A DNA stretch of 63,801 nucleotides, taken from assembly GCA_030531555.1 (NCBI GenBank), contig JAUNNI010000010.1:1-63801 (forward strand), given 5' to 3'. This document shows, piece after piece, positions 1-63,801 of the stretch (its first letter is position 1; each line of letters begins with the position of its first letter). The position numbers and the translations under genes were made by a program. The notes beneath the pieces are model-generated. The model saw only the letters and a program-made list of their open reading frames with translations. It did no database searches and had not been told where the DNA came from. The DNA is from Eubacteriales bacterium. Lineage in GTDB: Bacteria > Bacillota > Clostridia > Lachnospirales > Lachnospiraceae.

Positions 1-55
1 TCTCTTTTACAGTATATATGCTGGCCTGTCACACAAAAAAGCTACCGCATTAAAT
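1..55. repeat. Left copy of a 55-bp direct repeat
   Basis: These 55 bases recur exactly at 266-320, an offset of 265 bases. The copy includes the A-run and the left arm of the terminator hairpin at 304-330, but here the right arm is missing: after the shared ATTAAAT the two copies diverge. The left end is cut by the window edge, so the repeat may be longer. Confidence 0.9.
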
Positions 56-200
56 TCACTTCCTCCTTCCGTCCCCCAAAACCTATCGTCTTTACCGCCG
101 CCACGGCCTCGGGCGCGGCGTACACGTCTTTTAAGCTAATTGCTTTTTGGCGGTAGTCAAATTTTTAAAATGGCCAGCATTCAACAACCTAAAAAAAGAG

Positions 201-266
201 GAAGCCTCACTTATATGGAGCGGATTGGGAGCGGTAAGCGTATCCGCGTAATATAAGTGAGGCTTT
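201..266. terminator. Long hairpin, probable bidirectional terminator
   Basis: A 15-16-bp stem is formed by 201-216 and 251-266, with a second inner stem GCGGAT/ATCCGC at 220-225 and 242-247. A-rich sequence precedes it (seven A at 191-197) and a pyrimidine-rich stretch follows, so it could terminate on either strand. It lies beyond the terminator of the transporter gene at 358. Confidence 0.55.
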
Positions 267-320
267 CTCTTTTACAGTATATATGCTGGCCTGTCACACA
301 AAAAAGCTACCGCATTAAAT
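266..320. repeat. Right copy of the 55-bp direct repeat
   Basis: Exact copy of 1-55. In this copy the terminator hairpin that begins inside the repeat is complete, suggesting this is the intact version and the left copy is a duplicated or broken piece. Confidence 0.9.
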
Positions 321-330
321 GCGATAGCTT
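298..330 (-). terminator. Rho-independent terminator of the BMP transporter operon
   Basis: Read on the minus strand, the hairpin AAGCTA-CGCAT/ATGCG-TAGCTT (304-330) is followed by a run of T. It lies 28 bases after the stop codon of the lipoprotein gene ending at 358. Confidence 0.85.
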
Positions 331-357
331 ATATGTCGTGTAGGGGTGGCGGCTATT

Positions 358-1536
358 CTACCACGCGCAATCTACATTTTCCACAAAGAATTCCTGAAGA
401 AGAATCATATCATCAGACATTACCTGACCATCCTCTACAAGAACGTTACCTTTGTTATCTTTTAATTCTCCAGCGTAAACATTAAGTTCGCCGCTTTCAA
501 TCTTAGCTTTTGCTTCTGCAACTTTTGCCTGAACATCTTCTGGAACGAAAGAAGCAAAGTCTGTAAGTTTGGAACACTCTCCACCCCAGTAATAGAAGTC
601 ATCTGCTGTAGCAGATCCATCATTTACGGAGATCATAATCTGTTTGAAGATTGGAGCGAAATTCCATGTGAAGGAAACAAGAACTGCTTCTGGAGCGATG
701 TAGGACATATCATTGTGGTAACCAACAACGAATGCACCATTTTTCTTACATGTTTCAGGGATTGCTGGGGAGGAAGCTTCCATACCCATATATTTAATAC
801 CTGCATCAATTAAGGACTGTGCACATTGTGTTTCTTTATCGATATCATACCAGCTGTCTGCACATGCCACTTTTACGGTTGCATCTTCTTTGGCGTATTT
901 TGCACCAAGCGCGTAAGCATTGATTGCTGTTCTTACAGAGAATTCATTGTAAGAAGCAGAGAAACCAAGCTGTGGAGTTTCGGAAAGAAGACCACTTGCA
1001 TAACCTGCAAGGAACATACCTTCGTAACTTCTCATTTCGTATCCGATGAGGCCGTCAACTTTTGTACCCCACTGAGCAAATTTCACATCAGGATTTTCTG
1101 CTGCAACTTCTGGAAGATAAGAAGCATATCCTGTGGATGCACCAATGATTAATGTACAGCCTTTGTCGATGAGCTGTTCTGCTGCAGATGTTACCGCTGC
1201 CTGATCTGTGTCATCAATGCTTTCAAGAACGATGAGATTTTCTTCAGGAATACCTAATTCATTCATAGCATTTACGATACCTTCGTGTGTTGCCTGGCAC
1301 CAGCCACCATCGTTGATTACATAGGATTCGATCTCACCAATCTTCATACCGGAAAAATCTGCACCTTCTGCTGGATCGCTGCCAAGTAAATCCTGGGAGA
1401 TTAAGTTATATGCTCCCTCTGTTTTTTCTGCTGCTTCTGTGGAATCAGATTCTCCTTCGCTTGCGCAGCCTGCAAGAGATGCTACAACAAGGCACCCTGC
1501 AAGGAGAAGACTTAAAAGTTTCTTTTTCATTTTCAT
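358..1536 (-). CDS. BMP-family ABC transporter substrate-binding lipoprotein
   Basis: The 392-residue protein is the extracytoplasmic binding subunit of a BMP (PnrA/Med/YufN)-type importer; characterised relatives bind nucleosides. A lipoprotein signal peptide is visible: lysine-rich start, hydrophobic stretch and lipobox LAGC with the lipidated Cys near residue 24. The start follows AGGAGG with good spacing. It is the last gene of the minus-strand set 7656-358, after its ATPase and two permeases, and also has its own promoter at 1575-1603. That extra promoter would supply the binding protein in excess of the membrane parts. The ligand cannot be read from sequence; a methylated small molecule is possible because a methyltransferase homologue is in the same operon, but that is inference. 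Confidence 0.92.
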   Translation of the reverse strand: MKMKKKLLSLLLAGCLVVASLAGCASEGESDSTEAAEKTEGAYNLISQDLLGSDPAEGADFSGMKIGEIESYVINDGGWCQATHEGIVNAMNELGIPEENLIVLESIDDTDQAAVTSAAEQLIDKGCTLIIGASTGYASYLPEVAAENPDVKFAQWGTKVDGLIGYEMRSYEGMFLAGYASGLLSETPQLGFSASYNEFSVRTAINAYALGAKYAKEDATVKVACADSWYDIDKETQCAQSLIDAGIKYMGMEASSPAIPETCKKNGAFVVGYHNDMSYIAPEAVLVSFTWNFAPIFKQIMISVNDGSATADDFYYWGGECSKLTDFASFVPEDVQAKVAEAKAKIESGELNVYAGELKDNKGNVLVEDGQVMSDDMILLQEFFVENVDCAW

Positions 1537-1574
1537 CCTCCTATTAAATTAAATGAACACGTTAATTCTATTTT

Positions 1575-1603
1575 ATCATATCGATTTTTTTCATTCATTG
1601 CAA
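1575..1603 (-). promoter_or_regulatory. Sigma-70-type promoter for the BMP lipoprotein gene
   Basis: On the minus strand TTGCAA (1598-1603) and TATGAT (1575-1580) are 17 bases apart, 39 bases before the start codon. Confidence 0.65.
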
Positions 1604-1692
1604 TTGGATTCATTCATCTTTTTCCCAAATATTCCGATAGTTTTTTGTCTTTTTCGAAATATTCTCTTCAAAATAATTCCATTCACAACTGC

Positions 1693-2625
1693 TTATCGTT
1701 CCTCACGGTCATAAGGGATGCATAAAGCTTCCGGTGCGGAAGAACGTTTCTTTCGGAAATTACCCGTTGTGAAAATCAAAGCAATGATAGTTGCCACATA
1801 TGGTAAGGCCGAGAAGAACTGGGAAGGAATGGTGCTTACATACATCTGGATATCGATTCCAATGATACTGATAGCACCAAAAAGCAGGGCACCAAATACG
1901 GCAATCAATGGATTCCAGGATGAAAAAACGACCAATGCAACTGCAATCCATCCTTTTCCGCTTGTCATGCCATCACTCCAGAAGTTGGTGTAGGATAAAG
2001 TAACACAGGCACCACTGACCGCTGTCATGGCACATCCAAAAATAATATAGGCATAACGAAGAGCAAAGACATTATAACCAGCACTGTCCAATGCCGCCGG
2101 ATTCTCGCCAAGAGCACGAAGAATCATTCCATAACGTGTTTTATAGATATAGATCATGGACAATGGAATAATCAGATACATGGCATAGACCAGAATATCC
2201 TGATGGAAAACACTAGGTCCAATGATTGGAATCTTTGACAGGATTGGGATATCAAATGGCTCGAATTTCAGATTGGCATTGACACCACTGACACTTTTTC
2301 CAATAAAACCACTAAGACCAGTACCAAAAGTAAGCATGGCCATACCGGCTACCGTCTGATCAGACTGTAAAGTTACGGTAAGGAAAGCAAAAATCAAACC
2401 TAATATACATCCGACCAAAATAACAACAAGCATGGCAAGGATCAGATTTTGCTTGTAAACAGCCACAAGATAACCGGACACTGCACCCATGAGCATGATA
2501 CCTTCCAACCCCAGGTTCATGATGCCGGCTCTCTGAGAGAAAATCTCACCGATGGTAGCATAGAGAACAGAAACAGCATAGATAATGGCCACGGAGATGA
2601 CGGAAATCAATAATGTTGTTGACAT
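1693..2625 (-). CDS. ABC transporter permease (YufQ/NupQ-like)
   Basis: A 310-residue polytopic membrane protein of the branched-chain-amino-acid/ribose permease superfamily, in the subfamily that partners BMP binding proteins. The N-terminal half carries the typical motif with AGIMNLGLEGIMLMGA near residues 33-48. Hydrophobic segments cover nearly the whole length, and the C-terminus is basic and cytoplasmic. It starts 3 bases after the stop of the preceding permease gene, indicating translational coupling. It forms the transmembrane channel as a heterodimer with the product of 2629-3708. Confidence 0.9.
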   Translation of the reverse strand: MSTTLLISVISVAIIYAVSVLYATIGEIFSQRAGIMNLGLEGIMLMGAVSGYLVAVYKQNLILAMLVVILVGCILGLIFAFLTVTLQSDQTVAGMAMLTFGTGLSGFIGKSVSGVNANLKFEPFDIPILSKIPIIGPSVFHQDILVYAMYLIIPLSMIYIYKTRYGMILRALGENPAALDSAGYNVFALRYAYIIFGCAMTAVSGACVTLSYTNFWSDGMTSGKGWIAVALVVFSSWNPLIAVFGALLFGAISIIGIDIQMYVSTIPSQFFSALPYVATIIALIFTTGNFRKKRSSAPEALCIPYDREER

Positions 2626-2628
2626 ATT

Positions 2629-3708
2629 CTACTCACCACCTTTCTTTTGGGATCCATTTTCCCCAAAACGAGCGATTCGATAACGATTGAAGAAATCACC
2701 CGCAATGACAAATAACATAATACTTCCCTGAATCATCGTTGCTATCTGGGAAGGAACACCGGAAACCTGAACCGCTACGGCACTGATCTGTAAAGCACCA
2801 AAAAGGATACCAACAATAACGACAACCAATGGATTCAGACCGGCAAGATATGCAATAACAATTCCTGTGTAGCCTGCTCCATTTGGAAGGTCCGCCTGCA
2901 CGCGGTGGATGATACCTGCCACCTGAGCAAAACCGGCAAGCCCGGCAATCGCACCGGAGATTGCAAGAACAAGAATGATATTTTTTCTAACATTGATTCC
3001 GGCATAAGTCGCAGCACCTGGACTTCTGCGGATTACTTCCATCTCATAACCTTTTGTTGTCTTCTTATGGAAGAAGTAGAGAATCACCGCAATCACAATA
3101 GCGATGATAAGAATGGAATTTACACCAATTCCCGGAATATCCGGCAGCCAGTATTTTTCTTTAATTTTCGCAGTCTGCGCTACCATCTGGCCTTTTTCTT
3201 TCCACGGTCCATACATGAGATAATTGAGCACATATAAAGCCACATAATTTAGCATCATAGTGAGGATGGTTTCGTTTACATCCCAAAAAGCCTTTGGAAT
3301 GGCTGCAATCAAGGCAATAAAAGCACCACCAATCATGGCAAGTACAAACATGCAAAGAATTTTAAGTGGAGCTGGCAATACAGGACCAAACAAGCCAAAC
3401 CATACCGCAAAGATTGCTCCGAATGCATACTGTCCATCTGCACCGATATTATTTAAATTCATTCGATAGCCAAAAGCCACCGCCAGACCGGTAAAGATTA
3501 AAGGAAGACCAGAAACAATACTTTTCTGAATTCCTCTGACGGAAATGATAGAAGCCAGCATCTCCCCATACACAGTAAATGGATTGAATCCAAGGCCAAT
3601 TAAGAATAAGCCACAAAATGCCAAAGCAACAAAAATGAATACAATAGGAATCAGGATTCTTCTTGCGGTGGATACATCGGTTCTTTTTTGAATACGCCAA
3701 TTACGCAT
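2629..3708 (-). CDS. ABC transporter permease (YufP/NupP-like)
   Basis: A 359-residue polytopic permease, the larger of the two membrane subunits of the BMP-type importer. The motif FGYRMNLNNIGADGQYAFGA near residue 85 corresponds to the conserved signature in its partner. ATG at 3708 is preferred over the upstream in-frame GTG at 3717 because GGAGG lies 8 bases before it. The start overlaps the end of the ATPase gene by 8 bases. It should pair with the permease at 1693-2625 and be driven by the tandem-domain ATPase upstream. Confidence 0.9.
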   Translation of the reverse strand: MRNWRIQKRTDVSTARRILIPIVFIFVALAFCGLFLIGLGFNPFTVYGEMLASIISVRGIQKSIVSGLPLIFTGLAVAFGYRMNLNNIGADGQYAFGAIFAVWFGLFGPVLPAPLKILCMFVLAMIGGAFIALIAAIPKAFWDVNETILTMMLNYVALYVLNYLMYGPWKEKGQMVAQTAKIKEKYWLPDIPGIGVNSILIIAIVIAVILYFFHKKTTKGYEMEVIRRSPGAATYAGINVRKNIILVLAISGAIAGLAGFAQVAGIIHRVQADLPNGAGYTGIVIAYLAGLNPLVVVIVGILFGALQISAVAVQVSGVPSQIATMIQGSIMLFVIAGDFFNRYRIARFGENGSQKKGGE

Positions 3709-5227
3709 TTTCTCCACCTCCTATCTCTCCGGACATCATCTGACCAAGCTCGTTGTAATCGGTTTCTGTTGTCTTTCGGATTCCCATCAGCTGCCCATCA
3801 CATAAGACACCAACACGGTCTGCCATCTTAAAGATATCATCCAATTCCTCCACAATCAGAAGGATGGCGCAGCCTTGTTCCTTCTGTTCATAAAGGATAT
3901 CTCGGATGGTTTCCGCTGCCCCGATATCAAGTCCTCGAACCGGATATGCAGCGATAATCAGCGATGGAGAACCATCCACCTCACGAGCGATCAGCAGCTT
4001 CTGCTGATTCCCACCGGACATCAATCCAACCGGAAGATCATAACCTCCATGTTTGATTTCATGTTGTTCTACGAACTCTTTGGCTTTTTCTTCCATGACA
4101 TTTTCCTGAATGATAAAACCACGGCTGTATTTATTCGTCTTATATTCTTTTAAGATAACATTTTGTTTCATATCCATGGATGGAACCAACCCCATACCCA
4201 GACGATCTTCTGGAATGAAAGAAATTCCTTCACGGATACGTTTTTCGATGGAGTTCTTTACGATATTTTCCTCTTTATAATAAAGCTCTCCCCCTGTTGT
4301 CGAACGAATACCGGCAATGACCTCTGCCAATTCTCTCTGTCCATTTCCCGCAACACCGGCAATTCCAAAAATCTCTCCGGCATGAATATCAAAAGAAATA
4401 TTTTTTAGTGCCGGAAGCCCTTTATCATTGTTGGCATTGATCCTTCTTAAGGATAACACTACTTTTTCACTGTAGTCTTTTTTATGTTCTCCTTTGTTTT
4501 TGAAAACACGGTTGCCAACTACCGCTTTTGTCAGACGTTCTACTGTAGCATCTTTTGCTTCCATGGTATCTTCCACACATCCATTTTTTAAAACGGTGAT
4601 TCGGTTGGCATTCTTCATAACTTCTTGCATTTTATGGGAAATCACTATGACTGCCTTACCCTGATCTGCCATTTTACGAAGAGTGATAAACATCTGATCT
4701 GCTTCCTGTGGAGTAAGTACTGCAGAAGGTTCATCCAAAATCAGGATTTCTGCTCCACGATATAAAAGTTTGATAATTTCCACTCTTTGCTGCTCCCCAA
4801 CGGAAAGCTGCCATACTTTTGCGGAAGCATCCACATCCAGACTAAACTTCTTAGAGCACTCTGCAATCTCTTTTTCCATTTCCTTCTGTTTTAAGAAAAA
4901 ACTTCTTTTTTCTGAATAAAGGGACACATTTTCTGCGACCGTCAAGGTTGGAATCAGACGAAAATGCTGATGCACCATACCAATCCCCATGTTTACTGCC
5001 TGTTTTGGAGAACGAATGGTTACCTTTTTTCCTTTATAATAGATCTCACCGCCGTCAGGTTTATAGATGCCGGTCAGTACATTCATCAGAGTACTTTTTC
5101 CCGCACCATTTTCCCCAAGAAGTGCATGAATTTCCCCACCATAAAGGGACAAATTCACATCCTTATTGGCAACGACGGAACCAAATGTTTTTGTAATATT
5201 CCGCATCTGCAGAATCGGTTCTGCCAT
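3701..5227 (-). CDS. ABC transporter ATP-binding protein with two ATPase domains (YufO-like)
   Basis: The 508-residue protein energises the BMP-type importer. The N-terminal domain has Walker A GENGAGKST near residue 38, signature LSVGEQQRVEI and Walker B ILILDEPSAVL. The C-terminal domain has the altered Walker A GVAGNGQREL, signature MSGGNQQKLLIARE and the altered Walker B IIAAYPVRGLD, which lacks the usual acidic residue. The changed second site is normal for sugar/nucleoside-type tandem ATPases. It lies 55 bases after the MtmB-like gene, on the same strand, so co-transcription with the methyltransferase homologue is likely. Confidence 0.93.
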   Translation of the reverse strand: MAEPILQMRNITKTFGSVVANKDVNLSLYGGEIHALLGENGAGKSTLMNVLTGIYKPDGGEIYYKGKKVTIRSPKQAVNMGIGMVHQHFRLIPTLTVAENVSLYSEKRSFFLKQKEMEKEIAECSKKFSLDVDASAKVWQLSVGEQQRVEIIKLLYRGAEILILDEPSAVLTPQEADQMFITLRKMADQGKAVIVISHKMQEVMKNANRITVLKNGCVEDTMEAKDATVERLTKAVVGNRVFKNKGEHKKDYSEKVVLSLRRINANNDKGLPALKNISFDIHAGEIFGIAGVAGNGQRELAEVIAGIRSTTGGELYYKEENIVKNSIEKRIREGISFIPEDRLGMGLVPSMDMKQNVILKEYKTNKYSRGFIIQENVMEEKAKEFVEQHEIKHGGYDLPVGLMSGGNQQKLLIAREVDGSPSLIIAAYPVRGLDIGAAETIRDILYEQKEQGCAILLIVEELDDIFKMADRVGVLCDGQLMGIRKTTETDYNELGQMMSGEIGGGENA

Positions 5228-5282
5228 ACTTTTTTCCTCTCTTATTCTTATTTATTCTATAGAAATGAGATAACTTACATTT

Positions 5283-6665
5283 TTACAGGAAATGGATTCC
5301 CATCTCAGCAAGCTCTGCTTTTACTTCTTCATACATCTGATTCCACTCTGGCAATGGCTGAATGGTTTCCATATCATAAGCTTCGTCGAAACGAACTCCC
5401 CAGTTACTTCCCGGAGCTTTAAAAATATGTTCGTACTTATCTAATAATTTCAATACGATTTCATTGGCTTCTTTACGGGTCATATGCTGCGCAGCAACGG
5501 CTTTTCCAATTTCACCCATAAATCTTACTTCCAGACCTGTTCCATTTGGAACACTTCCTGCTGTTGCTCCAACTCCTTCCAGATGACCCCCACTCACAGT
5601 TACAACGATAGCGTTGGCTGCCACTTCATATAATAATTCTTTGGTCATGGCACCGCTTGCAGGCCATAAATCACAGACGATTAAAGCAGGAGCTTTTGTT
5701 GCAAATGTCTGACAAAGCACAGATTGTAACCATAAACAGCTTCTTGAAGTCGTTGCAATATCTGTGATATGGATTGGATGACACAGATGGTAATCCGCCA
5801 TGCCGATGAGATTGGCTGCCATGATGGAAGCGATCATTACAAGACATGCTCCAGGAGCATCTCCGGCCATACCACCGATCATAGCGCAGGCAAGGGAAGC
5901 ATTTCTCATACCATAACCCAATTTATTGGCTGCACGAAGCAGATTTCCATTGTCGACGATCAATTCGTTGAAGAAAGATACCAGATGAGAATCACATGGA
6001 CGAAGGCGCCCTTCACTGATAGCTGCAAGATCACCGATTTCAGTAACTGCGCTCTCTGCCGCAAGAAGACCCATGCCAGGACGACCGACTTCATCTAAAA
6101 CTTTTCTCAGATAATCCAGTTCCCGACGAACTGCTAAAATCTCGGTAACTTCTCCATTTTTTACTTTATGACCATCTACGTCGATGAGGGATCCACAGGT
6201 AAGAAGATCAATGATTGGCTCCTGAGCCACACTCTTTACCACTTCATAATAAAGATTTTCCGGGGTTGGACAACCTGGATTTCCTGCCCAGATTGCCGGT
6301 GCTTTTTCATCTTCAATCCCTCTTGGAACTAAAATATAGGCATCTTTTCCTTCACCCATAACAAGTTCTGTAGACATATCATGAAGGCCCTGTTCGATTT
6401 CCTCTTCTGTGAAATGAATGACCTTTTTTGTGGACATATTATACATTCCAACTGTGGTAATCAGTTCTTTGGCTGCCTCAAACATTCTGCCAAACATTTC
6501 TGGATCTTCTGGAATCAAATTTTCTTTTTCCCAATGGAGATCGTATTTTTCAACCAGATTTTTTACCGGAATGGTAATATAATCAAGATCCCAATCTCCC
6601 TTTTCAATCTTTTTTCCACGTTTGCTTCGTTTGCATAAATCAAAAAATTGTTTTGAATCCATCAT
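5283..6665 (-). CDS. Pyrrolysine-free homologue of monomethylamine methyltransferase (MtmB family)
   Basis: A 460-residue protein aligning along its whole length with archaeal MtmB (458 residues), which transfers a methyl group from monomethylamine to a corrinoid protein. Shared landmarks are the DWDL segment near residue 24, GRPGMG at 194-199, the DSH...NEL segment near 225-235 and a similar C-terminus. In MtmB the residue after GRPGMGV is pyrrolysine 202, read from an amber codon; here the equivalent is Leu201, encoded CTT, with no in-frame TAG. The family resemblance is clear, but the substrate is unknown, because loss of pyrrolysine should abolish methylamine activation. Other non-pyrrolysine corrinoid methyltransferases act on quaternary amines or other methylated compounds. 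No corrinoid protein or reactivation ATPase is in the window. It sits between a CobW-type GTPase and a BMP transporter. Start: AAGGAG precedes ATG 6665. Confidence 0.8.
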   Translation of the reverse strand: MMDSKQFFDLCKRSKRGKKIEKGDWDLDYITIPVKNLVEKYDLHWEKENLIPEDPEMFGRMFEAAKELITTVGMYNMSTKKVIHFTEEEIEQGLHDMSTELVMGEGKDAYILVPRGIEDEKAPAIWAGNPGCPTPENLYYEVVKSVAQEPIIDLLTCGSLIDVDGHKVKNGEVTEILAVRRELDYLRKVLDEVGRPGMGLLAAESAVTEIGDLAAISEGRLRPCDSHLVSFFNELIVDNGNLLRAANKLGYGMRNASLACAMIGGMAGDAPGACLVMIASIMAANLIGMADYHLCHPIHITDIATTSRSCLWLQSVLCQTFATKAPALIVCDLWPASGAMTKELLYEVAANAIVVTVSGGHLEGVGATAGSVPNGTGLEVRFMGEIGKAVAAQHMTRKEANEIVLKLLDKYEHIFKAPGSNWGVRFDEAYDMETIQPLPEWNQMYEEVKAELAEMGIHFL

Positions 6666-6705
6666 TTATCTCATTCTCCTTATTTGATTCCTTCTTACTA
6701 TTCTT

Positions 6706-7656
6706 TTATTTATCGATATAAAAAGTGTTTCTGGCAGAAAACAGCTCTTTGATCTCTCTTTCATGGATTTGCTGTCCAATGACAACCAAAACCCCGTCCT
6801 TCATATTTGACGCTTCGATAAAATGCGTGTTCATGGTGCAGTTTACTTCATACCAGTTTCCTGCATCATCACACAAAAATCCTTTAATTCTGTAGATTCT
6901 TCCACAGGAAGGAGAATCAAAAAGTGCGTCAATGCGGTTTCTTAAATCCCTCTCCCCATAACAATGACCTATGATTGGTACAGACTGGAAAGTATCGCTA
7001 TGGCTAAAAGTCTCCCTGTCATGAACGAATCTGGAATATCCGGCATCCATCAGTTCTTCAAAATCATCCTCATCCAGTTCCTCCCAAGGTTTGATACAGA
7101 CATCGGCAAGAATTCCACCAGGACAGCCTTTTTCTATCATCAGTTGATCAAGTTGTGCCAAAGATTCTTTGATTTCATCCTCATTCATCCACTGGGTCTT
7201 GCTAAGAAGAACCATACCGGAAGCTAAAAGCTGAGCAAAAAGCAAATATTTTGCTTCTTCTGTCAGATAGTCGATGGACATGGGATCAGCAATCGTCAGA
7301 ATACTTCCGATTTCACAAACCTCAGCTACCTGAGGAAGGGATAATACTTCAAAAAATTCGTCCACATCATAGATCCCAGATGGTTCTACAATGATGCGAT
7401 CGCAACCAGAGCGAGCACTATCCACCAGCATTTTTATGAAGGCGTCTTTACCCACGCAGCACATGCAAAGCCCGGCCAGATCTTCGATCTCACAGTCATC
7501 ATCACGTAAAAGCTGGGTATCTACACTGACATCCCCAAACTCATTTTCAATCATACGAACAGAAAGCCCCTGGTCCTTGATATATCGAAGATATTTATGA
7601 ATAAATGTTGTTTTTCCGGCACCCAAAAAACCCGTAATCAAATCTACGGTTACCAT
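6706..7656 (-). CDS. CobW/COG0523-type G3E GTPase, probable metallochaperone
   Basis: A 316-residue GTPase of the G3E group that delivers metals or cofactors to target enzymes. Walker A is GFLGAGKTT at residues 9-17, and the metal-binding CxCC motif is CMCC at 64-67. A switch-like IVEPSG follows near 90. The usual NKxD guanine-specificity motif appears as SKTQ, so nucleotide specificity may be relaxed. The C-terminal CobW-like domain is present (about 230-316). It is the first gene of the operon that continues 40 bases later with the MtmB-like gene, suggesting it serves that methyltransferase, for example with zinc or the corrinoid system. That link is inference from gene order. Confidence 0.88.
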   Translation of the reverse strand: MVTVDLITGFLGAGKTTFIHKYLRYIKDQGLSVRMIENEFGDVSVDTQLLRDDDCEIEDLAGLCMCCVGKDAFIKMLVDSARSGCDRIIVEPSGIYDVDEFFEVLSLPQVAEVCEIGSILTIADPMSIDYLTEEAKYLLFAQLLASGMVLLSKTQWMNEDEIKESLAQLDQLMIEKGCPGGILADVCIKPWEELDEDDFEELMDAGYSRFVHDRETFSHSDTFQSVPIIGHCYGERDLRNRIDALFDSPSCGRIYRIKGFLCDDAGNWYEVNCTMNTHFIEASNMKDGVLVVIGQQIHEREIKELFSARNTFYIDK

Positions 7657-7761
7657 ATCATTCCTCCTAATCCATACTTTTCCTTTTTATTTTACTATAA
7701 AAATCTTACCGATGCATCCCTTCCAAAAATATTTTATTGATATTTTAATGAAAGATTACAT

Positions 7762-7797
7762 ATAAAAAAGGCATACATAATCACTCATGCATGCCTT
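7762..7797 (-). terminator. Terminator of the HPr-like gene
   Basis: AAGGCAT...ATGCCTT stem (7768-7774 and 7791-7797), followed on the minus strand by six T. It separates the HPr-like gene from the GTPase-methyltransferase-transporter operon. Confidence 0.8.
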
Positions 7798-7846
7798 GAT
7801 TTCTAATTGTTTGCCCCTAATAATTACGATTTACCCCAGTCTATAA

Positions 7847-8113
7847 TTATTCAATAAATCCGATATCTTTTAATTCGTCAACGATTGCCATTAAAGCTTC
7901 GTCTTCATCTTTACCTTCTGCGCCAAACATAAATGTGCTTCCTGCAGGTACTTCCATTTCTACTAATTTTACTACAGAATCCATGCTCTGTTCGCGGCCA
8001 TCATGTAATACATAACCTTCACAGTCATATTCTCTTAATTTATTTACTGCGATTGCGATTGGACGAGCGTGAAATCCCATTGGATCGATTAATTTTACGG
8101 TAACTTTTTTCAT
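7847..8113 (-). CDS. HPr-family phosphocarrier protein
   Basis: An 88-residue protein with the HPr fold signature: phosphorylatable His15 in GFHARP and Ser46 at the HPr-kinase position (context MDSVVKL). It would pass phosphate from enzyme I to sugar-specific PTS components or act as a regulatory HPr/Crh-like partner. Around Ser46 it departs from the usual KSIMGLMSLG, so it may be a specialised paralogue and not the main HPr. AGGAGG precedes the start. It is a single-gene unit with its own terminator, divergent from the aminotransferase gene. No enzyme I or PTS permease is nearby. Confidence 0.88.
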   Translation of the reverse strand: MKKVTVKLIDPMGFHARPIAIAVNKLREYDCEGYVLHDGREQSMDSVVKLVEMEVPAGSTFMFGAEGKDEDEALMAIVDELKDIGFIE

Positions 8114-8353
8114 AAGTTATATCCTCCTATGTTAATATAAAATTTCAGTATGTATTATACTTTTTTGATTATAATCCTATTTTTTTATTTCCACAAGAAT
8201 TATATACAAATTTTTCTAATTTCAGCAGAAACACTAATTATTTTAAATAAATGGGCCTCTTTTCGAAAAAAACAACGTCTATACATCCCACCATTTATTT
8301 GATATAATATGGTGATATATTATTTTGATTATTAAGTAAAGAAGGTTATTGTT

Positions 8354-9481
8354 ATGATTAATTTTAATATTCCACCATATACCGGAAAAGAACCAGAATA
8401 CATGGCAAAAGCAATACAGAACCATAAGATTAGCGGTGACGGTGAGTTCACAAAGCTTTGTAACAAATGGATCGTGGATCACACTGGTGTCAGCAGTGCT
8501 CTCCTTACCACATCCTGCACTCACGCAACAGAAATGGCTGCCCTTTTATGTGACATTCAGCCTGGCGATGAAGTGATCATGCCATCTTACACTTTCGTTT
8601 CCACTGCAGATGCTTTCGTTTTACGTGGAGCAACCGCTGTTTTTGTTGATATCCGTCCTGACACTATGAATATGGATGAAAAACTCATTGAAGCAGCAAT
8701 CACAGATAAAACAAAAGCGATTGTCCCTGTTCACTATGCTGGCGTTGCCTGCGAAATGGATACCATCATGGACATTGCAAAGCGTCATAATCTCTATGTG
8801 GTAGAAGATGCCGCTCAGGGTGTCATGTCCTCTTACAAAGGCAAAGCACTTGGTTCCATCGGTGATTATGGTTGTTTCAGCTTCCATGAAACAAAAAACT
8901 ATAGCATGGGCGAAGGTGGCTGTCTCCTAATCCGTGATGAAAAGAATACCGAATTGGCAGAGATCATCCGTGAAAAAGGTACAAACCGTAGCAAGTTCTT
9001 CCGCGGCCAGATTGATAAATACACATGGGTTGAAGCAGGTTCTTCCTATCTTCCAAGTGATATGAATGCTGCTTATCTTTGGGCTCAGTTAGAAAAAGCA
9101 CAGGAGATTTACGACAACCGCATGGCAACATGGAATCTGTATTATGAACAGCTTCTTCCACTGCAGGAAGCTGGCAAGATTGAGCTTCCAGTGATCCCAG
9201 AAGGATGTGTGCACAATGCTCATATGTTCTATATCAAAGCCAAAGATTTGGAAGAACGTAGCGCATTGATCCGTTTCTTAAAAGAAAATGATATTTCTTC
9301 CGTATTCCATTACATCCCACTCCATTCTGCACCAGCCGGACAGAAATTCGGTCGTTTCCATGGAGAAGATGTTTATACTACAAAAGAGAGCGAGCGTCTG
9401 ACACGTCTTCCTCTTTACTATGGTCTTGAAAAAGAAAAAGTGCTTACTGTTTGTGAAAAAATCAAAGAATTTTATAAATAG
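8354..9481 (+). CDS. wecE: dTDP-4-amino-4,6-dideoxygalactose transaminase (WecE/RffA type)
   Basis: The 375-residue PLP enzyme of the DegT/DnrJ/EryC1/StrS family aminates a nucleotide-linked 4-keto-6-deoxy sugar. It is very close to enterobacterial WecE over its full length, for example IQPGDEVIMPSYTFVST (68-84), VEDAAQGVMS with PLP-pyridine Asp152, FHETKNY with the Schiff-base Lys181, and REKGTNRS. The product is a 4-amino-4,6-dideoxyhexose such as Fuc4N, a known building block of surface polysaccharides. It is followed by a glycosyltransferase and an ATP-grasp gene on the same strand, forming an amino-sugar cassette. A TATAAT at 8303-8308 lies upstream, but no good -35 box is visible. Confidence 0.93.
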   Translation: MINFNIPPYTGKEPEYMAKAIQNHKISGDGEFTKLCNKWIVDHTGVSSALLTTSCTHATEMAALLCDIQPGDEVIMPSYTFVSTADAFVLRGATAVFVDIRPDTMNMDEKLIEAAITDKTKAIVPVHYAGVACEMDTIMDIAKRHNLYVVEDAAQGVMSSYKGKALGSIGDYGCFSFHETKNYSMGEGGCLLIRDEKNTELAEIIREKGTNRSKFFRGQIDKYTWVEAGSSYLPSDMNAAYLWAQLEKAQEIYDNRMATWNLYYEQLLPLQEAGKIELPVIPEGCVHNAHMFYIKAKDLEERSALIRFLKENDISSVFHYIPLHSAPAGQKFGRFHGEDVYTTKESERLTRLPLYYGLEKEKVLTVCEKIKEFYK

Positions 9482-9524
9482 GTAGCATTTTGGTCATATT
9501 TATAATAGAATAGACTTAACGATC

Positions 9525-9551
9525 GGGCTGTTGCACTTCTTGTAGCAGCCC
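9525..9551 (+). other. Intercistronic hairpin between wecE and the glycosyltransferase gene
   Basis: GGGCTGTTGC and GTAGCAGCCC pair around a 7-base loop. No T-run follows, so it is not a typical terminator. It could be an RNA-processing or stability element that separates expression of the two genes. Confidence 0.45.
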
Positions 9552-9604
9552 ATATTAACGCAAACATTTCACAAAAAGAATATGAAAAACAGGAGGATTT
9601 TGTT

Positions 9605-10636
9605 TTGTTACATTCTATTGTTATCCCTTGTTACAAGTCTTCCAGAACCATTCGCAAGGTGGTAGAGCTTACCAGCCAGGAACTCGATAAACTTGGAAGA
9701 CACGAGTATGAGTTCATTTTGGTGGACGATTATTCCCCAGACCAGGGTGCAACACTTGCTGCCATCAAAGAACTGGCAGACGACTATCCATTTGTAAAAG
9801 CAATCTCTTTGGCAAAAAATGGAGGCCAGCACAATGCTATCGTTGCAGGTCTTAATTATGCAGAAGGAGATTACTGTATCGGAATGGATGACGACATGCA
9901 GACCCATCCATCCCAGCTCGTATATCTTTTAGAAGAAATCGAAAAAGGTTACGACATCGTATATGGGTACTATCCTGAGAAAAAACATTCTACTTTCCGT
10001 AATTTCGGAAGTTTTGTTAACTATGCAACCGTACGTATCCTCATTGGTAAGCCAAAGGATATGAAGACATCCAGTTATTGGGTGATTCGTAAATTTGTTC
10101 GTGACTACGTGATTCAGTATCAGAGTCCATATACACATTTACAGGGACTTTTCCTCAGAACCACCCGCAATATCAGCTGCATCCCGATCAAGCATTTTGA
10201 GAGAGAGGTTGGACAGTCCGGATACACTTTGAAAAAGCTAATTCAGCTTTGGTCCAATATTATGGGATACTCCGTGGTCCCTCTCCGACTTGCCACTTAC
10301 TGTGGATATCTTTTCTCCATCTTAAGTATCCTTGGTGTCATCGGAATTGTGATTCGCAAATTCACAGCCCCTGCCACTCAGCTTGGATGGCCTTCCACCA
10401 TGTGTGCGATCTGTTTCTTTGCCGGCATCAATATGCTTTTCTTAGGATTGATTGGCGAGTATTTAGGACGTATGTTCCTGGGTATGAATAAGCTGCCACA
10501 GTATGTAGTCCGAGAAGTTTACCAGCAAAAGAATACAAAAAAAGCCCCTTCTTCTGAGGCTGAGCAGCTGGAAGCATCCGTATCAAACCCACTTCCAACA
10601 CAGGAGATTCCAAAGGAAAAGGAGGACATACTATGA
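9605..10636 (+). CDS. Membrane-anchored family 2 glycosyltransferase (ArnC/dolichyl-phosphate-mannose-synthase-like)
   Basis: A 343-residue inverting glycosyltransferase. The N-terminal GT-A domain has IVIPCYKS at residues 5-12, VDDYSPD near 40-46 and the metal-binding DDDMQTHP near 98. Two C-terminal membrane segments (about 235-255 and 268-290) resemble enzymes that load a sugar onto a polyprenyl phosphate. The start is TTG at 9605; AGGAGG at 9591-9596 is correctly spaced and there is no better ATG. The stop overlaps the next gene by 4 bases (ATGA). The charged tail of about 35 residues is probably disordered. It probably uses the amino sugar made by the upstream enzyme; that is inferred from gene order. 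Confidence 0.88.
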   Translation: MLHSIVIPCYKSSRTIRKVVELTSQELDKLGRHEYEFILVDDYSPDQGATLAAIKELADDYPFVKAISLAKNGGQHNAIVAGLNYAEGDYCIGMDDDMQTHPSQLVYLLEEIEKGYDIVYGYYPEKKHSTFRNFGSFVNYATVRILIGKPKDMKTSSYWVIRKFVRDYVIQYQSPYTHLQGLFLRTTRNISCIPIKHFEREVGQSGYTLKKLIQLWSNIMGYSVVPLRLATYCGYLFSILSILGVIGIVIRKFTAPATQLGWPSTMCAICFFAGINMLFLGLIGEYLGRMFLGMNKLPQYVVREVYQQKNTKKAPSSEAEQLEASVSNPLPTQEIPKEKEDIL

Positions 10637-11814
10637 AAAAAATTATGATCCTTGGCGCTGGAACCTACCAGGTTCCACTTATTAAAACAGCAAAAAAACT
10701 TGGACTTTATACCATTGTTGTCAGTATTCCTGGAAACTATCCGGGATTTGAGATTGCAGATAAAGTATACTATGAAAATACGGTAGATGAGGACAAAGTC
10801 CTCGAGATTGCTCAGGCAGAACAGATCGACGGTATCGTTACTACAGGAACTGATGTATGTGTTCAGTCCATCGGTAAAGTTTGTGATGCCATGAATCTTT
10901 GCGGAATCAGCCGTGAAGCTGCCATCATTGCCAACAACAAGATGCTGATGAAAACCAAATATGAAGAATTTGGTGTTCGTACCGCCCGTTTCCGTCAGGT
11001 TTCCTTCGACGATAAGGATATTCCAAAAACAATCGAAGGCTTAGAATTCCCACTGATCTTCAAATCCGTGGATTCTTCCGGAAGCCGCGGTATCATCCGT
11101 GTTGATTCTTATGACCAGTTTGAATCTTCCATGGCTTATGTAAAAGAAAATACCAAAAAAGATTACTTCCTTATTGAGGAATTTGTCATTGGAGAAGAAT
11201 TCGGAGCACAGGCTTTTGTATACAATGGAGAGTTATCCTTCATCCTCCCTCATGGTGACTATGTCTTCCATGGAGATACCGGAGTTCCAATTGGACACTT
11301 TGCTCCATACCAGCTTTCCGACGAAGTAATCGAAGATGCAAAAGCACAGCTTCGTGGCGCTGCAAAAGCCATGGGCCTTAACAACTGTGCCATCAATGCT
11401 GACTTTATCTTAAAAGACAACAAAACTTACGTATTAGAACTTGGCGGACGTTGCGGTGCAACTTGTCTTGCTGAATTAGTATCCATCTACTATGATTTCG
11501 ATTATTATGAAAAGATCTTAAAAGTAGCTATGGGAGAAGATCCTGAATTCGACATTACAAGCCATGCAGTACCAAATGCAAGCCACCTGCTCATGAGTGA
11601 TAAAGATGGCATCATCGAGTCCCAGACAGATGACAACACAGAGGACGAACGTATCTGTGAGATCCAATTCGACTACAATCCAGGCGAAGAGGTTCATAAA
11701 TTCCGTGTTGGTCCACATCGTATCGGACACATCATCACAAAAGGAGAAAGCTTAGAAGAAGCACAAGATGTTCTCTTCAAGGCTATGGACAAAATTCATA
11801 TTAATGTAAAATAA
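10633..11814 (+). CDS. ATP-grasp family ligase, probably modifying a sugar or amino acid
   Basis: A 393-residue ATP-grasp protein resembling the carbamoyl-phosphate-synthase/PurK-like group. An N-terminal Rossmann-like domain begins KKIMILGAGTYQ. The central ATP-binding segment includes FPLIFKSVDSSGSRGI near 137-152, IEEFVIGEEFG near 182, and the Mg-binding VLELGGRCGAT near 270. Family members join a carboxylate to an amine using ATP. Because it is translationally coupled (4-base overlap) to a glycosyltransferase and follows a sugar aminotransferase, it may attach an amino or carboxylic acid to the 4-amino group of the sugar. The substrate is not evident from sequence. Confidence 0.82.
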   Translation: MKKIMILGAGTYQVPLIKTAKKLGLYTIVVSIPGNYPGFEIADKVYYENTVDEDKVLEIAQAEQIDGIVTTGTDVCVQSIGKVCDAMNLCGISREAAIIANNKMLMKTKYEEFGVRTARFRQVSFDDKDIPKTIEGLEFPLIFKSVDSSGSRGIIRVDSYDQFESSMAYVKENTKKDYFLIEEFVIGEEFGAQAFVYNGELSFILPHGDYVFHGDTGVPIGHFAPYQLSDEVIEDAKAQLRGAAKAMGLNNCAINADFILKDNKTYVLELGGRCGATCLAELVSIYYDFDYYEKILKVAMGEDPEFDITSHAVPNASHLLMSDKDGIIESQTDDNTEDERICEIQFDYNPGEEVHKFRVGPHRIGHIITKGESLEEAQDVLFKAMDKIHINVK

Positions 11815-11839
11815 AAAAGAGCTGTTACAGCTCTTTTTT
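11813..11839. terminator. Bidirectional terminator between convergent genes
   Basis: AAAAGAGCTG-TTA-CAGCTCTTTT stem with A-run on one side and T-run on the other. It ends both the ATP-grasp gene (plus) and the flippase gene (minus). Confidence 0.85.
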
Positions 11840-13367
11840 ATTTTTTCTTTTTAAAGATACCCAATACAGAAAGCAACTGATCCTTTAAGACAAATAATGC
11901 TGCCAAGCATACCACAACAATTACTCCCCAACGGATAAACCAAGGAATTCCAAAAAGAAGCATCGTTGCACAGTTCATAACTGCGTAGAAAGCACCAATC
12001 ATAACCGTTTTATGAAGTGGTACAATCACCATACCTGTAATCTTGTGCTCCAGGTAGCCCTGCATGAATAAAAGTACGATGAAACTGATGGCTGTCGTAT
12101 AAGCCGCTGCCATGTAGTTGATCTTTAAGATGAAAATGTAGTTGAGAACCACATTTAACAGCATCGTTGTTACCGTACCAAAGGCAACCCAATTGGTCTT
12201 CTTATGATAATTCTGGATTGCAGAGTAGCTATAACTATAGAATCGGAAAAGAGTTCCGGTCAGCATTGGTGCTACTAAGTAAATAGATGCTGCATAATCT
12301 CTTTTATTTCCTAAAATACTAATTTCTTCTGGTGCAAGTGCGACTAAAACCCAGGAGATCATACCAAAGATATGCATCACTGTTGTCCATGGGCCTTCCA
12401 CATCTTTTAGTTCTTTTCTCTCAATTTTTTCATAAAGCCATGGAATCCATGCGTTCCACACAGAATCTTCTAAGATAGCCAAAATAAAAGATACGGTCTG
12501 AGGAAGAGCAAAAATACCGGTCTGGGTTGCTCCAACCATTTTCTGAACCATAAATTTATCCGATAAATTCATGATCTGAACAGATTCTGCTTCCGGAATC
12601 AATGGCAAACTGAATTTCAGGCCATAAATCCAATAGCGCTTATCGTAAATCTTCTTACCTTGCGTCCAGATGATGGCTGCCATAATGAAGCCGCCAATAA
12701 CCTGTGGTACATAGTAACCGATAATCTTAAGCTGTAATCGATCTGTCACACCAAAGAAACTACCGCGGTACATCATGTATAAACCAAGCAAAGTTCCTGG
12801 AATAATCGTAAGAAGTGTTGCTGCAGTAGCCAGCTTGTATTTTAAAACCTGTTTATCTCTTCTTTGCAGATAAAGCATACTGGTGTAACTGAATACATAG
12901 AGCGGACAGAAGTAGAACATGATGTCATCCCATTCCAGGAATGCCTGAATCTGTGGCTTAAAAATCAGCATCAAAGCGGTAAAAAAGGCAATGGACACAT
13001 AAGATAAGGAATGCATACTGGAAGTATATTCATTATATTCGTTCTTAAAGTCCTGTTTCGCCACATCCACACTTCGCCACAAGCAAAGAGACATGATGGT
13101 ATATGCCGTCATCAGCCAGGATTCATAATTTCGCATAAGACCATATTGGCCTGCAGTAAGCATATGGGTGTAAACCGGTGTTACGATCAAGGTTAACCCC
13201 TTGGCAAAAAGCTGAGCGATCACAAAAAACATACCTGAAGTGAGTGCTCTTCGGTTCAAATTTGCTTTGGAAGTAGCTTTCGCATTATTATTTACTTGTT
13301 CTATCATAGAATCAGGAATCTCAAAATTTTGAGATTCCTGTTTATTGTTTGTCGACATATTTGTCAT
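11838..13367 (-). CDS. Polysaccharide flippase, MOP superfamily (Wzx-like)
   Basis: A 509-residue polytopic protein with about a dozen hydrophobic segments and a hydrophilic N-terminus of about 35 residues. It matches oligosaccharide/lipid-linked flippases of the MATE/MOP superfamily that move undecaprenyl-linked repeat units across the membrane. AGGAAGG lies just before ATG 13367. It lies downstream of the CapK-like gene with a 9-base gap, so both are one minus-strand unit. The neighbours (aminotransferase, GT, ligase) suggest it exports the amino-sugar-containing unit. Confidence 0.87.
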   Translation of the reverse strand: MTNMSTNNKQESQNFEIPDSMIEQVNNNAKATSKANLNRRALTSGMFFVIAQLFAKGLTLIVTPVYTHMLTAGQYGLMRNYESWLMTAYTIMSLCLWRSVDVAKQDFKNEYNEYTSSMHSLSYVSIAFFTALMLIFKPQIQAFLEWDDIMFYFCPLYVFSYTSMLYLQRRDKQVLKYKLATAATLLTIIPGTLLGLYMMYRGSFFGVTDRLQLKIIGYYVPQVIGGFIMAAIIWTQGKKIYDKRYWIYGLKFSLPLIPEAESVQIMNLSDKFMVQKMVGATQTGIFALPQTVSFILAILEDSVWNAWIPWLYEKIERKELKDVEGPWTTVMHIFGMISWVLVALAPEEISILGNKRDYAASIYLVAPMLTGTLFRFYSYSYSAIQNYHKKTNWVAFGTVTTMLLNVVLNYIFILKINYMAAAYTTAISFIVLLFMQGYLEHKITGMVIVPLHKTVMIGAFYAVMNCATMLLFGIPWFIRWGVIVVVCLAALFVLKDQLLSVLGIFKKKK

Positions 13368-13376
13368 TTTTCCTTC

Positions 13377-14666
13377 CTATTTCACTTCACATACGATCAT
13401 ACGTAATTTTCCATTCTTGTCTGGTGGAATGGAATCCATCCATTCGTATTCAATCTCAAATGGATGTTTGAATTTTGCATTGAGCTTTTCTGTCAGCATA
13501 TCTTCCAGTTCTTTTTCTGTGAGCTTAGAAACTTCTTTGTTCTGAACACACTGAACATGAATCTTCTCATAAGATTTCTGGATAAAACGAATCTGGAAAA
13601 CGTCTTCGCAATGTGCAATGATCGGTGCGATTTCAAAGAAGGTAGTAACTTCACCGGTTTCATAGCGGAAGAAATCGTTCATTCGTCCCTGTACGCTTGT
13701 GATGAAACGAACCCCATCTCTCATTTCGCAGGTACCGCGATCTCCGATTGCGTAATTGATCAGTGGCAGATCTGTCTTGTAAAGTGGGGTAACCACAATA
13801 TTTCCTTCCTCTGCCGGCTGATTATTTTCATCATAAATATTTACCACAAAGGAATCATTATGTACCACGTATTCTTTACTGTTGAAAAGTCGAACCATGG
13901 CAGCACCGGTTTCCGCTGTACCATAGGAGTCAATGATTCCAGGTCCTAAAATCTCTGCAAATAATTTTCTGGCAGTATCATCAATTTTCTCTCCAGTTGG
14001 ACAGTAGAATTTTGGCTTCCAAAGCTTCACATTGTTCTGCTTGCAGTAAAGACAGATTCTCATAAATTCACTCTTGTTCATATAGAGGAAATCTGGACGG
14101 TAAGAATTAATCTGTTTTACAATTTCTGGTTCTGGATCATACTGTGCCACAAATCCTCTTCGTAAGATGCCAAATCTCTGTAAGAAGGTATCTTTGCCAC
14201 CGGAAATACTATGAGCACTTTTACGACTCATGGTTTTTCCGATAAATGGATTATAGCCGGCTGTCATCATAACACGGAACCAGTTGGCCATATTATAAGC
14301 CTTCTCTTTCGGTGAAACCAAAAGCATCAGAGGAACACCGGAAGAACCACTGGTCGTATCATGGAACCAATAGTCATATTTCGGTTTTTCCGCCTCTTCT
14401 TTCATCCATGCACGAAGCTCATCTTTTGTAAGAAGTGGAAGTTTGGAAAGATCATCCCCTGTCTTAATATCAGATGGCTTCACACCCGCTTCATCAAATC
14501 TTTTCTTATAAAATGGAATCTTATAAGCCTTTTTCACTAATTTTTGTACTCTTTTATCCTGAGTGCGCATTACCCCTGTAAAATCCTTTGGAATCTTAGT
14601 CTTCATCTTAAATAAATCAAGGAAGAGGATAACATTCACCATCTTTTTTTGTAATTGATCAAACAT
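13377..14666 (-). CDS. CapK/phenylacetate-CoA-ligase-like adenylate-forming enzyme
   Basis: A 429-residue member of the acyl-adenylate superfamily. It carries the phosphate-binding loop TTSGSSGVP near residue 110 and the A5-type motif YGTAETG near 246, with GDRG near 306 as an ATP-ribose contact. Homologues without CoA metabolism occur in capsule and teichoic-acid loci (CapK group), where they activate an acyl or amino acid for polymer modification. Here it directly precedes a flippase gene. It may work with the ATP-grasp ligase on the same glycan; the actual substrate is unknown. Confidence 0.82.
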   Translation of the reverse strand: MFDQLQKKMVNVILFLDLFKMKTKIPKDFTGVMRTQDKRVQKLVKKAYKIPFYKKRFDEAGVKPSDIKTGDDLSKLPLLTKDELRAWMKEEAEKPKYDYWFHDTTSGSSGVPLMLLVSPKEKAYNMANWFRVMMTAGYNPFIGKTMSRKSAHSISGGKDTFLQRFGILRRGFVAQYDPEPEIVKQINSYRPDFLYMNKSEFMRICLYCKQNNVKLWKPKFYCPTGEKIDDTARKLFAEILGPGIIDSYGTAETGAAMVRLFNSKEYVVHNDSFVVNIYDENNQPAEEGNIVVTPLYKTDLPLINYAIGDRGTCEMRDGVRFITSVQGRMNDFFRYETGEVTTFFEIAPIIAHCEDVFQIRFIQKSYEKIHVQCVQNKEVSKLTEKELEDMLTEKLNAKFKHPFEIEYEWMDSIPPDKNGKLRMIVCEVK

Positions 14667-14764
14667 ATGTACCCCTTTTCTGTGTTTCTAAAACACGTTG
14701 ATTCGAATTGCATAGTTATAACAATTTTATATAATTCATTATCATTTGTCAACAATGCGGAAGC

Positions 14765-14806
14765 GTAAAAAAACTGATCTGTCAGATGTCTCCATAACAG
14801 ATCAGC
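14765..14806 (-). terminator. Terminator of the AbrB-type regulator gene
   Basis: GCTGATCTGT/ACAGATCAGT stem (14773-14782 with 14797-14806), followed on the minus strand by a run of seven T. Confidence 0.85.
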
Positions 14807-14831
14807 TTCCCTTACTGCAATCATTTAAAAA

Positions 14832-15095
14832 TTACTCTACAATCTTAATTCCTGCAATTCTTGTTAATTCCAGAATAGATTTTTTAGAAACTTTTTTGCC
14901 CTTATATTCAACCAAATCATCACAAGATCCTGTGAAAATATCACTTGGATTATATTTTTTGATAATAATCTTATCACCTTCTGTAAAAATCTCAAGCGGT
15001 TCTCTTTCTCCAATATCAAAGCTCTTACGAAGTTCCATTGGAAGGGTAATTCTTCCTAAAGAATCGAGTTTACGTACAATACCTGTACTCTGCAT
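14832..15095 (-). CDS. AbrB/SpoVT-family transcription regulator
   Basis: An 87-residue protein with an N-terminal swapped-hairpin AbrB DNA-binding domain (GIVRKLDSLGRITLPMELR at 5-23), followed by a short C-terminal tail. Proteins of this type in Firmicutes control transition-state and sporulation functions and usually act as dimers or tetramers. It is a stand-alone gene with its own terminator, within a surface-polysaccharide region. Whether it regulates its neighbours cannot be told from the sequence. TTTAGGAGG before the start gives a strong ribosome site. Confidence 0.9.
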   Translation of the reverse strand: MQSTGIVRKLDSLGRITLPMELRKSFDIGEREPLEIFTEGDKIIIKKYNPSDIFTGSCDDLVEYKGKKVSKKSILELTRIAGIKIVE

Positions 15096-15248
15096 CCTTG
15101 TTTCCTCCTAAATTAAAAATCAATTATAGTCCCACACTATTTCATTAGATAAATCTAGTATACCACAATGAATGAAACTGTCAATTAAAAGCACTTTTTA
15201 ACATTTCTTACATTTTTTTGAATAATTATGAACAAATTATTACATTCT

Positions 15249-15299
15249 AAAGAGGTTTAACAATCCTTTTAAATTATAAGTGGATTATCAAACCTCTTT
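15249..15299 (-). terminator. Inverted repeat after the TagB-like gene, weak terminator
   Basis: AAAGAGGTTT pairs with AAACCTCTTT, with an inner AATCC/GGATT stem. The T-run is short on either strand, so termination is possible but not certain. Confidence 0.5.
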
Positions 15300-15316
15300 G
15301 ATTACTTTTTAAATAT

Positions 15317-16987
15317 TTATATATTTTGCAGCATTTTTTCTTTAATATAAGTTGCGATGCGTTCTGTAGAATGTCCATCAATGGCAGAAAGAAAATCTTT
15401 TTTAAATTGGATTTTTTTCAAATGAATAATTGGCTCTGGTATCTTTTTCGCTCCCTCTGCCAAAAGAAGCTCCTGCGTCTTTTCGCACATATTTTCAAAA
15501 TCATATTCCACATAACCCGGTGCAAAATTATCATAATCGCAATAGAAATCACGACTCTCAATATATTCTTCCTTATCGAATGCGTAGAAAAGCATTGGTA
15601 CATCAAGGATGGCCGCCTCAAATACAGAAGAGCTGTAATCTGTGATCAGAAGCTCTGTGATTAAAAGAAGATCATTGATATGATCCTTTCCGGTGAGATC
15701 CATCACACGATTTTCATATGTTGACATCACATTTACAGACTGATGAACAAATGGATGATGTTTCACAATTAAAAAAGTATCCTCTGGTAAATATTCCATA
15801 AATTGATTCACATCAAAAGCATCTGCCGGATAATATGCATCCTTATTGCCGTCTCCACGAAATGTAGGGGCAAATAAAACAACTTTTTTCCCTTCTAAAG
15901 ATGGATATTTTTCATAAAGCTCTGCGATTTTTTTCTTTTTATAATCTTCATCATATAATACATCCGTTCTAGGAACACCAAGAGCCTGTACTTTAGCTTT
16001 GGAGATTCCAAACGCTTCCGCATATATTCCACGGATTGCCTCACTACTGACAGGAGCGAGATTATAATTTCTATGATTCATCGAGCTTTGAGGCGCGCCT
16101 CCCTGTTTACCCATACGGGTCAAACCAAATGTTTTGAAAGCGCCACAGGCATGCCAAAGCTGTACCACTTTTGTTTCTGGACGAAGAGATAAACTGTGAA
16201 GCTGTGGATAGAAATCCTCCAGAATTATCACATGAGCTTTCGCACAAAGCTTTGCACATTCACGAATCTCTTTCTTAGATAATAGATCAATGGTTTTGGT
16301 CACAATGAATTCAGAGATCCTTAATGAGGAATCCTTCTCCATAAGATCCTTGATTCTCTGAAGATTCCCGCCCTTTTCCGGCAATCTTTCAGAAAGGAAA
16401 AGAACCTGATTTGCCTCAACTTTTGTCTGTTTTACTGCCTGCTGATATTGCACTGCAAAATAATCGGTATGTCTTTGTCTCTTACTATAACTATACCCGC
16501 TAAAACGATAAACTTCTGCATTAGCACTTTTCATTGCTTTTGTCTTATTTTTCTCTTTTATCATATTTTTTGCAATGAGTACGGGAAGCCCAGCTGTCCC
16601 AAGCATAAATTTACCCACATTTCTCTTGACTTTCTGATCGGCACGATAAAAAAGTTCTTTTTTTATTGGGAATGGCTGGTCAGAAAGAACTACTTCCTCC
16701 ATACCAAACCATATGGCAAATATCACATTTACCTGTCGCTTCGGTGATTTTAGGAAAATATAAGGAAGCTCGATTTCTGCGTCCGCCCAAGCCTCCATGC
16801 CAATATCTCCCGGAACAATACTCACTTCCATAGGAAAACGGCGTTCCACCTGTCTTTGCATAAAAATAGCCTGAACTCGAATCTTCACATTCTGGCGTTC
16901 AGAAGGCAAACTCACCCTCAGTCCAAGCTTCATGGTTGTATCATTTATATTTACGGTTGTTCTGTAATTAAACTTTTTCATTTTCAT
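15317..16987 (-). CDS. CDP-glycerol:poly(glycerophosphate) glycerophosphotransferase family (TagB/TagF-like)
   Basis: A 556-residue protein with an N-terminal extension of about 200 residues and a C-terminal Glyphos_transf domain. Motifs include VQLWHACGAFKTFG near 280, LFAPTFRGDGN near 370 and LLITDYSSSVFEAA near 450, all typical of enzymes adding glycerol- or ribitol-phosphate from CDP-alditols during teichoic-acid synthesis. It should act at the inner membrane face. AGGAGAATCT precedes the start. It is one of three such proteins in this window, each with a different N-terminal region. Confidence 0.9.
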   Translation of the reverse strand: MKMKKFNYRTTVNINDTTMKLGLRVSLPSERQNVKIRVQAIFMQRQVERRFPMEVSIVPGDIGMEAWADAEIELPYIFLKSPKRQVNVIFAIWFGMEEVVLSDQPFPIKKELFYRADQKVKRNVGKFMLGTAGLPVLIAKNMIKEKNKTKAMKSANAEVYRFSGYSYSKRQRHTDYFAVQYQQAVKQTKVEANQVLFLSERLPEKGGNLQRIKDLMEKDSSLRISEFIVTKTIDLLSKKEIRECAKLCAKAHVIILEDFYPQLHSLSLRPETKVVQLWHACGAFKTFGLTRMGKQGGAPQSSMNHRNYNLAPVSSEAIRGIYAEAFGISKAKVQALGVPRTDVLYDEDYKKKKIAELYEKYPSLEGKKVVLFAPTFRGDGNKDAYYPADAFDVNQFMEYLPEDTFLIVKHHPFVHQSVNVMSTYENRVMDLTGKDHINDLLLITELLITDYSSSVFEAAILDVPMLFYAFDKEEYIESRDFYCDYDNFAPGYVEYDFENMCEKTQELLLAEGAKKIPEPIIHLKKIQFKKDFLSAIDGHSTERIATYIKEKMLQNI

Positions 16988-17083
16988 AGATTCTCCTATC
17001 TCTTTTCATTATAAAATATTTTTCATAAAACTCAAGTCATATGTTATAATCTATAAAAATGAAGTTTGGAAAGAGGTACTCTT

Positions 17084-17788
17084 ATGGATAAAAAATTCAA
17101 CTTCCAGGAACTCCATGCTATCGTTTCCACTCTGCGTGGAGAAAATGGCTGTCCTTGGGACCGTGCACAGACACATGAGACTTTAAAATCAAATACATTG
17201 GAAGAAGCTTACGAAGTAAATCAGGCAATCAATGATCTTTCCGAAACTGGCAATGTCGGTCCGCTGAAAGAAGAACTTGGGGACCTTCTTTTACAGATTA
17301 TGCTTCATAGCCAGATTGCGGAAGAAAACGGAGAATTCACTTTAGAAGATGTCATTGACGGAATCTCCCGCAAGATGATTCATCGCCATCCTCATGTTTT
17401 CGGTGGAAAAAAATACGACAGTATTGAAGAACAAAAAAAGGATTGGGAAGTTTTAAAGGCAGAGGAAGAAGGCCATCAGCATGCTTCTCCAAAAGATGAA
17501 CTTTCCGAGGTTCCAAAAGCATTCCCTGCCCTGCTCCGTGGCCAAAAAGTCATGAAAAAAGCCATGAAACATGAACTCATTTCCAACGATGACGAAACAA
17601 TATTCAAGGATATGTTACAATCTCTCGTGAACCTTCAGATCAGTGCATCGAAACCAGAAGAGATCTCACATTTCCAGCAGCAGCTTGGTCAGACTCTCCT
17701 CTCCATTCTTAGACTGGCAGCCAAATACCGTATTGATGCAGGAATGTCTTTAAATGATGAAATCGAGAAATTCATCCGTGAAATATAA
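17084..17788 (+). CDS. mazG: Nucleoside triphosphate pyrophosphohydrolase MazG
   Basis: A 234-residue housecleaning enzyme hydrolysing non-canonical or excess NTPs to NMP and PPi. The MazG motif is seen in GENGCPWDRAQTHETL near 17-32 and in EELGDLLLQIMLHSQIAEE (about 66-84), where Glu/Asp residues bind Mg. Two MazG-like halves are present, the second degenerate (about 145-230), as usual for the full-length type. ATG 17084 is chosen over an upstream in-frame TTG at 17066 because AAGAGG sits 7 bases before it. It is a lone gene inside the surface-polysaccharide region. Confidence 0.93.
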   Translation: MDKKFNFQELHAIVSTLRGENGCPWDRAQTHETLKSNTLEEAYEVNQAINDLSETGNVGPLKEELGDLLLQIMLHSQIAEENGEFTLEDVIDGISRKMIHRHPHVFGGKKYDSIEEQKKDWEVLKAEEEGHQHASPKDELSEVPKAFPALLRGQKVMKKAMKHELISNDDETIFKDMLQSLVNLQISASKPEEISHFQQQLGQTLLSILRLAAKYRIDAGMSLNDEIEKFIREI

Positions 17789-17897
17789 AAACCAATATTT
17801 TACCCTGTATTTTGTAAGAAAAATCGAATCATGATAAATTAGCACTAAAAATTTATGTATTCTGTACAGTTTTTTTCTGTTTTTCGTTTTATGCTTG

Positions 17898-17906
17898 TGC
17901 TATACT
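17898..17906 (+). promoter_or_regulatory. Possible extended -10 promoter upstream of the aminopeptidase gene
   Basis: TG-C-TATACT at 17898-17906, about 100 bases before the start codon; the -35 region is weak. The rest of the 216-base gap holds no visible gene. Confidence 0.4.
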
Positions 17907-18004
17907 ATTATACAAGGTTTACTGTGTACTTATTATGATGTCGTAATATTGCGCATTTTTACGATATCATATGCAAATATTATTTAGGAAAGGGGCGTAT
18001 CAAG

Positions 18005-19480
18005 ATGCATATTCAACGTCTTGTAGATCTGGAAGATTTCGAATTCGACACATTGCTCGTTACATATAACCATAAGAACCGTTTAAGCATTGAACTTGGA
18101 AAAGTTAGTGAAATTTTCGAAGCTCTTCAGGCCGACGGTCTGGTTGGCGGCAATAAAGTTTATGGACTCCGTGGAAAGGATTTCTCCTATCAGGGCCAGC
18201 CTTATTACAATCTGATTTTTATTGGTATTCCAGAGAAGGCAAGCCCAAGAAGATATCAGCTTCAGTTTGGTGCAGCCATGAAAGAAGCGAAGAAATTCAA
18301 AGGGAAAAATCTGTTAATGACTGCAATTGGTGATGATGTTTCCTACTGGCTTAGTTCAGCAATGAAAGGATTAATTCTCGGAGATTACACATTTAACAAA
18401 TATAAATCTGGTGCTGCTGAAGCAACAGAACTCAATCTCGGTGTTCTTACTGGTATGGATGCTGCTTCCTTCAAGAAAGAAGAACAGTATACATTAATGA
18501 TGGCAAACGCTGTTACAAGCGCACGTGATCTTTTCAACGAACCAGCAAATATCATGACTCCATCTGCTCTTGCAAATGCTGCAAAGGCTGTATGTGAGAA
18601 AAACAATATTAAATTCACCGCCCTCGGTAAAGCAGATTGCGAAGCACTCGGCATGAACTCCTTCCTCTCCGTTTCCAAAGGTTCCAAACAGGCTCCTCAG
18701 CTGATCGTTATGGAATACAACGGACGTGTAACAGATAATGACCGTATTGCTTTAATCGGTAAAGGTCTCTGCTTCGATTCTGGCGGCTACAACATCAAAC
18801 CTGGCAATTCCATGCTTGGAATGCACGGTGACATGGGCGGCGCAGCAGCAGTTATCTCTGCTATGGGTGCGATTGCAGAAGCAAAACTCGGTATCAATGT
18901 AACTGCAGTTATTCCTGCTTGTGAGAATCTTATCTCTGGCAAAGCTGCAAAACCTGGCGATATCGTTAAATCTATGAATGGTAAATACATTGAAGTAATC
19001 AACACTGATGCAGAAGGACGTATGGCTCTCGCAGATGCAATCACATATGCTATCCGTGAATGTGGAGCTACCTGCTTAATCGATGTTGCAACACTTACTG
19101 GTGCTTGCCAGCATGCACTTGGCAGCCGTTATACTGGTATGTTCAGTAACAGCGAAGATCTCACAGCAAAAGTTGTTCAGGCTTCCGTAATCTCCGGTGA
19201 AAACGTATGGAGATTACCACTTGGCGAAGACGAATACCCAGACATTAACAAGTCTGATATGGCTGACATCGCTAATGTAGGCAATGAATGTGGTGCTACT
19301 GCAGCTGCAAGATTCTTATATGAATTTGTTGAAAACAAACCTTGGGTACATCTTGATATCGCAGGTACTGCAGAATCCAAAGCCGATTCTGAAATCTACG
19401 CAAAAGGTGGAACCGGTGTTGCTGCTATGTTATTATATGAAGCAGTAAAATTAATGGAAAAACCATATAAGAGTTACTAA
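18005..19480 (+). CDS. Leucyl aminopeptidase, M17 family
   Basis: A 491-residue cytosolic metallo-aminopeptidase removing N-terminal residues from peptides. The C-terminal catalytic domain shows IGKGLCFDSGGYNIKPG near 256-272, with metal-binding Lys and Asp, and the family signature NTDAEGRMALADAI near 334-347. A strong AGGAAAGGGG ribosome site precedes the start. The N-terminal 160 residues are the usual less conserved macrodomain-like part. It is transcribed alone, between mazG and a convergent pyruvyl transferase gene. Confidence 0.93.
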   Translation: MHIQRLVDLEDFEFDTLLVTYNHKNRLSIELGKVSEIFEALQADGLVGGNKVYGLRGKDFSYQGQPYYNLIFIGIPEKASPRRYQLQFGAAMKEAKKFKGKNLLMTAIGDDVSYWLSSAMKGLILGDYTFNKYKSGAAEATELNLGVLTGMDAASFKKEEQYTLMMANAVTSARDLFNEPANIMTPSALANAAKAVCEKNNIKFTALGKADCEALGMNSFLSVSKGSKQAPQLIVMEYNGRVTDNDRIALIGKGLCFDSGGYNIKPGNSMLGMHGDMGGAAAVISAMGAIAEAKLGINVTAVIPACENLISGKAAKPGDIVKSMNGKYIEVINTDAEGRMALADAITYAIRECGATCLIDVATLTGACQHALGSRYTGMFSNSEDLTAKVVQASVISGENVWRLPLGEDEYPDINKSDMADIANVGNECGATAAARFLYEFVENKPWVHLDIAGTAESKADSEIYAKGGTGVAAMLLYEAVKLMEKPYKSY

Positions 19481-19506
19481 AATATAATATCATTTTTATT
19501 CCAATA

Positions 19507-19542
19507 AAAAAGCCGTAATGTTCGAATGAACGTTACGGCTTT
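19507..19542. terminator. Bidirectional terminator between convergent genes
   Basis: AAAAGCCGTAA-TGTTC pairs with GAACG-TTACGGCTTTT around a 4-base loop. It ends the aminopeptidase (plus) and the pyruvyl transferase gene (minus). Confidence 0.88.
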
Positions 19543-19565
19543 TATCATTTCTTATTTCTAATTTC

Positions 19566-20720
19566 TTATTTTTTTAATTTCTTAACAACTTTTTTCGCAA
19601 AATTACGAACTGTCCAGCGATTATCCGCCAGTTGTTTTTTATAATTTGCAACATCTTTTTTCAAAGATTCTACTTTTGACTTGCTATCATTGTAGCGCTT
19701 CATCATTCCTCGATTACTATGAAGCCATTCTTCCAATGTCCATTTCATTAAATCATACTGCCAGTCTTTGATTTCCTGATCAGTATAATCTAAGCGATAT
19801 AACTCTTCTGCTGTTTTATCACTGGAAGAAGATTCTTTTACGAATGCATTTACTGAATCAATTAAAGCCTGACGAGTCTTCTTGTAATCTTCTTTATTCT
19901 TAGGTGGATTTACAAAATCGTATTCAAAATTATGTTCGAAGAAATCTTCGTTAGAAACATAATGTAACCATTCATGGTATGGCTCCCATCTGGTGATATT
20001 TCCAACTTCCTTTAAATCAACGATAGAGATAACAGGAACTTCCATTGCAAGACAAGGAAGGGAAACATGTAATCTTCTTGTAATAACACATCTGGCGTTC
20101 TGATAAAGTGTTAATAAATCTTCTGCTGCTTTCATACGTTCTTCAAATGTTGCATCAGAGCCACGATATTTGCAACGATGAGATACTTCTACAACTTTAA
20201 GGTTTGTTCCTTCTAAATATTCATATGCTTTCTTCTTTAATTTTTCATTCAAATCGGCAATTACAACATACTCACCAGCATCTTCTGTTTTTTTCTGTTT
20301 TGGAAGAGTCAAGGTAATACATCCACTAAAGTATGTATCAATATCATGTTCTTCAAAGAAAGTTAAAGAAGATTTATCACGCACTCCAACTGGGCCGTAT
20401 TTTTTCAGATATTCTCCACCAATTCCTTCCAACCATTTATCTTTAATTGGTGTTCCTCTATTGTAAATCGTATAGTTATTCAAATGGATACTAAGCAATA
20501 AAGGATTGATACATTTTGCTGGTGGCCAATTCCATTTCTGCCAGAACCACCAACCACTCATAACAACGGAAACTGCTTCCTCATTTTCTGTGCGGAAAGT
20601 ATCAATATGTTCTCTATCGATAATATAGTCCACGGATGGCAAAAGTTTTGCAGCTGCATATGTTTGAATATCATCACCCATATTTGCTGTTTCTTTATGC
20701 ATAATTACTCCATATTTCAT
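19566..20720 (-). CDS. Polysaccharide pyruvyl transferase family protein
   Basis: A 384-residue protein of the WcaK/CsaB-related family that adds ketal pyruvate to surface sugars. The start of the fold is visible at MKYGVIMHKETANMGDDIQT. The C-terminal half includes the conserved RCVITRRLHVSLPCLAMEVPV segment (residues about 228-248). ATG 20720 is chosen because AGGAGGACA precedes it; an upstream ATG at 20756 has no such site. The last 45 residues are lysine-rich with coiled-coil character. It follows the large membrane protein gene on the same strand with a 42-base gap. The acceptor glycan is unknown. Confidence 0.85.
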   Translation of the reverse strand: MKYGVIMHKETANMGDDIQTYAAAKLLPSVDYIIDREHIDTFRTENEEAVSVVMSGWWFWQKWNWPPAKCINPLLLSIHLNNYTIYNRGTPIKDKWLEGIGGEYLKKYGPVGVRDKSSLTFFEEHDIDTYFSGCITLTLPKQKKTEDAGEYVVIADLNEKLKKKAYEYLEGTNLKVVEVSHRCKYRGSDATFEERMKAAEDLLTLYQNARCVITRRLHVSLPCLAMEVPVISIVDLKEVGNITRWEPYHEWLHYVSNEDFFEHNFEYDFVNPPKNKEDYKKTRQALIDSVNAFVKESSSSDKTAEELYRLDYTDQEIKDWQYDLMKWTLEEWLHSNRGMMKRYNDSKSKVESLKKDVANYKKQLADNRWTVRNFAKKVVKKLKK

Positions 20721-20762
20721 AAATTGTCCTCCTGACTTAAAATCAAAACAATCCATAAATTA

Positions 20763-22658
20763 TTATTTTTTATTTACAGATTGGAATGTTTCCACATCGC
20801 CTTTTGCATTATAGATGATGCGATATAAATGATTATCTTTCACATTTTCACAATAAGAAAGTCGTGAAAATTGTTTATTTAAATAGTTATTTGAATGATA
20901 AATCCAGAGATAAGTATAACCGCCTTCCTTTAAAATATCATTCAAATGATTAATATCTGTATCTTCTAGTTTTGTGGCAATACGTATTTTACTGCCACCA
21001 GAATAAAAATACCAGGGATCTTCCAGGAAGTTACTAATTCTATCTTCCAAACAGAATAATGCCATATTTCCAGGATATTCATCTTTATTCTTCTGGTTAA
21101 TAAAATACACACGATCTTTTTCGTCCATCATATCATTGAGTTCATCTACCATATTATGGACTTTTGTAATATCATCGTATTTTTTGATATTATCTGGTGA
21201 CCAAGATGTATTATATGCAATATAATTTTTATTTAGTCCAAGCATAAAAAAGAGAATCAAAAAACAAACCACATTTCTATTCTTTTCAAATGTTTTTTCA
21301 TCAACTCCTCTTCGAAGAAGCTGTGATAAAATCAATACAAAATTAAAAATCACAGGGAAAGATAGATATCGTCGAATCCCTTCTGATGTCAGTGCCTCTG
21401 CTCTTGGAAAAATAAACATATAAGCAAACAAAAGAACTAGCAGATATCCTACAGACCATAAAACTGTGTATACAATATAACTGCTTGTTTCATCTCTTTT
21501 TTTGCCAGAATCAGCTGTAAGCTTCCACAAAAATAATACAAGGAAAAAGGCAAATACAAATGTTATCTTTAACTCACTCTTCGTGCTCAAAGAATAACCA
21601 ACAACAGTATGAATAAAGGATCCAATAATTGTATGAACCTCTTTATTATTAAAAAACATTTGTAATGATCCATATTGCTGATGAATCAGTTTCAAAGTAA
21701 TCAAAGAAACTCCAAGAAGTCCCACAATGATGATTGGAATGAAAACTACTGCCACTTTAATTATGCCAGATTTTGTTTGATGCATCTTATGATCAACAAA
21801 TATTGCTTTCCAGATAATCAGGAAAATCAAGTTTGCAACCATCAAAATTCCTACATAAGGTTTTGCAAAGATTATTATGACACATCCCGCAAGCAATAAA
21901 AGGAAATCCCTTCTTTTTCTATGCTCTGAACTAATCCACCAGGCAGCAATTCCGCCTGCCCAAGTCACAGTCACCAGGTCCACATAAAGGTTCTTTGTTC
22001 CATGCATATACAAGGAATAAATGGCAATATAGAAAAATACAATGTAAAGACAAATTTTCTTCCATTCTTTTTTTCTTCTTCCACTAAATGGCAAAAGCAA
22101 GCCAATCCACATCATGGCAAAGGAGGAAACATACATATTCTGCTCACTATATCCGGCGATTTTTTGGAAAAACAGATGAAATAGGCTTGTAGCATAACAA
22201 TTCATAAGGCTTTCCACATCTGCTTTCGCTGGAAATGTATTTAATTTATACATTTTTTTAACCAGCATTGCCCACATATGCAGCTCATCCACATGTATAA
22301 TGAAACTATTGTAAAATAAGACCATTGCCATGAGAAAGAGTCCAATAAAACAGATGAGTGGAAATGAAATTACTACCGATCTATTGTTTCTTTTCTTCCT
22401 GTCTTTTTTCTGTTTTCGAAAACAGGAAAATATCACACTAAGAATCCACAGGAACACACCAAGGCATCCCAAAATATTGAGCAATACCATTCCAATACCA
22501 AATGATTTCATCAGTTTGCCGGAAAGATACAATAATATGACAATACTTATGGCTGACATCATCAATCCTTCTTCAAAGGAATAATGTAGCAAAAAATGCC
22601 ATAAAAATCCAATTCCCAGCAGAAAAAGTAAGCCGTAAATCATCAAAATATTAGACAT
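20763..22658 (-). CDS. Large polytopic membrane protein, probable glycopolymer polymerase or glycosyltransferase
   Basis: A 631-residue protein with roughly 12-13 hydrophobic segments over the first 470 residues and a soluble C-terminal domain of about 160 residues. A short acidic motif HVDELHMW near residue 123 sits in an outer loop after the third or fourth segment. This arrangement resembles GT-C glycosyltransferases, in which an acidic pair in the first large loop is catalytic; O-antigen-polymerase-like proteins are an alternative. No family can be named with confidence. The gene lies between a pyruvyl transferase and an SDR gene in the same direction, so it probably acts on the same surface polymer. 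Confidence 0.75.
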   Translation of the reverse strand: MSNILMIYGLLFLLGIGFLWHFLLHYSFEEGLMMSAISIVILLYLSGKLMKSFGIGMVLLNILGCLGVFLWILSVIFSCFRKQKKDRKKRNNRSVVISFPLICFIGLFLMAMVLFYNSFIIHVDELHMWAMLVKKMYKLNTFPAKADVESLMNCYATSLFHLFFQKIAGYSEQNMYVSSFAMMWIGLLLPFSGRRKKEWKKICLYIVFFYIAIYSLYMHGTKNLYVDLVTVTWAGGIAAWWISSEHRKRRDFLLLLAGCVIIIFAKPYVGILMVANLIFLIIWKAIFVDHKMHQTKSGIIKVAVVFIPIIIVGLLGVSLITLKLIHQQYGSLQMFFNNKEVHTIIGSFIHTVVGYSLSTKSELKITFVFAFFLVLFLWKLTADSGKKRDETSSYIVYTVLWSVGYLLVLLFAYMFIFPRAEALTSEGIRRYLSFPVIFNFVLILSQLLRRGVDEKTFEKNRNVVCFLILFFMLGLNKNYIAYNTSWSPDNIKKYDDITKVHNMVDELNDMMDEKDRVYFINQKNKDEYPGNMALFCLEDRISNFLEDPWYFYSGGSKIRIATKLEDTDINHLNDILKEGGYTYLWIYHSNNYLNKQFSRLSYCENVKDNHLYRIIYNAKGDVETFQSVNKK

Positions 22659-22678
22659 AAAATATTATTTCTCCTTTG

Positions 22679-23752
22679 TTACTTCATAGAGAAGCCAGCA
22701 ATCATATTGCGATACATTTGTTCTAAATCAACGGTTGCATTCCATCCTAATTCCATCAATTTCTGGCTATCTAATCGAATTACCATTTCCGGATTGTATC
22801 CAAAAGATGCCAAATCTTCTGGAATATCTACTTTGACTGCAATCTCACCTTGGCCTACGGTGTCTGCTACCAATTGAGCCATCTCACGTATGGAAACTAC
22901 TGTATCCATGTTAGTAACATTATAGGCTTCTCCCACATTACCATATAATAAAATATATAATAAAGCGCGAACTGCATCTTTCGTATAGCAGTAAGAGCGA
23001 ACTGTGTTTCCTGCAGTATGTAAAATAATATCTTTCTTTTCCACAGCACATCTTGCAAATTCTGCGAAGACACGTCCATCTTCATATTCGACACCCGGAC
23101 CAAATGTCTGGGACAGTCTTGCAATCTTTACAGGAATTTTGTATTCACTGGCATAAGAAGCACAGAGACACTCTACCATTTTTTTGCCTTCAGAATAGCT
23201 GCTTCTAACATTTAAAATGTCAATATATCCATAATCATTTTCGCCAATAGTCTGTTTTTCTTTATCTGGCACCCCATATACTTCAAGAGAAGACAGATAG
23301 GTCATTCCCAAAAGATTGGTCTGTTTTTTTGCATACTCTAATACATGAATGGTTCCATCCATCGCAGTTCGAATAGTTTCTACCGGATTGGAAACAAAAT
23401 ATTTGGAGCTGGTAGCACTTGCCCCATGGATAATATAATTCACAGGTTCTTCCAATGTAATAGGAGAATTGATATCACCGATCACATAGGAAAAATCTTC
23501 TCGATCTAATAAAGAGGCAAATACTTTTTTCACTTTATCTTCGTTTCTTGCAAAAGCAATCACTTTCATATTCTTATTTGAAAGACGATTCATGCAAGCC
23601 AATGCTTTTACAACCTGACTTCCGATAAGACCGGTAGAACCTGTAACAAGAACGGTACAATTGTTCAATTCTTCTTTCGCAGAAAATTCTTTTGCAATCT
23701 GTTCGATATCCTGCTGAAGAACAATATTGTCCCTACTTTCCATGATATCCAT
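22679..23752 (-). CDS. NAD-dependent epimerase/dehydratase (extended SDR)
   Basis: A 357-residue Rossmann enzyme. The nucleotide-binding motif is TGSTGLIGSQ (about 38-47), and the catalytic region has YLSSLEVYG followed by the YxxxK motif YSEGK. It should act on a nucleotide-linked sugar or alditol. Start ATG 23752 lies 2 bases past the stop of the cytidylyltransferase gene, and its ribosome site (AGAAGGATG) lies inside that gene's end. Cytidylyltransferase plus SDR next to a teichoic-type transferase recalls two-part CDP-ribitol systems in which an SDR reduces ribulose-5-phosphate. The epimerase-type sequence makes a different CDP-sugar equally possible. Confidence 0.85.
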   Translation of the reverse strand: MDIMESRDNIVLQQDIEQIAKEFSAKEELNNCTVLVTGSTGLIGSQVVKALACMNRLSNKNMKVIAFARNEDKVKKVFASLLDREDFSYVIGDINSPITLEEPVNYIIHGASATSSKYFVSNPVETIRTAMDGTIHVLEYAKKQTNLLGMTYLSSLEVYGVPDKEKQTIGENDYGYIDILNVRSSYSEGKKMVECLCASYASEYKIPVKIARLSQTFGPGVEYEDGRVFAEFARCAVEKKDIILHTAGNTVRSYCYTKDAVRALLYILLYGNVGEAYNVTNMDTVVSIREMAQLVADTVGQGEIAVKVDIPEDLASFGYNPEMVIRLDSQKLMELGWNATVDLEQMYRNMIAGFSMK

Positions 23753-23753
23753 A

Positions 23754-24521
23754 TTAATCATCCTTCTTTCTAATTTTATGGCCAATCTGATCAGTCAATC
23801 CAATACCGAATGCCTGCTCATTTTCTTTGTACTGTAAAAGAGCGCGGAAAATATATACATCTTCTGGTGTTGTAACCTTGATATTTCCTCGGTTACCTTC
23901 AATCATATTTGCTTCAACACCCAATGTTGTAATGATTGTACATGCATCTACCATATCATCGTAACGCTGTGGGCGTTTCTGAATTTGTTCATGATAGGAA
24001 ATGATATCATCAAGATAGAAACTCTGTGGTGCCTGTGCTGCAAAGGTATTTTTACGGTAAGGAACAGAATCCACTTTATTTCCATCGCTACTTAAGAGAA
24101 TGGTTTCAAAGCATGAAGTGCACGTAATTGCATTCCCTTTTTCTAAAACGCCACTAATATTTTTAGAAATAACATCATATGATACAAAAGGTCTTACTCC
24201 ATCATGAATCAAAACAACGGAATCTCCTGGATTTTCCTGTCTGGCTGCCTGAAGTCCATTAAAGATGGAATCCTGGGCAGTTGCACCACCAGGAACAATA
24301 TTTTCTACTTTTGTAATGTGATATTCTTCGATTAATTCTTTCATATAAGGAATGTAATCTTCTAAAACCGCCATATAAATCTTATCAATTTTATGATGTC
24401 TCTGGAATAACATCAAGGTATGTACAATAATTGGTTTTCCATTGATTTCCAAAAACTGTTTTGGAACACCAGCACCAAAACGTACACCACTTCCACCTGC
24501 AAATACAACTGCAATATTCAT
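23754..24521 (-). CDS. IspD/TarI-family cytidylyltransferase
   Basis: A 255-residue CTP-dependent nucleotidyltransferase. The N-terminal loop FAGGSGVRFGAGVPKQF (7-23) carries the Arg and Lys that bind CTP and substrate, and IHDGVRPFVS near 104 has the catalytic Asp. The family includes IspD (isoprenoid synthesis) and TarI (CDP-ribitol). A second member is at 57687, paired with tarJ. Given its place between a CDP-alditol transferase and an SDR, a role in making a CDP-activated polymer precursor is more likely than isoprenoid synthesis. The last 25 residues form a charged tail absent from typical IspD. Confidence 0.85.
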   Translation of the reverse strand: MNIAVVFAGGSGVRFGAGVPKQFLEINGKPIIVHTLMLFQRHHKIDKIYMAVLEDYIPYMKELIEEYHITKVENIVPGGATAQDSIFNGLQAARQENPGDSVVLIHDGVRPFVSYDVISKNISGVLEKGNAITCTSCFETILLSSDGNKVDSVPYRKNTFAAQAPQSFYLDDIISYHEQIQKRPQRYDDMVDACTIITTLGVEANMIEGNRGNIKVTTPEDVYIFRALLQYKENEQAFGIGLTDQIGHKIRKKDD

Positions 24522-24532
24522 ATTATATCTCC

Positions 24533-26272
24533 TTATACTTCTTCTCTTGTAAAATCAAGTTGTGCCATTTTCTTCATTTCATTTCTTTTCTTTTCGATAC
24601 GCTCTGTAATTTCTGCTGGCAGCTGTCCAAGAACAAACCAGTCAATGACACGATTACAAGCATTGGTATCAAAATAATCAAAATGTTCTTCAATATATTT
24701 TTCTACTTTTTCATATTCAAAATCTTTATCTTCAATGGCTTTGATTACTTCTTCGAATGTATAACAAACTTTACCTGGCGCAGACTCTTCAAAAGAACGA
24801 TGGAATCCTCTGGAGAAAGAGTAGCTTTCTACGTCAAATCCGAAGAAAAGCATTGGTTTTCTCATAAGAGAATACTCGTAAATACCTGAAGAATAATCTG
24901 TGATCATTAAATCTGTAATATAGAATAAGTCATTGATATTTTTATAGGAAGAAACATCCAAAAACTTATCCTGATATTTTTCTTCAATCTCAAGTTTATT
25001 ATTCACCCAAGGATGTGCCTTAAATAGCACAACATATTCTGAACCACATACTTGATATAATTTTTCAAAATCCAATAATTCGTATGGATAATAAGCGGTA
25101 GAACGATCTACGCCTCGGAATGTTGGTGCAAAAAGAATCACTTTCTTTCCATTACAGATAGGATATTTTTCATACAGCTTCTCCACTGTTTTTTTCTGAT
25201 ATTCTTTATCAAGATAAGAATCCATTCGTGGCATTCCGGTAGATACTACTTTTTCTACGTTAATTCCCCATGCATCGGAGAAGAAGCTTGCTATTTTTTT
25301 CGATCCGGCTATACCATAAGCATATTGACGATGGCAGGAATGAGGTCCTGGTGCACCGACATTACCCCAACGATTGTATCCAGAAGACTTGAAACCTGCT
25401 CCGGCATGCCATAACTGAATCAGCTTCGTCTGACCACCCAAGCGTAACCAGTCAAAAGCTGGAACATGGTCATCAATAAAAATTATTCTTGCCTGTGCCA
25501 CCGTATCAATAAATGGTTCCCAATCAATTTCAACCATAGGCTTTCCGGCAGTGTTATGAGCATATACTAAAATATTGAACTTAGAATCTAATTTACGTTC
25601 CAACATTTTTTTATGAACAGCAGAAAGATTGTTTACCAGCTGATTGCTCTGTGTGGTTAAAAATACAATGGTGTTCTCTCTTTTGTCCTTGTACTTTTTG
25701 TATTTCTTTCGGTACATTCTTCGAACCACATGACGAACATCATCTTTTACGTTGATCATAATATCCTTAATCTGGGCTTTCCAGTCTTCATTTTTTGGGA
25801 AGACCAGTGGAATTTCATCCAAATTTCGAATATTAATTTTTAATGGAAGTCCTGTTTCATCATATACATCTACAAAAAACTGCACATTATAGGCTTTATG
25901 AAATGCATTATAAGAAAAGATACGTGATCGTTCTTCTAATTTCAATCCAAGTGCAATACTACTTTGTACGTTTGTTAAAACATCTTCATTTTCGCAAACA
26001 AAAATCGTATATACACCAAATGGAATACATTGATTTGCTCCATTATTTGTAACATTAACATGGAGTTCATAAGTACTGTCTGAAATCTTCGTGACATCTA
26101 ACTTTGCTCTTGCCTTTCCAGACATATAAACCATGTAAAAATCTAATTTTTCTGGGTCATACTGTTTCTCCCCATTCATCTTTACTTCAACAGTGATATA
26201 TAAATGAAGATGGTCCCAACGAATTTCCTGGGCTTCAATAAATAAACCACTTTTGTCTAATAACCAATTCAT
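24533..26272 (-). CDS. CDP-glycerol glycerophosphotransferase family protein (TagF/TarL-like)
   Basis: A 579-residue protein. The first about 200 residues form a beta-rich domain, and the rest is a Glyphos_transf domain with IQLWHAGAGFKSSGYNRWG near 284, LFAPTFRGVDRS near 375 and MITDYSSGIYEYS near 455. Such enzymes polymerise or prime glycerol/ribitol-phosphate chains on the cytoplasmic membrane face. It is first in the minus-strand run followed by the cytidylyltransferase (11-base gap), SDR, membrane protein and pyruvyl transferase genes, a coherent precursor-to-polymer operon. The terminator at 26362-26399 separates it from the LicD gene. Confidence 0.9.
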   Translation of the reverse strand: MNWLLDKSGLFIEAQEIRWDHLHLYITVEVKMNGEKQYDPEKLDFYMVYMSGKARAKLDVTKISDSTYELHVNVTNNGANQCIPFGVYTIFVCENEDVLTNVQSSIALGLKLEERSRIFSYNAFHKAYNVQFFVDVYDETGLPLKINIRNLDEIPLVFPKNEDWKAQIKDIMINVKDDVRHVVRRMYRKKYKKYKDKRENTIVFLTTQSNQLVNNLSAVHKKMLERKLDSKFNILVYAHNTAGKPMVEIDWEPFIDTVAQARIIFIDDHVPAFDWLRLGGQTKLIQLWHAGAGFKSSGYNRWGNVGAPGPHSCHRQYAYGIAGSKKIASFFSDAWGINVEKVVSTGMPRMDSYLDKEYQKKTVEKLYEKYPICNGKKVILFAPTFRGVDRSTAYYPYELLDFEKLYQVCGSEYVVLFKAHPWVNNKLEIEEKYQDKFLDVSSYKNINDLFYITDLMITDYSSGIYEYSLMRKPMLFFGFDVESYSFSRGFHRSFEESAPGKVCYTFEEVIKAIEDKDFEYEKVEKYIEEHFDYFDTNACNRVIDWFVLGQLPAEITERIEKKRNEMKKMAQLDFTREEV

Positions 26273-26361
26273 TGAATTTGCCTTTCCTTAAAAATAAGCA
26301 TAACTATCCATTATCAACATAATATTATACTATAATCTCCAAGCTTCTACAAGAAAAGTTT

Positions 26362-26399
26362 ATAAAAAGCACCGGACAAATCATATTGTACGGTGCTTT
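26362..26399 (-). terminator. Terminator of the LicD-repeat gene
   Basis: AAAGCACCG/CGGTGCTTT stem (26366-26374 with 26391-26399), with T-run on the minus strand, 15 bases after the stop codon. Confidence 0.85.
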
Positions 26400-26413
26400 C
26401 TCTCTAATAACGT

Positions 26414-29400
26414 TTAATTTTTCTCTGACATCTTTTCTTTATAATGTTCTGAACCATCTTCACCCGCAGACCATTTTACCACTTTATGAGATACCCTTTG
26501 ATGCTTCAGAGGATATTCCATATAATTTCCATACTGCATGCTCATCAATGCATGAGGATACTTTGGAACGGAAACTTCGATTCCAGCAAATTCTGCGCGC
26601 CCGTATGGAAGAAGATCTTCGATATTAATGCATGTATAGCTGATTACAAAGCTGGCCACTGTTTTCAGATTCTGTTTTTTTGCAACAGCATTGTACTTGG
26701 TTGCTTTGTCAAGATAAGCTTGCTGACTCTCTTTCAATGATTTTTTCCAATAATCTGCAATCATTGCTTTTTCCTGCTTTTCAATCTGAATTTCCTCCTC
26801 ATTTCTAGGTGGAAATGGAACTGGTTTCTCAGGATACTGATTTCTTACAATCGCATTGTGCTCCAGAGACAGCTTCGTTACTTCTTTAATCAGACTCTCA
26901 CGTTTTTTCATATCATTTGGAACATAATCAAACGGGAATATGTCCAGTCCAATTCCTTTATGCATGTCACGGTCATAAGTAAAATCTGTAAAATATTCTG
27001 TATTGTTCAATCGTAATTTACTATAAACATATGGAATGTTTGGATCCGATTCACGTGTCTGCAAGAAGAATTCGCTTCCGAAATACTCAGGTCCTTTTTC
27101 CAGCAGCTTATCATAGTCTTCTCGAAGCATGCCCACATCGGTATCATCATCCCATGGAATAAAACCGCCATGTCTCATGCATCCAAGTAAAGTGCCTGCA
27201 CAAATAAAATATCCGATGCCCATCTCTTTACATACACGGTCAAATTCAACCAATAGTTTCTTATTCTCTCTTTGAAGGGTCTCAATCTGATAAGATAACT
27301 CCCCATTCATTGGCTGGTACCATGGAGTAACATCACCAAGACAAACCAAATCCATATCACGGAAAGGAAGAGTGATTGTATGAGAAACATTTTCCTCCGT
27401 TGCCACTTTTCCACTGAAAGCAAATGCAATCCTCTGATATCCTTCCGGATTAGGATCCTCATTATATTTCTGTGCATACTGATCCAGTTCCTCTGCCATT
27501 TTCACAAGATCTGCTGATTTATATTTTTCTCTTTTGGCCTGAATTTCAGAAGCAGTATAGATATCCTTATATTTTCCAACGGTGTTCAGCTTAAAATTCA
27601 GTGCTTCCTCATAATCCTGATTCATTCGCTTAATTTGATCCAAAAAAGCTTTTTTGGTATAGAAAGAAGCTGGTACTTTATCGTATGGATGTAATCGAAC
27701 CATCATCAGCCACTCATTTCGTCCGGCCAATGTCACATGTTTCGTCAGCATCGGATATTTTCCTTCCATATCTCTGGATTCGTTTAACTGAAGGCCATAA
27801 GCTTCCCCATGCTTTCTTAAAAATTCCAAAAGTTTCTCATAATCGGAACGAAGCAAGCCAATGGAAAAACTTTTTGTTCCACCAAATGGAATGACATCTT
27901 TATATACATAAGCTCCAATCAAAAGATCTGCCGTCGCAAAATAAGGAATGCCTTGTTCTTTGCAAAGCGCATCCAACATTTTTAATACTTTTGTTTTTCC
28001 CTCAGACAGATATTCCGTATATCCCGGATCTTTGTCCTCTGCCCAAATATATGGATTATAAGGCAAGGAAACTTCTATACCATTCCAATCTTTTTTCTGA
28101 ATAGGATAAATCTCATTCACCGGAATGCTCTTGCTAATCTCCGTGCTTGCCTGAAATACTTTTTTACAATCTTTTTTATTATATGTTTTCATTTTCCCGG
28201 ACAACAATCCCAAGGTTTCTTCCATGGACTGTCTTTCCTTCGGATTGATCTTCATTCCAGTGTCTCTCAAAAGATTGTTGCGATGTCTGTTGATTAAAGC
28301 TCGGATTTCACTTCGAAAACGGAAAGTTTCTTCATAATTATCCGTCATATGATCATATGGAAGAATTTCAATATATAAATTCTCCTGCAGGAGGTCATCG
28401 CCTGTATTTAAAGTAATTCTTTTTACCAAATCTGGGAAGGTAGGATGTTCGTGATCATTTTCCATCAAAAGCAATTCCTGTGAGGAATCCTTTCGTTTCA
28501 AAAGTGCAAGTAATCGATCGTACTCTTTTCTAAAAAGTCCCACACTCCAGATAAAATCATTTGTTTTTGGAAATTGTCCTTCTGAGATTATAGAAATCAG
28601 TAAATCTTTTACTACAAAATACTCTATCCCCTGCTTTTTACATAATTCATCAAACTTCTGTAGAAGGATCCGCTTTCTCTCCAATCTTTCTTTCTCAAAC
28701 AAATCCTTCTTTTCCCAAAGAAAAGGATCTGGATGATTAGGAATCATAATCTCCTGTCCCATAAATTCGCTTTTCTGCGCCGGTAATATGTCTTTTGTAG
28801 AAAAAATTTCTCCGACACCCTGTTCCATATTACCAAGATAAGATGTGGAAGAATATCGATTTAAAATACTATCTTGTTTTCTCAGTAAAGAAGTGAAAGA
28901 AGAAACATCACTGGTTTTTTTCTTTCCTTTTGAAAAAAGCTCCGTTACACGATTCAAAAATGCTATTTTTTTATGTGATTTATAGAAACCTTTTTCAATT
29001 TTTCTATAATAGTCGTCTCTTTCTGCTTTTGTCTCTGGAAGATAAGAAAGCTGTTCCACATGGATGGAGACAGATATATCTTTTGATCCAACTTCTTCCG
29101 GGAAGGAACGTTTCATCACGATTTTAGGATATTTCTCCTGGCAAAAGAAATATTCTTTTAAATGAAAAGTAATCCCATCTTTCCCTGTTCCATATCTTTT
29201 TTCTAATTCTTCTACAAATTTTGTATAGTTGTTACCAACCAATGAAATCTTATAATCATTACAGTCTTTTTCCATGAGAGCATTTTCACCGGCAAGATCA
29301 AGAATCCCTTTGGTTACAATGTATTCAATCTGTAATTCTTTGCAAATTATATTTATATGCTCAATCATCTCTTTGAGCAAAGTAAGCTTATATTGAAAAC

Positions 29401-29440
29401 GATTTTTTTCTATCTGGTCTTTTCTCGTTTGAATGTCCAT
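26414..29440 (-). CDS. Giant LicD-family protein with four tandem LicD-like units, only the last catalytically complete
   Basis: The 1008-residue protein is about four times the usual LicD length. LicD proteins transfer phosphocholine or similar phospho-groups to teichoic acids and glycans. Four units start near residues 18, 255, 482 and 722. Aligned segments are KELQIEYIVTKGILDL, KKQGIEYFVVKDLLI, KEQGIPYFATADLLIG and KEMGIGYFICAGTLLG. Only the fourth has the metal-binding PWDDDTDVGM (762-771); the corresponding places in units 1-3 read MEKDCNDYKISL, PKTNDFIWSVGL and PFGGTKSFSIGL, keeping shape but losing acidic residues. Units end with a related EI/EV-x-x-P segment. The start at 29440 is chosen because AAAGGGGAAATA precedes ATG; an upstream in-frame extension to 29563 has no ribosome site and crosses a terminator. 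Units 1-3 may be binding or scaffold modules. Confidence 0.88.
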   Translation of the reverse strand: MDIQTRKDQIEKNRFQYKLTLLKEMIEHINIICKELQIEYIVTKGILDLAGENALMEKDCNDYKISLVGNNYTKFVEELEKRYGTGKDGITFHLKEYFFCQEKYPKIVMKRSFPEEVGSKDISVSIHVEQLSYLPETKAERDDYYRKIEKGFYKSHKKIAFLNRVTELFSKGKKKTSDVSSFTSLLRKQDSILNRYSSTSYLGNMEQGVGEIFSTKDILPAQKSEFMGQEIMIPNHPDPFLWEKKDLFEKERLERKRILLQKFDELCKKQGIEYFVVKDLLISIISEGQFPKTNDFIWSVGLFRKEYDRLLALLKRKDSSQELLLMENDHEHPTFPDLVKRITLNTGDDLLQENLYIEILPYDHMTDNYEETFRFRSEIRALINRHRNNLLRDTGMKINPKERQSMEETLGLLSGKMKTYNKKDCKKVFQASTEISKSIPVNEIYPIQKKDWNGIEVSLPYNPYIWAEDKDPGYTEYLSEGKTKVLKMLDALCKEQGIPYFATADLLIGAYVYKDVIPFGGTKSFSIGLLRSDYEKLLEFLRKHGEAYGLQLNESRDMEGKYPMLTKHVTLAGRNEWLMMVRLHPYDKVPASFYTKKAFLDQIKRMNQDYEEALNFKLNTVGKYKDIYTASEIQAKREKYKSADLVKMAEELDQYAQKYNEDPNPEGYQRIAFAFSGKVATEENVSHTITLPFRDMDLVCLGDVTPWYQPMNGELSYQIETLQRENKKLLVEFDRVCKEMGIGYFICAGTLLGCMRHGGFIPWDDDTDVGMLREDYDKLLEKGPEYFGSEFFLQTRESDPNIPYVYSKLRLNNTEYFTDFTYDRDMHKGIGLDIFPFDYVPNDMKKRESLIKEVTKLSLEHNAIVRNQYPEKPVPFPPRNEEEIQIEKQEKAMIADYWKKSLKESQQAYLDKATKYNAVAKKQNLKTVASFVISYTCINIEDLLPYGRAEFAGIEVSVPKYPHALMSMQYGNYMEYPLKHQRVSHKVVKWSAGEDGSEHYKEKMSEKN

Positions 29441-29556
29441 TATTTCCCCTTTATACTCCATATTTTGTATGATTATTTTAACAAAAAAAAATTGTTTTAT
29501 AAATAGAAAAATAAGTGAACTAGCGCCGCTTTTTCCATCACAAAAACAATAAAAAA

Positions 29557-29589
29557 AGAGCATCCATGACTACCAATTCCAGATGCTCT
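29557..29589 (-). terminator. Terminator of the candidate RNA
   Basis: AGAGCATC at 29582-29589 pairs with GATGCTCT at 29557-29564 on the minus strand, followed by seven T. It lies 110 bases before the LicD start codon. Confidence 0.82.
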
Positions 29590-29955
29590 CTATAAGTGAT
29601 GTTCAATTGTCATTTCCAATGGTCTATACCTCCTTTATCTTAATATCGTTTTTGTTGATGACTTATGTTTTTGTTGGAGTGTACCCCTGATTTCATATTA
29701 TAAAATATTAAGAACTTTCTGTTAAGTATCTGCATTCCCTGCATCTTCTACGAAGGTTATGTCAAATCTACGGAATTCTTAAAATCTTATAAAACTTTCC
29801 AATGACGAGTTATCGTGTTACAAATCCTATGAATTCTCTTAAAATTACTTTGTTATTCGTTACCGATTCTTTTGATACATATCATGAGTAGTTCAAATAT
29901 GATAATCTACTCTATTCTCGTTCGATCAACTAGTTTATTTTAATGAATTCGAAGC

Positions 29956-29998
29956 TTAAGTTTTTTTCGGACCGTACCTCCTGATTCTTAGTATCGTT
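29956..29998 (-). repeat. Direct repeat unit within the candidate RNA (copy 1)
   Basis: On the minus strand the unit reads GATACTAAGAATC-AGGAGGTACGGTCC-GAAAAAAACTTAAG. It matches copy 2 (30010-30051) at nearly every position apart from one inserted A and a few substitutions. Weaker versions occur around 29664-29700 and 29620-29650. Confidence 0.8.
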
Positions 29999-30009
29999 TC
30001 GAGTCCTAG

Positions 30010-30051
30010 TTTAAGTTTTTGTTGGACCGTACCTCCGATTCTTAGTATTGT
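30010..30051 (-). repeat. Direct repeat unit within the candidate RNA (copy 2)
   Basis: On the minus strand the unit reads AATACTAAGAATC-GGAGGTACGGTCC-AACAAAAACTTAAA. It is spaced 54 bases from copy 1. The shared GGAGGTACGGTCC core can fold GGA...TCC or expose a GGA motif. Confidence 0.8.
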
Positions 30052-30093
30052 TTTAAGAAAGCACTTCTAAAATGTTTTCTTGTTTATGTCTGT

Positions 30094-30122
30094 ATTATAA
30101 GATCTTTCTTTTGATTTGTCAA
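30094..30122 (-). promoter_or_regulatory. Perfect consensus sigma-70 promoter of the candidate RNA
   Basis: On the minus strand TTGACA (30117-30122), 17 bases, then TATAAT (30094-30099). No other promoter seen in this window matches the consensus at all positions, implying strong expression. Predicted start is near 30087. Confidence 0.88.
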
Positions 30123-30282
30123 TAATATTTTCATATTTTTTATTAATTTTCTTTATATTTATCTCATTTTCGATATTTTAATTATTTAATTGTATTTAAT
30201 TAATATTATATTCTGACAATTCAACAATTTATTGGACTTATTTGCATATTCATTAACTATTTGTGTTTATTGTATGTGCATT

Positions 30283-30810
30283 TTATTCTCCTCGAATTCG
30301 AAACTTCTTCCGGATTTCATCTCTCCCCCAAAGTTCCACATCATTTTGCCTTGCCAGATTTCTCGCACTTTTTGTAAAATATCGATTCGTCACTACCATC
30401 GCTCGATCTGCCTCATAATAAGCAATTGCAGCCACCGCTTCCTGGACAGCAGAAATCCCAATGTTTCTCTCGTAACGTTTGGCCTGAACAACTATCTTCT
30501 CCCCACGTTTTTTCATAATCAGATCTGCTCCATAATCATGGCTGATTTCCGTCGTCTTCACACGATAGCCCAATCTGCGGAATTGAACAATCAGATACTG
30601 CTCAAATGCTGCCCCGCTCAAACGGTCAATTCTCTTCATGGGCATATTCACATAACGACCACTCCAAACACTTCGCAAGAACAGGATACAAAAAATCGCA
30701 CATGCCATGGCAAAACATGCTGTATACTCTATATTTCCGTTACAGTAATACCAATAACCTCCACAGTACATGGCAAGTGCTGCCAGCAATTCTAAAAGCC
30801 AGATCATCAA
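30283..30810 (-). CDS. Membrane-anchored Mrr-type restriction endonuclease-like protein
   Basis: A 175-residue protein with two N-terminal membrane segments (about 4-22 and 28-48) and a cytoplasmic PD-(D/E)xK nuclease domain of the Mrr_cat type. Catalytic residues are visible: Asp in DYGADLIM (near residue 92) and QAK in VVQAKRY (near 108), followed by the conserved GISAVQEAVAA and VVTNRYFTKSA. Small membrane-bound Mrr-like proteins of this layout are widespread in Firmicutes and mostly uncharacterised; no methyltransferase partner is present here. It lies 160 bases upstream of the candidate RNA promoter, on the same strand. The start has only a weak ribosome site. Confidence 0.8.
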   Translation of the reverse strand: MMIWLLELLAALAMYCGGYWYYCNGNIEYTACFAMACAIFCILFLRSVWSGRYVNMPMKRIDRLSGAAFEQYLIVQFRRLGYRVKTTEISHDYGADLIMKKRGEKIVVQAKRYERNIGISAVQEAVAAIAYYEADRAMVVTNRYFTKSARNLARQNDVELWGRDEIRKKFRIRGE

Positions 30811-30986
30811 TGTCTCACCTTCTTCCCTGTCATTTTTTCTTAGAATTATTCTCTTTATTTTTCTTCATTTCATAATACAGCAAGAACGTATGTTTGTCTA
30901 TATGTTTTTGCGTTTTCCAGAACATTTGACAAGGGAAACTGTACAAAAAAAGCCCTTTAATTCTTTGCAAATGACGGTTTATCACA

Positions 30987-31015
30987 TTGACCTTTTCCCT
31001 AAAATTTCCTATGAT
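30987..31015 (+). promoter_or_regulatory. Sigma-70-type promoter of the methionine-salvage fusion gene
   Basis: TTGACC (30987-30992), 17-base spacer, TATGAT (31010-31015). This leaves a leader of about 85 bases before ATG 31108; no SAM riboswitch is recognisable in it. Confidence 0.7.
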
Positions 31016-31107
31016 AAAATTAGGTAGAATCTGCATTGTAGAAGTTGCCTATGATACAGATAAAAGCAACATTCCCATGAAAACAGATGACCTGGGGAGG
31101 GATCTAC

Positions 31108-33471
31108 ATGTCTTTATTTGATAAATATTTTTTAATGAAAGAAGAAGATGTTATCGTCTATGTTCAGGAAAAAACTTCCTTCTTCCCAAAAGATGCAGAA
31201 TTATCCTGCAAGGAAATCGGCGATGGCAATCTGAATTATGTTTTTCGTATCGTGGATGCAAAAACAAACCGTTCCCTGATTGTAAAACAGGCGGGCGATC
31301 AGCTTCGTATTTCTGATGAAATGACCTTAACCCGTGACCGCGGCAGAATCGAAGCAAATATTTTGAAACTGCAAGGTAAGCTTTGTCCCGGATTGGTGCC
31401 AGAAGTTTTCCTTTATGATGGCATCATGTCCGCCATCATCATGGAAGATATGATTGGTCATACCATGATGCGTACTGGTCTTGTAAACCACGAAATCTAC
31501 CCTGCTTTTGCAGATCAGATTACCACTTTCCTTGCAAATACCCTGCTTCTGACTTCCGACGTAGTCATGGATCACCAGCAGAAGAAGGAACTGACTCGCG
31601 AATTTATCAATCCAGAACTTTGTGATATCACTGAGAATCTGGTATTCGGGGAACCGCTCCTCGACTATAACAAACGAAATGATTTCCTGCCGGAAATGGC
31701 AGATTTTATTGAAAAGAACATCTATAATGATGAGGAATTAAAAGCTGCTGTGGCGGATCTTAAATTTAATTTTATGAACAATGCCCAGTCTCTCATCCAC
31801 GGGGATCTTCATACCGGATCGATTTTCATCAATCAGAAACACACCTTTGTCTTTGATCCTGAATTCGCTTTCTTTGGACCAATGGGCTATGACATTGGTA
31901 ATGTACTTGCCAATCTCTTCTTTGCCTTTGCCAACGGCAATGCAACCATTGCTTCTTTGGATGAAAAGAAACATTTTTGTGGTTGGTGTCTCTGCACCAT
32001 GATGGAAGTTTTAGATCTTTTCAAAGAAAAATTCAGTAAATTATATGACGAAATGGTGACGGATCCTTCCGCCAAATCTCCACAGTTTAAGGAAGCATAT
32101 CTGAAACAGATTCTTGCGGATAGCGCAGGCTTTGCAGGAACAGAATGTATCCGTCGTGTGGTAGGAATTGCTCATAATAAAGATATTATGGTTATCGAAT
32201 CCAAAGAAAAACGCATGGAAGCAGAACGCATTCTTCTTCTCTTTGCAAAAAATCTGATTCTTCACCGAGATACTTTCCTTTCCGGCACAGACTATTATGC
32301 TGCTGCGGAAAAAGCAGTCCATGCTATAGACCCTGCAAATGAAGTAATCGGTCCAAAACGTACCATCTTAGATTATGACACCGTTGCTCTTGATGAATAC
32401 AAACATGCTTTGGTTATCATTGATCAGACCAAGCTCCCAAACCGCATCGAAATCCTCTCCCTGACTGCTCAGGAGGACATCTGGGATGCCATCTATCTTC
32501 TGAAAGTTCGAGGTGCACCAGCCATCGGTGTTGCTGCAGCGATCGGTATCTATCTGGCAGCCAGAGAAATTGAGGCAGATGATTATAATACTTTCTATGA
32601 GAAATTCAAAAAAGCTTCCGGTTATCTCAACTCTTCCCGTCCAACTGCAGTGAATCTGTCCTGGGCACTGAAGAGAATGGAACAGATTGTGATCGATTCC
32701 AAAGAACTTCCTCTTGCAGAGATCGTGGAGCTTCTCCATAAAGAAGCTCTTAAGATTCGTCAGGAAGACATCGATGTTTGCCGAAACATTGGCCGTTATG
32801 GATTAAGCCTTGTAAAACCAGGCGATGGTCTTTTGACCCATTGCAATGCTGGTCAGCTTGCCACCGTCAAATATGGTACCGCAACTGCACCAATGTATCT
32901 TGGCCATGAACAGGGCTACAATTTTAAAATTTATTGTGACGAAACCCGTCCACTATTACAAGGTGCTCGTCTCACCAGTTTTGAGCTTGCAAGCGCTGGA
33001 ATGGATGTCACTGTCCTATGTGACAATATGTCCGCTTCCCTCATGCGTGAAGGCAAAGTAAATGCCATCTTTGTGGGTTGTGACCGCGTCGCTGCCAATG
33101 GAGATGCTGCCAATAAGATTGGAACTTCCATGGTTGCATTGGCTGCCAAACGATACGGCATTCCTTTCTATGTATGTGCACCAACCTCCACCATCGACCT
33201 TTCCACTGCCACAGGTTCCGACATCGTCATCGAACAGCGCAAAGCTTCTGAAGTTACCAGCATGTGGTATAAAGAAGCCATGGTAGCGGATGGCATCGAT
33301 GCTTACAATCCAGCCTTTGACGTAACAGATCAGGATCTGATCACTGGTATCGTCACAGAATTTGGTATCGCTTACCCACCATATACCGAAAGTTTCAAAG
33401 AAATCTTTCTCCGTAAGGAAATCAAAAAAACAGTGGAAGAGATTGTTGACAATCTGGATATGGGAATCTGA
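31108..33471 (+). CDS. mtnK-mtnA: Fused methylthioribose kinase and methylthioribose-1-phosphate isomerase (MtnK-MtnA)
   Basis: The 787-residue protein joins two consecutive steps of methionine salvage. Residues 1 to about 400 are MtnK, which phosphorylates 5-methylthioribose: the kinase catalytic loop is HGDLHTGS at 231-238 and the metal site is DPEFAFFGP at 250-258. Residues about 430-787 are MtnA, which isomerises MTR-1-phosphate to methylthioribulose-1-phosphate. It shows KVRGAPAIGVAAA, the catalytic Cys in THCNAGQLAT and Asp in GCDRVAANGD. In most bacteria these are separate genes; the fusion would channel the intermediate. ATG 31108 is preferred over an in-frame ATG at 31087 because GGGGAGG lies between them. 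No other mtn gene follows; a single-gene transcript with its own promoter and terminator. Confidence 0.92.
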   Translation: MSLFDKYFLMKEEDVIVYVQEKTSFFPKDAELSCKEIGDGNLNYVFRIVDAKTNRSLIVKQAGDQLRISDEMTLTRDRGRIEANILKLQGKLCPGLVPEVFLYDGIMSAIIMEDMIGHTMMRTGLVNHEIYPAFADQITTFLANTLLLTSDVVMDHQQKKELTREFINPELCDITENLVFGEPLLDYNKRNDFLPEMADFIEKNIYNDEELKAAVADLKFNFMNNAQSLIHGDLHTGSIFINQKHTFVFDPEFAFFGPMGYDIGNVLANLFFAFANGNATIASLDEKKHFCGWCLCTMMEVLDLFKEKFSKLYDEMVTDPSAKSPQFKEAYLKQILADSAGFAGTECIRRVVGIAHNKDIMVIESKEKRMEAERILLLFAKNLILHRDTFLSGTDYYAAAEKAVHAIDPANEVIGPKRTILDYDTVALDEYKHALVIIDQTKLPNRIEILSLTAQEDIWDAIYLLKVRGAPAIGVAAAIGIYLAAREIEADDYNTFYEKFKKASGYLNSSRPTAVNLSWALKRMEQIVIDSKELPLAEIVELLHKEALKIRQEDIDVCRNIGRYGLSLVKPGDGLLTHCNAGQLATVKYGTATAPMYLGHEQGYNFKIYCDETRPLLQGARLTSFELASAGMDVTVLCDNMSASLMREGKVNAIFVGCDRVAANGDAANKIGTSMVALAAKRYGIPFYVCAPTSTIDLSTATGSDIVIEQRKASEVTSMWYKEAMVADGIDAYNPAFDVTDQDLITGIVTEFGIAYPPYTESFKEIFLRKEIKKTVEEIVDNLDMGI

Positions 33472-33512
33472 TCCATCGACGAAGATAAATACATATATTT
33501 TTCAAAAAAAAT

Positions 33513-33564
33513 GTAGGCGTCGCAGTAACAGGCATCAAACTGTAACTGCAGACGCCTTTTTTTA
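33513..33564 (+). terminator. Terminator of the MtnK-MtnA gene
   Basis: AGGCGTC-GCAGT pairs with ACTGC-A-GACGCCT, followed by a run of eight T. Confidence 0.9.
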
Positions 33565-33582
33565 TAAAAGTATAACAAACGT

Positions 33583-33613
33583 TTGACATTTACTCATATT
33601 TTAGGATTATAAT
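33583..33613 (+). promoter_or_regulatory. Probable promoter of the esterase gene
   Basis: TTGACA at 33583-33588 and TATAAT at 33608-33613 with a long 19-base spacer. GATTAT at 33605-33610 gives 16 as an alternative. Confidence 0.5.
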
Positions 33614-33672
33614 AAGATAGAAAACACTGATAGAAAAATACTGTTTTAAGTAAGATAGAAAGGATTCAACCT

Positions 33673-34905
33673 ATGAAACAAATAATTACAGGCTTTTACC
33701 AGATTCATGTTGGAAATTACGACTGGGGTGCTGCCGTAGATCGTGTCTTCCTATTTTGTGACCAGACTATTCCAGAAATTGACGACACTCTTTTTCATGT
33801 ACAGGAAAGAAAAATGGCTGGTGACGAAGAAAAGCCAAACCATGATTTATATGAAGTGATTCATGAAAGAAAAATCATTTCCATCTATTATTGTGATGAA
33901 AATGGGGAAAAAACAACGCAGCCTGGGCCAAATCTTGCTCTAGATCTGATGGTAAGTCCAACAGAAGGAAGTCCATTTGCCTGTAGTGGGAAGTTACAGC
34001 TCTTCCATTGGAGTGATCCTTATGAGCTGACCTTCTCCTATGAAGGAAATATGGAGTTATCCATTGATCCTGTCTGCAAAAAACGTATCACTGCAGCTGA
34101 TATGTTTTCTAAAAAAACAGCAATCACTTCCTCTGGTATTCCCTATGATTATGCAGAATACATTCCAAAGCAGGCAACAGATACCCTCTTTGTATGGCTC
34201 CATGGTCTGGGGGAAGGCTGTACTGAGGGAAGCGATGTTTATCTTCCAATTCTCGGAAGAAGGGGCACCAGTATGGCTTCCGACGCCTTCCAATCCACCA
34301 TTGGATCTGCGGTTGTTCTTGTTCCACAGTGCCCTACTTACTGGATGGATGCCAAAGGCGATGCTTCTAACTTTGGCAATTCTCTCATTGAGGCCGATGG
34401 AACTTCCTACTATACCGATTCTTTGGATGAATTCATCGATCAGTATGCCGCCAAAATGCAGGCAAAACATATCGTTCTGGCTGGTTGCTCCAATGGAGGT
34501 TATATGTGCCTCATGCTGGCCATAAAGCATCCGGAGAAATACGCTGCCATCGTGCCAATCTGTGAAGCCGTACCAGACTCCGCCATCTCTGATGAAACCA
34601 TCCAATCCTTAGTGAATACTCCTCTTTATTTCGTATACTCTAAAGATGATCCGATTGTTGTTCCTGAAATCCATGAGATTCCTACCATTGAACGACTGAA
34701 AAAGGCAGGCTGCAAAGACCTCCACGCTTCTGTATCTGACCATGTTTATGACACCTCTGGCTGCTATAAAGATGAAAAAGGCAACCCATATCAGTACATG
34801 GGTCACCTTTCCTGGATCTACTATGATAATAATGAGACAGATGACGGAAATGGACTTTCCGCCTGGGAATGGATCGCAAAACGCCTGGGCAAACACGAAA
34901 TGTAG
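33673..34905 (+). CDS. Alpha/beta-hydrolase, esterase/peptidase-like
   Basis: A 410-residue serine hydrolase. The N-terminal about 150 residues form a beta-rich domain, and the C-terminal domain is an alpha/beta-hydrolase. It shows the oxyanion segment VWLHGLGEGCTEGSD near 175, the nucleophile elbow GCSNGGYM near 270, the acid region YSKDDPIVVP near 318 and a probable catalytic His in SDHVYDTSG near 356. It resembles poly(3-hydroxybutyrate)-depolymerase/PHB-like peptidases (COG4099 group). No signal peptide, so it is likely cytosolic. The substrate cannot be told; it stands alone between two terminators or convergent genes. Confidence 0.82.
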   Translation: MKQIITGFYQIHVGNYDWGAAVDRVFLFCDQTIPEIDDTLFHVQERKMAGDEEKPNHDLYEVIHERKIISIYYCDENGEKTTQPGPNLALDLMVSPTEGSPFACSGKLQLFHWSDPYELTFSYEGNMELSIDPVCKKRITAADMFSKKTAITSSGIPYDYAEYIPKQATDTLFVWLHGLGEGCTEGSDVYLPILGRRGTSMASDAFQSTIGSAVVLVPQCPTYWMDAKGDASNFGNSLIEADGTSYYTDSLDEFIDQYAAKMQAKHIVLAGCSNGGYMCLMLAIKHPEKYAAIVPICEAVPDSAISDETIQSLVNTPLYFVYSKDDPIVVPEIHEIPTIERLKKAGCKDLHASVSDHVYDTSGCYKDEKGNPYQYMGHLSWIYYDNNETDDGNGLSAWEWIAKRLGKHEM

Positions 34906-34915
34906 CCTATTCTAT

Positions 34916-36481
34916 CTATGCGTTTTTGCGCCAGCCCACAGGATATTTGTTCTTTAAAAGAGTTCCAGCAAGTTTTCCAAATCCCAGTGGATATCCTTCC
35001 ACCGTAACAAGATACCATCCATTTTTTGTGGATTCTCCCTGTTCTTCTTTCTCAGCGACGATATCATCCACCGTTAGTGTCTCGCCCCGCATATAAGCCT
35101 GCAGGCGTTCATCGTCCTCTTTGAAATCAAGAACAGCGGAGAAAGTATCTTTGGATAAAGCCAAGGCAAATGGCTGAGATGGCTCAAAACGATTTTTCTT
35201 CAAATCACCAAGATAAACCCCATTTCGAAGGAAATGAACTTCCCTGCTTTCAAGGCCTGCCATTGGAACATAATAGACTTTATCCCCACGCACTTCCACG
35301 TGCGCTAAATCAATCACTTCAGCCAGTTTTCCTTTCAAAAGAGAGAGGAAGTCTTCCAAAATCTCTTTTTCTTCTCTGGATGCATTTGCAGGATTTTTTC
35401 CTGCTTTATTTTTTGTCTTCCCCTGCCCTTTTCCCGCTTTCTTGGCTGCTTTTTTCGCCTTTTTGGCCGCTTTCTTATCTGAAATATCCTGAAATTCTAT
35501 TTTTTCTGGAAATATAGTCACAAAATCTTCCTGTATATCAGAAGAAGCGCTTTCCTGGAAAAGATCGGTCTTTTTCTGTAAGAGAGCAAGAAAATGCCCC
35601 TCACCACTCATATGATGCGGCCAGATTCTGCGGGTCATGGCACAAGCCGGATCAAATATCATATCCCCATAAGAAGTCAATCCCTGAGAAAACCCTTCAT
35701 AATCTTCCATCGGAATCACTTCCATCTCCGGACGTTCTTGTAATAGCCATGTGATGGTAGACTCATTTTCCAATGGAGAGAAGGTACAGGTGGAATAAAA
35801 CATGGTTCCGCCCGGTTTTAACATGTCCGCTGCATGAAGCACGATATCTTTCTGAAGTGCAGAAAAATATTCTGGTCCTTTCTCTTCCCAGGCTTCCACC
35901 ACCATAGGATTTTTGCGAAACATTCCCTCACCGGAGCAAGGGGCATCTACCATGATCCGATCAAAAAACTCTGGAAATTTCTCAGCCAATACATGGGGTG
36001 GCTCGTTGGTAACAAAACTATTACGGATACCAAAAAGCTCCATGTTTCGAAGAAGAGCTCTCGCCCTTGCTGTATTAATATCATTGGCTACCATCAGTCC
36101 TTCTCCCTGAAGGCTGGCTGCCAAGGCCGTAGCTTTGCCACCAGGTGCTGCACAAAGGTCAAGAACACGCTCACCAGGACTTACTTTTAATCTTGAGGCC
36201 GGGGTCATGGCACTTGGCTCCTGCAGATAATAAAGACCTGCCGCATAGAAAGGATGTCTGGCAGGATTGTCATCTTTCTCATAAAAATATCCGTTGTCCA
36301 CCCAAGGAATTGGTGTCAAATGAAAAGGAGCAATTCTTTCGAATTCCTCCTTTGTAATCTTTGACGTATTCACTCGAAGTCCAAAGTGGCGACGGTCATC
36401 AAATTCTGATAGAAATGAATCATATTCATCTCCCAGAATCTCCTGCATTACAGACAGGAATCTTTCTGGTAAATCAGCCAT
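34916..36481 (-). CDS. RNA cytosine-C5 methyltransferase, NOL1/NOP2/Sun family (RsmF/RsmB-like)
   Basis: A 521-residue SAM-dependent methyltransferase probably acting on rRNA or tRNA. The SAM motif LDLCAAPGGKATALA lies near residue 105, the PC motif DAPCSGEGMFRK near 180, and the catalytic Cys in YSTCTFSPLENE near 225. A lysine/alanine-rich linker (about 345-375) leads to a C-terminal RNA-binding domain, as in RsmF. ATG 36481 follows AAAGGAG and lies just past the stop of the CBS gene, so the two are coupled; an upstream in-frame start at 36559 would overlap the CBS gene heavily and lacks support. Confidence 0.9.
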   Translation of the reverse strand: MADLPERFLSVMQEILGDEYDSFLSEFDDRRHFGLRVNTSKITKEEFERIAPFHLTPIPWVDNGYFYEKDDNPARHPFYAAGLYYLQEPSAMTPASRLKVSPGERVLDLCAAPGGKATALAASLQGEGLMVANDINTARARALLRNMELFGIRNSFVTNEPPHVLAEKFPEFFDRIMVDAPCSGEGMFRKNPMVVEAWEEKGPEYFSALQKDIVLHAADMLKPGGTMFYSTCTFSPLENESTITWLLQERPEMEVIPMEDYEGFSQGLTSYGDMIFDPACAMTRRIWPHHMSGEGHFLALLQKKTDLFQESASSDIQEDFVTIFPEKIEFQDISDKKAAKKAKKAAKKAGKGQGKTKNKAGKNPANASREEKEILEDFLSLLKGKLAEVIDLAHVEVRGDKVYYVPMAGLESREVHFLRNGVYLGDLKKNRFEPSQPFALALSKDTFSAVLDFKEDDERLQAYMRGETLTVDDIVAEKEEQGESTKNGWYLVTVEGYPLGFGKLAGTLLKNKYPVGWRKNA

Positions 36482-36482
36482 C

Positions 36483-36911
36483 TTATTCTCCTTTATTCTC
36501 GAGTTGTTCTGTTTCTTTAAGAAGTTCTGTGATAATTGCTTTTCTCGTAATAATTCCAATGAAGATATCTCTGCTGTCTACAACTGGTACATAGTTCTGA
36601 TTGACAATATACTCATTAAGTTCTGCGATATTTGCCTCGATGCTCACAGCATGATAATCCCAGCGTTTGCGAAGAGATCGAACACTGGTCTTTTTCATGG
36701 TATCTAAATCATTATGATAATCACAAGTCAATGCCCATAAAAAATCTCCCTCTGTCACAGTACCTCGATATTTTCCATCCTTATCGATAACCGGTACAGC
36801 CTGAAATCCTTTTTTACGAATGGTACGAAGCGCCTGTCCCACATTGTCTTCCTCATGGACATAAGCAACCTCGCTTTTTGGAAGCAGATAAAAAGATATA
36901 TTCATCTCCAT
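36483..36911 (-). CDS. CBS-domain pair protein
   Basis: A 142-residue protein consisting of two CBS motifs, which bind adenosyl nucleotides and act as energy sensors. The first includes ALRTIRKKGFQAVPVIDKDG (about 28-47) and the second is seen in NQNYVPVVDSRDIFIGIITRK (about 105-125). Between them lies a longer inserted helix. The start is uncertain between ATG 36911 and ATG 36905, as GGGGGG fits the second better. It is translationally coupled to the RNA methyltransferase gene, with stop and start 1 base apart. Confidence 0.88.
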   Translation of the reverse strand: MEMNISFYLLPKSEVAYVHEEDNVGQALRTIRKKGFQAVPVIDKDGKYRGTVTEGDFLWALTCDYHNDLDTMKKTSVRSLRKRWDYHAVSIEANIAELNEYIVNQNYVPVVDSRDIFIGIITRKAIITELLKETEQLENKGE

Positions 36912-37006
36912 CCCCCCTGATCTATTTTTGATAAATCTATCATATCATAGACCTGGTCCTATTTGTGGAAAAACACAAATCCTTCAGAAAATCTTAAGTT
37001 ATCCGA

Positions 37007-37537
37007 TTACATATAGGAATTCTTTTTGAAAACCTCCACAGCTTTTTCCCAATCTTTGGTTAAAATATAGTCTGTGTTATATGTGGAGATTGCAAAAATT
37101 CCAATGTTTTCTTCTGCTAAAATCCCTGCAATTTTGGATAAAATTCCAACGAGGGAAAAATCAAGGACTCCCTTAATCCGGAAGGCTTTCCATCCATCCT
37201 CCCGTTCTATTGTATTTGCTGGTGCCTGCTCACTGAGACAAACCAAGGATTTTTCTTCGTCGGTTTTCCCAAGAAAACAGTATTTCGCGTCCAGGTTGGC
37301 CATAGAATAATCTTCCACTTTACAAATGCTGAAATTCCCATCAATCATTTCGATTTCAAGAGTATTCTTCTTCTCTTCCACTACTTCTTCATATTCATCT
37401 TTATCAAGAGATACCGGAACGCCACTTCTTCCATTTACATGTACACCACCATACCAGGTGCCAGTCACTTCCAGAATGTCTCCCACCTCATATTCGATGG
37501 AAAAATCCATTTTCTTTTTGATAATTTTTACCTTCAT
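37007..37537 (-). CDS. ACT-domain protein with an extra N-terminal domain
   Basis: A 176-residue protein. Residues about 60-176 show two ACT-like units of the CASTOR type, e.g. KGVLDFSLVGILSKIAGILA near 122-141, which usually sense amino acids. The first about 55 residues form a separate small beta-rich unit (EVGDILEVTGTWYGGVHVNG) not normally part of this family. ACT proteins of this group are often annotated as aspartokinase-like regulators without known partner. AGAGGATAGAAA precedes the start. It is monocistronic in appearance, between the PPIase and CBS genes. Confidence 0.8.
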   Translation of the reverse strand: MKVKIIKKKMDFSIEYEVGDILEVTGTWYGGVHVNGRSGVPVSLDKDEYEEVVEEKKNTLEIEMIDGNFSICKVEDYSMANLDAKYCFLGKTDEEKSLVCLSEQAPANTIEREDGWKAFRIKGVLDFSLVGILSKIAGILAEENIGIFAISTYNTDYILTKDWEKAVEVFKKNSYM

Positions 37538-37580
37538 TTTCTATCCTCTTTTCACAAATGGTTTTCACACTTTGTAAAGA

Positions 37581-37608
37581 AAGGCATGGATTACCAAACC
37601 CATGCCTT
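37581..37608 (-). terminator. Terminator of the foldase lipoprotein gene
   Basis: AAGGCATGG/CCATGCCTT stem with a T-rich tail on the minus strand. Confidence 0.8.
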
Positions 37609-37632
37609 ATCATAACGTTCTTATTACACTGC

Positions 37633-38763
37633 TTATTTCGCTGCAGTTGTTGCTTCTGCTGCACTAGTGTCTTCTGCTGGAGCTGTTTCCTCTACTGCAT
37701 CTGTTGCAGTGGATTCTTCACTATGGAGAACAACTTCATCCCAAAGAGCCTGATCCACGCTCTTTGCGTAATCCCAGTCTGCTTCAAGATCTTTGATCCA
37801 TTCCTGATAGATCTGTGCAAATGCATCCTGCTGTCTCTGTGCAACGATATTTTCTTTGCTTGTTTTTGTTGCTTCTGCATCTGTGTAAGCATTGAGCTGT
37901 GCGATAACATAACCGTTGGCACATTCCATAACCTCACCCATGAGATCTCCATCTTTCATGCCAGCGATTTTCTTCTCAAAAGCTTCTCCTTCTTCAGACT
38001 GTCCTGCGCCATAAGACTCACTTGTGTTTGTGAATTCCGCTGCTTCTGCAACTTTAGCAAGTTCCGTTCCATCCTGAATCTTCTTTAAATCAAGCTCTGC
38101 TTTCTTTAAAGTTTCTGCTTTTTCTGCATCTGTCATATCTACAGTGTTACCATCATCATCTGTCTTTGTTGTTTTGTAAACGATACGGCTGATTGTAGTT
38201 ACTCTTGCTTCGTCATCACTTACTTCAGTATCAACATCTTCTACTTCTTTCTGCTGAACCTTAGAAGCAATTTTGTTCTGTTCATAAATTTTTGCCATGT
38301 CAGATTCGCCGGCGCCACATTCTTTTAAGATGGCTGCGCCCTGTTCTGTCTCAGCAAATTTCTTTGCGAAGTCTGCACATTCTGTTTTTTCTTCCTCTGT
38401 TAGAGAAATTCCTAATTCTTCTGCTTTGTTGTTGAGTACCATAATCATCTTCATTTTGTTGATGATCTGCTGTTTTACATAGGACTCAAATGTGATTGAT
38501 TTACCCTCTGCATCCATGCCCATTGGGGATAACCAGAAATCAGAACCATACATCATACCGTAGTAAGAATTATACTGTTCCGCTTCCATCTTTGCATAAA
38601 TCCAAGCTTCTTTTAAAGTTGCTTCTGTATTATCATATGTGAATAATACTTTATTACCATTTTGTGTCTTTAAATCCTTTGATGTGGAACAGCCTGTCAT
38701 CATGCCTACAGCAAGAGCCATAACCATTACTGCAGCAAAGGCTTTTTTCACAAATCCTTTCAT
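37633..38763 (-). CDS. SurA/PrsA-like foldase lipoprotein (peptidyl-prolyl isomerase family)
   Basis: A 376-residue exported lipoprotein: basic start, hydrophobic stretch and lipobox MTGC (Cys near residue 25). The N-terminal helical region resembles SurA_N chaperone domains and the later part a parvulin-like domain (about 185-290), although typical isomerase residues are hard to recognise, so it may be chaperone-only. The tail (about 345-376) is Ala/Glu/Thr-rich. ATG 38763 is chosen as AGGAGG precedes it; an upstream ATG at 38838 would put 25 unlikely residues before the signal. It follows mfd on the same strand, 79 bases apart. Confidence 0.82.
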   Translation of the reverse strand: MKGFVKKAFAAVMVMALAVGMMTGCSTSKDLKTQNGNKVLFTYDNTEATLKEAWIYAKMEAEQYNSYYGMMYGSDFWLSPMGMDAEGKSITFESYVKQQIINKMKMIMVLNNKAEELGISLTEEEKTECADFAKKFAETEQGAAILKECGAGESDMAKIYEQNKIASKVQQKEVEDVDTEVSDDEARVTTISRIVYKTTKTDDDGNTVDMTDAEKAETLKKAELDLKKIQDGTELAKVAEAAEFTNTSESYGAGQSEEGEAFEKKIAGMKDGDLMGEVMECANGYVIAQLNAYTDAEATKTSKENIVAQRQQDAFAQIYQEWIKDLEADWDYAKSVDQALWDEVVLHSEESTATDAVEETAPAEDTSAAEATTAAK

Positions 38764-38842
38764 ATTCTGCCTCCTAATAAATCTATATGATTTTTTTGCA
38801 ATCGTTCCTATTATATTACATGTTTTTGAAAAATACAACCAA

Positions 38843-41800
38843 TTAAGCCTCAGAAAGCGTTAACTTTTCCATTTGCTCCACCAATTCTCCAATAAGATCC
38901 ATCAAATCTTTTTTCAACACTCCTTTGGCATCATAAAGAATGGTTGGCGTTTTTTCTTTGGCGATTCGAATCTTCCTTGGATAAGCTTTTATGAGCGCAT
39001 CCACATCCTGAAAATCAATCGGACCGACAGGATTTAGAACAAACCGAAGCTCGTTTCCTCTCTGCTCAATGGAACTGATGCGGGCTTTCTTCGCTTTGGC
39101 ACGGAGAATTGCCACATCCAGCAAGCGGTACAGAGGAGTAGGAAGTTCCCCGTAACGGTCGGTCAGTTCATCTACCATATCATCGTATTCTTCCTGATTC
39201 TCAATAAAGGAGATTCTTTTATACAATGAAAGCTTCTGACTCTCATTTTTCACATAGGTAGATGGAATGTATGCATTGATGGAAAGATCGATGGTGGAAT
39301 CAAAAGTAATCTCATCCACATTTTCTCCTTTCATCTCCAAAACTGCTTCATTTAACATCTTGCAGTAAAGATCATATCCAACGCTTTCGATATGCCCTGA
39401 CTGCTCTGCTCCAAGCAGATTACCAGCACCACGAATCTCCAGATCTCGCATGGCAATTTTAAATCCGCTGCCAAGATCGGTAAATTCACGGATGGCCTTT
39501 AATCTTTTTTCCGCCTCTTCCCTCAAAATCGTGTTTCTTTGATACATCAAAAATGCATAGGCCACTCGCTTGGAACGACCAACACGTCCTCGCAGCTGAT
39601 AAAGCTGGGAAAGGCCAAAATTCTGAGCATCGTGAATGATCATGGTGTTGGCATTTGGGATATCCAACCCTGTTTCAATGATGGTAGTAGAAACCAGAAC
39701 ATCGATTTCCCCATGGATAAAGTCCATCATGATCTGTTCCAGCTGTCTCTCTCCCATCTGCCCATGGGCAAATTCCACCTTGGCATCGGGCACCAGATTT
39801 TGGACTTTTGTTGCCACTTCCTCAATGGTATTAACACGATTGTATACATAATAAACCTGACCGTTTCTTGCCAGTTCTCGCTCTATGGCTTCACGGACCA
39901 TTTCCTCGTTATATTCAAGAACGTAGGTCTGCACGGAACGACGATCCACCGGAGGAATCTCCAGAAGACTCATGTCACGAATCCCTGCCAAACTCATGTG
40001 AAGGGTACGCGGAATCGGTGTGGCAGACAGTGCCAACACATCGACATCCTTCTTGATTTCTTTAATTTTTTCTTTTTGTTTCACCCCAAAACGCTGTTCT
40101 TCATCAATGATCAAAAGACCCAGACGTTTAAATTGAATCTTTTTCGATAAAAGTTTATGGGTTCCAATGACAATGTCAACCGAACCGTTATGGAGCCCTT
40201 CTGTAATTTCTCTGGTCTCTTTCGCCGTGCAGAATCTGGACAACATACGGATTTCCACCGGATAGTGCTCCATACGCTCTTTAAATGAATTAAAATGCTG
40301 TTGTGCCAGAATGGTCGTTGGTACCAGAAGAGCCACCTGACGGCTGTCCTGCACCGCCTTAAAGGCAGCACGGATGGCTACCTCTGTCTTACCATATCCC
40401 ACATCTCCACAGATCAAACGGTCCATAATTTTAGGGCTTTCCATATCACTCTTGGTATCTTCGATGGCATTCAGCTGGTCTTCTGTCTCTTCAAAAGGAA
40501 AGAGTTCTTCAAACTCTTTTTGCCAAACCGTATCTTCCCCAAAACAGTGACCAGTCCCTGCCTGGCGGTGGGCATAAAGATTCACCAGCTCTTTGGCTGC
40601 AATCTGGACACGAGAACGAACCTTTGTCTTGGTCTTCTCCCATTCCGGGCTGTTTAATTTATTCAACTTCGGTTTCTTTGCACTGCTGCTCGCATACTTC
40701 TGTATGGATTGCAGCTGGGAAACCGGAAACATATAATTGCTGGCATCCTTGTATTCGATACTGATATAATCTTTGGTCACTCCGTCAGTCTCAATACTCT
40801 CAATTCCATGGTAGATTCCAAGACCATATTTCTCATGAACCACATAGTCCCCGATGGACAGGTCTGAGAGAGACTGAATCTTCTCCCCACCAGCATATAC
40901 TTTTTTCTTTGTTTTTTTCTTCTTTTGCTCTTTGAAGATATCTTTTTCTGTCAGAACGACAAAACGAAGCTCCGGATATTCAAAACCATTGCTCAAACGA
41001 CCTGCCACCACCATGATTTCACCTTCCACAATACTTCGGTCATAATCCTTGGCATAAAAGGCCGTCAAATCGTATTGCCTAAGGTCATCTGCCAGACGCT
41101 CTGCCCTGGTCTTTGAAGAGCTCATGAGCATGATCTGGTATTTCTGCTTGCGCCAGTTTTTAAGATCTTTCACCAACTGTTCAAAACTATTATTATAAGA
41201 ATAGATGGATTTGGTCTGAATATTATGGACATGAACGGCCGGAAAATCATCACATTTGGTGATCACATCATTTAAAAGAATCAAAGGCCGTTTTCTCAGT
41301 TTGTCTCGAATCTGATCAAATGGATAGAGTAAATCCGCTTGTCCAGGTAGGATATAGCCACCTTCTAAGCGACTTTCCATGGACATAAAAAATTCCTCTT
41401 CACACACCTTGCCTCGGTCCACACTGCGATGAGGCTCATCGATGAAAATGATGGTATCAAGGGGAAGATAGTCCAGAAGACTTTCCGTCTCTTCATAAAA
41501 GTAAGAAAGTAATGCTTCATTTCCTAGAGCGGTACCTAAGGAATTCAACTCTTCTGTGGCAGCTATGACCATCTTTCGCAAACGTTCTTTTTCCTTGTTC
41601 TTCTTAATCGATTTGAAATAGATCTCACGCTGTGCATAGTCCTCATGCATTCGTTTTACTGCATCCTGAATACGTTCTTTCGTTAGAATCATATCAGAAG
41701 CCGGATAGATTTCAATCTGATCCAAATTCTCGATGCTTCTTTGACTATCCACATCAAAGGATCGAATGGAATCTACCGTAGTATCCCAAAGCTCTAATCG

Positions 41801-42367
41801 AATTGGCGCGGATTCTGTCAGAGGGAAAATATCCACAATTTCCCCACGAATGGAATAATCGCCTGGTTTTTCTACCAAACCACAGCTTTCATAACCCATT
41901 TCCACCAGTTTCATGCGAAGGGCAGGAAGTTCAATGGTGGAATCATAATCCAAAGTAAGACATTCTGAACGAAAGGCGGCAAATGGAATGAGTTTTTCCA
42001 AAATCGCATCAAAGCAGGCAACGATGGTCATGGATTCTCCTTCAGAAAGGCTTTTTAAGATATCCATACGCTTTTTCACTACTTCATTGCTATGAATGTC
42101 CGCACTATAGAATAAAATATCCTTGGAGGGATAAAGAACCGTACTTCGATCAAAAAAATTCAAATCTTCATACAATTCTCTGGCACGCTCATCTCGGTAA
42201 GTTAGAACAAGCCTACAGGAAGATTTTTCTCCCAAAGAGCTAATAAGATGGCTTTTTTGCGAATCCACACAACCCGTAATCTGGATGGGATACTGCTTTT
42301 TCTCCATCTCTGCTTCCATATTCAGATAATCCTCATATCGCTTCAGCGGCTCAATTAATGCTCTCAA
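38843..42367 (-). CDS. mfd: Transcription-repair coupling factor
   Basis: The 1174-residue Mfd removes RNA polymerase stalled at DNA damage and recruits UvrA. Visible parts are the UvrB-homology region (1 to about 340), the RNA-polymerase-interacting CarD-like domain ([19 protein letters not shown] near 507), and the translocase motor with Walker [15 protein letters not shown] near 655, [30 protein letters not shown] and [11 protein letters not shown], then the C-terminal D7 domain (about 1000-1150). The start is TTG at 42367 with GAAGG 5 bases upstream, inside the end of pth (17-base overlap). Confidence 0.96.
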
Positions 42368-43130
42368 GGTTACCTTCTTTCTCTGCTGATTTTTCGATTT
42401 TGTCTGCCTGCTTCACTTCGGCAGCCACTTCTGTTTTCACTTCTTGTGTTTCTGGTGATTCTTCTGCCTTATTTTCTATTGTTGGCATATTTTCTTCCTT
42501 GGAATCAGCCTGTTCTGGCAGGTTTTCTACCTTATTTTCCTGTTTTTTCTTCTTTTTCTTTTGTTTTGGCGTATTATACTGATTCATGGCAGCATCCATA
42601 TCATCTGCCATGATTAGCTCCGCTGCTTTTGCTGCATTTTCAAGAGCACCTTCGATGATAACAAGTTCCTCCTTGTCAAAATGTCCCAGCACATAATCTG
42701 CCAAATCCATGCCCGGATGTCTTTCTCCACCGATACCCACACGAATTCTAGGGAAATTATCCCCTCCCATATGGGAAATAATACTCTTGATGCCATTATG
42801 TCCACCAGCGCTTCCCTTCTTACGAATGCGCAGCTTCCCAGGCTCTAAACTGATATCATCATAAATGATGAGAATATCTTCCACATCAATCTTATAAAAA
42901 TCTGCGGCGGCACGAACACTCTCTCCACTTAAATTCATATAAGTAAGTGGCTTCATCAGCAGAACTCTTTCTGCACCAATAAAGCCGCTGCCTACCATCG
43001 CCTTATGCTTATGTTGATTGATGGTGATCTTATTTGCTTCCGCAATCTTATCAATGGCCATATAACCAATGTTATGTCGGGTACCTTTGTATTTGTCAGT
43101 GGGATTGCCTAATCCTACGATAATTTTCAT
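42351..43130 (-). CDS. pth: Peptidyl-tRNA hydrolase with charged C-terminal tail
   Basis: Pth frees tRNA from prematurely released peptidyl-tRNA. The core has IVGLGNPTDKYKGTRHNIG with the catalytic His and Asn, LMKPLTYMNLSG and DDISLEPGKLRIRKKGSAGG. The core ends near residue 190; a lysine-then-glutamate-rich tail of about 70 residues follows and is absent from typical Pth. ATG 43130 (AAGGAG upstream) gives the canonical MKIIVGLGN start. An in-frame ATG at 43196 also has AGGAG and would add 22 residues; both may be used. The stop lies inside the mfd start region. Confidence 0.93.
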   Translation of the reverse strand: MKIIVGLGNPTDKYKGTRHNIGYMAIDKIAEANKITINQHKHKAMVGSGFIGAERVLLMKPLTYMNLSGESVRAAADFYKIDVEDILIIYDDISLEPGKLRIRKKGSAGGHNGIKSIISHMGGDNFPRIRVGIGGERHPGMDLADYVLGHFDKEELVIIEGALENAAKAAELIMADDMDAAMNQYNTPKQKKKKKKQENKVENLPEQADSKEENMPTIENKAEESPETQEVKTEVAAEVKQADKIEKSAEKEGNLESIN

Positions 43131-43209
43131 TATATTTTCTCCTTCTGCCTCCGAGTCACCACGACCCAAAAGTTTCTTCATCCATGTTCGAAACATGCAC
43201 CTATCTCCT

Positions 43210-44325
43210 CTATTTACAATCCAGGAAATGATCAATAACGCGGTTGGTGGACTGATTATCATAAAAATCATTATGCAGCCTTGCAAATGCTTCCACCTTT
43301 TCAAGATCCCATCGTTCTTCCTGAATATCCGTAATCAATTCCTCCATGGTTTCTGATATCGGCCCTGGAGCTGTTTTTTCAAAATCAAAATAAAAGCCTC
43401 GATCCATCTTAAGATACCAATCTTTATCGTATGCATAGATTAGAATTGGGCGATCCAAAAGAGAATATTCCACGGCAATCGAAGAATAATCTGCAATCAA
43501 AACATCCGTCATGCAAAGAAGCTTACGAATATTAGGATATTTGGTCATATCAATGATATGCTCTGGAACCTCTCCGGCATGAATCTGTGGGTGAAGTCTT
43601 ACCATAAGACAGTATTCTTCTCCCAATTTTTCCTGAAATGCATCAAAGTCAAAATGATCTAATAATTCTCGGTCTTTCTCCTCTTCTCCACGGAAGGTTG
43701 GAGCATAAAGAATCCACTTTTTTCCTCGGGCATTCGGATGATCCTTTATGATTTCTTCTTTCCAGACATCCACATCATGGTCTTCAAAATAAAAATCTGC
43801 CTGAGGGCATGCCAATGCCTGCACTTTCTCCTTCGGAACACAAAAAGCCTCCGCATAATTATCACGGATATTCTCTGAGCTGGCGAGAATACAGGTAACC
43901 TGACGATTCACACGGGCAATCAAATCAAGCATATCCGGATCAGTCTCACTGGATCCTGCAAACTTTTTAAAAGATCCCATGCCATGCCAAAGCTGTACAA
44001 TGGTAACCTTTGGATCAAAATTCATGAAAGCCATGGGGATGAAATTATCATTTAAAAATACGTATTCTGAAGTGGCAAGATGATAAGTCTTGACCGTAAA
44101 AAGGCGAATCAGGCCCAAAAGATTCCCCAGACTTGTCTCGTAATCTTTCTGAGAAATAATATGAAAGTCGTATGGTAAGCCTCTTTTTTCGCATTCCTTC
44201 TGAATCGAAAATAAACTTCCGGTTCCTCCGGTATCCAGTTTTTCTATGAGGGTTACTTTATTTTTTTTAATGGAAAATCTGCGAAAGGCATTAAATACCG
44301 CAGCAAAAATCTTATTTGTTAACAT
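43210..44325 (-). CDS. CDP-glycerol glycerophosphotransferase family protein, short form
   Basis: A 371-residue teichoic-acid-type transferase containing essentially just the Glyphos_transf domain. Motifs: VQLWHGMGSFKKF near 110, LYAPTFRGEEE near 197, VRLHPQIH near 235 and VLIADYSSIAVEYS near 268. It resembles TagB-like primases in size. It lies immediately before pth, outside the main glycopolymer cluster, and is the third family member in the window. The N-terminal 20 residues are hydrophobic and basic, suitable for membrane association. Confidence 0.88.
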   Translation of the reverse strand: MLTNKIFAAVFNAFRRFSIKKNKVTLIEKLDTGGTGSLFSIQKECEKRGLPYDFHIISQKDYETSLGNLLGLIRLFTVKTYHLATSEYVFLNDNFIPMAFMNFDPKVTIVQLWHGMGSFKKFAGSSETDPDMLDLIARVNRQVTCILASSENIRDNYAEAFCVPKEKVQALACPQADFYFEDHDVDVWKEEIIKDHPNARGKKWILYAPTFRGEEEKDRELLDHFDFDAFQEKLGEEYCLMVRLHPQIHAGEVPEHIIDMTKYPNIRKLLCMTDVLIADYSSIAVEYSLLDRPILIYAYDKDWYLKMDRGFYFDFEKTAPGPISETMEELITDIQEERWDLEKVEAFARLHNDFYDNQSTNRVIDHFLDCK

Positions 44326-44370
44326 AATTATAAACCTCCAAACACTTTAGTTTAGCATAAATTTCCATAA

Positions 44371-44404
44371 AAAAAAAGCCAATCACCAGGTGATCAGCTT
44401 TTTT
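44371..44404. terminator. Bidirectional hairpin terminator after glgD
   Basis: AGC-x-ATCACC pairs with GGTGAT-x-AGCT, with T-runs on the minus strand and plus strand sides. Confidence 0.82.
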
Positions 44405-44426
44405 CTCTTACGAAAATGTTTGGAAT

Positions 44427-45551
44427 TTACAGAATATAACGGACATTTTTTTCAATAACAATCTTCACTTCATCCTTAGTTCCCACATAATTTGTTCCCG
44501 GACGAAGGGTATCTCTGCTCTCAACGATACAGTTTTCAATGTAGGAATCGTCCCCGATATAAACATCATTTAAAATAATGGAGTTTTTGATTGTACAATT
44601 ATTTCCAACATATACGTCTTTAAATAATACAGAATTCTCTACTTTTCCGTTAATGATACATCCAGAGGATACAATAGAATTCTTAATCTCAGCACCCTTG
44701 TTGTATTTTGCTGGTGGAAGATCATCCACTTTAGAATAAATATCCGGATACTGCTTAAAGAAGTAATCTCTTACGTCTTTCTTTAAGAAGTCCATATTTG
44801 TTCTGTAGTAGGAATCTACTGTGGAGATATTTCTCCAATAAGAATCAATCTTGTAGCCATAAATCTTACGAACCCCTTTGTAACGAACTAAAACATCCTT
44901 TACAAAATCGTAGCGATCTTCTTTTGCACAACGCTCTAAAATCTCAATCAAATGTCTTCTACGAATAATATAAACACCGATGGAGATGTTGTTGCTCTGT
45001 GCTACCAGAGGTTTTTCTTCAAAATCAATGATTCTTTCATCTTCGTCTAATTTTAACACACCAAATCTGGTAAGATCGTCATCCGTATCTTTTAACTGTG
45101 TATAAACAACAGTGATATCTGCATTCTTTTCGATGTGTTTTTTCAGAACCTCATTGTAGTCCATCTTGTATACACCATCGCCAGCAGCGATGATTACATA
45201 TGGCTCATGGCTCTTTTTAATAAAGTCAATATTCTGATAAAGTGCATCTGCTGTACCCTGATACCAGTAATTGTTATCTTTTGTCTGAGTTGGTGTAAAT
45301 ACATAGAGTCCGCCCTGTTTACGGCCGAAATCCCACCATTTGCTGGAGCTTAAATGTTCATTTAAAGAACGAGCATTAAACTGTGGGAGAACTGCTACAC
45401 GGGAGATCTTGGAATTGGTCATATTGCTGAGCGTAAAGTCGATTGCGCGATAACTACCTGCAACCGGCAAAGCAGCGATTGCTCTCTTATCGGATAACTT
45501 TCCAATTCTCTTGTTATTACCACCTGCTAAAATAATACCTATTGCTTTCAT
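44427..45551 (-). CDS. glgD: Glucose-1-phosphate adenylyltransferase subunit GlgD
   Basis: A 374-residue nucleotidyltransferase fold plus left-handed beta-helix. The N-terminus IGIILAGGNNKRIGKLSDKR departs from the catalytic loop of GlgC ([18 protein letters not shown]), in line with GlgD being the regulatory partner of a heteromeric ADP-glucose pyrophosphorylase. Hexapeptide repeats are visible near 290-355 (e.g. GNNCTIKNSIILNDVYIGDD). It follows glgC on the same strand with a 16-base gap. Function: glycogen-precursor synthesis. Confidence 0.95.
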   Translation of the reverse strand: MKAIGIILAGGNNKRIGKLSDKRAIAALPVAGSYRAIDFTLSNMTNSKISRVAVLPQFNARSLNEHLSSSKWWDFGRKQGGLYVFTPTQTKDNNYWYQGTADALYQNIDFIKKSHEPYVIIAAGDGVYKMDYNEVLKKHIEKNADITVVYTQLKDTDDDLTRFGVLKLDEDERIIDFEEKPLVAQSNNISIGVYIIRRRHLIEILERCAKEDRYDFVKDVLVRYKGVRKIYGYKIDSYWRNISTVDSYYRTNMDFLKKDVRDYFFKQYPDIYSKVDDLPPAKYNKGAEIKNSIVSSGCIINGKVENSVLFKDVYVGNNCTIKNSIILNDVYIGDDSYIENCIVESRDTLRPGTNYVGTKDEVKIVIEKNVRYIL

Positions 45552-45567
45552 CTATGCCACCTGCCTT

Positions 45568-46830
45568 CTACTGTCTGATAATGGATTCTCCACTGGCGAG
45601 CACGCCATCCGGATAATCTTCTGCGGTTGTAATACCAACGATTGCAACGTTTTTACCAATCTTAACATCTGCAGGAATGACAGAGTTTTCACCGATTGTT
45701 ACAAGGCCACCAGCGTAAACTTTTTCTTTAAACTTGTTAGGAGCTTCCTCACCAACACAAAGTTCAGAATTCTCACCGATGACACAATTCTCTGCAATGA
45801 TGGAACGATCTACTTTAGCTCCTGCCTTAATCACAGTGCCCTGCATGATGATGGAGTTTGTTACAACAGCACCCTCCTCAATGGTTACACCTGCACCAAT
45901 AACAGACTTAGAAACTTCACCATAGATTTCTGTTCCTTCACTGACGATACATCCGCTTACCTTAGCATTCTCAGAGAAGTACTGTGGTGGAATGATATCG
46001 GTCTTTGTATAGATTCTCCAGAATTCTTCATAAAGGTTGAATTCAGGAATAATGTCGATTAATTCCATATTTGCTTCCCAGTAGGAAGATAATGTTCCAA
46101 CATCTTTCCAATATCCCTGGTAATTGTAAGCCATAATCTTATCGCCTCTTTCATGGCAATAAGGAATAACATGCATACCAAAGTCACAGCCTGGCTGTTC
46201 GGATAAAGTGGTAAGTGCTTCTTCCAAAACATCATAATCAAAGATATAGATACCCATGGAAGCCTTGTTGCTTCTTGGAACCGCTGGTTTCTCTTCAAAG
46301 TCAACCACGCGATTATTTTCATCTGTAATAACCAGACCAAAACGGCTGGCTTCTTCCCATGGAACTTCATAAGTTGCCAGTGTGATCTTGGCATTATTTT
46401 TCTTATGGAAGTCAAGCATCAGTTCATAATCCATCTTATAAATATGGTCACCGCCTAAGATGGCAACATACTGTGGATTATAATATTTCATGAATTCAAG
46501 ATTCTGGTAAATGGCGTTCGCTGTTCCAGTATACCAATCGGTATTCTCACTCTTCTCATATGGAGGAAGTACAGTAACACCACCAATATTTCTATCAAGA
46601 TCCCAAGGGATACCGATTCCAATATGCTGATTCAAGCGAAGTGGCTGGTACTGTGTCAGTACACCAACGGTATCAATTCCGGAATTAATACAGTTACTTA
46701 ATGGGAAATCGATAATTTTATATTTTCCACCAAATGATACTGCAGGCTTTGCCAGCTTAGATGTAAGCACGCCAAGGCGGCTTCCCTGTCCACCTGCTAA
46801 TAACATTGCTATCATTTCTTTCTTTATCAT
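45568..46830 (-). CDS. glgC: Glucose-1-phosphate adenylyltransferase GlgC
   Basis: The 420-residue catalytic subunit makes ADP-glucose from glucose-1-phosphate and ATP for glycogen. The signature [20 protein letters not shown] (11-30) carries the ATP-binding Arg and Lys. [11 protein letters not shown] near 132 includes the catalytic Asp, and [18 protein letters not shown] near 188 includes the glucose-1-phosphate Lys. A C-terminal beta-helix holds the allosteric region. First gene of glgC-glgD. TATAAT lies about 30 bases upstream at 46861-46866, with a weak -35. Confidence 0.96.
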
Positions 46831-47034
46831 AAAGAATCACCCCTTTGTCATATAGTCAATATTATACCATTCCATCATGGAAAATAAAAGCATTTTTGCC
46901 AAATTCCAAAGAAAAAACCACCATTTTTATGTCATTTTACATAATACTTACACATATAAAATACTTGTAAAGCTCCTGAAAAGCCAATTTTATCCCTTCC
47001 CTACAGATTTAAAATACTTTTAAAATTTGAATGC

Positions 47035-47063
47035 TTGAATCTGTAGCATGGGTGCGATATACT
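47035..47063 (+). promoter_or_regulatory. Probable murC promoter
   Basis: TTGAAT (47035-47040), 17-base spacer, TATACT (47058-47063), 43 bases before the start codon. The remainder of this 276-base divergent gap holds no visible gene. Confidence 0.6.
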
Positions 47064-47106
47064 AAGAAAAATAAGATGATAACCCTAGAATAAAAGGAGA
47101 AAATAT

Positions 47107-48486
47107 ATGTACACAGTTCAGTTCGATCATCCGATTCATGTTCATTTTATGGGAATCGGTGGAATCAGCATGAGTGGCCTTGCTGAAATTTTATTAAAAA
47201 GACATTTTACAATCAGTGGCTCCGATATGAGAGAATCCGAGATGACAAACCATCTTTCCTCCATCGGGGCAAATGTTATGATTGGCCAAAAAGCATCCAA
47301 CATTACCGACGATATTGACTTAGTCGTTTACACTGCTGCCATCCGTGAAGACAATGAAGAATTCGCAGCGGCAAAAGCAAAAGGACTTCCTATGATGACC
47401 CGTGCCACATTACTTGGTCAGATTATGTCCAACTATCTTCGTTCCATCGCTGTTGCAGGAACCCATGGAAAAACTACAACAACTTCCATGATGTCCCACA
47501 TCCTTCTTGAGGCAGCAACCGATCCTACTATCAGCGTTGGTGGTATCCTTGATCTCATTAAAGGAAACATTCTTGTTGGGAAATCCGATGTTTTCTTAAC
47601 TGAAGCCTGCGAATACACCAACAGTTTCTTAGAATTCTTCCCGCTGTATTCCATCATTTTAAATGTGGAAGAAGACCACATGGATTTCTTCAAAGATATC
47701 GATGATATCAAGAATTCCTTCCATAAATTCGCTTCCCAAACAGCAGAAGATGGTCTCATTATCATCAATGGTGACATGGAACATACTGATGACATCCTTT
47801 CTGGCTTAACTCAGAAATCTGTTACTTTCGGTTTAAAAGAAGGCAACAATTACACTGCCAAAGACATCTCCTATGATGATAATGGAAATGTCTCCTACAC
47901 TCTCTATGTGGATAGCGAAAAAAAATACCGTGTCATCCTTTCCGTAAAGGGAGAACACAATGTGCTCAATTCTCTTTCTGCCATTGCATGTTCAGAAGCC
48001 ATGGGCTTAGAGAAAGATGCCATCTTACGTGGCCTTGCTTCCTTTGGTGGAACCAAACGTCGCTTCGAATACAAAGGTTCCTTAAAAGGTGTTACTGTAA
48101 TTGATGACTACGCTCACCATCCAACAGAAATCGCTGCTACCATCACAGCAGCTCAAAAATATCCTCATGATGATTTATGGATCGTATTCCAGCCACATAC
48201 CTACACAAGAACCGCTGCCTTCTTAGAAGACTTCGCTAAAGTGCTCTGCGCTGCAGACCACGTGGTTCTCGCCGATATCTATGCGGCCAGAGAGCCAGAC
48301 ACCGGCTTAGTATCCTCCATGGACATCGTAAATCTCATGAAAGAAGCTGGCGCAGATGTATACCACTTCCCAAGCTTCGATGAAATTGAAAACTTCCTTC
48401 TCACCGTATTAAAAGGTAACGATCTCTTAATCACTATGGGTGCCGGAGACGTTGTAAAAATCGGGGAAGAACTTCTTAATATGTAA
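47107..48486 (+). CDS. murC: UDP-N-acetylmuramate-L-alanine ligase
   Basis: A 459-residue Mur ligase catalysing addition of L-Ala to UDP-MurNAc. Three domains: the UDP-binding Rossmann part (HFMGIGGISMSGLAEIL at 13-29), the ATPase with P-loop GTHGKTTTTSMM near 118, and a C-terminal domain including DDYAHHPTEI near 337. AAAAGGAG precedes the start. Transcribed alone from its own promoter, with a terminator directly after. Confidence 0.97.
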   Translation: MYTVQFDHPIHVHFMGIGGISMSGLAEILLKRHFTISGSDMRESEMTNHLSSIGANVMIGQKASNITDDIDLVVYTAAIREDNEEFAAAKAKGLPMMTRATLLGQIMSNYLRSIAVAGTHGKTTTTSMMSHILLEAATDPTISVGGILDLIKGNILVGKSDVFLTEACEYTNSFLEFFPLYSIILNVEEDHMDFFKDIDDIKNSFHKFASQTAEDGLIIINGDMEHTDDILSGLTQKSVTFGLKEGNNYTAKDISYDDNGNVSYTLYVDSEKKYRVILSVKGEHNVLNSLSAIACSEAMGLEKDAILRGLASFGGTKRRFEYKGSLKGVTVIDDYAHHPTEIAATITAAQKYPHDDLWIVFQPHTYTRTAAFLEDFAKVLCAADHVVLADIYAAREPDTGLVSSMDIVNLMKEAGADVYHFPSFDEIENFLLTVLKGNDLLITMGAGDVVKIGEELLNM

Positions 48487-48493
48487 AAGTTTT

Positions 48494-48529
48494 AAAACGC
48501 CCACTGCCTCTTGGCAGCTTGGGCGTTTT
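48494..48529 (+). terminator. murC terminator
   Basis: AAAACGCCCA/TGGGCGTTTT with inner CTGCC/GGCAG, ending in T. Confidence 0.85.
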
Positions 48530-48610
48530 GATTACTTTTCTCCTCTCTCCGACCACTTCTCCCGGCGGCTTGGGCGTTCTGATCGCATTTCTCCTCTCCT
48601 CGACCATTCC
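48513..48610. repeat. Degenerate tandem repeat overlapping the murC terminator
   Basis: Two units about 45 bases long at 48513-48559 and 48564-48610 (period 51) share GGC-x-GCTTGGGCGTT, TTTCTCCTCTC and CGACCA. They differ at roughly one position in five. The first unit includes the right arm of the terminator. The 248-base gap between murC and the kinase gene holds nothing else except the dispersed repeat at its right end. Confidence 0.65.
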
Positions 48611-48683
48611 GTGGCCATGCCTCTTTCCTGTTTGGGTGAATTCAAAAAAAATGACAAAGGATCCTTTCAGATTCTCTGCCATT

Positions 48684-48739
48684 TTCGTATTGTTTTATGA
48701 TTTTCGGGACATTCAAGGGCCCTCACAGAACCGCCTACA
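48684..48739. repeat. Dispersed repeat, copy A
   Basis: TTCG...TTTTAT...ATTTTC-GG-x-CATTC-x-A-GGCC...CCGCCTACA. About four fifths of positions match copy B at 54593-54647. Both lie across the 3' end of a minus-strand gene. Confidence 0.6.
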
Positions 48740-50297
48740 TAGATAACTCTCTAATCTGAGTCAACGTATCAAATGCCTCTTTCATGTCAATTTTAATTAA
48801 TTTATTCTGAATATTATAAATATTACGATAATATTTAGTATTTTCTTCCTTTGGCTGGTAAACCTTCTTCGTCTCTAGCCAGCTATCAAAACTTTCGCTT
48901 AAATTCTCAATATCTCCAACTGCATAAGCTGCGGTTACAATATTGGTCATGACAGCGCCGCCTGCTTTTTTCAAAGTGACAACCTCGCTATTTAACATAT
49001 CGGATTTAATCTGATTCCAAAGGTCACTACGGCTACCACCTTCGGTGATAGTGATATGATCAAGATTAACGCCCGCTGCACGATAGATATCGGTTACGCC
49101 GATGTAATCATAGCCAATCGCTTCTAAGACCGCACGCCACATCGTTGCCTGGTCTGTGTCAGTGGTAACGTTTAAGAAAGCACCACTGGCATTGGCAATG
49201 TCACCATTTCCTAAAGTAAGATATGGGAGAAAAAGTACACCGTTTGAACCAACTGGAACCTTGGAAGCAAGGTCAGATAAGATATCATAATAGTCCCCGT
49301 TGTCAGCCTGGTCGCAAACATTATCACGATACCAGCGAAGAGATAAACCACCAGTGCGGATAAATCCCCAATAGAAATAAGTATTTTCCATTGTTCCACT
49401 GTTGAAGATTAAACCGGATTCTGGAGTGGAGAGCTCTGGCTTAATACCATCTGTGGACACGCAGAACATGGCACAGGTTCCTGCAACATCTGCTGCCATA
49501 TTAGGACCAGTGAGACCACAGCCAATCATAGACTGCATGGTATCTCCAGCGCCTGCACAGATTGGGGTTCCTTCCATGAGACCAGTGAATTCTGCCATTT
49601 CTTTGGTCAATCTACCGATGATATCCCATGGCTTCACAATCTTTGGCATATAAGAAATATCGATGCCAAGAATATCAAGCTGTTCCTTGGACCATTCTTT
49701 TTTATATACATCATAACCTAAACCCCATCCAGACATGGCACCCCAGTCAATGAATGCATCTTCTGCTTTTAATCCAGCAAGACGGGAAAGAACATATGGA
49801 GCATTATGCATGAATTTCTTACCATTTTTACAGAATTCTTCATGGTTAGCAAAAAACCATCTTGCAAACATGGCTGGAAACATACAGTTTGGAATCGCAT
49901 TCCCTGTTTCCCTTGCCCATATATCATAATTTTTCGCTGTAAGCATCTCAACATCTTCCTGGGTACGGGAATCCAGATAATTAATATACGGTGTAATAGC
50001 CTGTCCATTTTCATCAACACCAACGATACCACAGATAATACCATCTCCAAAAATAGCGCGAATCTCAGATGAATCCACCCCTTTGCTTTTAGCTTCTGCC
50101 ACACAGTCACGAATTCCTTTTTTTACGGCATCCAGATATTCATCGGCATTCATCTCTACCCAGCCTGGCTGTGGATAATAAAGATAAGTTGGATAATTGC
50201 TCTCAGCGATACATTCCATTTCAAGATTATAGATGACTACTTTTACGCTCTGTGTACCGGCATCAAAACCGATATAATACTTTCCTTTTTCATTCAT
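48735..50297 (-). CDS. FGGY-family carbohydrate kinase, under FMN-riboswitch control
   Basis: A 520-residue sugar kinase with the ATPase fold of xylulokinase/glycerol kinase. Visible are YYIGFDAGTQSVKVVIYN at the N-terminus (phosphate-binding loop), CAGAGDTMQSMIGCG near 255 and ITEGGSRSDLWNQIKSD near 425. Substrate specificity (xylulose, ribulose, erythritol or other) cannot be fixed. ATG 50297 is chosen, with GGAAG upstream. The 5' leader contains an FMN aptamer and an intrinsic terminator, an unusual control for a sugar kinase. If it makes D-ribulose-5-phosphate, it would feed riboflavin synthesis, a hypothesis consistent with that control. Confidence 0.88.
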   Translation of the reverse strand: MNEKGKYYIGFDAGTQSVKVVIYNLEMECIAESNYPTYLYYPQPGWVEMNADEYLDAVKKGIRDCVAEAKSKGVDSSEIRAIFGDGIICGIVGVDENGQAITPYINYLDSRTQEDVEMLTAKNYDIWARETGNAIPNCMFPAMFARWFFANHEEFCKNGKKFMHNAPYVLSRLAGLKAEDAFIDWGAMSGWGLGYDVYKKEWSKEQLDILGIDISYMPKIVKPWDIIGRLTKEMAEFTGLMEGTPICAGAGDTMQSMIGCGLTGPNMAADVAGTCAMFCVSTDGIKPELSTPESGLIFNSGTMENTYFYWGFIRTGGLSLRWYRDNVCDQADNGDYYDILSDLASKVPVGSNGVLFLPYLTLGNGDIANASGAFLNVTTDTDQATMWRAVLEAIGYDYIGVTDIYRAAGVNLDHITITEGGSRSDLWNQIKSDMLNSEVVTLKKAGGAVMTNIVTAAYAVGDIENLSESFDSWLETKKVYQPKEENTKYYRNIYNIQNKLIKIDMKEAFDTLTQIRELSM

Positions 50298-50351
50298 AGT
50301 AAGACTTCCTTTCATTATGTACAAATTTTATGATTGTAGAAAAATCTTCTT

Positions 50352-50389
50352 GAAAAAAAGAAAAGCCCCGAGTGACTAACTCAGGGCTT
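50352..50389 (-). terminator. Intrinsic terminator of the FMN riboswitch
   Basis: AAGCCCTGAGT pairs with ACTCGGGGCTT (minus strand), followed by a T-rich run. It sits between the aptamer and the kinase start. A second, stronger hairpin (ATCACAT/ACAGAAAC with its complement, 50446-50515) lies between aptamer and terminator. Confidence 0.82.
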
Positions 50390-50537
50390 ATAAATCATAT
50401 AATATGTAAATAATAAAAATCTCTTCCATCTCAGAAAATCGTTCCATCACATTCACAGAAACTCTTCATAATGAAATCTCATTCTTAGAGTATAAAACCG
50501 TTTCTGTCATGTGATTCTTTATCATTTACGTATCATA

Positions 50538-50660
50538 ACTCCTCTACCATCCGGACTATACCGTCGGCTCCAGAATCGCACTGGATCATGCCATAAGGCT
50601 CGCGGGCTTATACACAAAGTACACACCGCCGGTCAGGAATCTCACCCTGCCCCGAAGACT
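50538..50660 (-). promoter_or_regulatory. FMN riboswitch (RFN element)
   Basis: The minus strand contains the conserved RFN blocks in order: CGGGGCAGGGTGAGATTCC, GACCGGCGGT, AGCCCGCGAGC, CCGACGGTATAGTCCGGATG and GAGGAG. This is the six-stem FMN aptamer. It precedes a terminator and an FGGY kinase gene, not the usual ribU or rib operon. FMN binding is expected to switch transcription off. Confidence 0.95.
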
Positions 50661-50679
50661 TATTCTACTAACAAGAAAT

Positions 50680-50708
50680 ATTATACTCCTCCTCCTACTA
50701 TCATACAA
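50680..50708 (-). promoter_or_regulatory. Promoter of the FMN riboswitch transcript
   Basis: TTGTAT, 17 bases, TATAAT on the minus strand, placing the start just before the aptamer. Confidence 0.6.
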
Positions 50709-50807
50709 GATATTTTTTCCAAAATCTTCCCGTATTTAACAGATATTATCGCTTTTTCTATGTGAATATCCTTATAAATATTTATTCATAAGAAAGAGTT
50801 ATCCCAT

Positions 50808-51058
50808 GTATCCACAAATTTTTGGGGACTTCTGTGCCTTTTTTTTGAAGAAAATATAATTTCCACGATTCGTTCAATGATTGTCCACACAAAATCTTGT
50901 GATTTTTCCCACTATATATTGAATAATTATCCCTTTTCATTTCTAAAAAAGCCCTATATCTATGATTTGCGCAAAACTATCCACAAACTTATCCACATTA
51001 TCCACATTTTCCTGACCTTGTGGAATTCCCATAGTTATCCACACTCATCTGTGGATAA
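50808..51058. promoter_or_regulatory. Cluster of DnaA boxes upstream of dnaD-dnaI
   Basis: Four exact TTATCCACA boxes lie within 70 bases: 50989-50997, 50998-51006, 51035-51043 (plus strand) and 51050-51058 (minus strand). Three more differ at one position: 50808-50816, 50881-50889 and 50977-50985. The cluster is followed by AT-rich sequence and the dnaD start at 51134. It may be a DnaA-controlled promoter of replication genes, a DnaA-titration site or, less likely, an origin. Confidence 0.85.
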
Positions 51059-51133
51059 GCATGTCTTTCCAAAACTATGATTTTTTTAAGTTCTATGGTA
51101 TAGTATTTAATGCCGAAAGGAAGGTAATATACT

Positions 51134-52156
51134 ATGAATCCCTTAAAATTCACAAATAATATACAATCCGGCATCACAGTGATTTCCAACGAATTCATTG
51201 ATCAGTATATGGGAAAAGCAGATGGCGAATTTGTGAAGATCTATCTTCTCATGCTCCGTCTGATGAACCAGGGTAGCTACAAAGGTCCGGAACAGCTTGC
51301 TGACGTGCTTGATCTTACACAGAAGGATGTTCTTCGCGCCTTGAAATACTGGGAAAAAGAAGGACTTTTGACAAGCTCATCTTCTGAGTTAGAGAGAACG
51401 GCAGAAGAAAAGACATCCACAAAAGAAACTATGGAAGCTATCAATCCTGATATTGCCATCACAGTACCAGCGGTTCCTGATAAGATCGAGATTACACCAA
51501 AAGAATTAAGCAATTCCATTGATCAGACAGATCTTGGTCAAATCATTTACATGGCTGAAGCCTACATCGGACGTCCTCTGTCTCATAAAGAGCTGATCAG
51601 TTTCTATTACATGGAAAACCAGCTTCATTTTCCACAAGATCTTTTGGAGTATCTGGTAGAATACTGTGTAACAAAAGGAAAAAAGAGTGTTCGTTACATG
51701 GAAAGTGTTGCCATCAACTGGTATCAGCAACGGATTGATACCGTAAAAAAAGCGAAGGAGCAATCCGCCGCTTACACACAAAATGTATTTCCGGTTATGA
51801 AAGCATTTGGTATATCTGGCAGAAACCCAGCTCCATCGGAACTTGAATTTATCAACAAATGGAATGAGATGGGCTTTGACACTTCCATATTAGAGGAAGC
51901 CTGCAATCGTACCATGCTCAGCACCCATCAGGCTAGTTTTCCATATGCCAATCGTATTTTAGAAGAATGGAAGAAACAAGGTGTGCGTACTTTGGATGAT
52001 ATCCATGCCCTTGACCAGAATTTTCACGCTTCCAAACCAGCAAATGGAAATGGAATACCAGACCCCAAAAAAGCATCCAACAATGCTTTCCATAACTTTG
52101 AACAACGTTCCTATGACTATGATGATTTAGAAGCCCGCCTTCATAATCTTTCGTAG
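51134..52156 (+). CDS. dnaD: DnaD-domain replication initiation protein
   Basis: A 340-residue protein of the DnaD/DnaB type, which remodels origin DNA and helps load the helicase. The N-terminal winged helix spans about 10-85 (GPEQLADVLDLTQKDVLRAL), then a linker rich in Thr/Pro, and a DnaD domain (about 140-210, with MEAYIGRPLS-like start). A second DnaD-like unit (FGISGRNPAPSELEFINKW near 228) carries the usual YxxxIxxxW-like end NRILEEWKKQG. GGAAGG precedes the start. First gene of an operon with the helicase loader and prs, directly downstream of the DnaA boxes. Confidence 0.9.
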   Translation: MNPLKFTNNIQSGITVISNEFIDQYMGKADGEFVKIYLLMLRLMNQGSYKGPEQLADVLDLTQKDVLRALKYWEKEGLLTSSSSELERTAEEKTSTKETMEAINPDIAITVPAVPDKIEITPKELSNSIDQTDLGQIIYMAEAYIGRPLSHKELISFYYMENQLHFPQDLLEYLVEYCVTKGKKSVRYMESVAINWYQQRIDTVKKAKEQSAAYTQNVFPVMKAFGISGRNPAPSELEFINKWNEMGFDTSILEEACNRTMLSTHQASFPYANRILEEWKKQGVRTLDDIHALDQNFHASKPANGNGIPDPKKASNNAFHNFEQRSYDYDDLEARLHNLS

Positions 52157-52173
52157 CAGGAAGGAGAATATGC

Positions 52174-53169
52174 ATGGGAGTAACATCCACCCAATACAGA
52201 GAAATTCTAAATGAATACGATCAGATTCGTAGAGACAATGAATTGATACAGCAGAATCGTCAGGAGGAAATCTACGAAAAGATTCCTGACATCCAGACCA
52301 TCAATGAAACCATTGCCTCCGAATCCATAAAAGCAGCCAAATCCATGCTCTTTCATCCGGAATCTAAGGAACAGCCCGCACTCCATGATAAAATAGTGTC
52401 TCTGACCCGACAAAAAAGAGAGTTGTTGATTCGCGGAGGCTATCCGGCAGATTATTTGGATCCCATCTATCGATGCAGCTACTGCAAAGATACCGGTTAT
52501 GTTCAACAGGACCGATGTTTCTGCTTTGAAAACAAAATCCGAAACATTCTTTTTGAACAGTCCAATCTTACCGAAGCCATCAAAGAACATAATTTTGACA
52601 CTTTCCAGATTCGTTATTATTCCAATGAGATCCCTGCAGGAGCTAAGCTGTCCCCAAGACAAAATATGTATAAGGTTCTTGACCTTTGCAAGGAATACCT
52701 GAAAACATTCTCCAGCAAGCCCGGGCAAAATCTTCTGATTCATGGCAATGCCGGGGTGGGCAAGACATTTCTTTCTACCTGTCTTGCTGCAGAAGCGATT
52801 AAAGCAGGTCATAGCGTTCTCTATCTCACGTCCTACCAGCTTTTTGAGCAATTGGCAGAATACACATTCCACCGTGAGAAAAATCAAGAGAATCCCCGTC
52901 CACTTTTGATGGATACGGACCTTTTGATCATTGATGACCTGGGAACAGAAATGAATAATTCTTTCATTAATTCTGAACTTTTTCTCTGCATTAATGAGCG
53001 TATTCTAAACAAAAAATCAACAATTATTAACACGAATTTTTCCTTAAAGCAAATAAATCAGACCTATACTGAAAGAATTTCGTCTAGATTGATACAGTTT
53101 TATACAATTCTACACATTTACGGAGAAGATATTCGCATAAAAAAGGCATTTTCGACCATTGACGAATGA
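52174..53169 (+). CDS. Replicative helicase loader (DnaI/DnaC-type AAA+ ATPase)
   Basis: A 331-residue AAA+ protein that loads replicative helicase. It has an N-terminal helicase-binding part, a zinc-binding motif CSYCKDTGYVQQDRCFC near 98-114 as in DnaI, then Walker A GNAGVGKTFLS near 194, Walker B LLIIDDLG near 255 and arginine-finger region ERISSRL near 303. It starts 17 bases after dnaD, a natural pairing in helicase loading. Its stop overlaps an in-frame extension of prs. Confidence 0.93.
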   Translation: MGVTSTQYREILNEYDQIRRDNELIQQNRQEEIYEKIPDIQTINETIASESIKAAKSMLFHPESKEQPALHDKIVSLTRQKRELLIRGGYPADYLDPIYRCSYCKDTGYVQQDRCFCFENKIRNILFEQSNLTEAIKEHNFDTFQIRYYSNEIPAGAKLSPRQNMYKVLDLCKEYLKTFSSKPGQNLLIHGNAGVGKTFLSTCLAAEAIKAGHSVLYLTSYQLFEQLAEYTFHREKNQENPRPLLMDTDLLIIDDLGTEMNNSFINSELFLCINERILNKKSTIINTNFSLKQINQTYTERISSRLIQFYTILHIYGEDIRIKKAFSTIDE

Positions 53170-53245
53170 TGCTAAAAAGTGTTATAAAAAGTTTGATAAG
53201 ACTTACTATATTAAAGATAAATCCATAAAGGAGTATATTTTCAAC

Positions 53246-54430
53246 ATGAAAACAGTCGATAATAAATTTAATTCAATCCCTTCAGGTAAACTTGGTATCA
53301 TCGTTCATCCTAGCTGTGAAAAGCTTGGTAATATGATTGATAAATACATCGTTGATTGGCGTAAGAACCGTGAGACATCTGAGAGCGAAGCCATTCATTT
53401 CCAGGATTATGCACGCGATACATTCATCATCAAATGTACATGTTCCCGTTTTGGTACCGGTGAAGCAAAAGCTCTTCTTCACAGCTCTGTTCGTGGCGCT
53501 GATCTTTATATTTTAGCAGACGTATTAAACTATAGCTTACAGTATAAAGTATGTGGTCACATGAACCACATGTCTCCTGATGATATTTATGCTGATATTA
53601 AACGTATCATTGCAGCAGCTTCCGGTAAACCAAGAAGCATCACTGTAATCATGCCTTTCCTTTATGAAAGCCGCCAGCATAAGAGAAGCTCCCGTGAATC
53701 CTTAGACTGTGCATTCGCATTACAGGAACTTGCCAACATCGGTGTTGACAACATCCTCACTTTCGATGCTCATGATCCACGTGTACAGAACGCAATTCCA
53801 TTAAAAGGTTTTGATAATGTAATGCCTACATACCAGTTCTTAAAAGCTCTTCTTCACAATATGCATGATCTTCACATCGACAATGATCATCTCATGGTAA
53901 TCAGCCCGGATGAAGGTGCTATGAACCGTGCTATGTACTTTGCAAACGTGCTTGGCGTAGACATCGGTATGTTCTACAAACGTCGTGATTACTCTGTAGT
54001 TGTAAATGGACGTAACCCTATCGTTGCTCACGAATTCCTCGGTGCTTCTGTAGAAGGAAAAGACGTTTTAATCATCGATGATATGATTTCCTCCGGTGAA
54101 AGTATGCTTGACGTAGCAAGAGAATTAAAACGCAGAAAAGCAAACCGTGTAATCTGCATCTCCACATTTGGTATGTTCACAAATGGACTTGATTCTTTTG
54201 ATCAGGCATTTAAAGATGGTACTATCTATCGTGTTACTACAACAAACAGTACTTACCAGACTCCAGAATTATTAGAAAGAGAATGGTATATCAGCACTGA
54301 TGTATCCAAATATATCGCATTATTAATTGACTCCATGAACCATGGTGCATCCATCTCCCGTATTCTTAATCCACACGATCGTATTAAAAATCGTCTTGCA
54401 GAATACGAACAGTTCCATGATATTCAGTAA
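53246..54430 (+). CDS. prs: Ribose-phosphate pyrophosphokinase, long variant
   Basis: A 394-residue PRPP synthetase, longer than the usual about 315. It makes PRPP for nucleotides, His and Trp. The flexible-loop equivalent is YESRQHKRSSRES (about 162-174). TFDAHDPRVQNAIP follows near 195, and the PRPP-binding loop is VLIIDDMISSGES near 280, which differs from the classical DDIIDTAGT. The N-terminal about 45 residues and a longer C-terminus account for the extra length. ATG 53246 with AAAGGAG upstream is preferred to an in-frame ATG at 53159 inside dnaI. Last in the dnaD-dnaI-prs run. Confidence 0.9.
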   Translation: MKTVDNKFNSIPSGKLGIIVHPSCEKLGNMIDKYIVDWRKNRETSESEAIHFQDYARDTFIIKCTCSRFGTGEAKALLHSSVRGADLYILADVLNYSLQYKVCGHMNHMSPDDIYADIKRIIAAASGKPRSITVIMPFLYESRQHKRSSRESLDCAFALQELANIGVDNILTFDAHDPRVQNAIPLKGFDNVMPTYQFLKALLHNMHDLHIDNDHLMVISPDEGAMNRAMYFANVLGVDIGMFYKRRDYSVVVNGRNPIVAHEFLGASVEGKDVLIIDDMISSGESMLDVARELKRRKANRVICISTFGMFTNGLDSFDQAFKDGTIYRVTTTNSTYQTPELLEREWYISTDVSKYIALLIDSMNHGASISRILNPHDRIKNRLAEYEQFHDIQ

Positions 54431-54477
54431 TTGAAGATAAGATAATTTCTTTCCTTTAGAGGCTGTCACGCTATAGC

Positions 54478-54566
54478 AATGTCATTAATTTAAGATAACC
54501 TATTAGGAATCTCATATCAACATATGGTATGGGGTTCCTAATAGGTTATCTTAAATTAATGACATT
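54478..54566. repeat. Perfect 32-bp inverted repeat between convergent genes
   Basis: Arms 54478-54509 and 54535-54566 are exact reverse complements with a 25-base loop. The pairing continues imperfectly outward (GGCTGTCAC with GTGGCAACC). No long T-run follows, so this is more than an ordinary terminator. It could be a small non-autonomous mobile element that also terminates prs (plus) and the symporter gene (minus). Confidence 0.85.
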
Positions 54567-54592
54567 GGACCATAAGATGTGGCAACCCCTTT

Positions 54593-54647
54593 TTCGGATT
54601 ATTTTATACAATTTTCAGGTCATTCGAAGGCCGCCTAGCCGCCTACA
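54593..54647. repeat. Dispersed repeat, copy B
   Basis: Matches copy A (48684-48739) through ATTTTC-GG-x-CATTC-x-A-GGCC and CCGCCTACA. It lies directly after the symporter stop codon on the minus strand. Confidence 0.6.
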
Positions 54648-54649
54648 AT

Positions 54650-56161
54650 TTACTCAGCACCTTTCTTTACTTCTGCTGCATGTTCAGCCTGAATATCTGG
54701 CCAGAAGGAAAGCATTGGTTCGATATCTTTTCCATGGAGATGACGTGCAACATAGTTCTTTGTAATTTCGTATACCTGTGGAGATAATACAACTACACCA
54801 ATTAAGTTAGGAAGCATCATGAGACCATTGAATGTATCTGCAAGATCCCATGCAAGGTTATCACCCATAACAGCACCACCGAAGATGGCGATTACGAAGA
54901 TAATTTTGTATGCTAAAGTTGCTTTTTCACCAAGTAAGAACTCACATGCTTTTGAACCATAATGGCTCCAGCCAAGTGCTGTGGAGAAAGCGAATAACAT
55001 GATCGCAATGGCTACGAAAGCAGCACCTGCTTTACCAAAATGGATGGAGAAAACAGTGGAGATCATATTTGCTTTTGTGATTTCAATACCATTGAATTCT
55101 GTTACTGCCATACCTGTGTTAAGGTCAACAAGACCGGAAGATAATACTGTGAAAGCAGTTAATGTACAAACTACGATTGTATCAGCGAATACTTCGAAGA
55201 TACCCCACATACCCTGACGGATAGGTTCTTTAACGTTGGAGTTAGAGTGTACCATAACGGAGGAACCAAGACCAGCTTCGTTGGAGAATACACCACGTTT
55301 CATACCCTGTTCGATTGCGAGTTTGATACCAGAACCGATGATACCACCAGTTGCAGCTTTCATAGCGAAAGCACCTTTAAAGATTGCAGTGAATACTGCA
55401 GGAATCATTGTTAAGTTAGATAAGAAGATATAGATTGTACCTACCATGTAGATTACTACCATGAAAGGAACAACTTTTTCTGTTACAGAAGCGATACGTT
55501 TTAAACCACCTACGATAACGAGTGCGGCTACGATCATTACTACGATACCTGTGATCCATGTTGGAACATTGAATACAGCCTGCATGTTACCAGAGATAGA
55601 GTTAACCTGTGTCATGTTACCAATACCGAAGGAAGCTAACAGACAGAAGATAGAGAAGAGGATACCAAGAATGTAACCGATTGTTTTACATCCTTTTTTC
55701 GCACCAAGACCATCTCTTAAGTAGTACATTGCACCGCCGGACCATTCATCCTTGCTGTTTTTACGACGGTAGAAGATACCAAGTACGTTTTCTGAATAGT
55801 TTGTCATCATACCAAAGAAAGCGATGATCCACATCCAGAATACAGCACCAGGACCACCTACGATGATCGCACCGGAAACACCTACGATATTACCAGTACC
55901 AACTGTTGCTGCAAGAGCGGTACATAAAGACTGGAACTGGGAGATTGATTTATCTGCAGTATGTCCAGTAACGTTTTTGTCTTTAAAAATAGCTCCGATT
56001 GTGTTCTTCATCCAGTGTTTGATATGTGTTAACTGGAAAAACTTTGTGAGGCATGTAGTAAGAACACCTACAAAACCTAATAAGATCAGTGCAGGCCAAC
56101 CCCACACAATGTTGTTAACTATGCCATTGACATTTGACACAATTTGTAAGAATGCATCCAT
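54650..56161 (-). CDS. Alanine/glycine:cation symporter (AGCS family)
   Basis: A 503-residue inner-membrane symporter with about 10-11 hydrophobic segments. Family features are TALAATVGTGNIVGVSGAI near 86-104, GGPGAVFWMWI following it, and GVFSNEAGLGSS near 293. AGCS proteins import alanine or glycine with sodium or protons. The tandem glycine riboswitch and terminator upstream point to glycine. ATG 56161 is selected because AGGAGG precedes it. Confidence 0.95.
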   Translation of the reverse strand: MDAFLQIVSNVNGIVNNIVWGWPALILLGFVGVLTTCLTKFFQLTHIKHWMKNTIGAIFKDKNVTGHTADKSISQFQSLCTALAATVGTGNIVGVSGAIIVGGPGAVFWMWIIAFFGMMTNYSENVLGIFYRRKNSKDEWSGGAMYYLRDGLGAKKGCKTIGYILGILFSIFCLLASFGIGNMTQVNSISGNMQAVFNVPTWITGIVVMIVAALVIVGGLKRIASVTEKVVPFMVVIYMVGTIYIFLSNLTMIPAVFTAIFKGAFAMKAATGGIIGSGIKLAIEQGMKRGVFSNEAGLGSSVMVHSNSNVKEPIRQGMWGIFEVFADTIVVCTLTAFTVLSSGLVDLNTGMAVTEFNGIEITKANMISTVFSIHFGKAGAAFVAIAIMLFAFSTALGWSHYGSKACEFLLGEKATLAYKIIFVIAIFGGAVMGDNLAWDLADTFNGLMMLPNLIGVVVLSPQVYEITKNYVARHLHGKDIEPMLSFWPDIQAEHAAEVKKGAE

Positions 56162-56255
56162 AACTTTTCCTCCTATATCCTTTTTGTTTGCATTTTCTCT
56201 CTTTTTATATGAAATGATCAATTTAAGCCATACCTGGCAAATGATTCATTTTTAT

Positions 56256-56296
56256 AACAAAAAGAAAAGGTGTATCCGGATATACGGATACACCTG
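56256..56296 (-). terminator. Terminator of the glycine riboswitch
   Basis: AGGTGTATCCG/CGGATACACCT stem with a 6-base loop, followed on the minus strand by TTTTCTTTTT, between aptamers and the symporter start. Confidence 0.85.
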
Positions 56297-56361
56297 TGTT
56301 ATTTACATAGAAAGGCGTACCAATATCTATCATCTATTATAAAACGCCTTTGTTCTATGAA

Positions 56362-56564
56362 TTACTCCGTCCTTTTGCCTGAGAGATTCGAAAACATACC
56401 CTATGTTTCCTTGCCCCTTCGGCCGCTGACTTGCTACAGCTGTCTCCAGAGTGCAATCCATTGACAATCCTATCTTACGAAGATACCTGAGAGTGTTACT
56501 CCTTCGGTCGGAAAACCTGTTTCTTGCCAATTTCTCTTTGCACTTTATTCATTTTTTAACTTAT
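56362..56564 (-). promoter_or_regulatory. Tandem glycine riboswitch
   Basis: On the minus strand, aptamer 1 contains GACCGAAGGAGTAACACTCTC and AGGTATC; aptamer 2 contains CCGAAGGGGCAAGG, ATCTCTCAGGCAAAAGGAC and a closing GGAG. Both show the glycine-aptamer core. This architecture upstream of an AGCS symporter is well established. Confidence 0.9.
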
Positions 56565-56570
56565 TTTCAG

Positions 56571-56599
56571 ATTCTACCATATAAAATGAATTTTGTCAC
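56571..56599 (-). promoter_or_regulatory. Promoter of the glycine riboswitch transcript
   Basis: GTGACA, 17 bases, TAGAAT on the minus strand. Predicted start is near 56564, right at the aptamer 5' end. Confidence 0.65.
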
Positions 56600-56645
56600 C
56601 ATAAAAAATTCATTTTATAGTATATTTTTTTGAACTTTTAAAAGT

Positions 56646-57671
56646 TTACTTATTCCATACCATAATGGTTTTACCCATACTTTTATGAATATCCAACTCG
56701 AATGCTTTTGTCATGTCTTTGATGGATTCTACTTCAACCACTGCACCAACGATATTACTGAGGTATCCAATGATTTCCGGATGTTTTTCATAAAGCTCTA
56801 CGGTCTTTTCAAAGTCCGCACGGCTACTTCGGCTACTTCCATAAAGATGGAGACCTTTTTCAAGAACCATACGGGTATTGATTGGAATTGGGTATTCGGA
56901 AACACCCAACAAAGAGATGGTTCCTTCTGGATTGATCAAATCGATAATCTGACTAATCGCTTTCTGGGAAGGCTCAGATCCAACACACTCAATAGCATGG
57001 TCCACTGCAACACCTTCCGGAACATCCCACACAAGATAAGTCTCATCTGCAAAAGAAAATGTGCTTAACTTTTCACGGTCTGTACCAAAGATTAAAAGCT
57101 TGGTATCTGGGAACATATAATGGAAAAATAAAGATGTGATATAACCTAAGTTACCATCTCCCCAAACTCCAACCACATTTTTTCTTGCATGTGTAAAGCG
57201 GGCAAAACGATTGAGTGCCTGTACACTAACACTGACAATTTCTGTGAAGGCTGCCACTGTACGGTCGATATCCTGTGGAAGGCGAACGATTCGGTCGCGA
57301 TCTAAAGCCACATTGTCCTGCATAAATCCATCAAAACCACTGGCACGGAACTTGGAGCTTCTCAAATAATTCTCACCGATGATATCATCTTTTTCCACTG
57401 GTGTATTAGGGATCATGACTACAAGTTCTCCCGGCTTAAATTCTCCAAGAGCATCATACACAACCTCACCGATTCCTTCATGGATTAAAGCCATAGGAAG
57501 TTTTTTGTCCAACACTTCCTGTGGGCGGCTTCCCTGATAGTATCTCTGGTCAGCATGACAGATGGATAAATGAGTTGGACGTACTACAACATCCTCACCA
57601 TTTAAATCAATATCTTTAAATGCAACCTCAAAACGACGAGGTGCTACAAGACGATATACTGTATTTAACAT
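56646..57671 (-). CDS. tarJ: Ribulose-5-phosphate reductase TarJ-like (zinc-type medium-chain dehydrogenase)
   Basis: A 341-residue medium-chain dehydrogenase that would reduce D-ribulose-5-phosphate to D-ribitol-5-phosphate with NADPH. Catalytic-domain landmarks are CHADQRYYQGSRP near 38-50 (metal-binding Cys) and LIHEGIGEVV near 62. The Rossmann part has GVWGDGNLGYI near 168. Direct pairing with a TarI-type cytidylyltransferase (15-base gap) supports TarJ over a general alcohol dehydrogenase. The product feeds CDP-ribitol for ribitol-containing teichoic acid. Confidence 0.88.
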   Translation of the reverse strand: MLNTVYRLVAPRRFEVAFKDIDLNGEDVVVRPTHLSICHADQRYYQGSRPQEVLDKKLPMALIHEGIGEVVYDALGEFKPGELVVMIPNTPVEKDDIIGENYLRSSKFRASGFDGFMQDNVALDRDRIVRLPQDIDRTVAAFTEIVSVSVQALNRFARFTHARKNVVGVWGDGNLGYITSLFFHYMFPDTKLLIFGTDREKLSTFSFADETYLVWDVPEGVAVDHAIECVGSEPSQKAISQIIDLINPEGTISLLGVSEYPIPINTRMVLEKGLHLYGSSRSSRADFEKTVELYEKHPEIIGYLSNIVGAVVEVESIKDMTKAFELDIHKSMGKTIMVWNK

Positions 57672-57686
57672 AATTTATGTCTCCTT

Positions 57687-58397
57687 TTATTTGCCGTCAC
57701 TCTCAATGAGAGTTTCAGCCACTCTAAGATCATATGGGTATGTAATCTTAATATTGAATACTTCACCCATAACAAGTTTTACTTTTTCTCCTTTGATTAC
57801 AAAGATCTTACAAGCATCGGTTAAGATATCCTTTTCTGCATCGGTAAGGGTTTCATAAAGATCTTTTAACTTCTTCGCACGGAAAGATTGTGGTGTCTGT
57901 CCCTGATACATTTTAGAACGATCTGGAATATTACTGATAATTGTGTTATCTGCACTTTCAACAATGGTATCTGTTGCAGGAATAACAGTATCACAAGCAC
58001 CATACTCGATGGCTGCCGCAATATTGTCCTCAATAATACGGTGTGTCAGGAAAGGACGTACGGAGTCATGTGTTACGATGATTGTATCATCATCTAAGCC
58101 GTACTCTTTTTCGATATAACGAATGGAATTCATGATAGTCTCATTACGAGTAGATCCACCTTCAATTACCACGATACGTTCTGTATTTTTTAAGCTCTTT
58201 TTAATAATATTTTTGGTATGATTAATCCACTGGGATGGTGTGAGAACGATTACTTTTTCAAACTGACTATTAATCACAAATTTTTCAAGTGTATGAACAA
58301 GGATTGGCTTGTCACCTAAAGTTAAAAACTGCTTTGGTTTTTCTACATTACCCATTCTGCTGCCGATTCCGCCAGCAAGTACTACTCCAAAAATCAT
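57687..58397 (-). CDS. tarI: Ribitol-5-phosphate cytidylyltransferase TarI
   Basis: A 236-residue IspD-superfamily enzyme forming CDP-ribitol from CTP and ribitol-5-phosphate. [20 protein letters not shown] (5-24) carries the CTP-binding Arg and Lys, and [13 protein letters not shown] near 108 the catalytic Asp. Placement upstream of tarJ identifies it. It starts the tarI-tarJ operon on the minus strand. The window's other family member (23754) is a paralogue with a longer tail. Confidence 0.9.
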
Positions 58398-58526
58398 ATG
58401 AATCCTCCTATCAAATGATAATACGTAAAAACGTACTACCTCAATTACATATAAGGCAATTTTAAGCCATTCTAATACAAATAATAACCACTTTTACTAA
58501 TTTGTCAAGAAAAGTCAAGACTCATT

Positions 58527-59807
58527 TCACAAAACATTCTTTGCAATCTGTCGCAAAAAAGATAGCAAAGGCTCTGCTTTTTCGTATTCGGGCATGAAAT
58601 GTATCAGCAAATAAAGAATTCTGTCTGCCAAATCACTCATCAGATCCGGATCTTCCAAAATATCACAAATCATATGCACAAGACTTTCTTCTTTCTCTTC
58701 TTCAGATTCTTCCCGAGCCTCAATTTCATAACGAAATCTCAAGAGTGGAAGAAAATATGCCATAATCTCTAGAATCTGCAGCTCTTCTTCTTCCATCTCC
58801 TTAAATAAATCTTGCTCCATCATCATTTCACTGATGTTACCGTGAACCATGTGGCAATAATTTTTCACTGCTTCTCCATACTGCTCCATGGCATAGCGAC
58901 AAATTCTTTCCTGCACATAAGATAATTCTGGAAGTTCCATCATAGAGCCAGAGTCTTCTTTCTCGGACAAACCAGCCATCTTCAGTAGTTCCTCTTCCAT
59001 GGCCTCCCACATGATATCCATACTGCCAAAATACTCGGTCCACAGATTAAAATGAAGCCTTATCATATAGAATAGAATTTCTTTTTCTTCTATATAATAT
59101 AGGTTTTCCTTATGTATTTTTTTATTGATTTCTCTCCCATCCATTTCCATCGGGAGTTCCAGTTTCATATCACAGATAGCCAGAAGTTTTTTGTTCATCT
59201 CATATTGATCTATCATATCCTGGTCCATATCATAGCCTATGATCACGTTCACATCTTCTGGCACTATCCTTCTACAAATGAAGTCTGTATCACACTCATT
59301 TTCTAATTTTTCAATCCATTCTCTGGATTTTTCTTCTTGATTGTTGCAAAGATATATTCGATCTGCCCCCGAAATCGCCAGCTCAACTGCAGCCACAAAT
59401 AGAAGATCCTCCTCCCCAACCACTGCAAATGTGTGGCCTTTTGGAAGAATATCACGGGCCAAAAGCGCTGTTACAAGGCCCTTGGCTGCACTATTTTCTC
59501 CAACCAGCTCTCCTTCTCGATTTACAACAACATTTACCCGACCGCAAATCCTGGCAGACGGAGAGATTTCATCAAGATAGGGAAGAACCTCCTCCTGCAA
59601 CTCGTCAGACAGATCAAAGCCATGCATTCCAAAAAGTCGCACACCGGCAAGCGCTTCTTCCAGTTTCTCCTTTTCGATGACAACATTATGATAAATATAT
59701 TCCAAATCAGCATCCTGAAAACCAGCTTTTAAAACCTTTTCCATAAGAAGCCCATACTCATGATTTCCAAAGCTTGCAATCAGTCCTTTTTCATAATTTA
59801 TTTCCAA
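58527..59807 (-). CDS. Protein with a catalytically degenerate shikimate-dehydrogenase-like domain
   Basis: A 426-residue protein of unknown function. Residues 1 to about 200 resemble AroE: SFGNHEYGLLMEKVLKAG, EEALAGVRLFGMHGFDL, a stretch like IGAVNTVV (CGRVNVVVNREGELVGEN) and a later GEEDLLFVAAVELA that recalls the Rossmann part. The catalytic Lys of the NVTxPxK motif is replaced (D65, S67, E69, Gln71) and the substrate Asp of NTDxxG is Ala107, so it should not act on shikimate. Residues about 200-426 are acidic, helical and match no family I recognise. It might be a binding or regulatory protein. It lies between tarI and the T-box operon, alone. Confidence 0.7.
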   Translation of the reverse strand: MEINYEKGLIASFGNHEYGLLMEKVLKAGFQDADLEYIYHNVVIEKEKLEEALAGVRLFGMHGFDLSDELQEEVLPYLDEISPSARICGRVNVVVNREGELVGENSAAKGLVTALLARDILPKGHTFAVVGEEDLLFVAAVELAISGADRIYLCNNQEEKSREWIEKLENECDTDFICRRIVPEDVNVIIGYDMDQDMIDQYEMNKKLLAICDMKLELPMEMDGREINKKIHKENLYYIEEKEILFYMIRLHFNLWTEYFGSMDIMWEAMEEELLKMAGLSEKEDSGSMMELPELSYVQERICRYAMEQYGEAVKNYCHMVHGNISEMMMEQDLFKEMEEEELQILEIMAYFLPLLRFRYEIEAREESEEEKEESLVHMICDILEDPDLMSDLADRILYLLIHFMPEYEKAEPLLSFLRQIAKNVL

Positions 59808-59942
59808 ATTTCGAACCTCTTTTCATAGATTGCACTTTCTTTGTAAAATTATACCATTGGCTTCAATCTATGAATAGTTTATTTTTTCTATTAACCAATC
59901 GTGTAATCGGTAAGGAAATATTAGTTTTCTTAAATTTTTAAG

Positions 59943-59971
59943 TTGACATTGTTACTTTAATAAGTTAGAAT
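59943..59971 (+). promoter_or_regulatory. Promoter of the T-box leader
   Basis: TTGACA (59943-59948), 17 bases, TAGAAT (59966-59971). Divergent from the gene ending its start at 59807. Confidence 0.75.
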
Positions 59972-59977
59972 ACTAAA

Positions 59978-60256
59978 CGTGAAGAGCAATGATTGGGATA
60001 CGTCGTTGTGAATCTTTCATTTCAGAGAGCTGTTGTTTGGTGTGAAACAGTATGGAAGCCACAAAGGACATCACCCATAAGCATCCCGCTGAACCTGTAT
60101 TGGATATGCAGTATTAGGTGTGGACGGGTCCTCCCGTTAACGAGGTAAGCTGTGTTAGCAGTGGATTGAGTGGTCGCGTATGCGGCAAGTAGAGTGGTAC
60201 CACGGAAATATGAATTTTCGCCTCTATAGATTTACTATCTATAGAGGCTTTTTTGT
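59978..60256 (+). promoter_or_regulatory. T-box leader controlling the 2-oxoacid oxidoreductase operon
   Basis: Stem I features are present (AGAGAGCTGTTG...GGTGTGAA near 60025-60050). The T-box motif AGAGTGGTACCACGG is at 60191-60205, whose TGGT would pair with the tRNA NCCA end and fits a tRNA with discriminator base A. A terminator follows. Uncharged tRNA should allow readthrough. I could not assign the specifier codon with confidence; it should lie in the 3' strand near 60075-60090. Confidence 0.92.
60220..60254 (+). terminator. T-box terminator
   Basis: GCCTCTATAGA (60220-60230) pairs with TCTATAGAGGC (60238-60248), followed by six T. Confidence 0.92.
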
Positions 60257-60325
60257 GCTACTTATACGAATTGTTCAGATCGTGAAAAAGAATTAATAAA
60301 AATATAATTTAGAATGGAGAACAAA

Positions 60326-60898
60326 ATGAAAGATTTAATTGAAATCAGATGGCACGGCCGCGGTGGCCAGGGTGCAAAAACTGCTGCACTCCTTCTTGCA
60401 GACGTTGCTTTTGGTACTGGAATGTATGTACAGGGATTCCCTGAATACGGCCCAGAGCGTATGGGCGCTCCTATTACAGCTTACAATAGAATCAGTGCAA
60501 ATAAAATTCGTGTTCACTCCAACATTTATGAACCAGACTATGTCGTAGTTGTAGATGAGACATTAATTGATTCTATTGGTGTAACAGATGGCTTAAAAGA
60601 AGACGGAGCAATCGTAATCAACACTGCTCGTCCTAAAGAAGAAATCCTTCCAAAATTAAATGGATACAAAGGACGTGTATACACTATCGACGCTCGCAAA
60701 ATCTCTTTAGACGCACTTGGTAAATACTTCCCTAACTCCCCAATGCTTGCTGCAATCGTAAAAGTAACCGGTGTTATGGAAGAAGAAGCCTTCCTTGAAT
60801 CCATGAGAAAATCATACGCACATAAATTTGCCTCAAGACCAGAAGTTATCGAAGGTAACATGAAGGCATTATTCTTAGCATTACAGGAGGTAAAATAA
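60326..60898 (+). CDS. porG: 2-oxoacid:ferredoxin oxidoreductase gamma subunit
   Basis: A 190-residue subunit of the PorG/KorC/VorG family. IRWHGRGGQGAKTAALLLAD near the start and FPEYGPERMGAPI near 46-58 are the family motifs. ATG 60326 is chosen because GGAG lies 7 bases before; an in-frame ATG at 60314 overlaps that site. First gene of a four-gene operon (gamma-delta-alpha-beta) that decarboxylates a 2-oxoacid to an acyl-CoA and reduces ferredoxin. T-box control suggests an amino-acid-derived 2-oxoacid. Confidence 0.93.
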   Translation: MKDLIEIRWHGRGGQGAKTAALLLADVAFGTGMYVQGFPEYGPERMGAPITAYNRISANKIRVHSNIYEPDYVVVVDETLIDSIGVTDGLKEDGAIVINTARPKEEILPKLNGYKGRVYTIDARKISLDALGKYFPNSPMLAAIVKVTGVMEEEAFLESMRKSYAHKFASRPEVIEGNMKALFLALQEVK

Positions 60899-61203
60899 TG
60901 GCATCCGATATCAATCGTTTAGGTTTAGATGTAAAATGGCAGGACATTTCCTTAGGATGTACCATCGTGGGAAGTGGAACTTCTGAAAGTTTTAAAACAG
61001 GGGAATGGAGAACAGATACCCCTAAATTTATCGTAGAAAAATGTAAACAGTGTCTTCTCTGCGCACCAGCTTGCCCTGACAGTGCAATTCCAGTAAAAAA
61101 TGGAAAGCGTGGAGAGTTTGATTTAGATCATTGCAAAGGATGTGGAATCTGTGAAAAAGCATGCCCATTTCATGCAATTGAGATGTTAAAGGGGGTAAGA
61201 TAA
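60898..61203 (+). CDS. porD: 2-oxoacid:ferredoxin oxidoreductase delta subunit (2x4Fe-4S)
   Basis: A 101-residue ferredoxin-like subunit carrying electrons from the TPP site to ferredoxin. Two cluster motifs are seen: CKQCLLCAPACPDSA (about 43-57) and CKGCGICEKACPFHA (about 80-94). It overlaps the gamma gene by one base (TAATG) and is followed by alpha 1 base after its stop. Confidence 0.95.
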   Translation: MASDINRLGLDVKWQDISLGCTIVGSGTSESFKTGEWRTDTPKFIVEKCKQCLLCAPACPDSAIPVKNGKRGEFDLDHCKGCGICEKACPFHAIEMLKGVR

Positions 61204-61204
61204 T

Positions 61205-62386
61205 ATGGCAATCAAAGAACGTTTATCCGGTAATGAAGCGGTAGCAATCGCTATGCGTCAGATTAACCCTGACGTAATGCCTGCTTACCCAATCACACCA
61301 TCCACTGAAATTCCTCAGTATTTCACAACTTTCGTAGCAAATGGACAGGTAGACACAGAGTTCGTTCCTGTAGAAAGTGAACATAGTGCCATGAGTGCTT
61401 GTATCGGTTCTGAAGCCGCTGGTGCTCGTACCATCACTGCAACTTCTTCCTGTGGTCTCGCACTCATGTGGGAAGTATTAAATGTTGCGGCATCCGATCG
61501 TCTTCCAATCTGTTTAGCACTGGTTAACCGTGCTCTTTCCGGTCCAATCAATATCAACTGTGATCATTCTGATGCCATGGGCGCTAGAAACACTGGTTGG
61601 ATCCAGTTATTTGCAGAAAACAATCAGGAAGCTTATGACAACATGGTTCAGGCTTACCGTATCGCAGAGCATAAAGACGTAATGCTCCCAATCATGGTTT
61701 GCCAGGACGGTTTCATCACAAGCCACGCTGTTGAAAATATCACTTTATTAGAAGATGAGCTTGTGAAAAACTTCGTTGGTGAATACGAACCAGAACATTA
61801 TCTCTTAAAAGATGGCGAATCTTTACATTATGGCCCTTATGCTGTAACAAACTATGTTATGGAAGCACGCCGTGCTCAGATGCAGGGACTTCGTAACGCA
61901 AAACAGGTAACTCTCGATGTTGCTAAGGAATTCGCTGCTCTTTCTGGCCGTGAATATGGCTTATTTGAAGAATATCGTTTGGACGATGCAGATTATGCAA
62001 TGGTAATCATCGGTTCTGCTGCTGGTACTGCAAAGGATGCCGTTGATGAATTAAGAGAAAAAGGTATCAAAGCAGGTATCCTTAAAATCCGTCTCTTCCG
62101 TCCATTCCCAGCAGAAGAAATCGCAGAAGCATTAAAAAATGTAAAATATCTTGCAATCATGGACCGTACCGAAGATTTCGAAACAAACTGCGGACCTCTC
62201 GGTTCCGAAGTAAAAGCGGCACTTTATAATAAAAACCTTCATCCAGCAGCACTCAACTACTGCTATGGCTTAGGTGGACGTGACGTAACTGTAGAAAGCC
62301 TTACTTCCGTATTCGAAGATCTCATGGAAGTGGAAAAAACAGGCGAACTTGGCGAAGTATATCGCTACTTATCTGTAAGAGAATAG
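61205..62386 (+). CDS. porA: 2-oxoacid:ferredoxin oxidoreductase alpha subunit
   Basis: A 393-residue subunit (PorA/VorA type). Visible parts are AYPITPSTEIPQYF near 24-37, VESEHSAMSACIGSEAAGAR near 57-76 and the family region GPININCDHSDAMGARNTGW near 116. The C-terminal transketolase-like domain includes LFRPFPAEEIAEAL. It works as a heterotetramer with beta, gamma and delta. Pyruvate versus branched-chain oxoacid specificity is not decidable by eye. Confidence 0.94.
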   Translation: MAIKERLSGNEAVAIAMRQINPDVMPAYPITPSTEIPQYFTTFVANGQVDTEFVPVESEHSAMSACIGSEAAGARTITATSSCGLALMWEVLNVAASDRLPICLALVNRALSGPININCDHSDAMGARNTGWIQLFAENNQEAYDNMVQAYRIAEHKDVMLPIMVCQDGFITSHAVENITLLEDELVKNFVGEYEPEHYLLKDGESLHYGPYAVTNYVMEARRAQMQGLRNAKQVTLDVAKEFAALSGREYGLFEEYRLDDADYAMVIIGSAAGTAKDAVDELREKGIKAGILKIRLFRPFPAEEIAEALKNVKYLAIMDRTEDFETNCGPLGSEVKAALYNKNLHPAALNYCYGLGGRDVTVESLTSVFEDLMEVEKTGELGEVYRYLSVRE

Positions 62387-62397
62387 GAGTATATATC

Positions 62398-62997
62398 ATG
62401 GCTTATAATTTAAAAGAAACTTTAAATAAAGAAGAACGTCTTGCTCCTGGCCATAGAATGTGTGCCGGCTGTGGTGCAACCATTGCAGTACGTAACGTAC
62501 TTCGCGGTCTCCACGAGGAAGACGAAGCGGTAATTACAAGTGCAACTAGCTGTCTTGAAGTTTCCTCTTTCATGTACCCATACACTGCATGGAAAGATTC
62601 CTTCATCCATAACGCATTTGAAAATGCCGGTGCTACATGTTCTGGTGTAGAAGCTGCTTACAATGCATTAAAAAGAAAAGGTAAAGTAAAAGGAACCCGT
62701 AAATTCATCGCATTCGGTGGTGACGGTGGTACTTATGATATCGGTTTCCAGTCCCTCTCTGGTGCTATGGAACGTAATCACGACATGGTTTATGTATGTT
62801 ATGACAACGAAGCTTACATGAACACTGGTATCCAGCGTTCTTCTGCTACTCCAATGTACGCTGACACAACAACCACACCAGTTGGTAGTGTTTCTGATGG
62901 TAAACCTCAGAACCGTAAAGATCTTGCTCAGGTAATCGCTGCACATAATATCTTTGCCACAATGTCAAGTGATGAATTCAAAAGGGCAAAAAAATAA
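62398..62997 (+). pseudogene. porB: Truncated 2-oxoacid:ferredoxin oxidoreductase beta subunit
   Basis: This TPP-binding subunit is normally about 300 residues; here it stops after 199. The N-terminus is intact: HRMCAGCGATIAV (19-31) with cluster cysteines, and the TPP site GGDGGTYDIGFQSLSGAM followed by YDNEAYMNTGIQRSSATP. Homology fades after AQVIAAHNI, and the final residues are encoded in the A-run of the neighbouring terminator (stop at 62995-62997). The C-terminal third, including the usual APCPxGW-type end, is missing. The reading frame therefore appears interrupted by whatever carries the zinc-ribbon/AP2 gene, with the remainder possibly beyond the window. Confidence 0.85.
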
Positions 62998-63020
62998 CCC
63001 CTCTCCGCCAGGAGAAGGGT
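62988..63020 (-). terminator. Terminator of the zinc-ribbon/AP2 gene
   Basis: ACCCTTCTCC-TGGC-GGAGAGGGGT hairpin on the minus strand, followed by a run of T. It overlaps the last codons of the truncated beta subunit. Confidence 0.88.
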
Positions 63021-63037
63021 ACTGTAAATAAACGTTA

Positions 63038-63801
63038 TTAACTTTTTACAACATTGTCAGTCTCGATCTTATTCCGAATATCCTCTTTCGATTTTTTATA
63101 CGCCGTATCATACCATTTCAGGAAATCCCCAAAAAGTTTTTCTTCAGCTTCGGCTCGTGCTTCGGCAGCATCTTTGATCTGGTCATAGCCGCCCAAGTAA
63201 TAGCATTTTTGCTGAAACATAATCTGAGCGACCCACTTATGGCGTTTTTTGTTGTAATAGACACCACGGACTCCGCTGGTGTTTGTTTTATACATAACGC
63301 CTGGCTGGAGCATCTCCACACACGTGCCGTTTTCATAGTGGAGATTATTTTGTGGCTGACGCAGGCACCCACAGCTTTTCGTCCATCCGTTCTGCAGATT
63401 GGACTGGCGTACATCCAGTTCCTTTCCGCAGTCACATTTGCAGTGCCACAAATGGAAGCCGTTCTCTTTGCGGGCATAAGACAGAACCGTCAGTGCACCA
63501 AACCGTTTTCCCACCCAGTCTTTTAAAGGCGGTTTTTTTCCACAGCCGCAGCTTCTCACTTCGCCTGTGATCAGTCTCCGCTTTGTTGTCTCGATTTCCT
63601 CCCCACAATCACACTGGCAGAGCCAGAGGGGATTGCCATCTTTTGCTTTATTTCCGGAGCGGCCTTTGACAAGCAGTTTTCCAAAATGATATCCTGTTAA
63701 ATCTTTGACTCCTTCATAGGGAGATGGTTCACATCCGCAGCTAAAAATTGCACCCGGTTTTAACCGGCGGCTTTCTACCAATATTTCGTTTCCACATTCG
63801 C
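63038..63801 (-). CDS. Zinc-ribbon repeat protein with C-terminal AP2 DNA-binding domain, 5' end beyond the window
   Basis: The frame stays open to the window edge (bases before the possible TTG at 63781 read ECGNEI), so the protein is N-terminally incomplete; at least 254 residues are visible. It has at least three units with pattern (V/F)G-x-L-x-V ... W-x-C-x-CDCG ... SCGC. Two are complete: WLCQCDCGEE...SCGC and WHCKCDCGKE...SCGC. Then comes an AP2-type domain (SGVRGVYYNKKRHKWVAQI...YYLGGY...EAEEKLFG). AP2 domains occur in bacterial homing-endonuclease and mobile-element proteins. No HNH catalytic motif is visible in the part present. Lying where porB breaks off, it probably belongs to an inserted element. 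Confidence 0.8.
   Translation of the reverse strand, partial: ECGNEILVESRRLKPGAIFSCGCEPSPYEGVKDLTGYHFGKLLVKGRSGNKAKDGNPLWLCQCDCGEEIETTKRRLITGEVRSCGCGKKPPLKDWVGKRFGALTVLSYARKENGFHLWHCKCDCGKELDVRQSNLQNGWTKSCGCLRQPQNNLHYENGTCVEMLQPGVMYKTNTSGVRGVYYNKKRHKWVAQIMFQQKCYYLGGYDQIKDAAEARAEAEEKLFGDFLKWYDTAYKKSKEDIRNKIETDNVVKS

Follow-up and report, generated by a model that had tools for sequence, protein, structure and literature searches.

We identified a predicted RNA gene on the minus strand of the window, the whole 63,801-nucleotide stretch of DNA analyzed here, that is bounded by its own promoter and terminator and carries a tandem array of modules resembling translation start sites. Among the distinct modules collected from this RNA and its relatives, most have no start codon. 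Our preferred reading, to which we assign a probability of about 40%, is that the transcript would act as a decoy, its mostly start-less Shine-Dalgarno (SD) modules holding 30S ribosomal subunits or a factor that recognizes start sites. The features at the locus are as follows.

30094..30122, minus strand: promoter TTGACA-17-TATAAT, both hexamers exact
29551..30087, minus strand: predicted RNA of about 537 nt, bounded by the promoter and terminator positions, with homologues in the same genus
30011..30036, minus strand: module 1, start-less, GGAGGTACGGTCC and then ACA AAA ACT TAA
29956..29981, minus strand: module 2, start-less, GGAGGTACGGTCC and then AAA AAA ACT TAA
29663..29689, minus strand: module 3, diverged and start-less, AGGGGTACACTCC and then ACA AAA ACA TAA
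29620..29633, minus strand: module 4 (terminal), SD and spacer GGAGGTATAGACCA
29590..29619, minus strand: terminal micro-ORF of 9 sense codons, TTG GAA ATG ACA ATT GAA CAT CAC TTA, stop TAG; homologues have one at the same place, in frame, with other stops
29551..29589, minus strand: intrinsic terminator, stem AGAGCATC/GATGCTCT followed by a T-run, from the fold and the homologues

The original prediction, made from the sequence alone, had proposed that a perfect promoter and a terminator enclose a noncoding transcript of about 540 nt, and a discrete RNA gene of that size is supported here. The promoter (30122-30094) is the only exact TTGACA-N17-TATAAT in the window, and none of 100 shuffles contained one. 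The terminator hairpin with its T-run (29589-29551) recurs in the equivalent position in homologues, and the predicted RNA ends in that T-run; it was missing from a simple hairpin-scan list because its loop exceeds the limit of the scan. We placed the 5' end near position 30087 from the -10 box, and the RNA is presumably transcribed, perhaps strongly. The region indeed holds no ordinary gene, as had been claimed, but the small TTG-to-TAG frame at 29619-29590 had been overlooked; a conserved protein encoded here was thus found only in a very small sense, as a micro-ORF at the 3' end.

To assess conservation, we used the RNA as a query at an E value of 0.01 and matched 34 of 99 genomes, including its own. 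Within the genus, 20 of the 23 other genomes matched at this threshold (G019 only marginally), and the three that did not were 76 to 83% complete. When we searched the 20 genus loci (the window's and L031 to L049) for near-consensus sites, a promoter was found in 18; TTGACA and TATAAT were exact in all of these while the spacer sequence differed, and the spacer was 17 nt long in 17 promoters and 18 nt in one. Of the two other loci, L047 starts at a contig edge and L049 has no exact module to serve as an anchor. A two-module pattern was found in 75 contigs among 84,980 species genomes, nearly all with titles that name Lachnospiraceae or other Clostridia (L070 and L119 seemed spurious when inspected and were left in the counts). 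On this sequence evidence, the RNA is conserved in Anaerobutyricum (including Anaerobutyricum hallii) and is also found in Roseburia (Roseburia inulinivorans), Blautia (Blautia schinkii), Butyrivibrio (Butyrivibrio fibrisolvens), Pseudobutyrivibrio, Anaerostipes, and many MAGs. A strict array pattern matched 32 of 397 family genomes and 25 of 334 genera, with no match for the reversed control; most genomes gave nothing, and the true share of family genomes with an array may be above 32/397.

Some genomes carry two arrays: at L178 (G328:C42), two clusters lie about 8 kb apart, and in G220 arrays are found on contigs C29 and C112. We also considered a mobile element and rejected it, as no viral contig contained the two-module pattern and no plasmid matched. 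Fourteen phage records matched the query; the five listed cover only its first 61 nt, which is the promoter end.

The four related GGAGGTA-type modules named in the original prediction are all present on the minus strand, with GTCC exact in two of the four. Their cores are GGAGGTACGGTCC at 30036-30024 and 29981-29969, AGGGGTACACTCC at 29688-29676, and GGAGGTATAGACC at 29633-29621. Allowing up to two mismatches, AGGAGGTAYRGWCC matched five sites in the window, three of them within the RNA region (expected, 0.98). Genus homologues contain up to seven exact modules, and neighboring modules are mostly 53 to 59 nt apart. Over 100 distinct arrays, the consensus is an A/G-rich stretch, GGAGGU, A-Y-R-G-W-C-C-R, three triplets, and UAA; module counts come from seeded patterns, so that seeded positions are conserved by construction, and for the consensus, which was seeded by related patterns, we assessed each half using hits that the other half had seeded. 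The module resembles a translation start site, with an SD, the near-invariant spacer UAYRGWCC, a start-codon position, and in most cases UAA at a distance of three codons. The SD, GGAGGU, can pair with the 16S 3' end, which we read as TGGATCACCTCCTTTCTA in four copies in the relative G004; the 16S 3'-end pattern had no match in the window's own assembly.

The first triplet after the spacer occupies the start-codon position. It is ATG, TTG, or GTG in 85 of 308 distinct modules. The other 223, including the window's three inner modules, lack a start codon, and across these 223 the triplet is mostly CCA (115), AAG (36), ACA (23), CCG (18), ATC (13), or AAA (10). In 56 of these 85 start-type modules, the first in-frame stop comes after 2 to 3 codons, and the remainder are largely terminal frames. 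Among ATG modules, a stop within the next three codons is in frame in 52 of 64, compared with 8 of 64 and 1 of 64 for the other frames. The 56 short start-type frames stop at UAA (38), UAG (10), or UGA (8), with the 18 UAG and UGA stops coming from 16 arrays. At the same position, the 223 start-less modules have UAA 148 times, UGA 8 times, and UAG never, and also UUA (25) and GUA (8). The contrast in the kind of stop between start-type and start-less modules (UGA 8 and UAG 0 of 156 stops in the latter) gave a Fisher P of 1e-6, uncorrected for shared descent, which all of our statistics ignore. Because UAA is nearly the sole stop in start-less modules, while any stop occurs in start-type modules, we take UAA to be an RNA motif in the former, whereas a stop as such is kept where translation could begin. 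The start-bearing modules carry what looks like the mark of real ribosome traffic, namely any of three stops, kept in frame, and the sequence evidence supports contact of ribosomes with the start-type modules and the terminal frame. This start/stop evidence comes from relatives, all three inner modules in the window being start-less.

In the window, the fourth module opens the terminal micro-ORF, which would encode MEMTIEHHL. To determine whether this arrangement recurs, we compared 45 distinct cases drawn from 117 overlapping sources (100 arrays and 17 full-length copies); a case was kept if our rule detected a terminator together with a start codon at the expected place, so the start codon is there by construction. 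In 44 of 45 cases (L070 is the one case without a stop), the terminal frame is closed within 10 codons, compared with 31 of 45 and 25 of 45 for the other frames, and it has 5 to 10 sense codons in 43 of 45, most often 5 or 7. In 35 of 45 cases, no more than 2 nt separate the stop from the base of the terminator stem, whereas the same rule gives 5 of 91 for ordinary genes, these being the genes with a rule-defined terminator among 335 examined (P = 3e-18, uncorrected for descent). Ten cases depart from this pattern, namely six Pseudobutyrivibrio-type frames that run 14 nt into the stem, two frames at -5, L069, and the spurious L070. The micro-ORF peptides vary by lineage (for example, MDSIV, MDEIV, MDTEH, and MIEPAM), which indicates that the arrangement is better conserved than the peptide it encodes.

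The window's genome also contains three further RNAs of a second type (type B) on two other contigs, C80 and C161 of G000 (loci L271 and L270).

C80, about 6.65 to 7.15 kb, minus strand: type-B RNA
C161, about 11.65 to 12.0 kb, plus strand: type-B RNA
C161, about 23.3 to 23.8 kb, plus strand: type-B RNA

Their promoters read TTGACA-17-TATTAT, and they carry modules of the start type along with micro-ORFs, for instance MKGRGP and MKLKEISL. One type-B RNA, used as a DNA query, matched 8 of 24 genus genomes, including its own. A strict type-B pattern matched 4 of 397 family genomes and was too strict, as it missed the copies in the window's own genome.

In the decoy model, a free-standing, trans-acting RNA would present several imitation translation start sites. 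The SD of each module would pair with the 16S 3' end at ordinary start-site spacing, mostly with no start codon following, so a start-less module could be bound, with no protein made, by a 30S subunit or by a factor recognizing the SD and spacer; at start-type modules, translation would be cut off after 2 to 3 codons. The last module would feed the micro-ORF that ends against the terminator hairpin, and a ribosome would thus sit at the 3' end of the RNA. Such a decoy would titrate initiation capacity or a start-site regulator, and bound subunits may also shield the RNA from decay. In favor of this model we count the homologues and their promoters, the complementarity of the SD to the 16S 3' end, the start/stop pattern, the position of the micro-ORF stop at the terminator stem, the synonymous changes at codon 3 of the type-B terminal frames, and the unrelated neighboring genes. 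If ribosomes or a start-site factor are indeed the target, this RNA would provide a testable example of trans action on translation capacity. A bolder version is that it represents a new regulatory RNA class, a ribosome-side counterpart of 6S RNA that is strongly expressed, combines start-less and start-stop mimics with a terminator-parked micro-ORF, and sets translation capacity in Lachnospiraceae by titrating 30S subunits or initiation factors; we regard this version as doubtful.

Several observations count against a decoy. The spacer UAYRGWCC varies no more than the SD does, and binding of 30S alone would not require this. The start/stop evidence was gathered from relatives, not from the window's start-less inner modules. 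By prediction, SD hexamers are less open than with shuffled linkers (0.336 versus 0.362; P = 0.01; 87 RNAs); we therefore rejected selection for open SDs, as slightly the reverse was found. In addition, one of the three type-B paralogues has no GGUAYRGWCC modules. Finally, the presence of the strict array in only 32 of 397 family genomes suggests that most relatives do not need the decoy, unless they carry diverged forms.

The main rival, which we consider possible although less likely than the decoy, is that a dedicated RNA-binding protein reads GGAGGUAYRGWCC, perhaps as a small hairpin, and that the array titrates or assembles this protein as a sponge or RNP scaffold; the likeness to a start site would then stem from a former mRNA target. 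The near-invariant spacer speaks for this rival, and the spacer AYRGWCC is predicted to be more open than in the shuffled-linker control in 64 of 87 RNAs. A local hairpin, GG.A.GGU-AYRG-ACC.R.CC, is also predicted with a probability of about 0.47, chiefly where the variable position of the module is A. Within arrays, this A is associated with CC at +12/13 (P = 0.0004) and GG with CC (P = 0.0002) when all modules are counted, but in start-less modules alone the two associations fall to P values of 0.013 and 0.18, so that a module hairpin is possible at most. The search for partners speaks against this rival. Outside the arrays, the motif was not in excess in 19 genus genomes (16 hits versus 28 for the reversed pattern, with 4 of the 16 in paralogous RNAs), and mRNA targets sharing the exact motif were rejected because such hits were no commoner than in the reversed control. 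CsrA scored over the cutoff in 0 of 24 genus genomes (G007 and G018 had subthreshold matches), while CsrA-bearing controls were found; this excludes CsrA as the protein and led us to reject a CsrB-like sponge for the genus, and our searches found no partner. We also viewed 20 outside-array hits in context: several were paralogous RNAs, and a few preceded longer frames. At one of the latter, L234 (G005:C179), AAGGAGGTACGGTCCA lies directly before a TTG-started frame of at least 139 codons and is possibly a true mRNA copy of the module.

It is improbable that the modules instead imitate the targets of a small RNA whose C-rich seed blocks SDs, with the array as its sponge. The modules do resemble such targets in their SD, spacer, and start position, and some of the tolerated changes (C/U and A/G) would preserve wobble pairing. 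However, where the module alternates between A and U, no fixed partner base could pair with both, and in the complete genome of G004 neither the exact 13-mer motif nor its complement occurs outside the array, as judged by a search for exact matches.

We give similarly little credence to a very small mRNA, in which the micro-peptide is the product and the repeated SDs help to stabilize or translate the RNA. The type-B RNAs speak for it. Their terminal frames have leucine at codon 3 in 17 of 17 distinct frames (TTA 11, TTG 4, and CTG 2), and 14 of the 17 peptides fit MKLxEI(H/S), with codon 2 (AAA or AAG) being fixed by the search pattern; these synonymous changes, together with the peptide fit, argue that the small type-B frames are translated. 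The regular stop of the terminal frame within 10 codons (44/45) would also suit an mRNA. Set against this, the peptides differ between lineages, the modules are better conserved than the peptide, and a frame of only 5 to 10 codons is preceded by as much as several hundred nt.

The original prediction had likened the transcript to large structured RNAs such as ROOL, and this was not supported. No Rfam 15 family reached its gathering score in the window region or in nine homologous loci, and the best match in the region at E values up to 10 was Ysr209, with 16.4 bits against a 59-bit cutoff. Seventeen homologues share little consensus structure (-21.7 kcal/mol over a 1,272-column alignment, its outer parts being read). 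Evidence for the several hairpins that had been proposed is also slight, the window RNA folding only a little better than shuffled sequence (z = -1.37, with an equally good fold in 6 of 100 shuffles). Elsewhere in the window, Rfam models identified a T-box leader (59980-60228, plus strand), an FMN riboswitch (50535-50663, minus strand), and a glycine riboswitch (56357-56459, minus strand).

The genes around the RNA argue for its independence. At most genus loci, a gene for an Mrr_cat protein precedes it, and a gene whose product has APH and IF-2B domains is nearby. In the window, these conserved upstream neighbors are at 30283-30810 (minus strand) and 31087-33471 (plus strand), and the latter encodes a 794-amino-acid protein that we take, from its domains, to be a methylthioribose kinase-isomerase fusion. 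On the downstream side, the commonest gene in the genus encodes a zinc carboxypeptidase (11 loci), with various genes elsewhere. In other genera, the neighbors are unrelated (polysaccharide deacetylase, D-Tyr-tRNA deacylase, HD phosphohydrolase with DnaG, and phosphoesterase) and occur in either orientation. By Pfam, the window's downstream protein is LicD and nothing else; it is listed as a 1,049-amino-acid frame (26414-29563, minus strand) with a single LicD domain at residues 778 to 1012; its start is likely the ATG at 29439 after GGGGAAATA, so the listed frame is probably too long. It had no clustering partner among the proteins of the other 19 genus loci. By this sequence context, the predicted RNA is a free-standing gene, independent of its neighbors. 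The earlier suggestion of an attenuator or leader controlling licD is thus very improbable: licD is on the same strand about 110 nt past the terminator, and a ribosome that reached the stop of the micro-ORF would lie over the terminator stem, but downstream genes are not conserved and are often on the opposite strand. A type III toxin-antitoxin RNA was likewise rejected, since no toxin of that family was encoded directly downstream among the 10 proteins scanned (LicD, carboxypeptidase, deacetylase, esterase, and HD phosphohydrolase among them).

To our knowledge, no RNA combines tandem start-site mimics with a micro-ORF that abuts the terminator. Searches of literature listings returned no description of it, and in the main text of three ncRNA-discovery papers (PMC8040213, PMC11109978, and PMC8632094), the terms we asked for do not occur. 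Collectively, these data point to an RNA gene family across a dominant group of gut bacteria that is absent from Rfam and undescribed as far as our searches reach. They also point to conserved reading frames of 2 to 10 codons, below what gene finders report.

Several known systems share some of these properties. The ornate RNAs ROOL, GOLLD, and OLE are alike in size range and in having bacterial hosts; the RNA described here differs in having no Rfam match and a weak consensus structure. CsrB and RsmZ are free-standing sponge RNAs that carry many copies of a GGA-containing motif and titrate in trans. Our RNA is also free-standing with many GGA-motif copies, and trans titration is suspected; in contrast, CsrA exceeds the cutoff in 0 of 24 genus genomes, conservation extends past the GGA, and there are a start/stop pattern and a micro-ORF. 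The lambda bar minigene consists of an SD followed by a frame of 2 to 3 codons. The same arrangement is described for the axe-txe minigene (PMC8708949). It is seen here in 56 of 308 distinct modules, although these form tandem arrays in a dedicated RNA gene and most modules have no start codon. STAB-SD elements of Bacillus and other Firmicutes are extended, start-less SDs that are thought to bind 30S subunits without starting translation and thereby to stabilize the RNA. Our modules likewise have an extended SD, and 30S subunits bound to them may protect the RNA from decay; what sets them apart from STAB-SD elements is their arrangement in arrays with an invariant spacer and a terminal micro-ORF.
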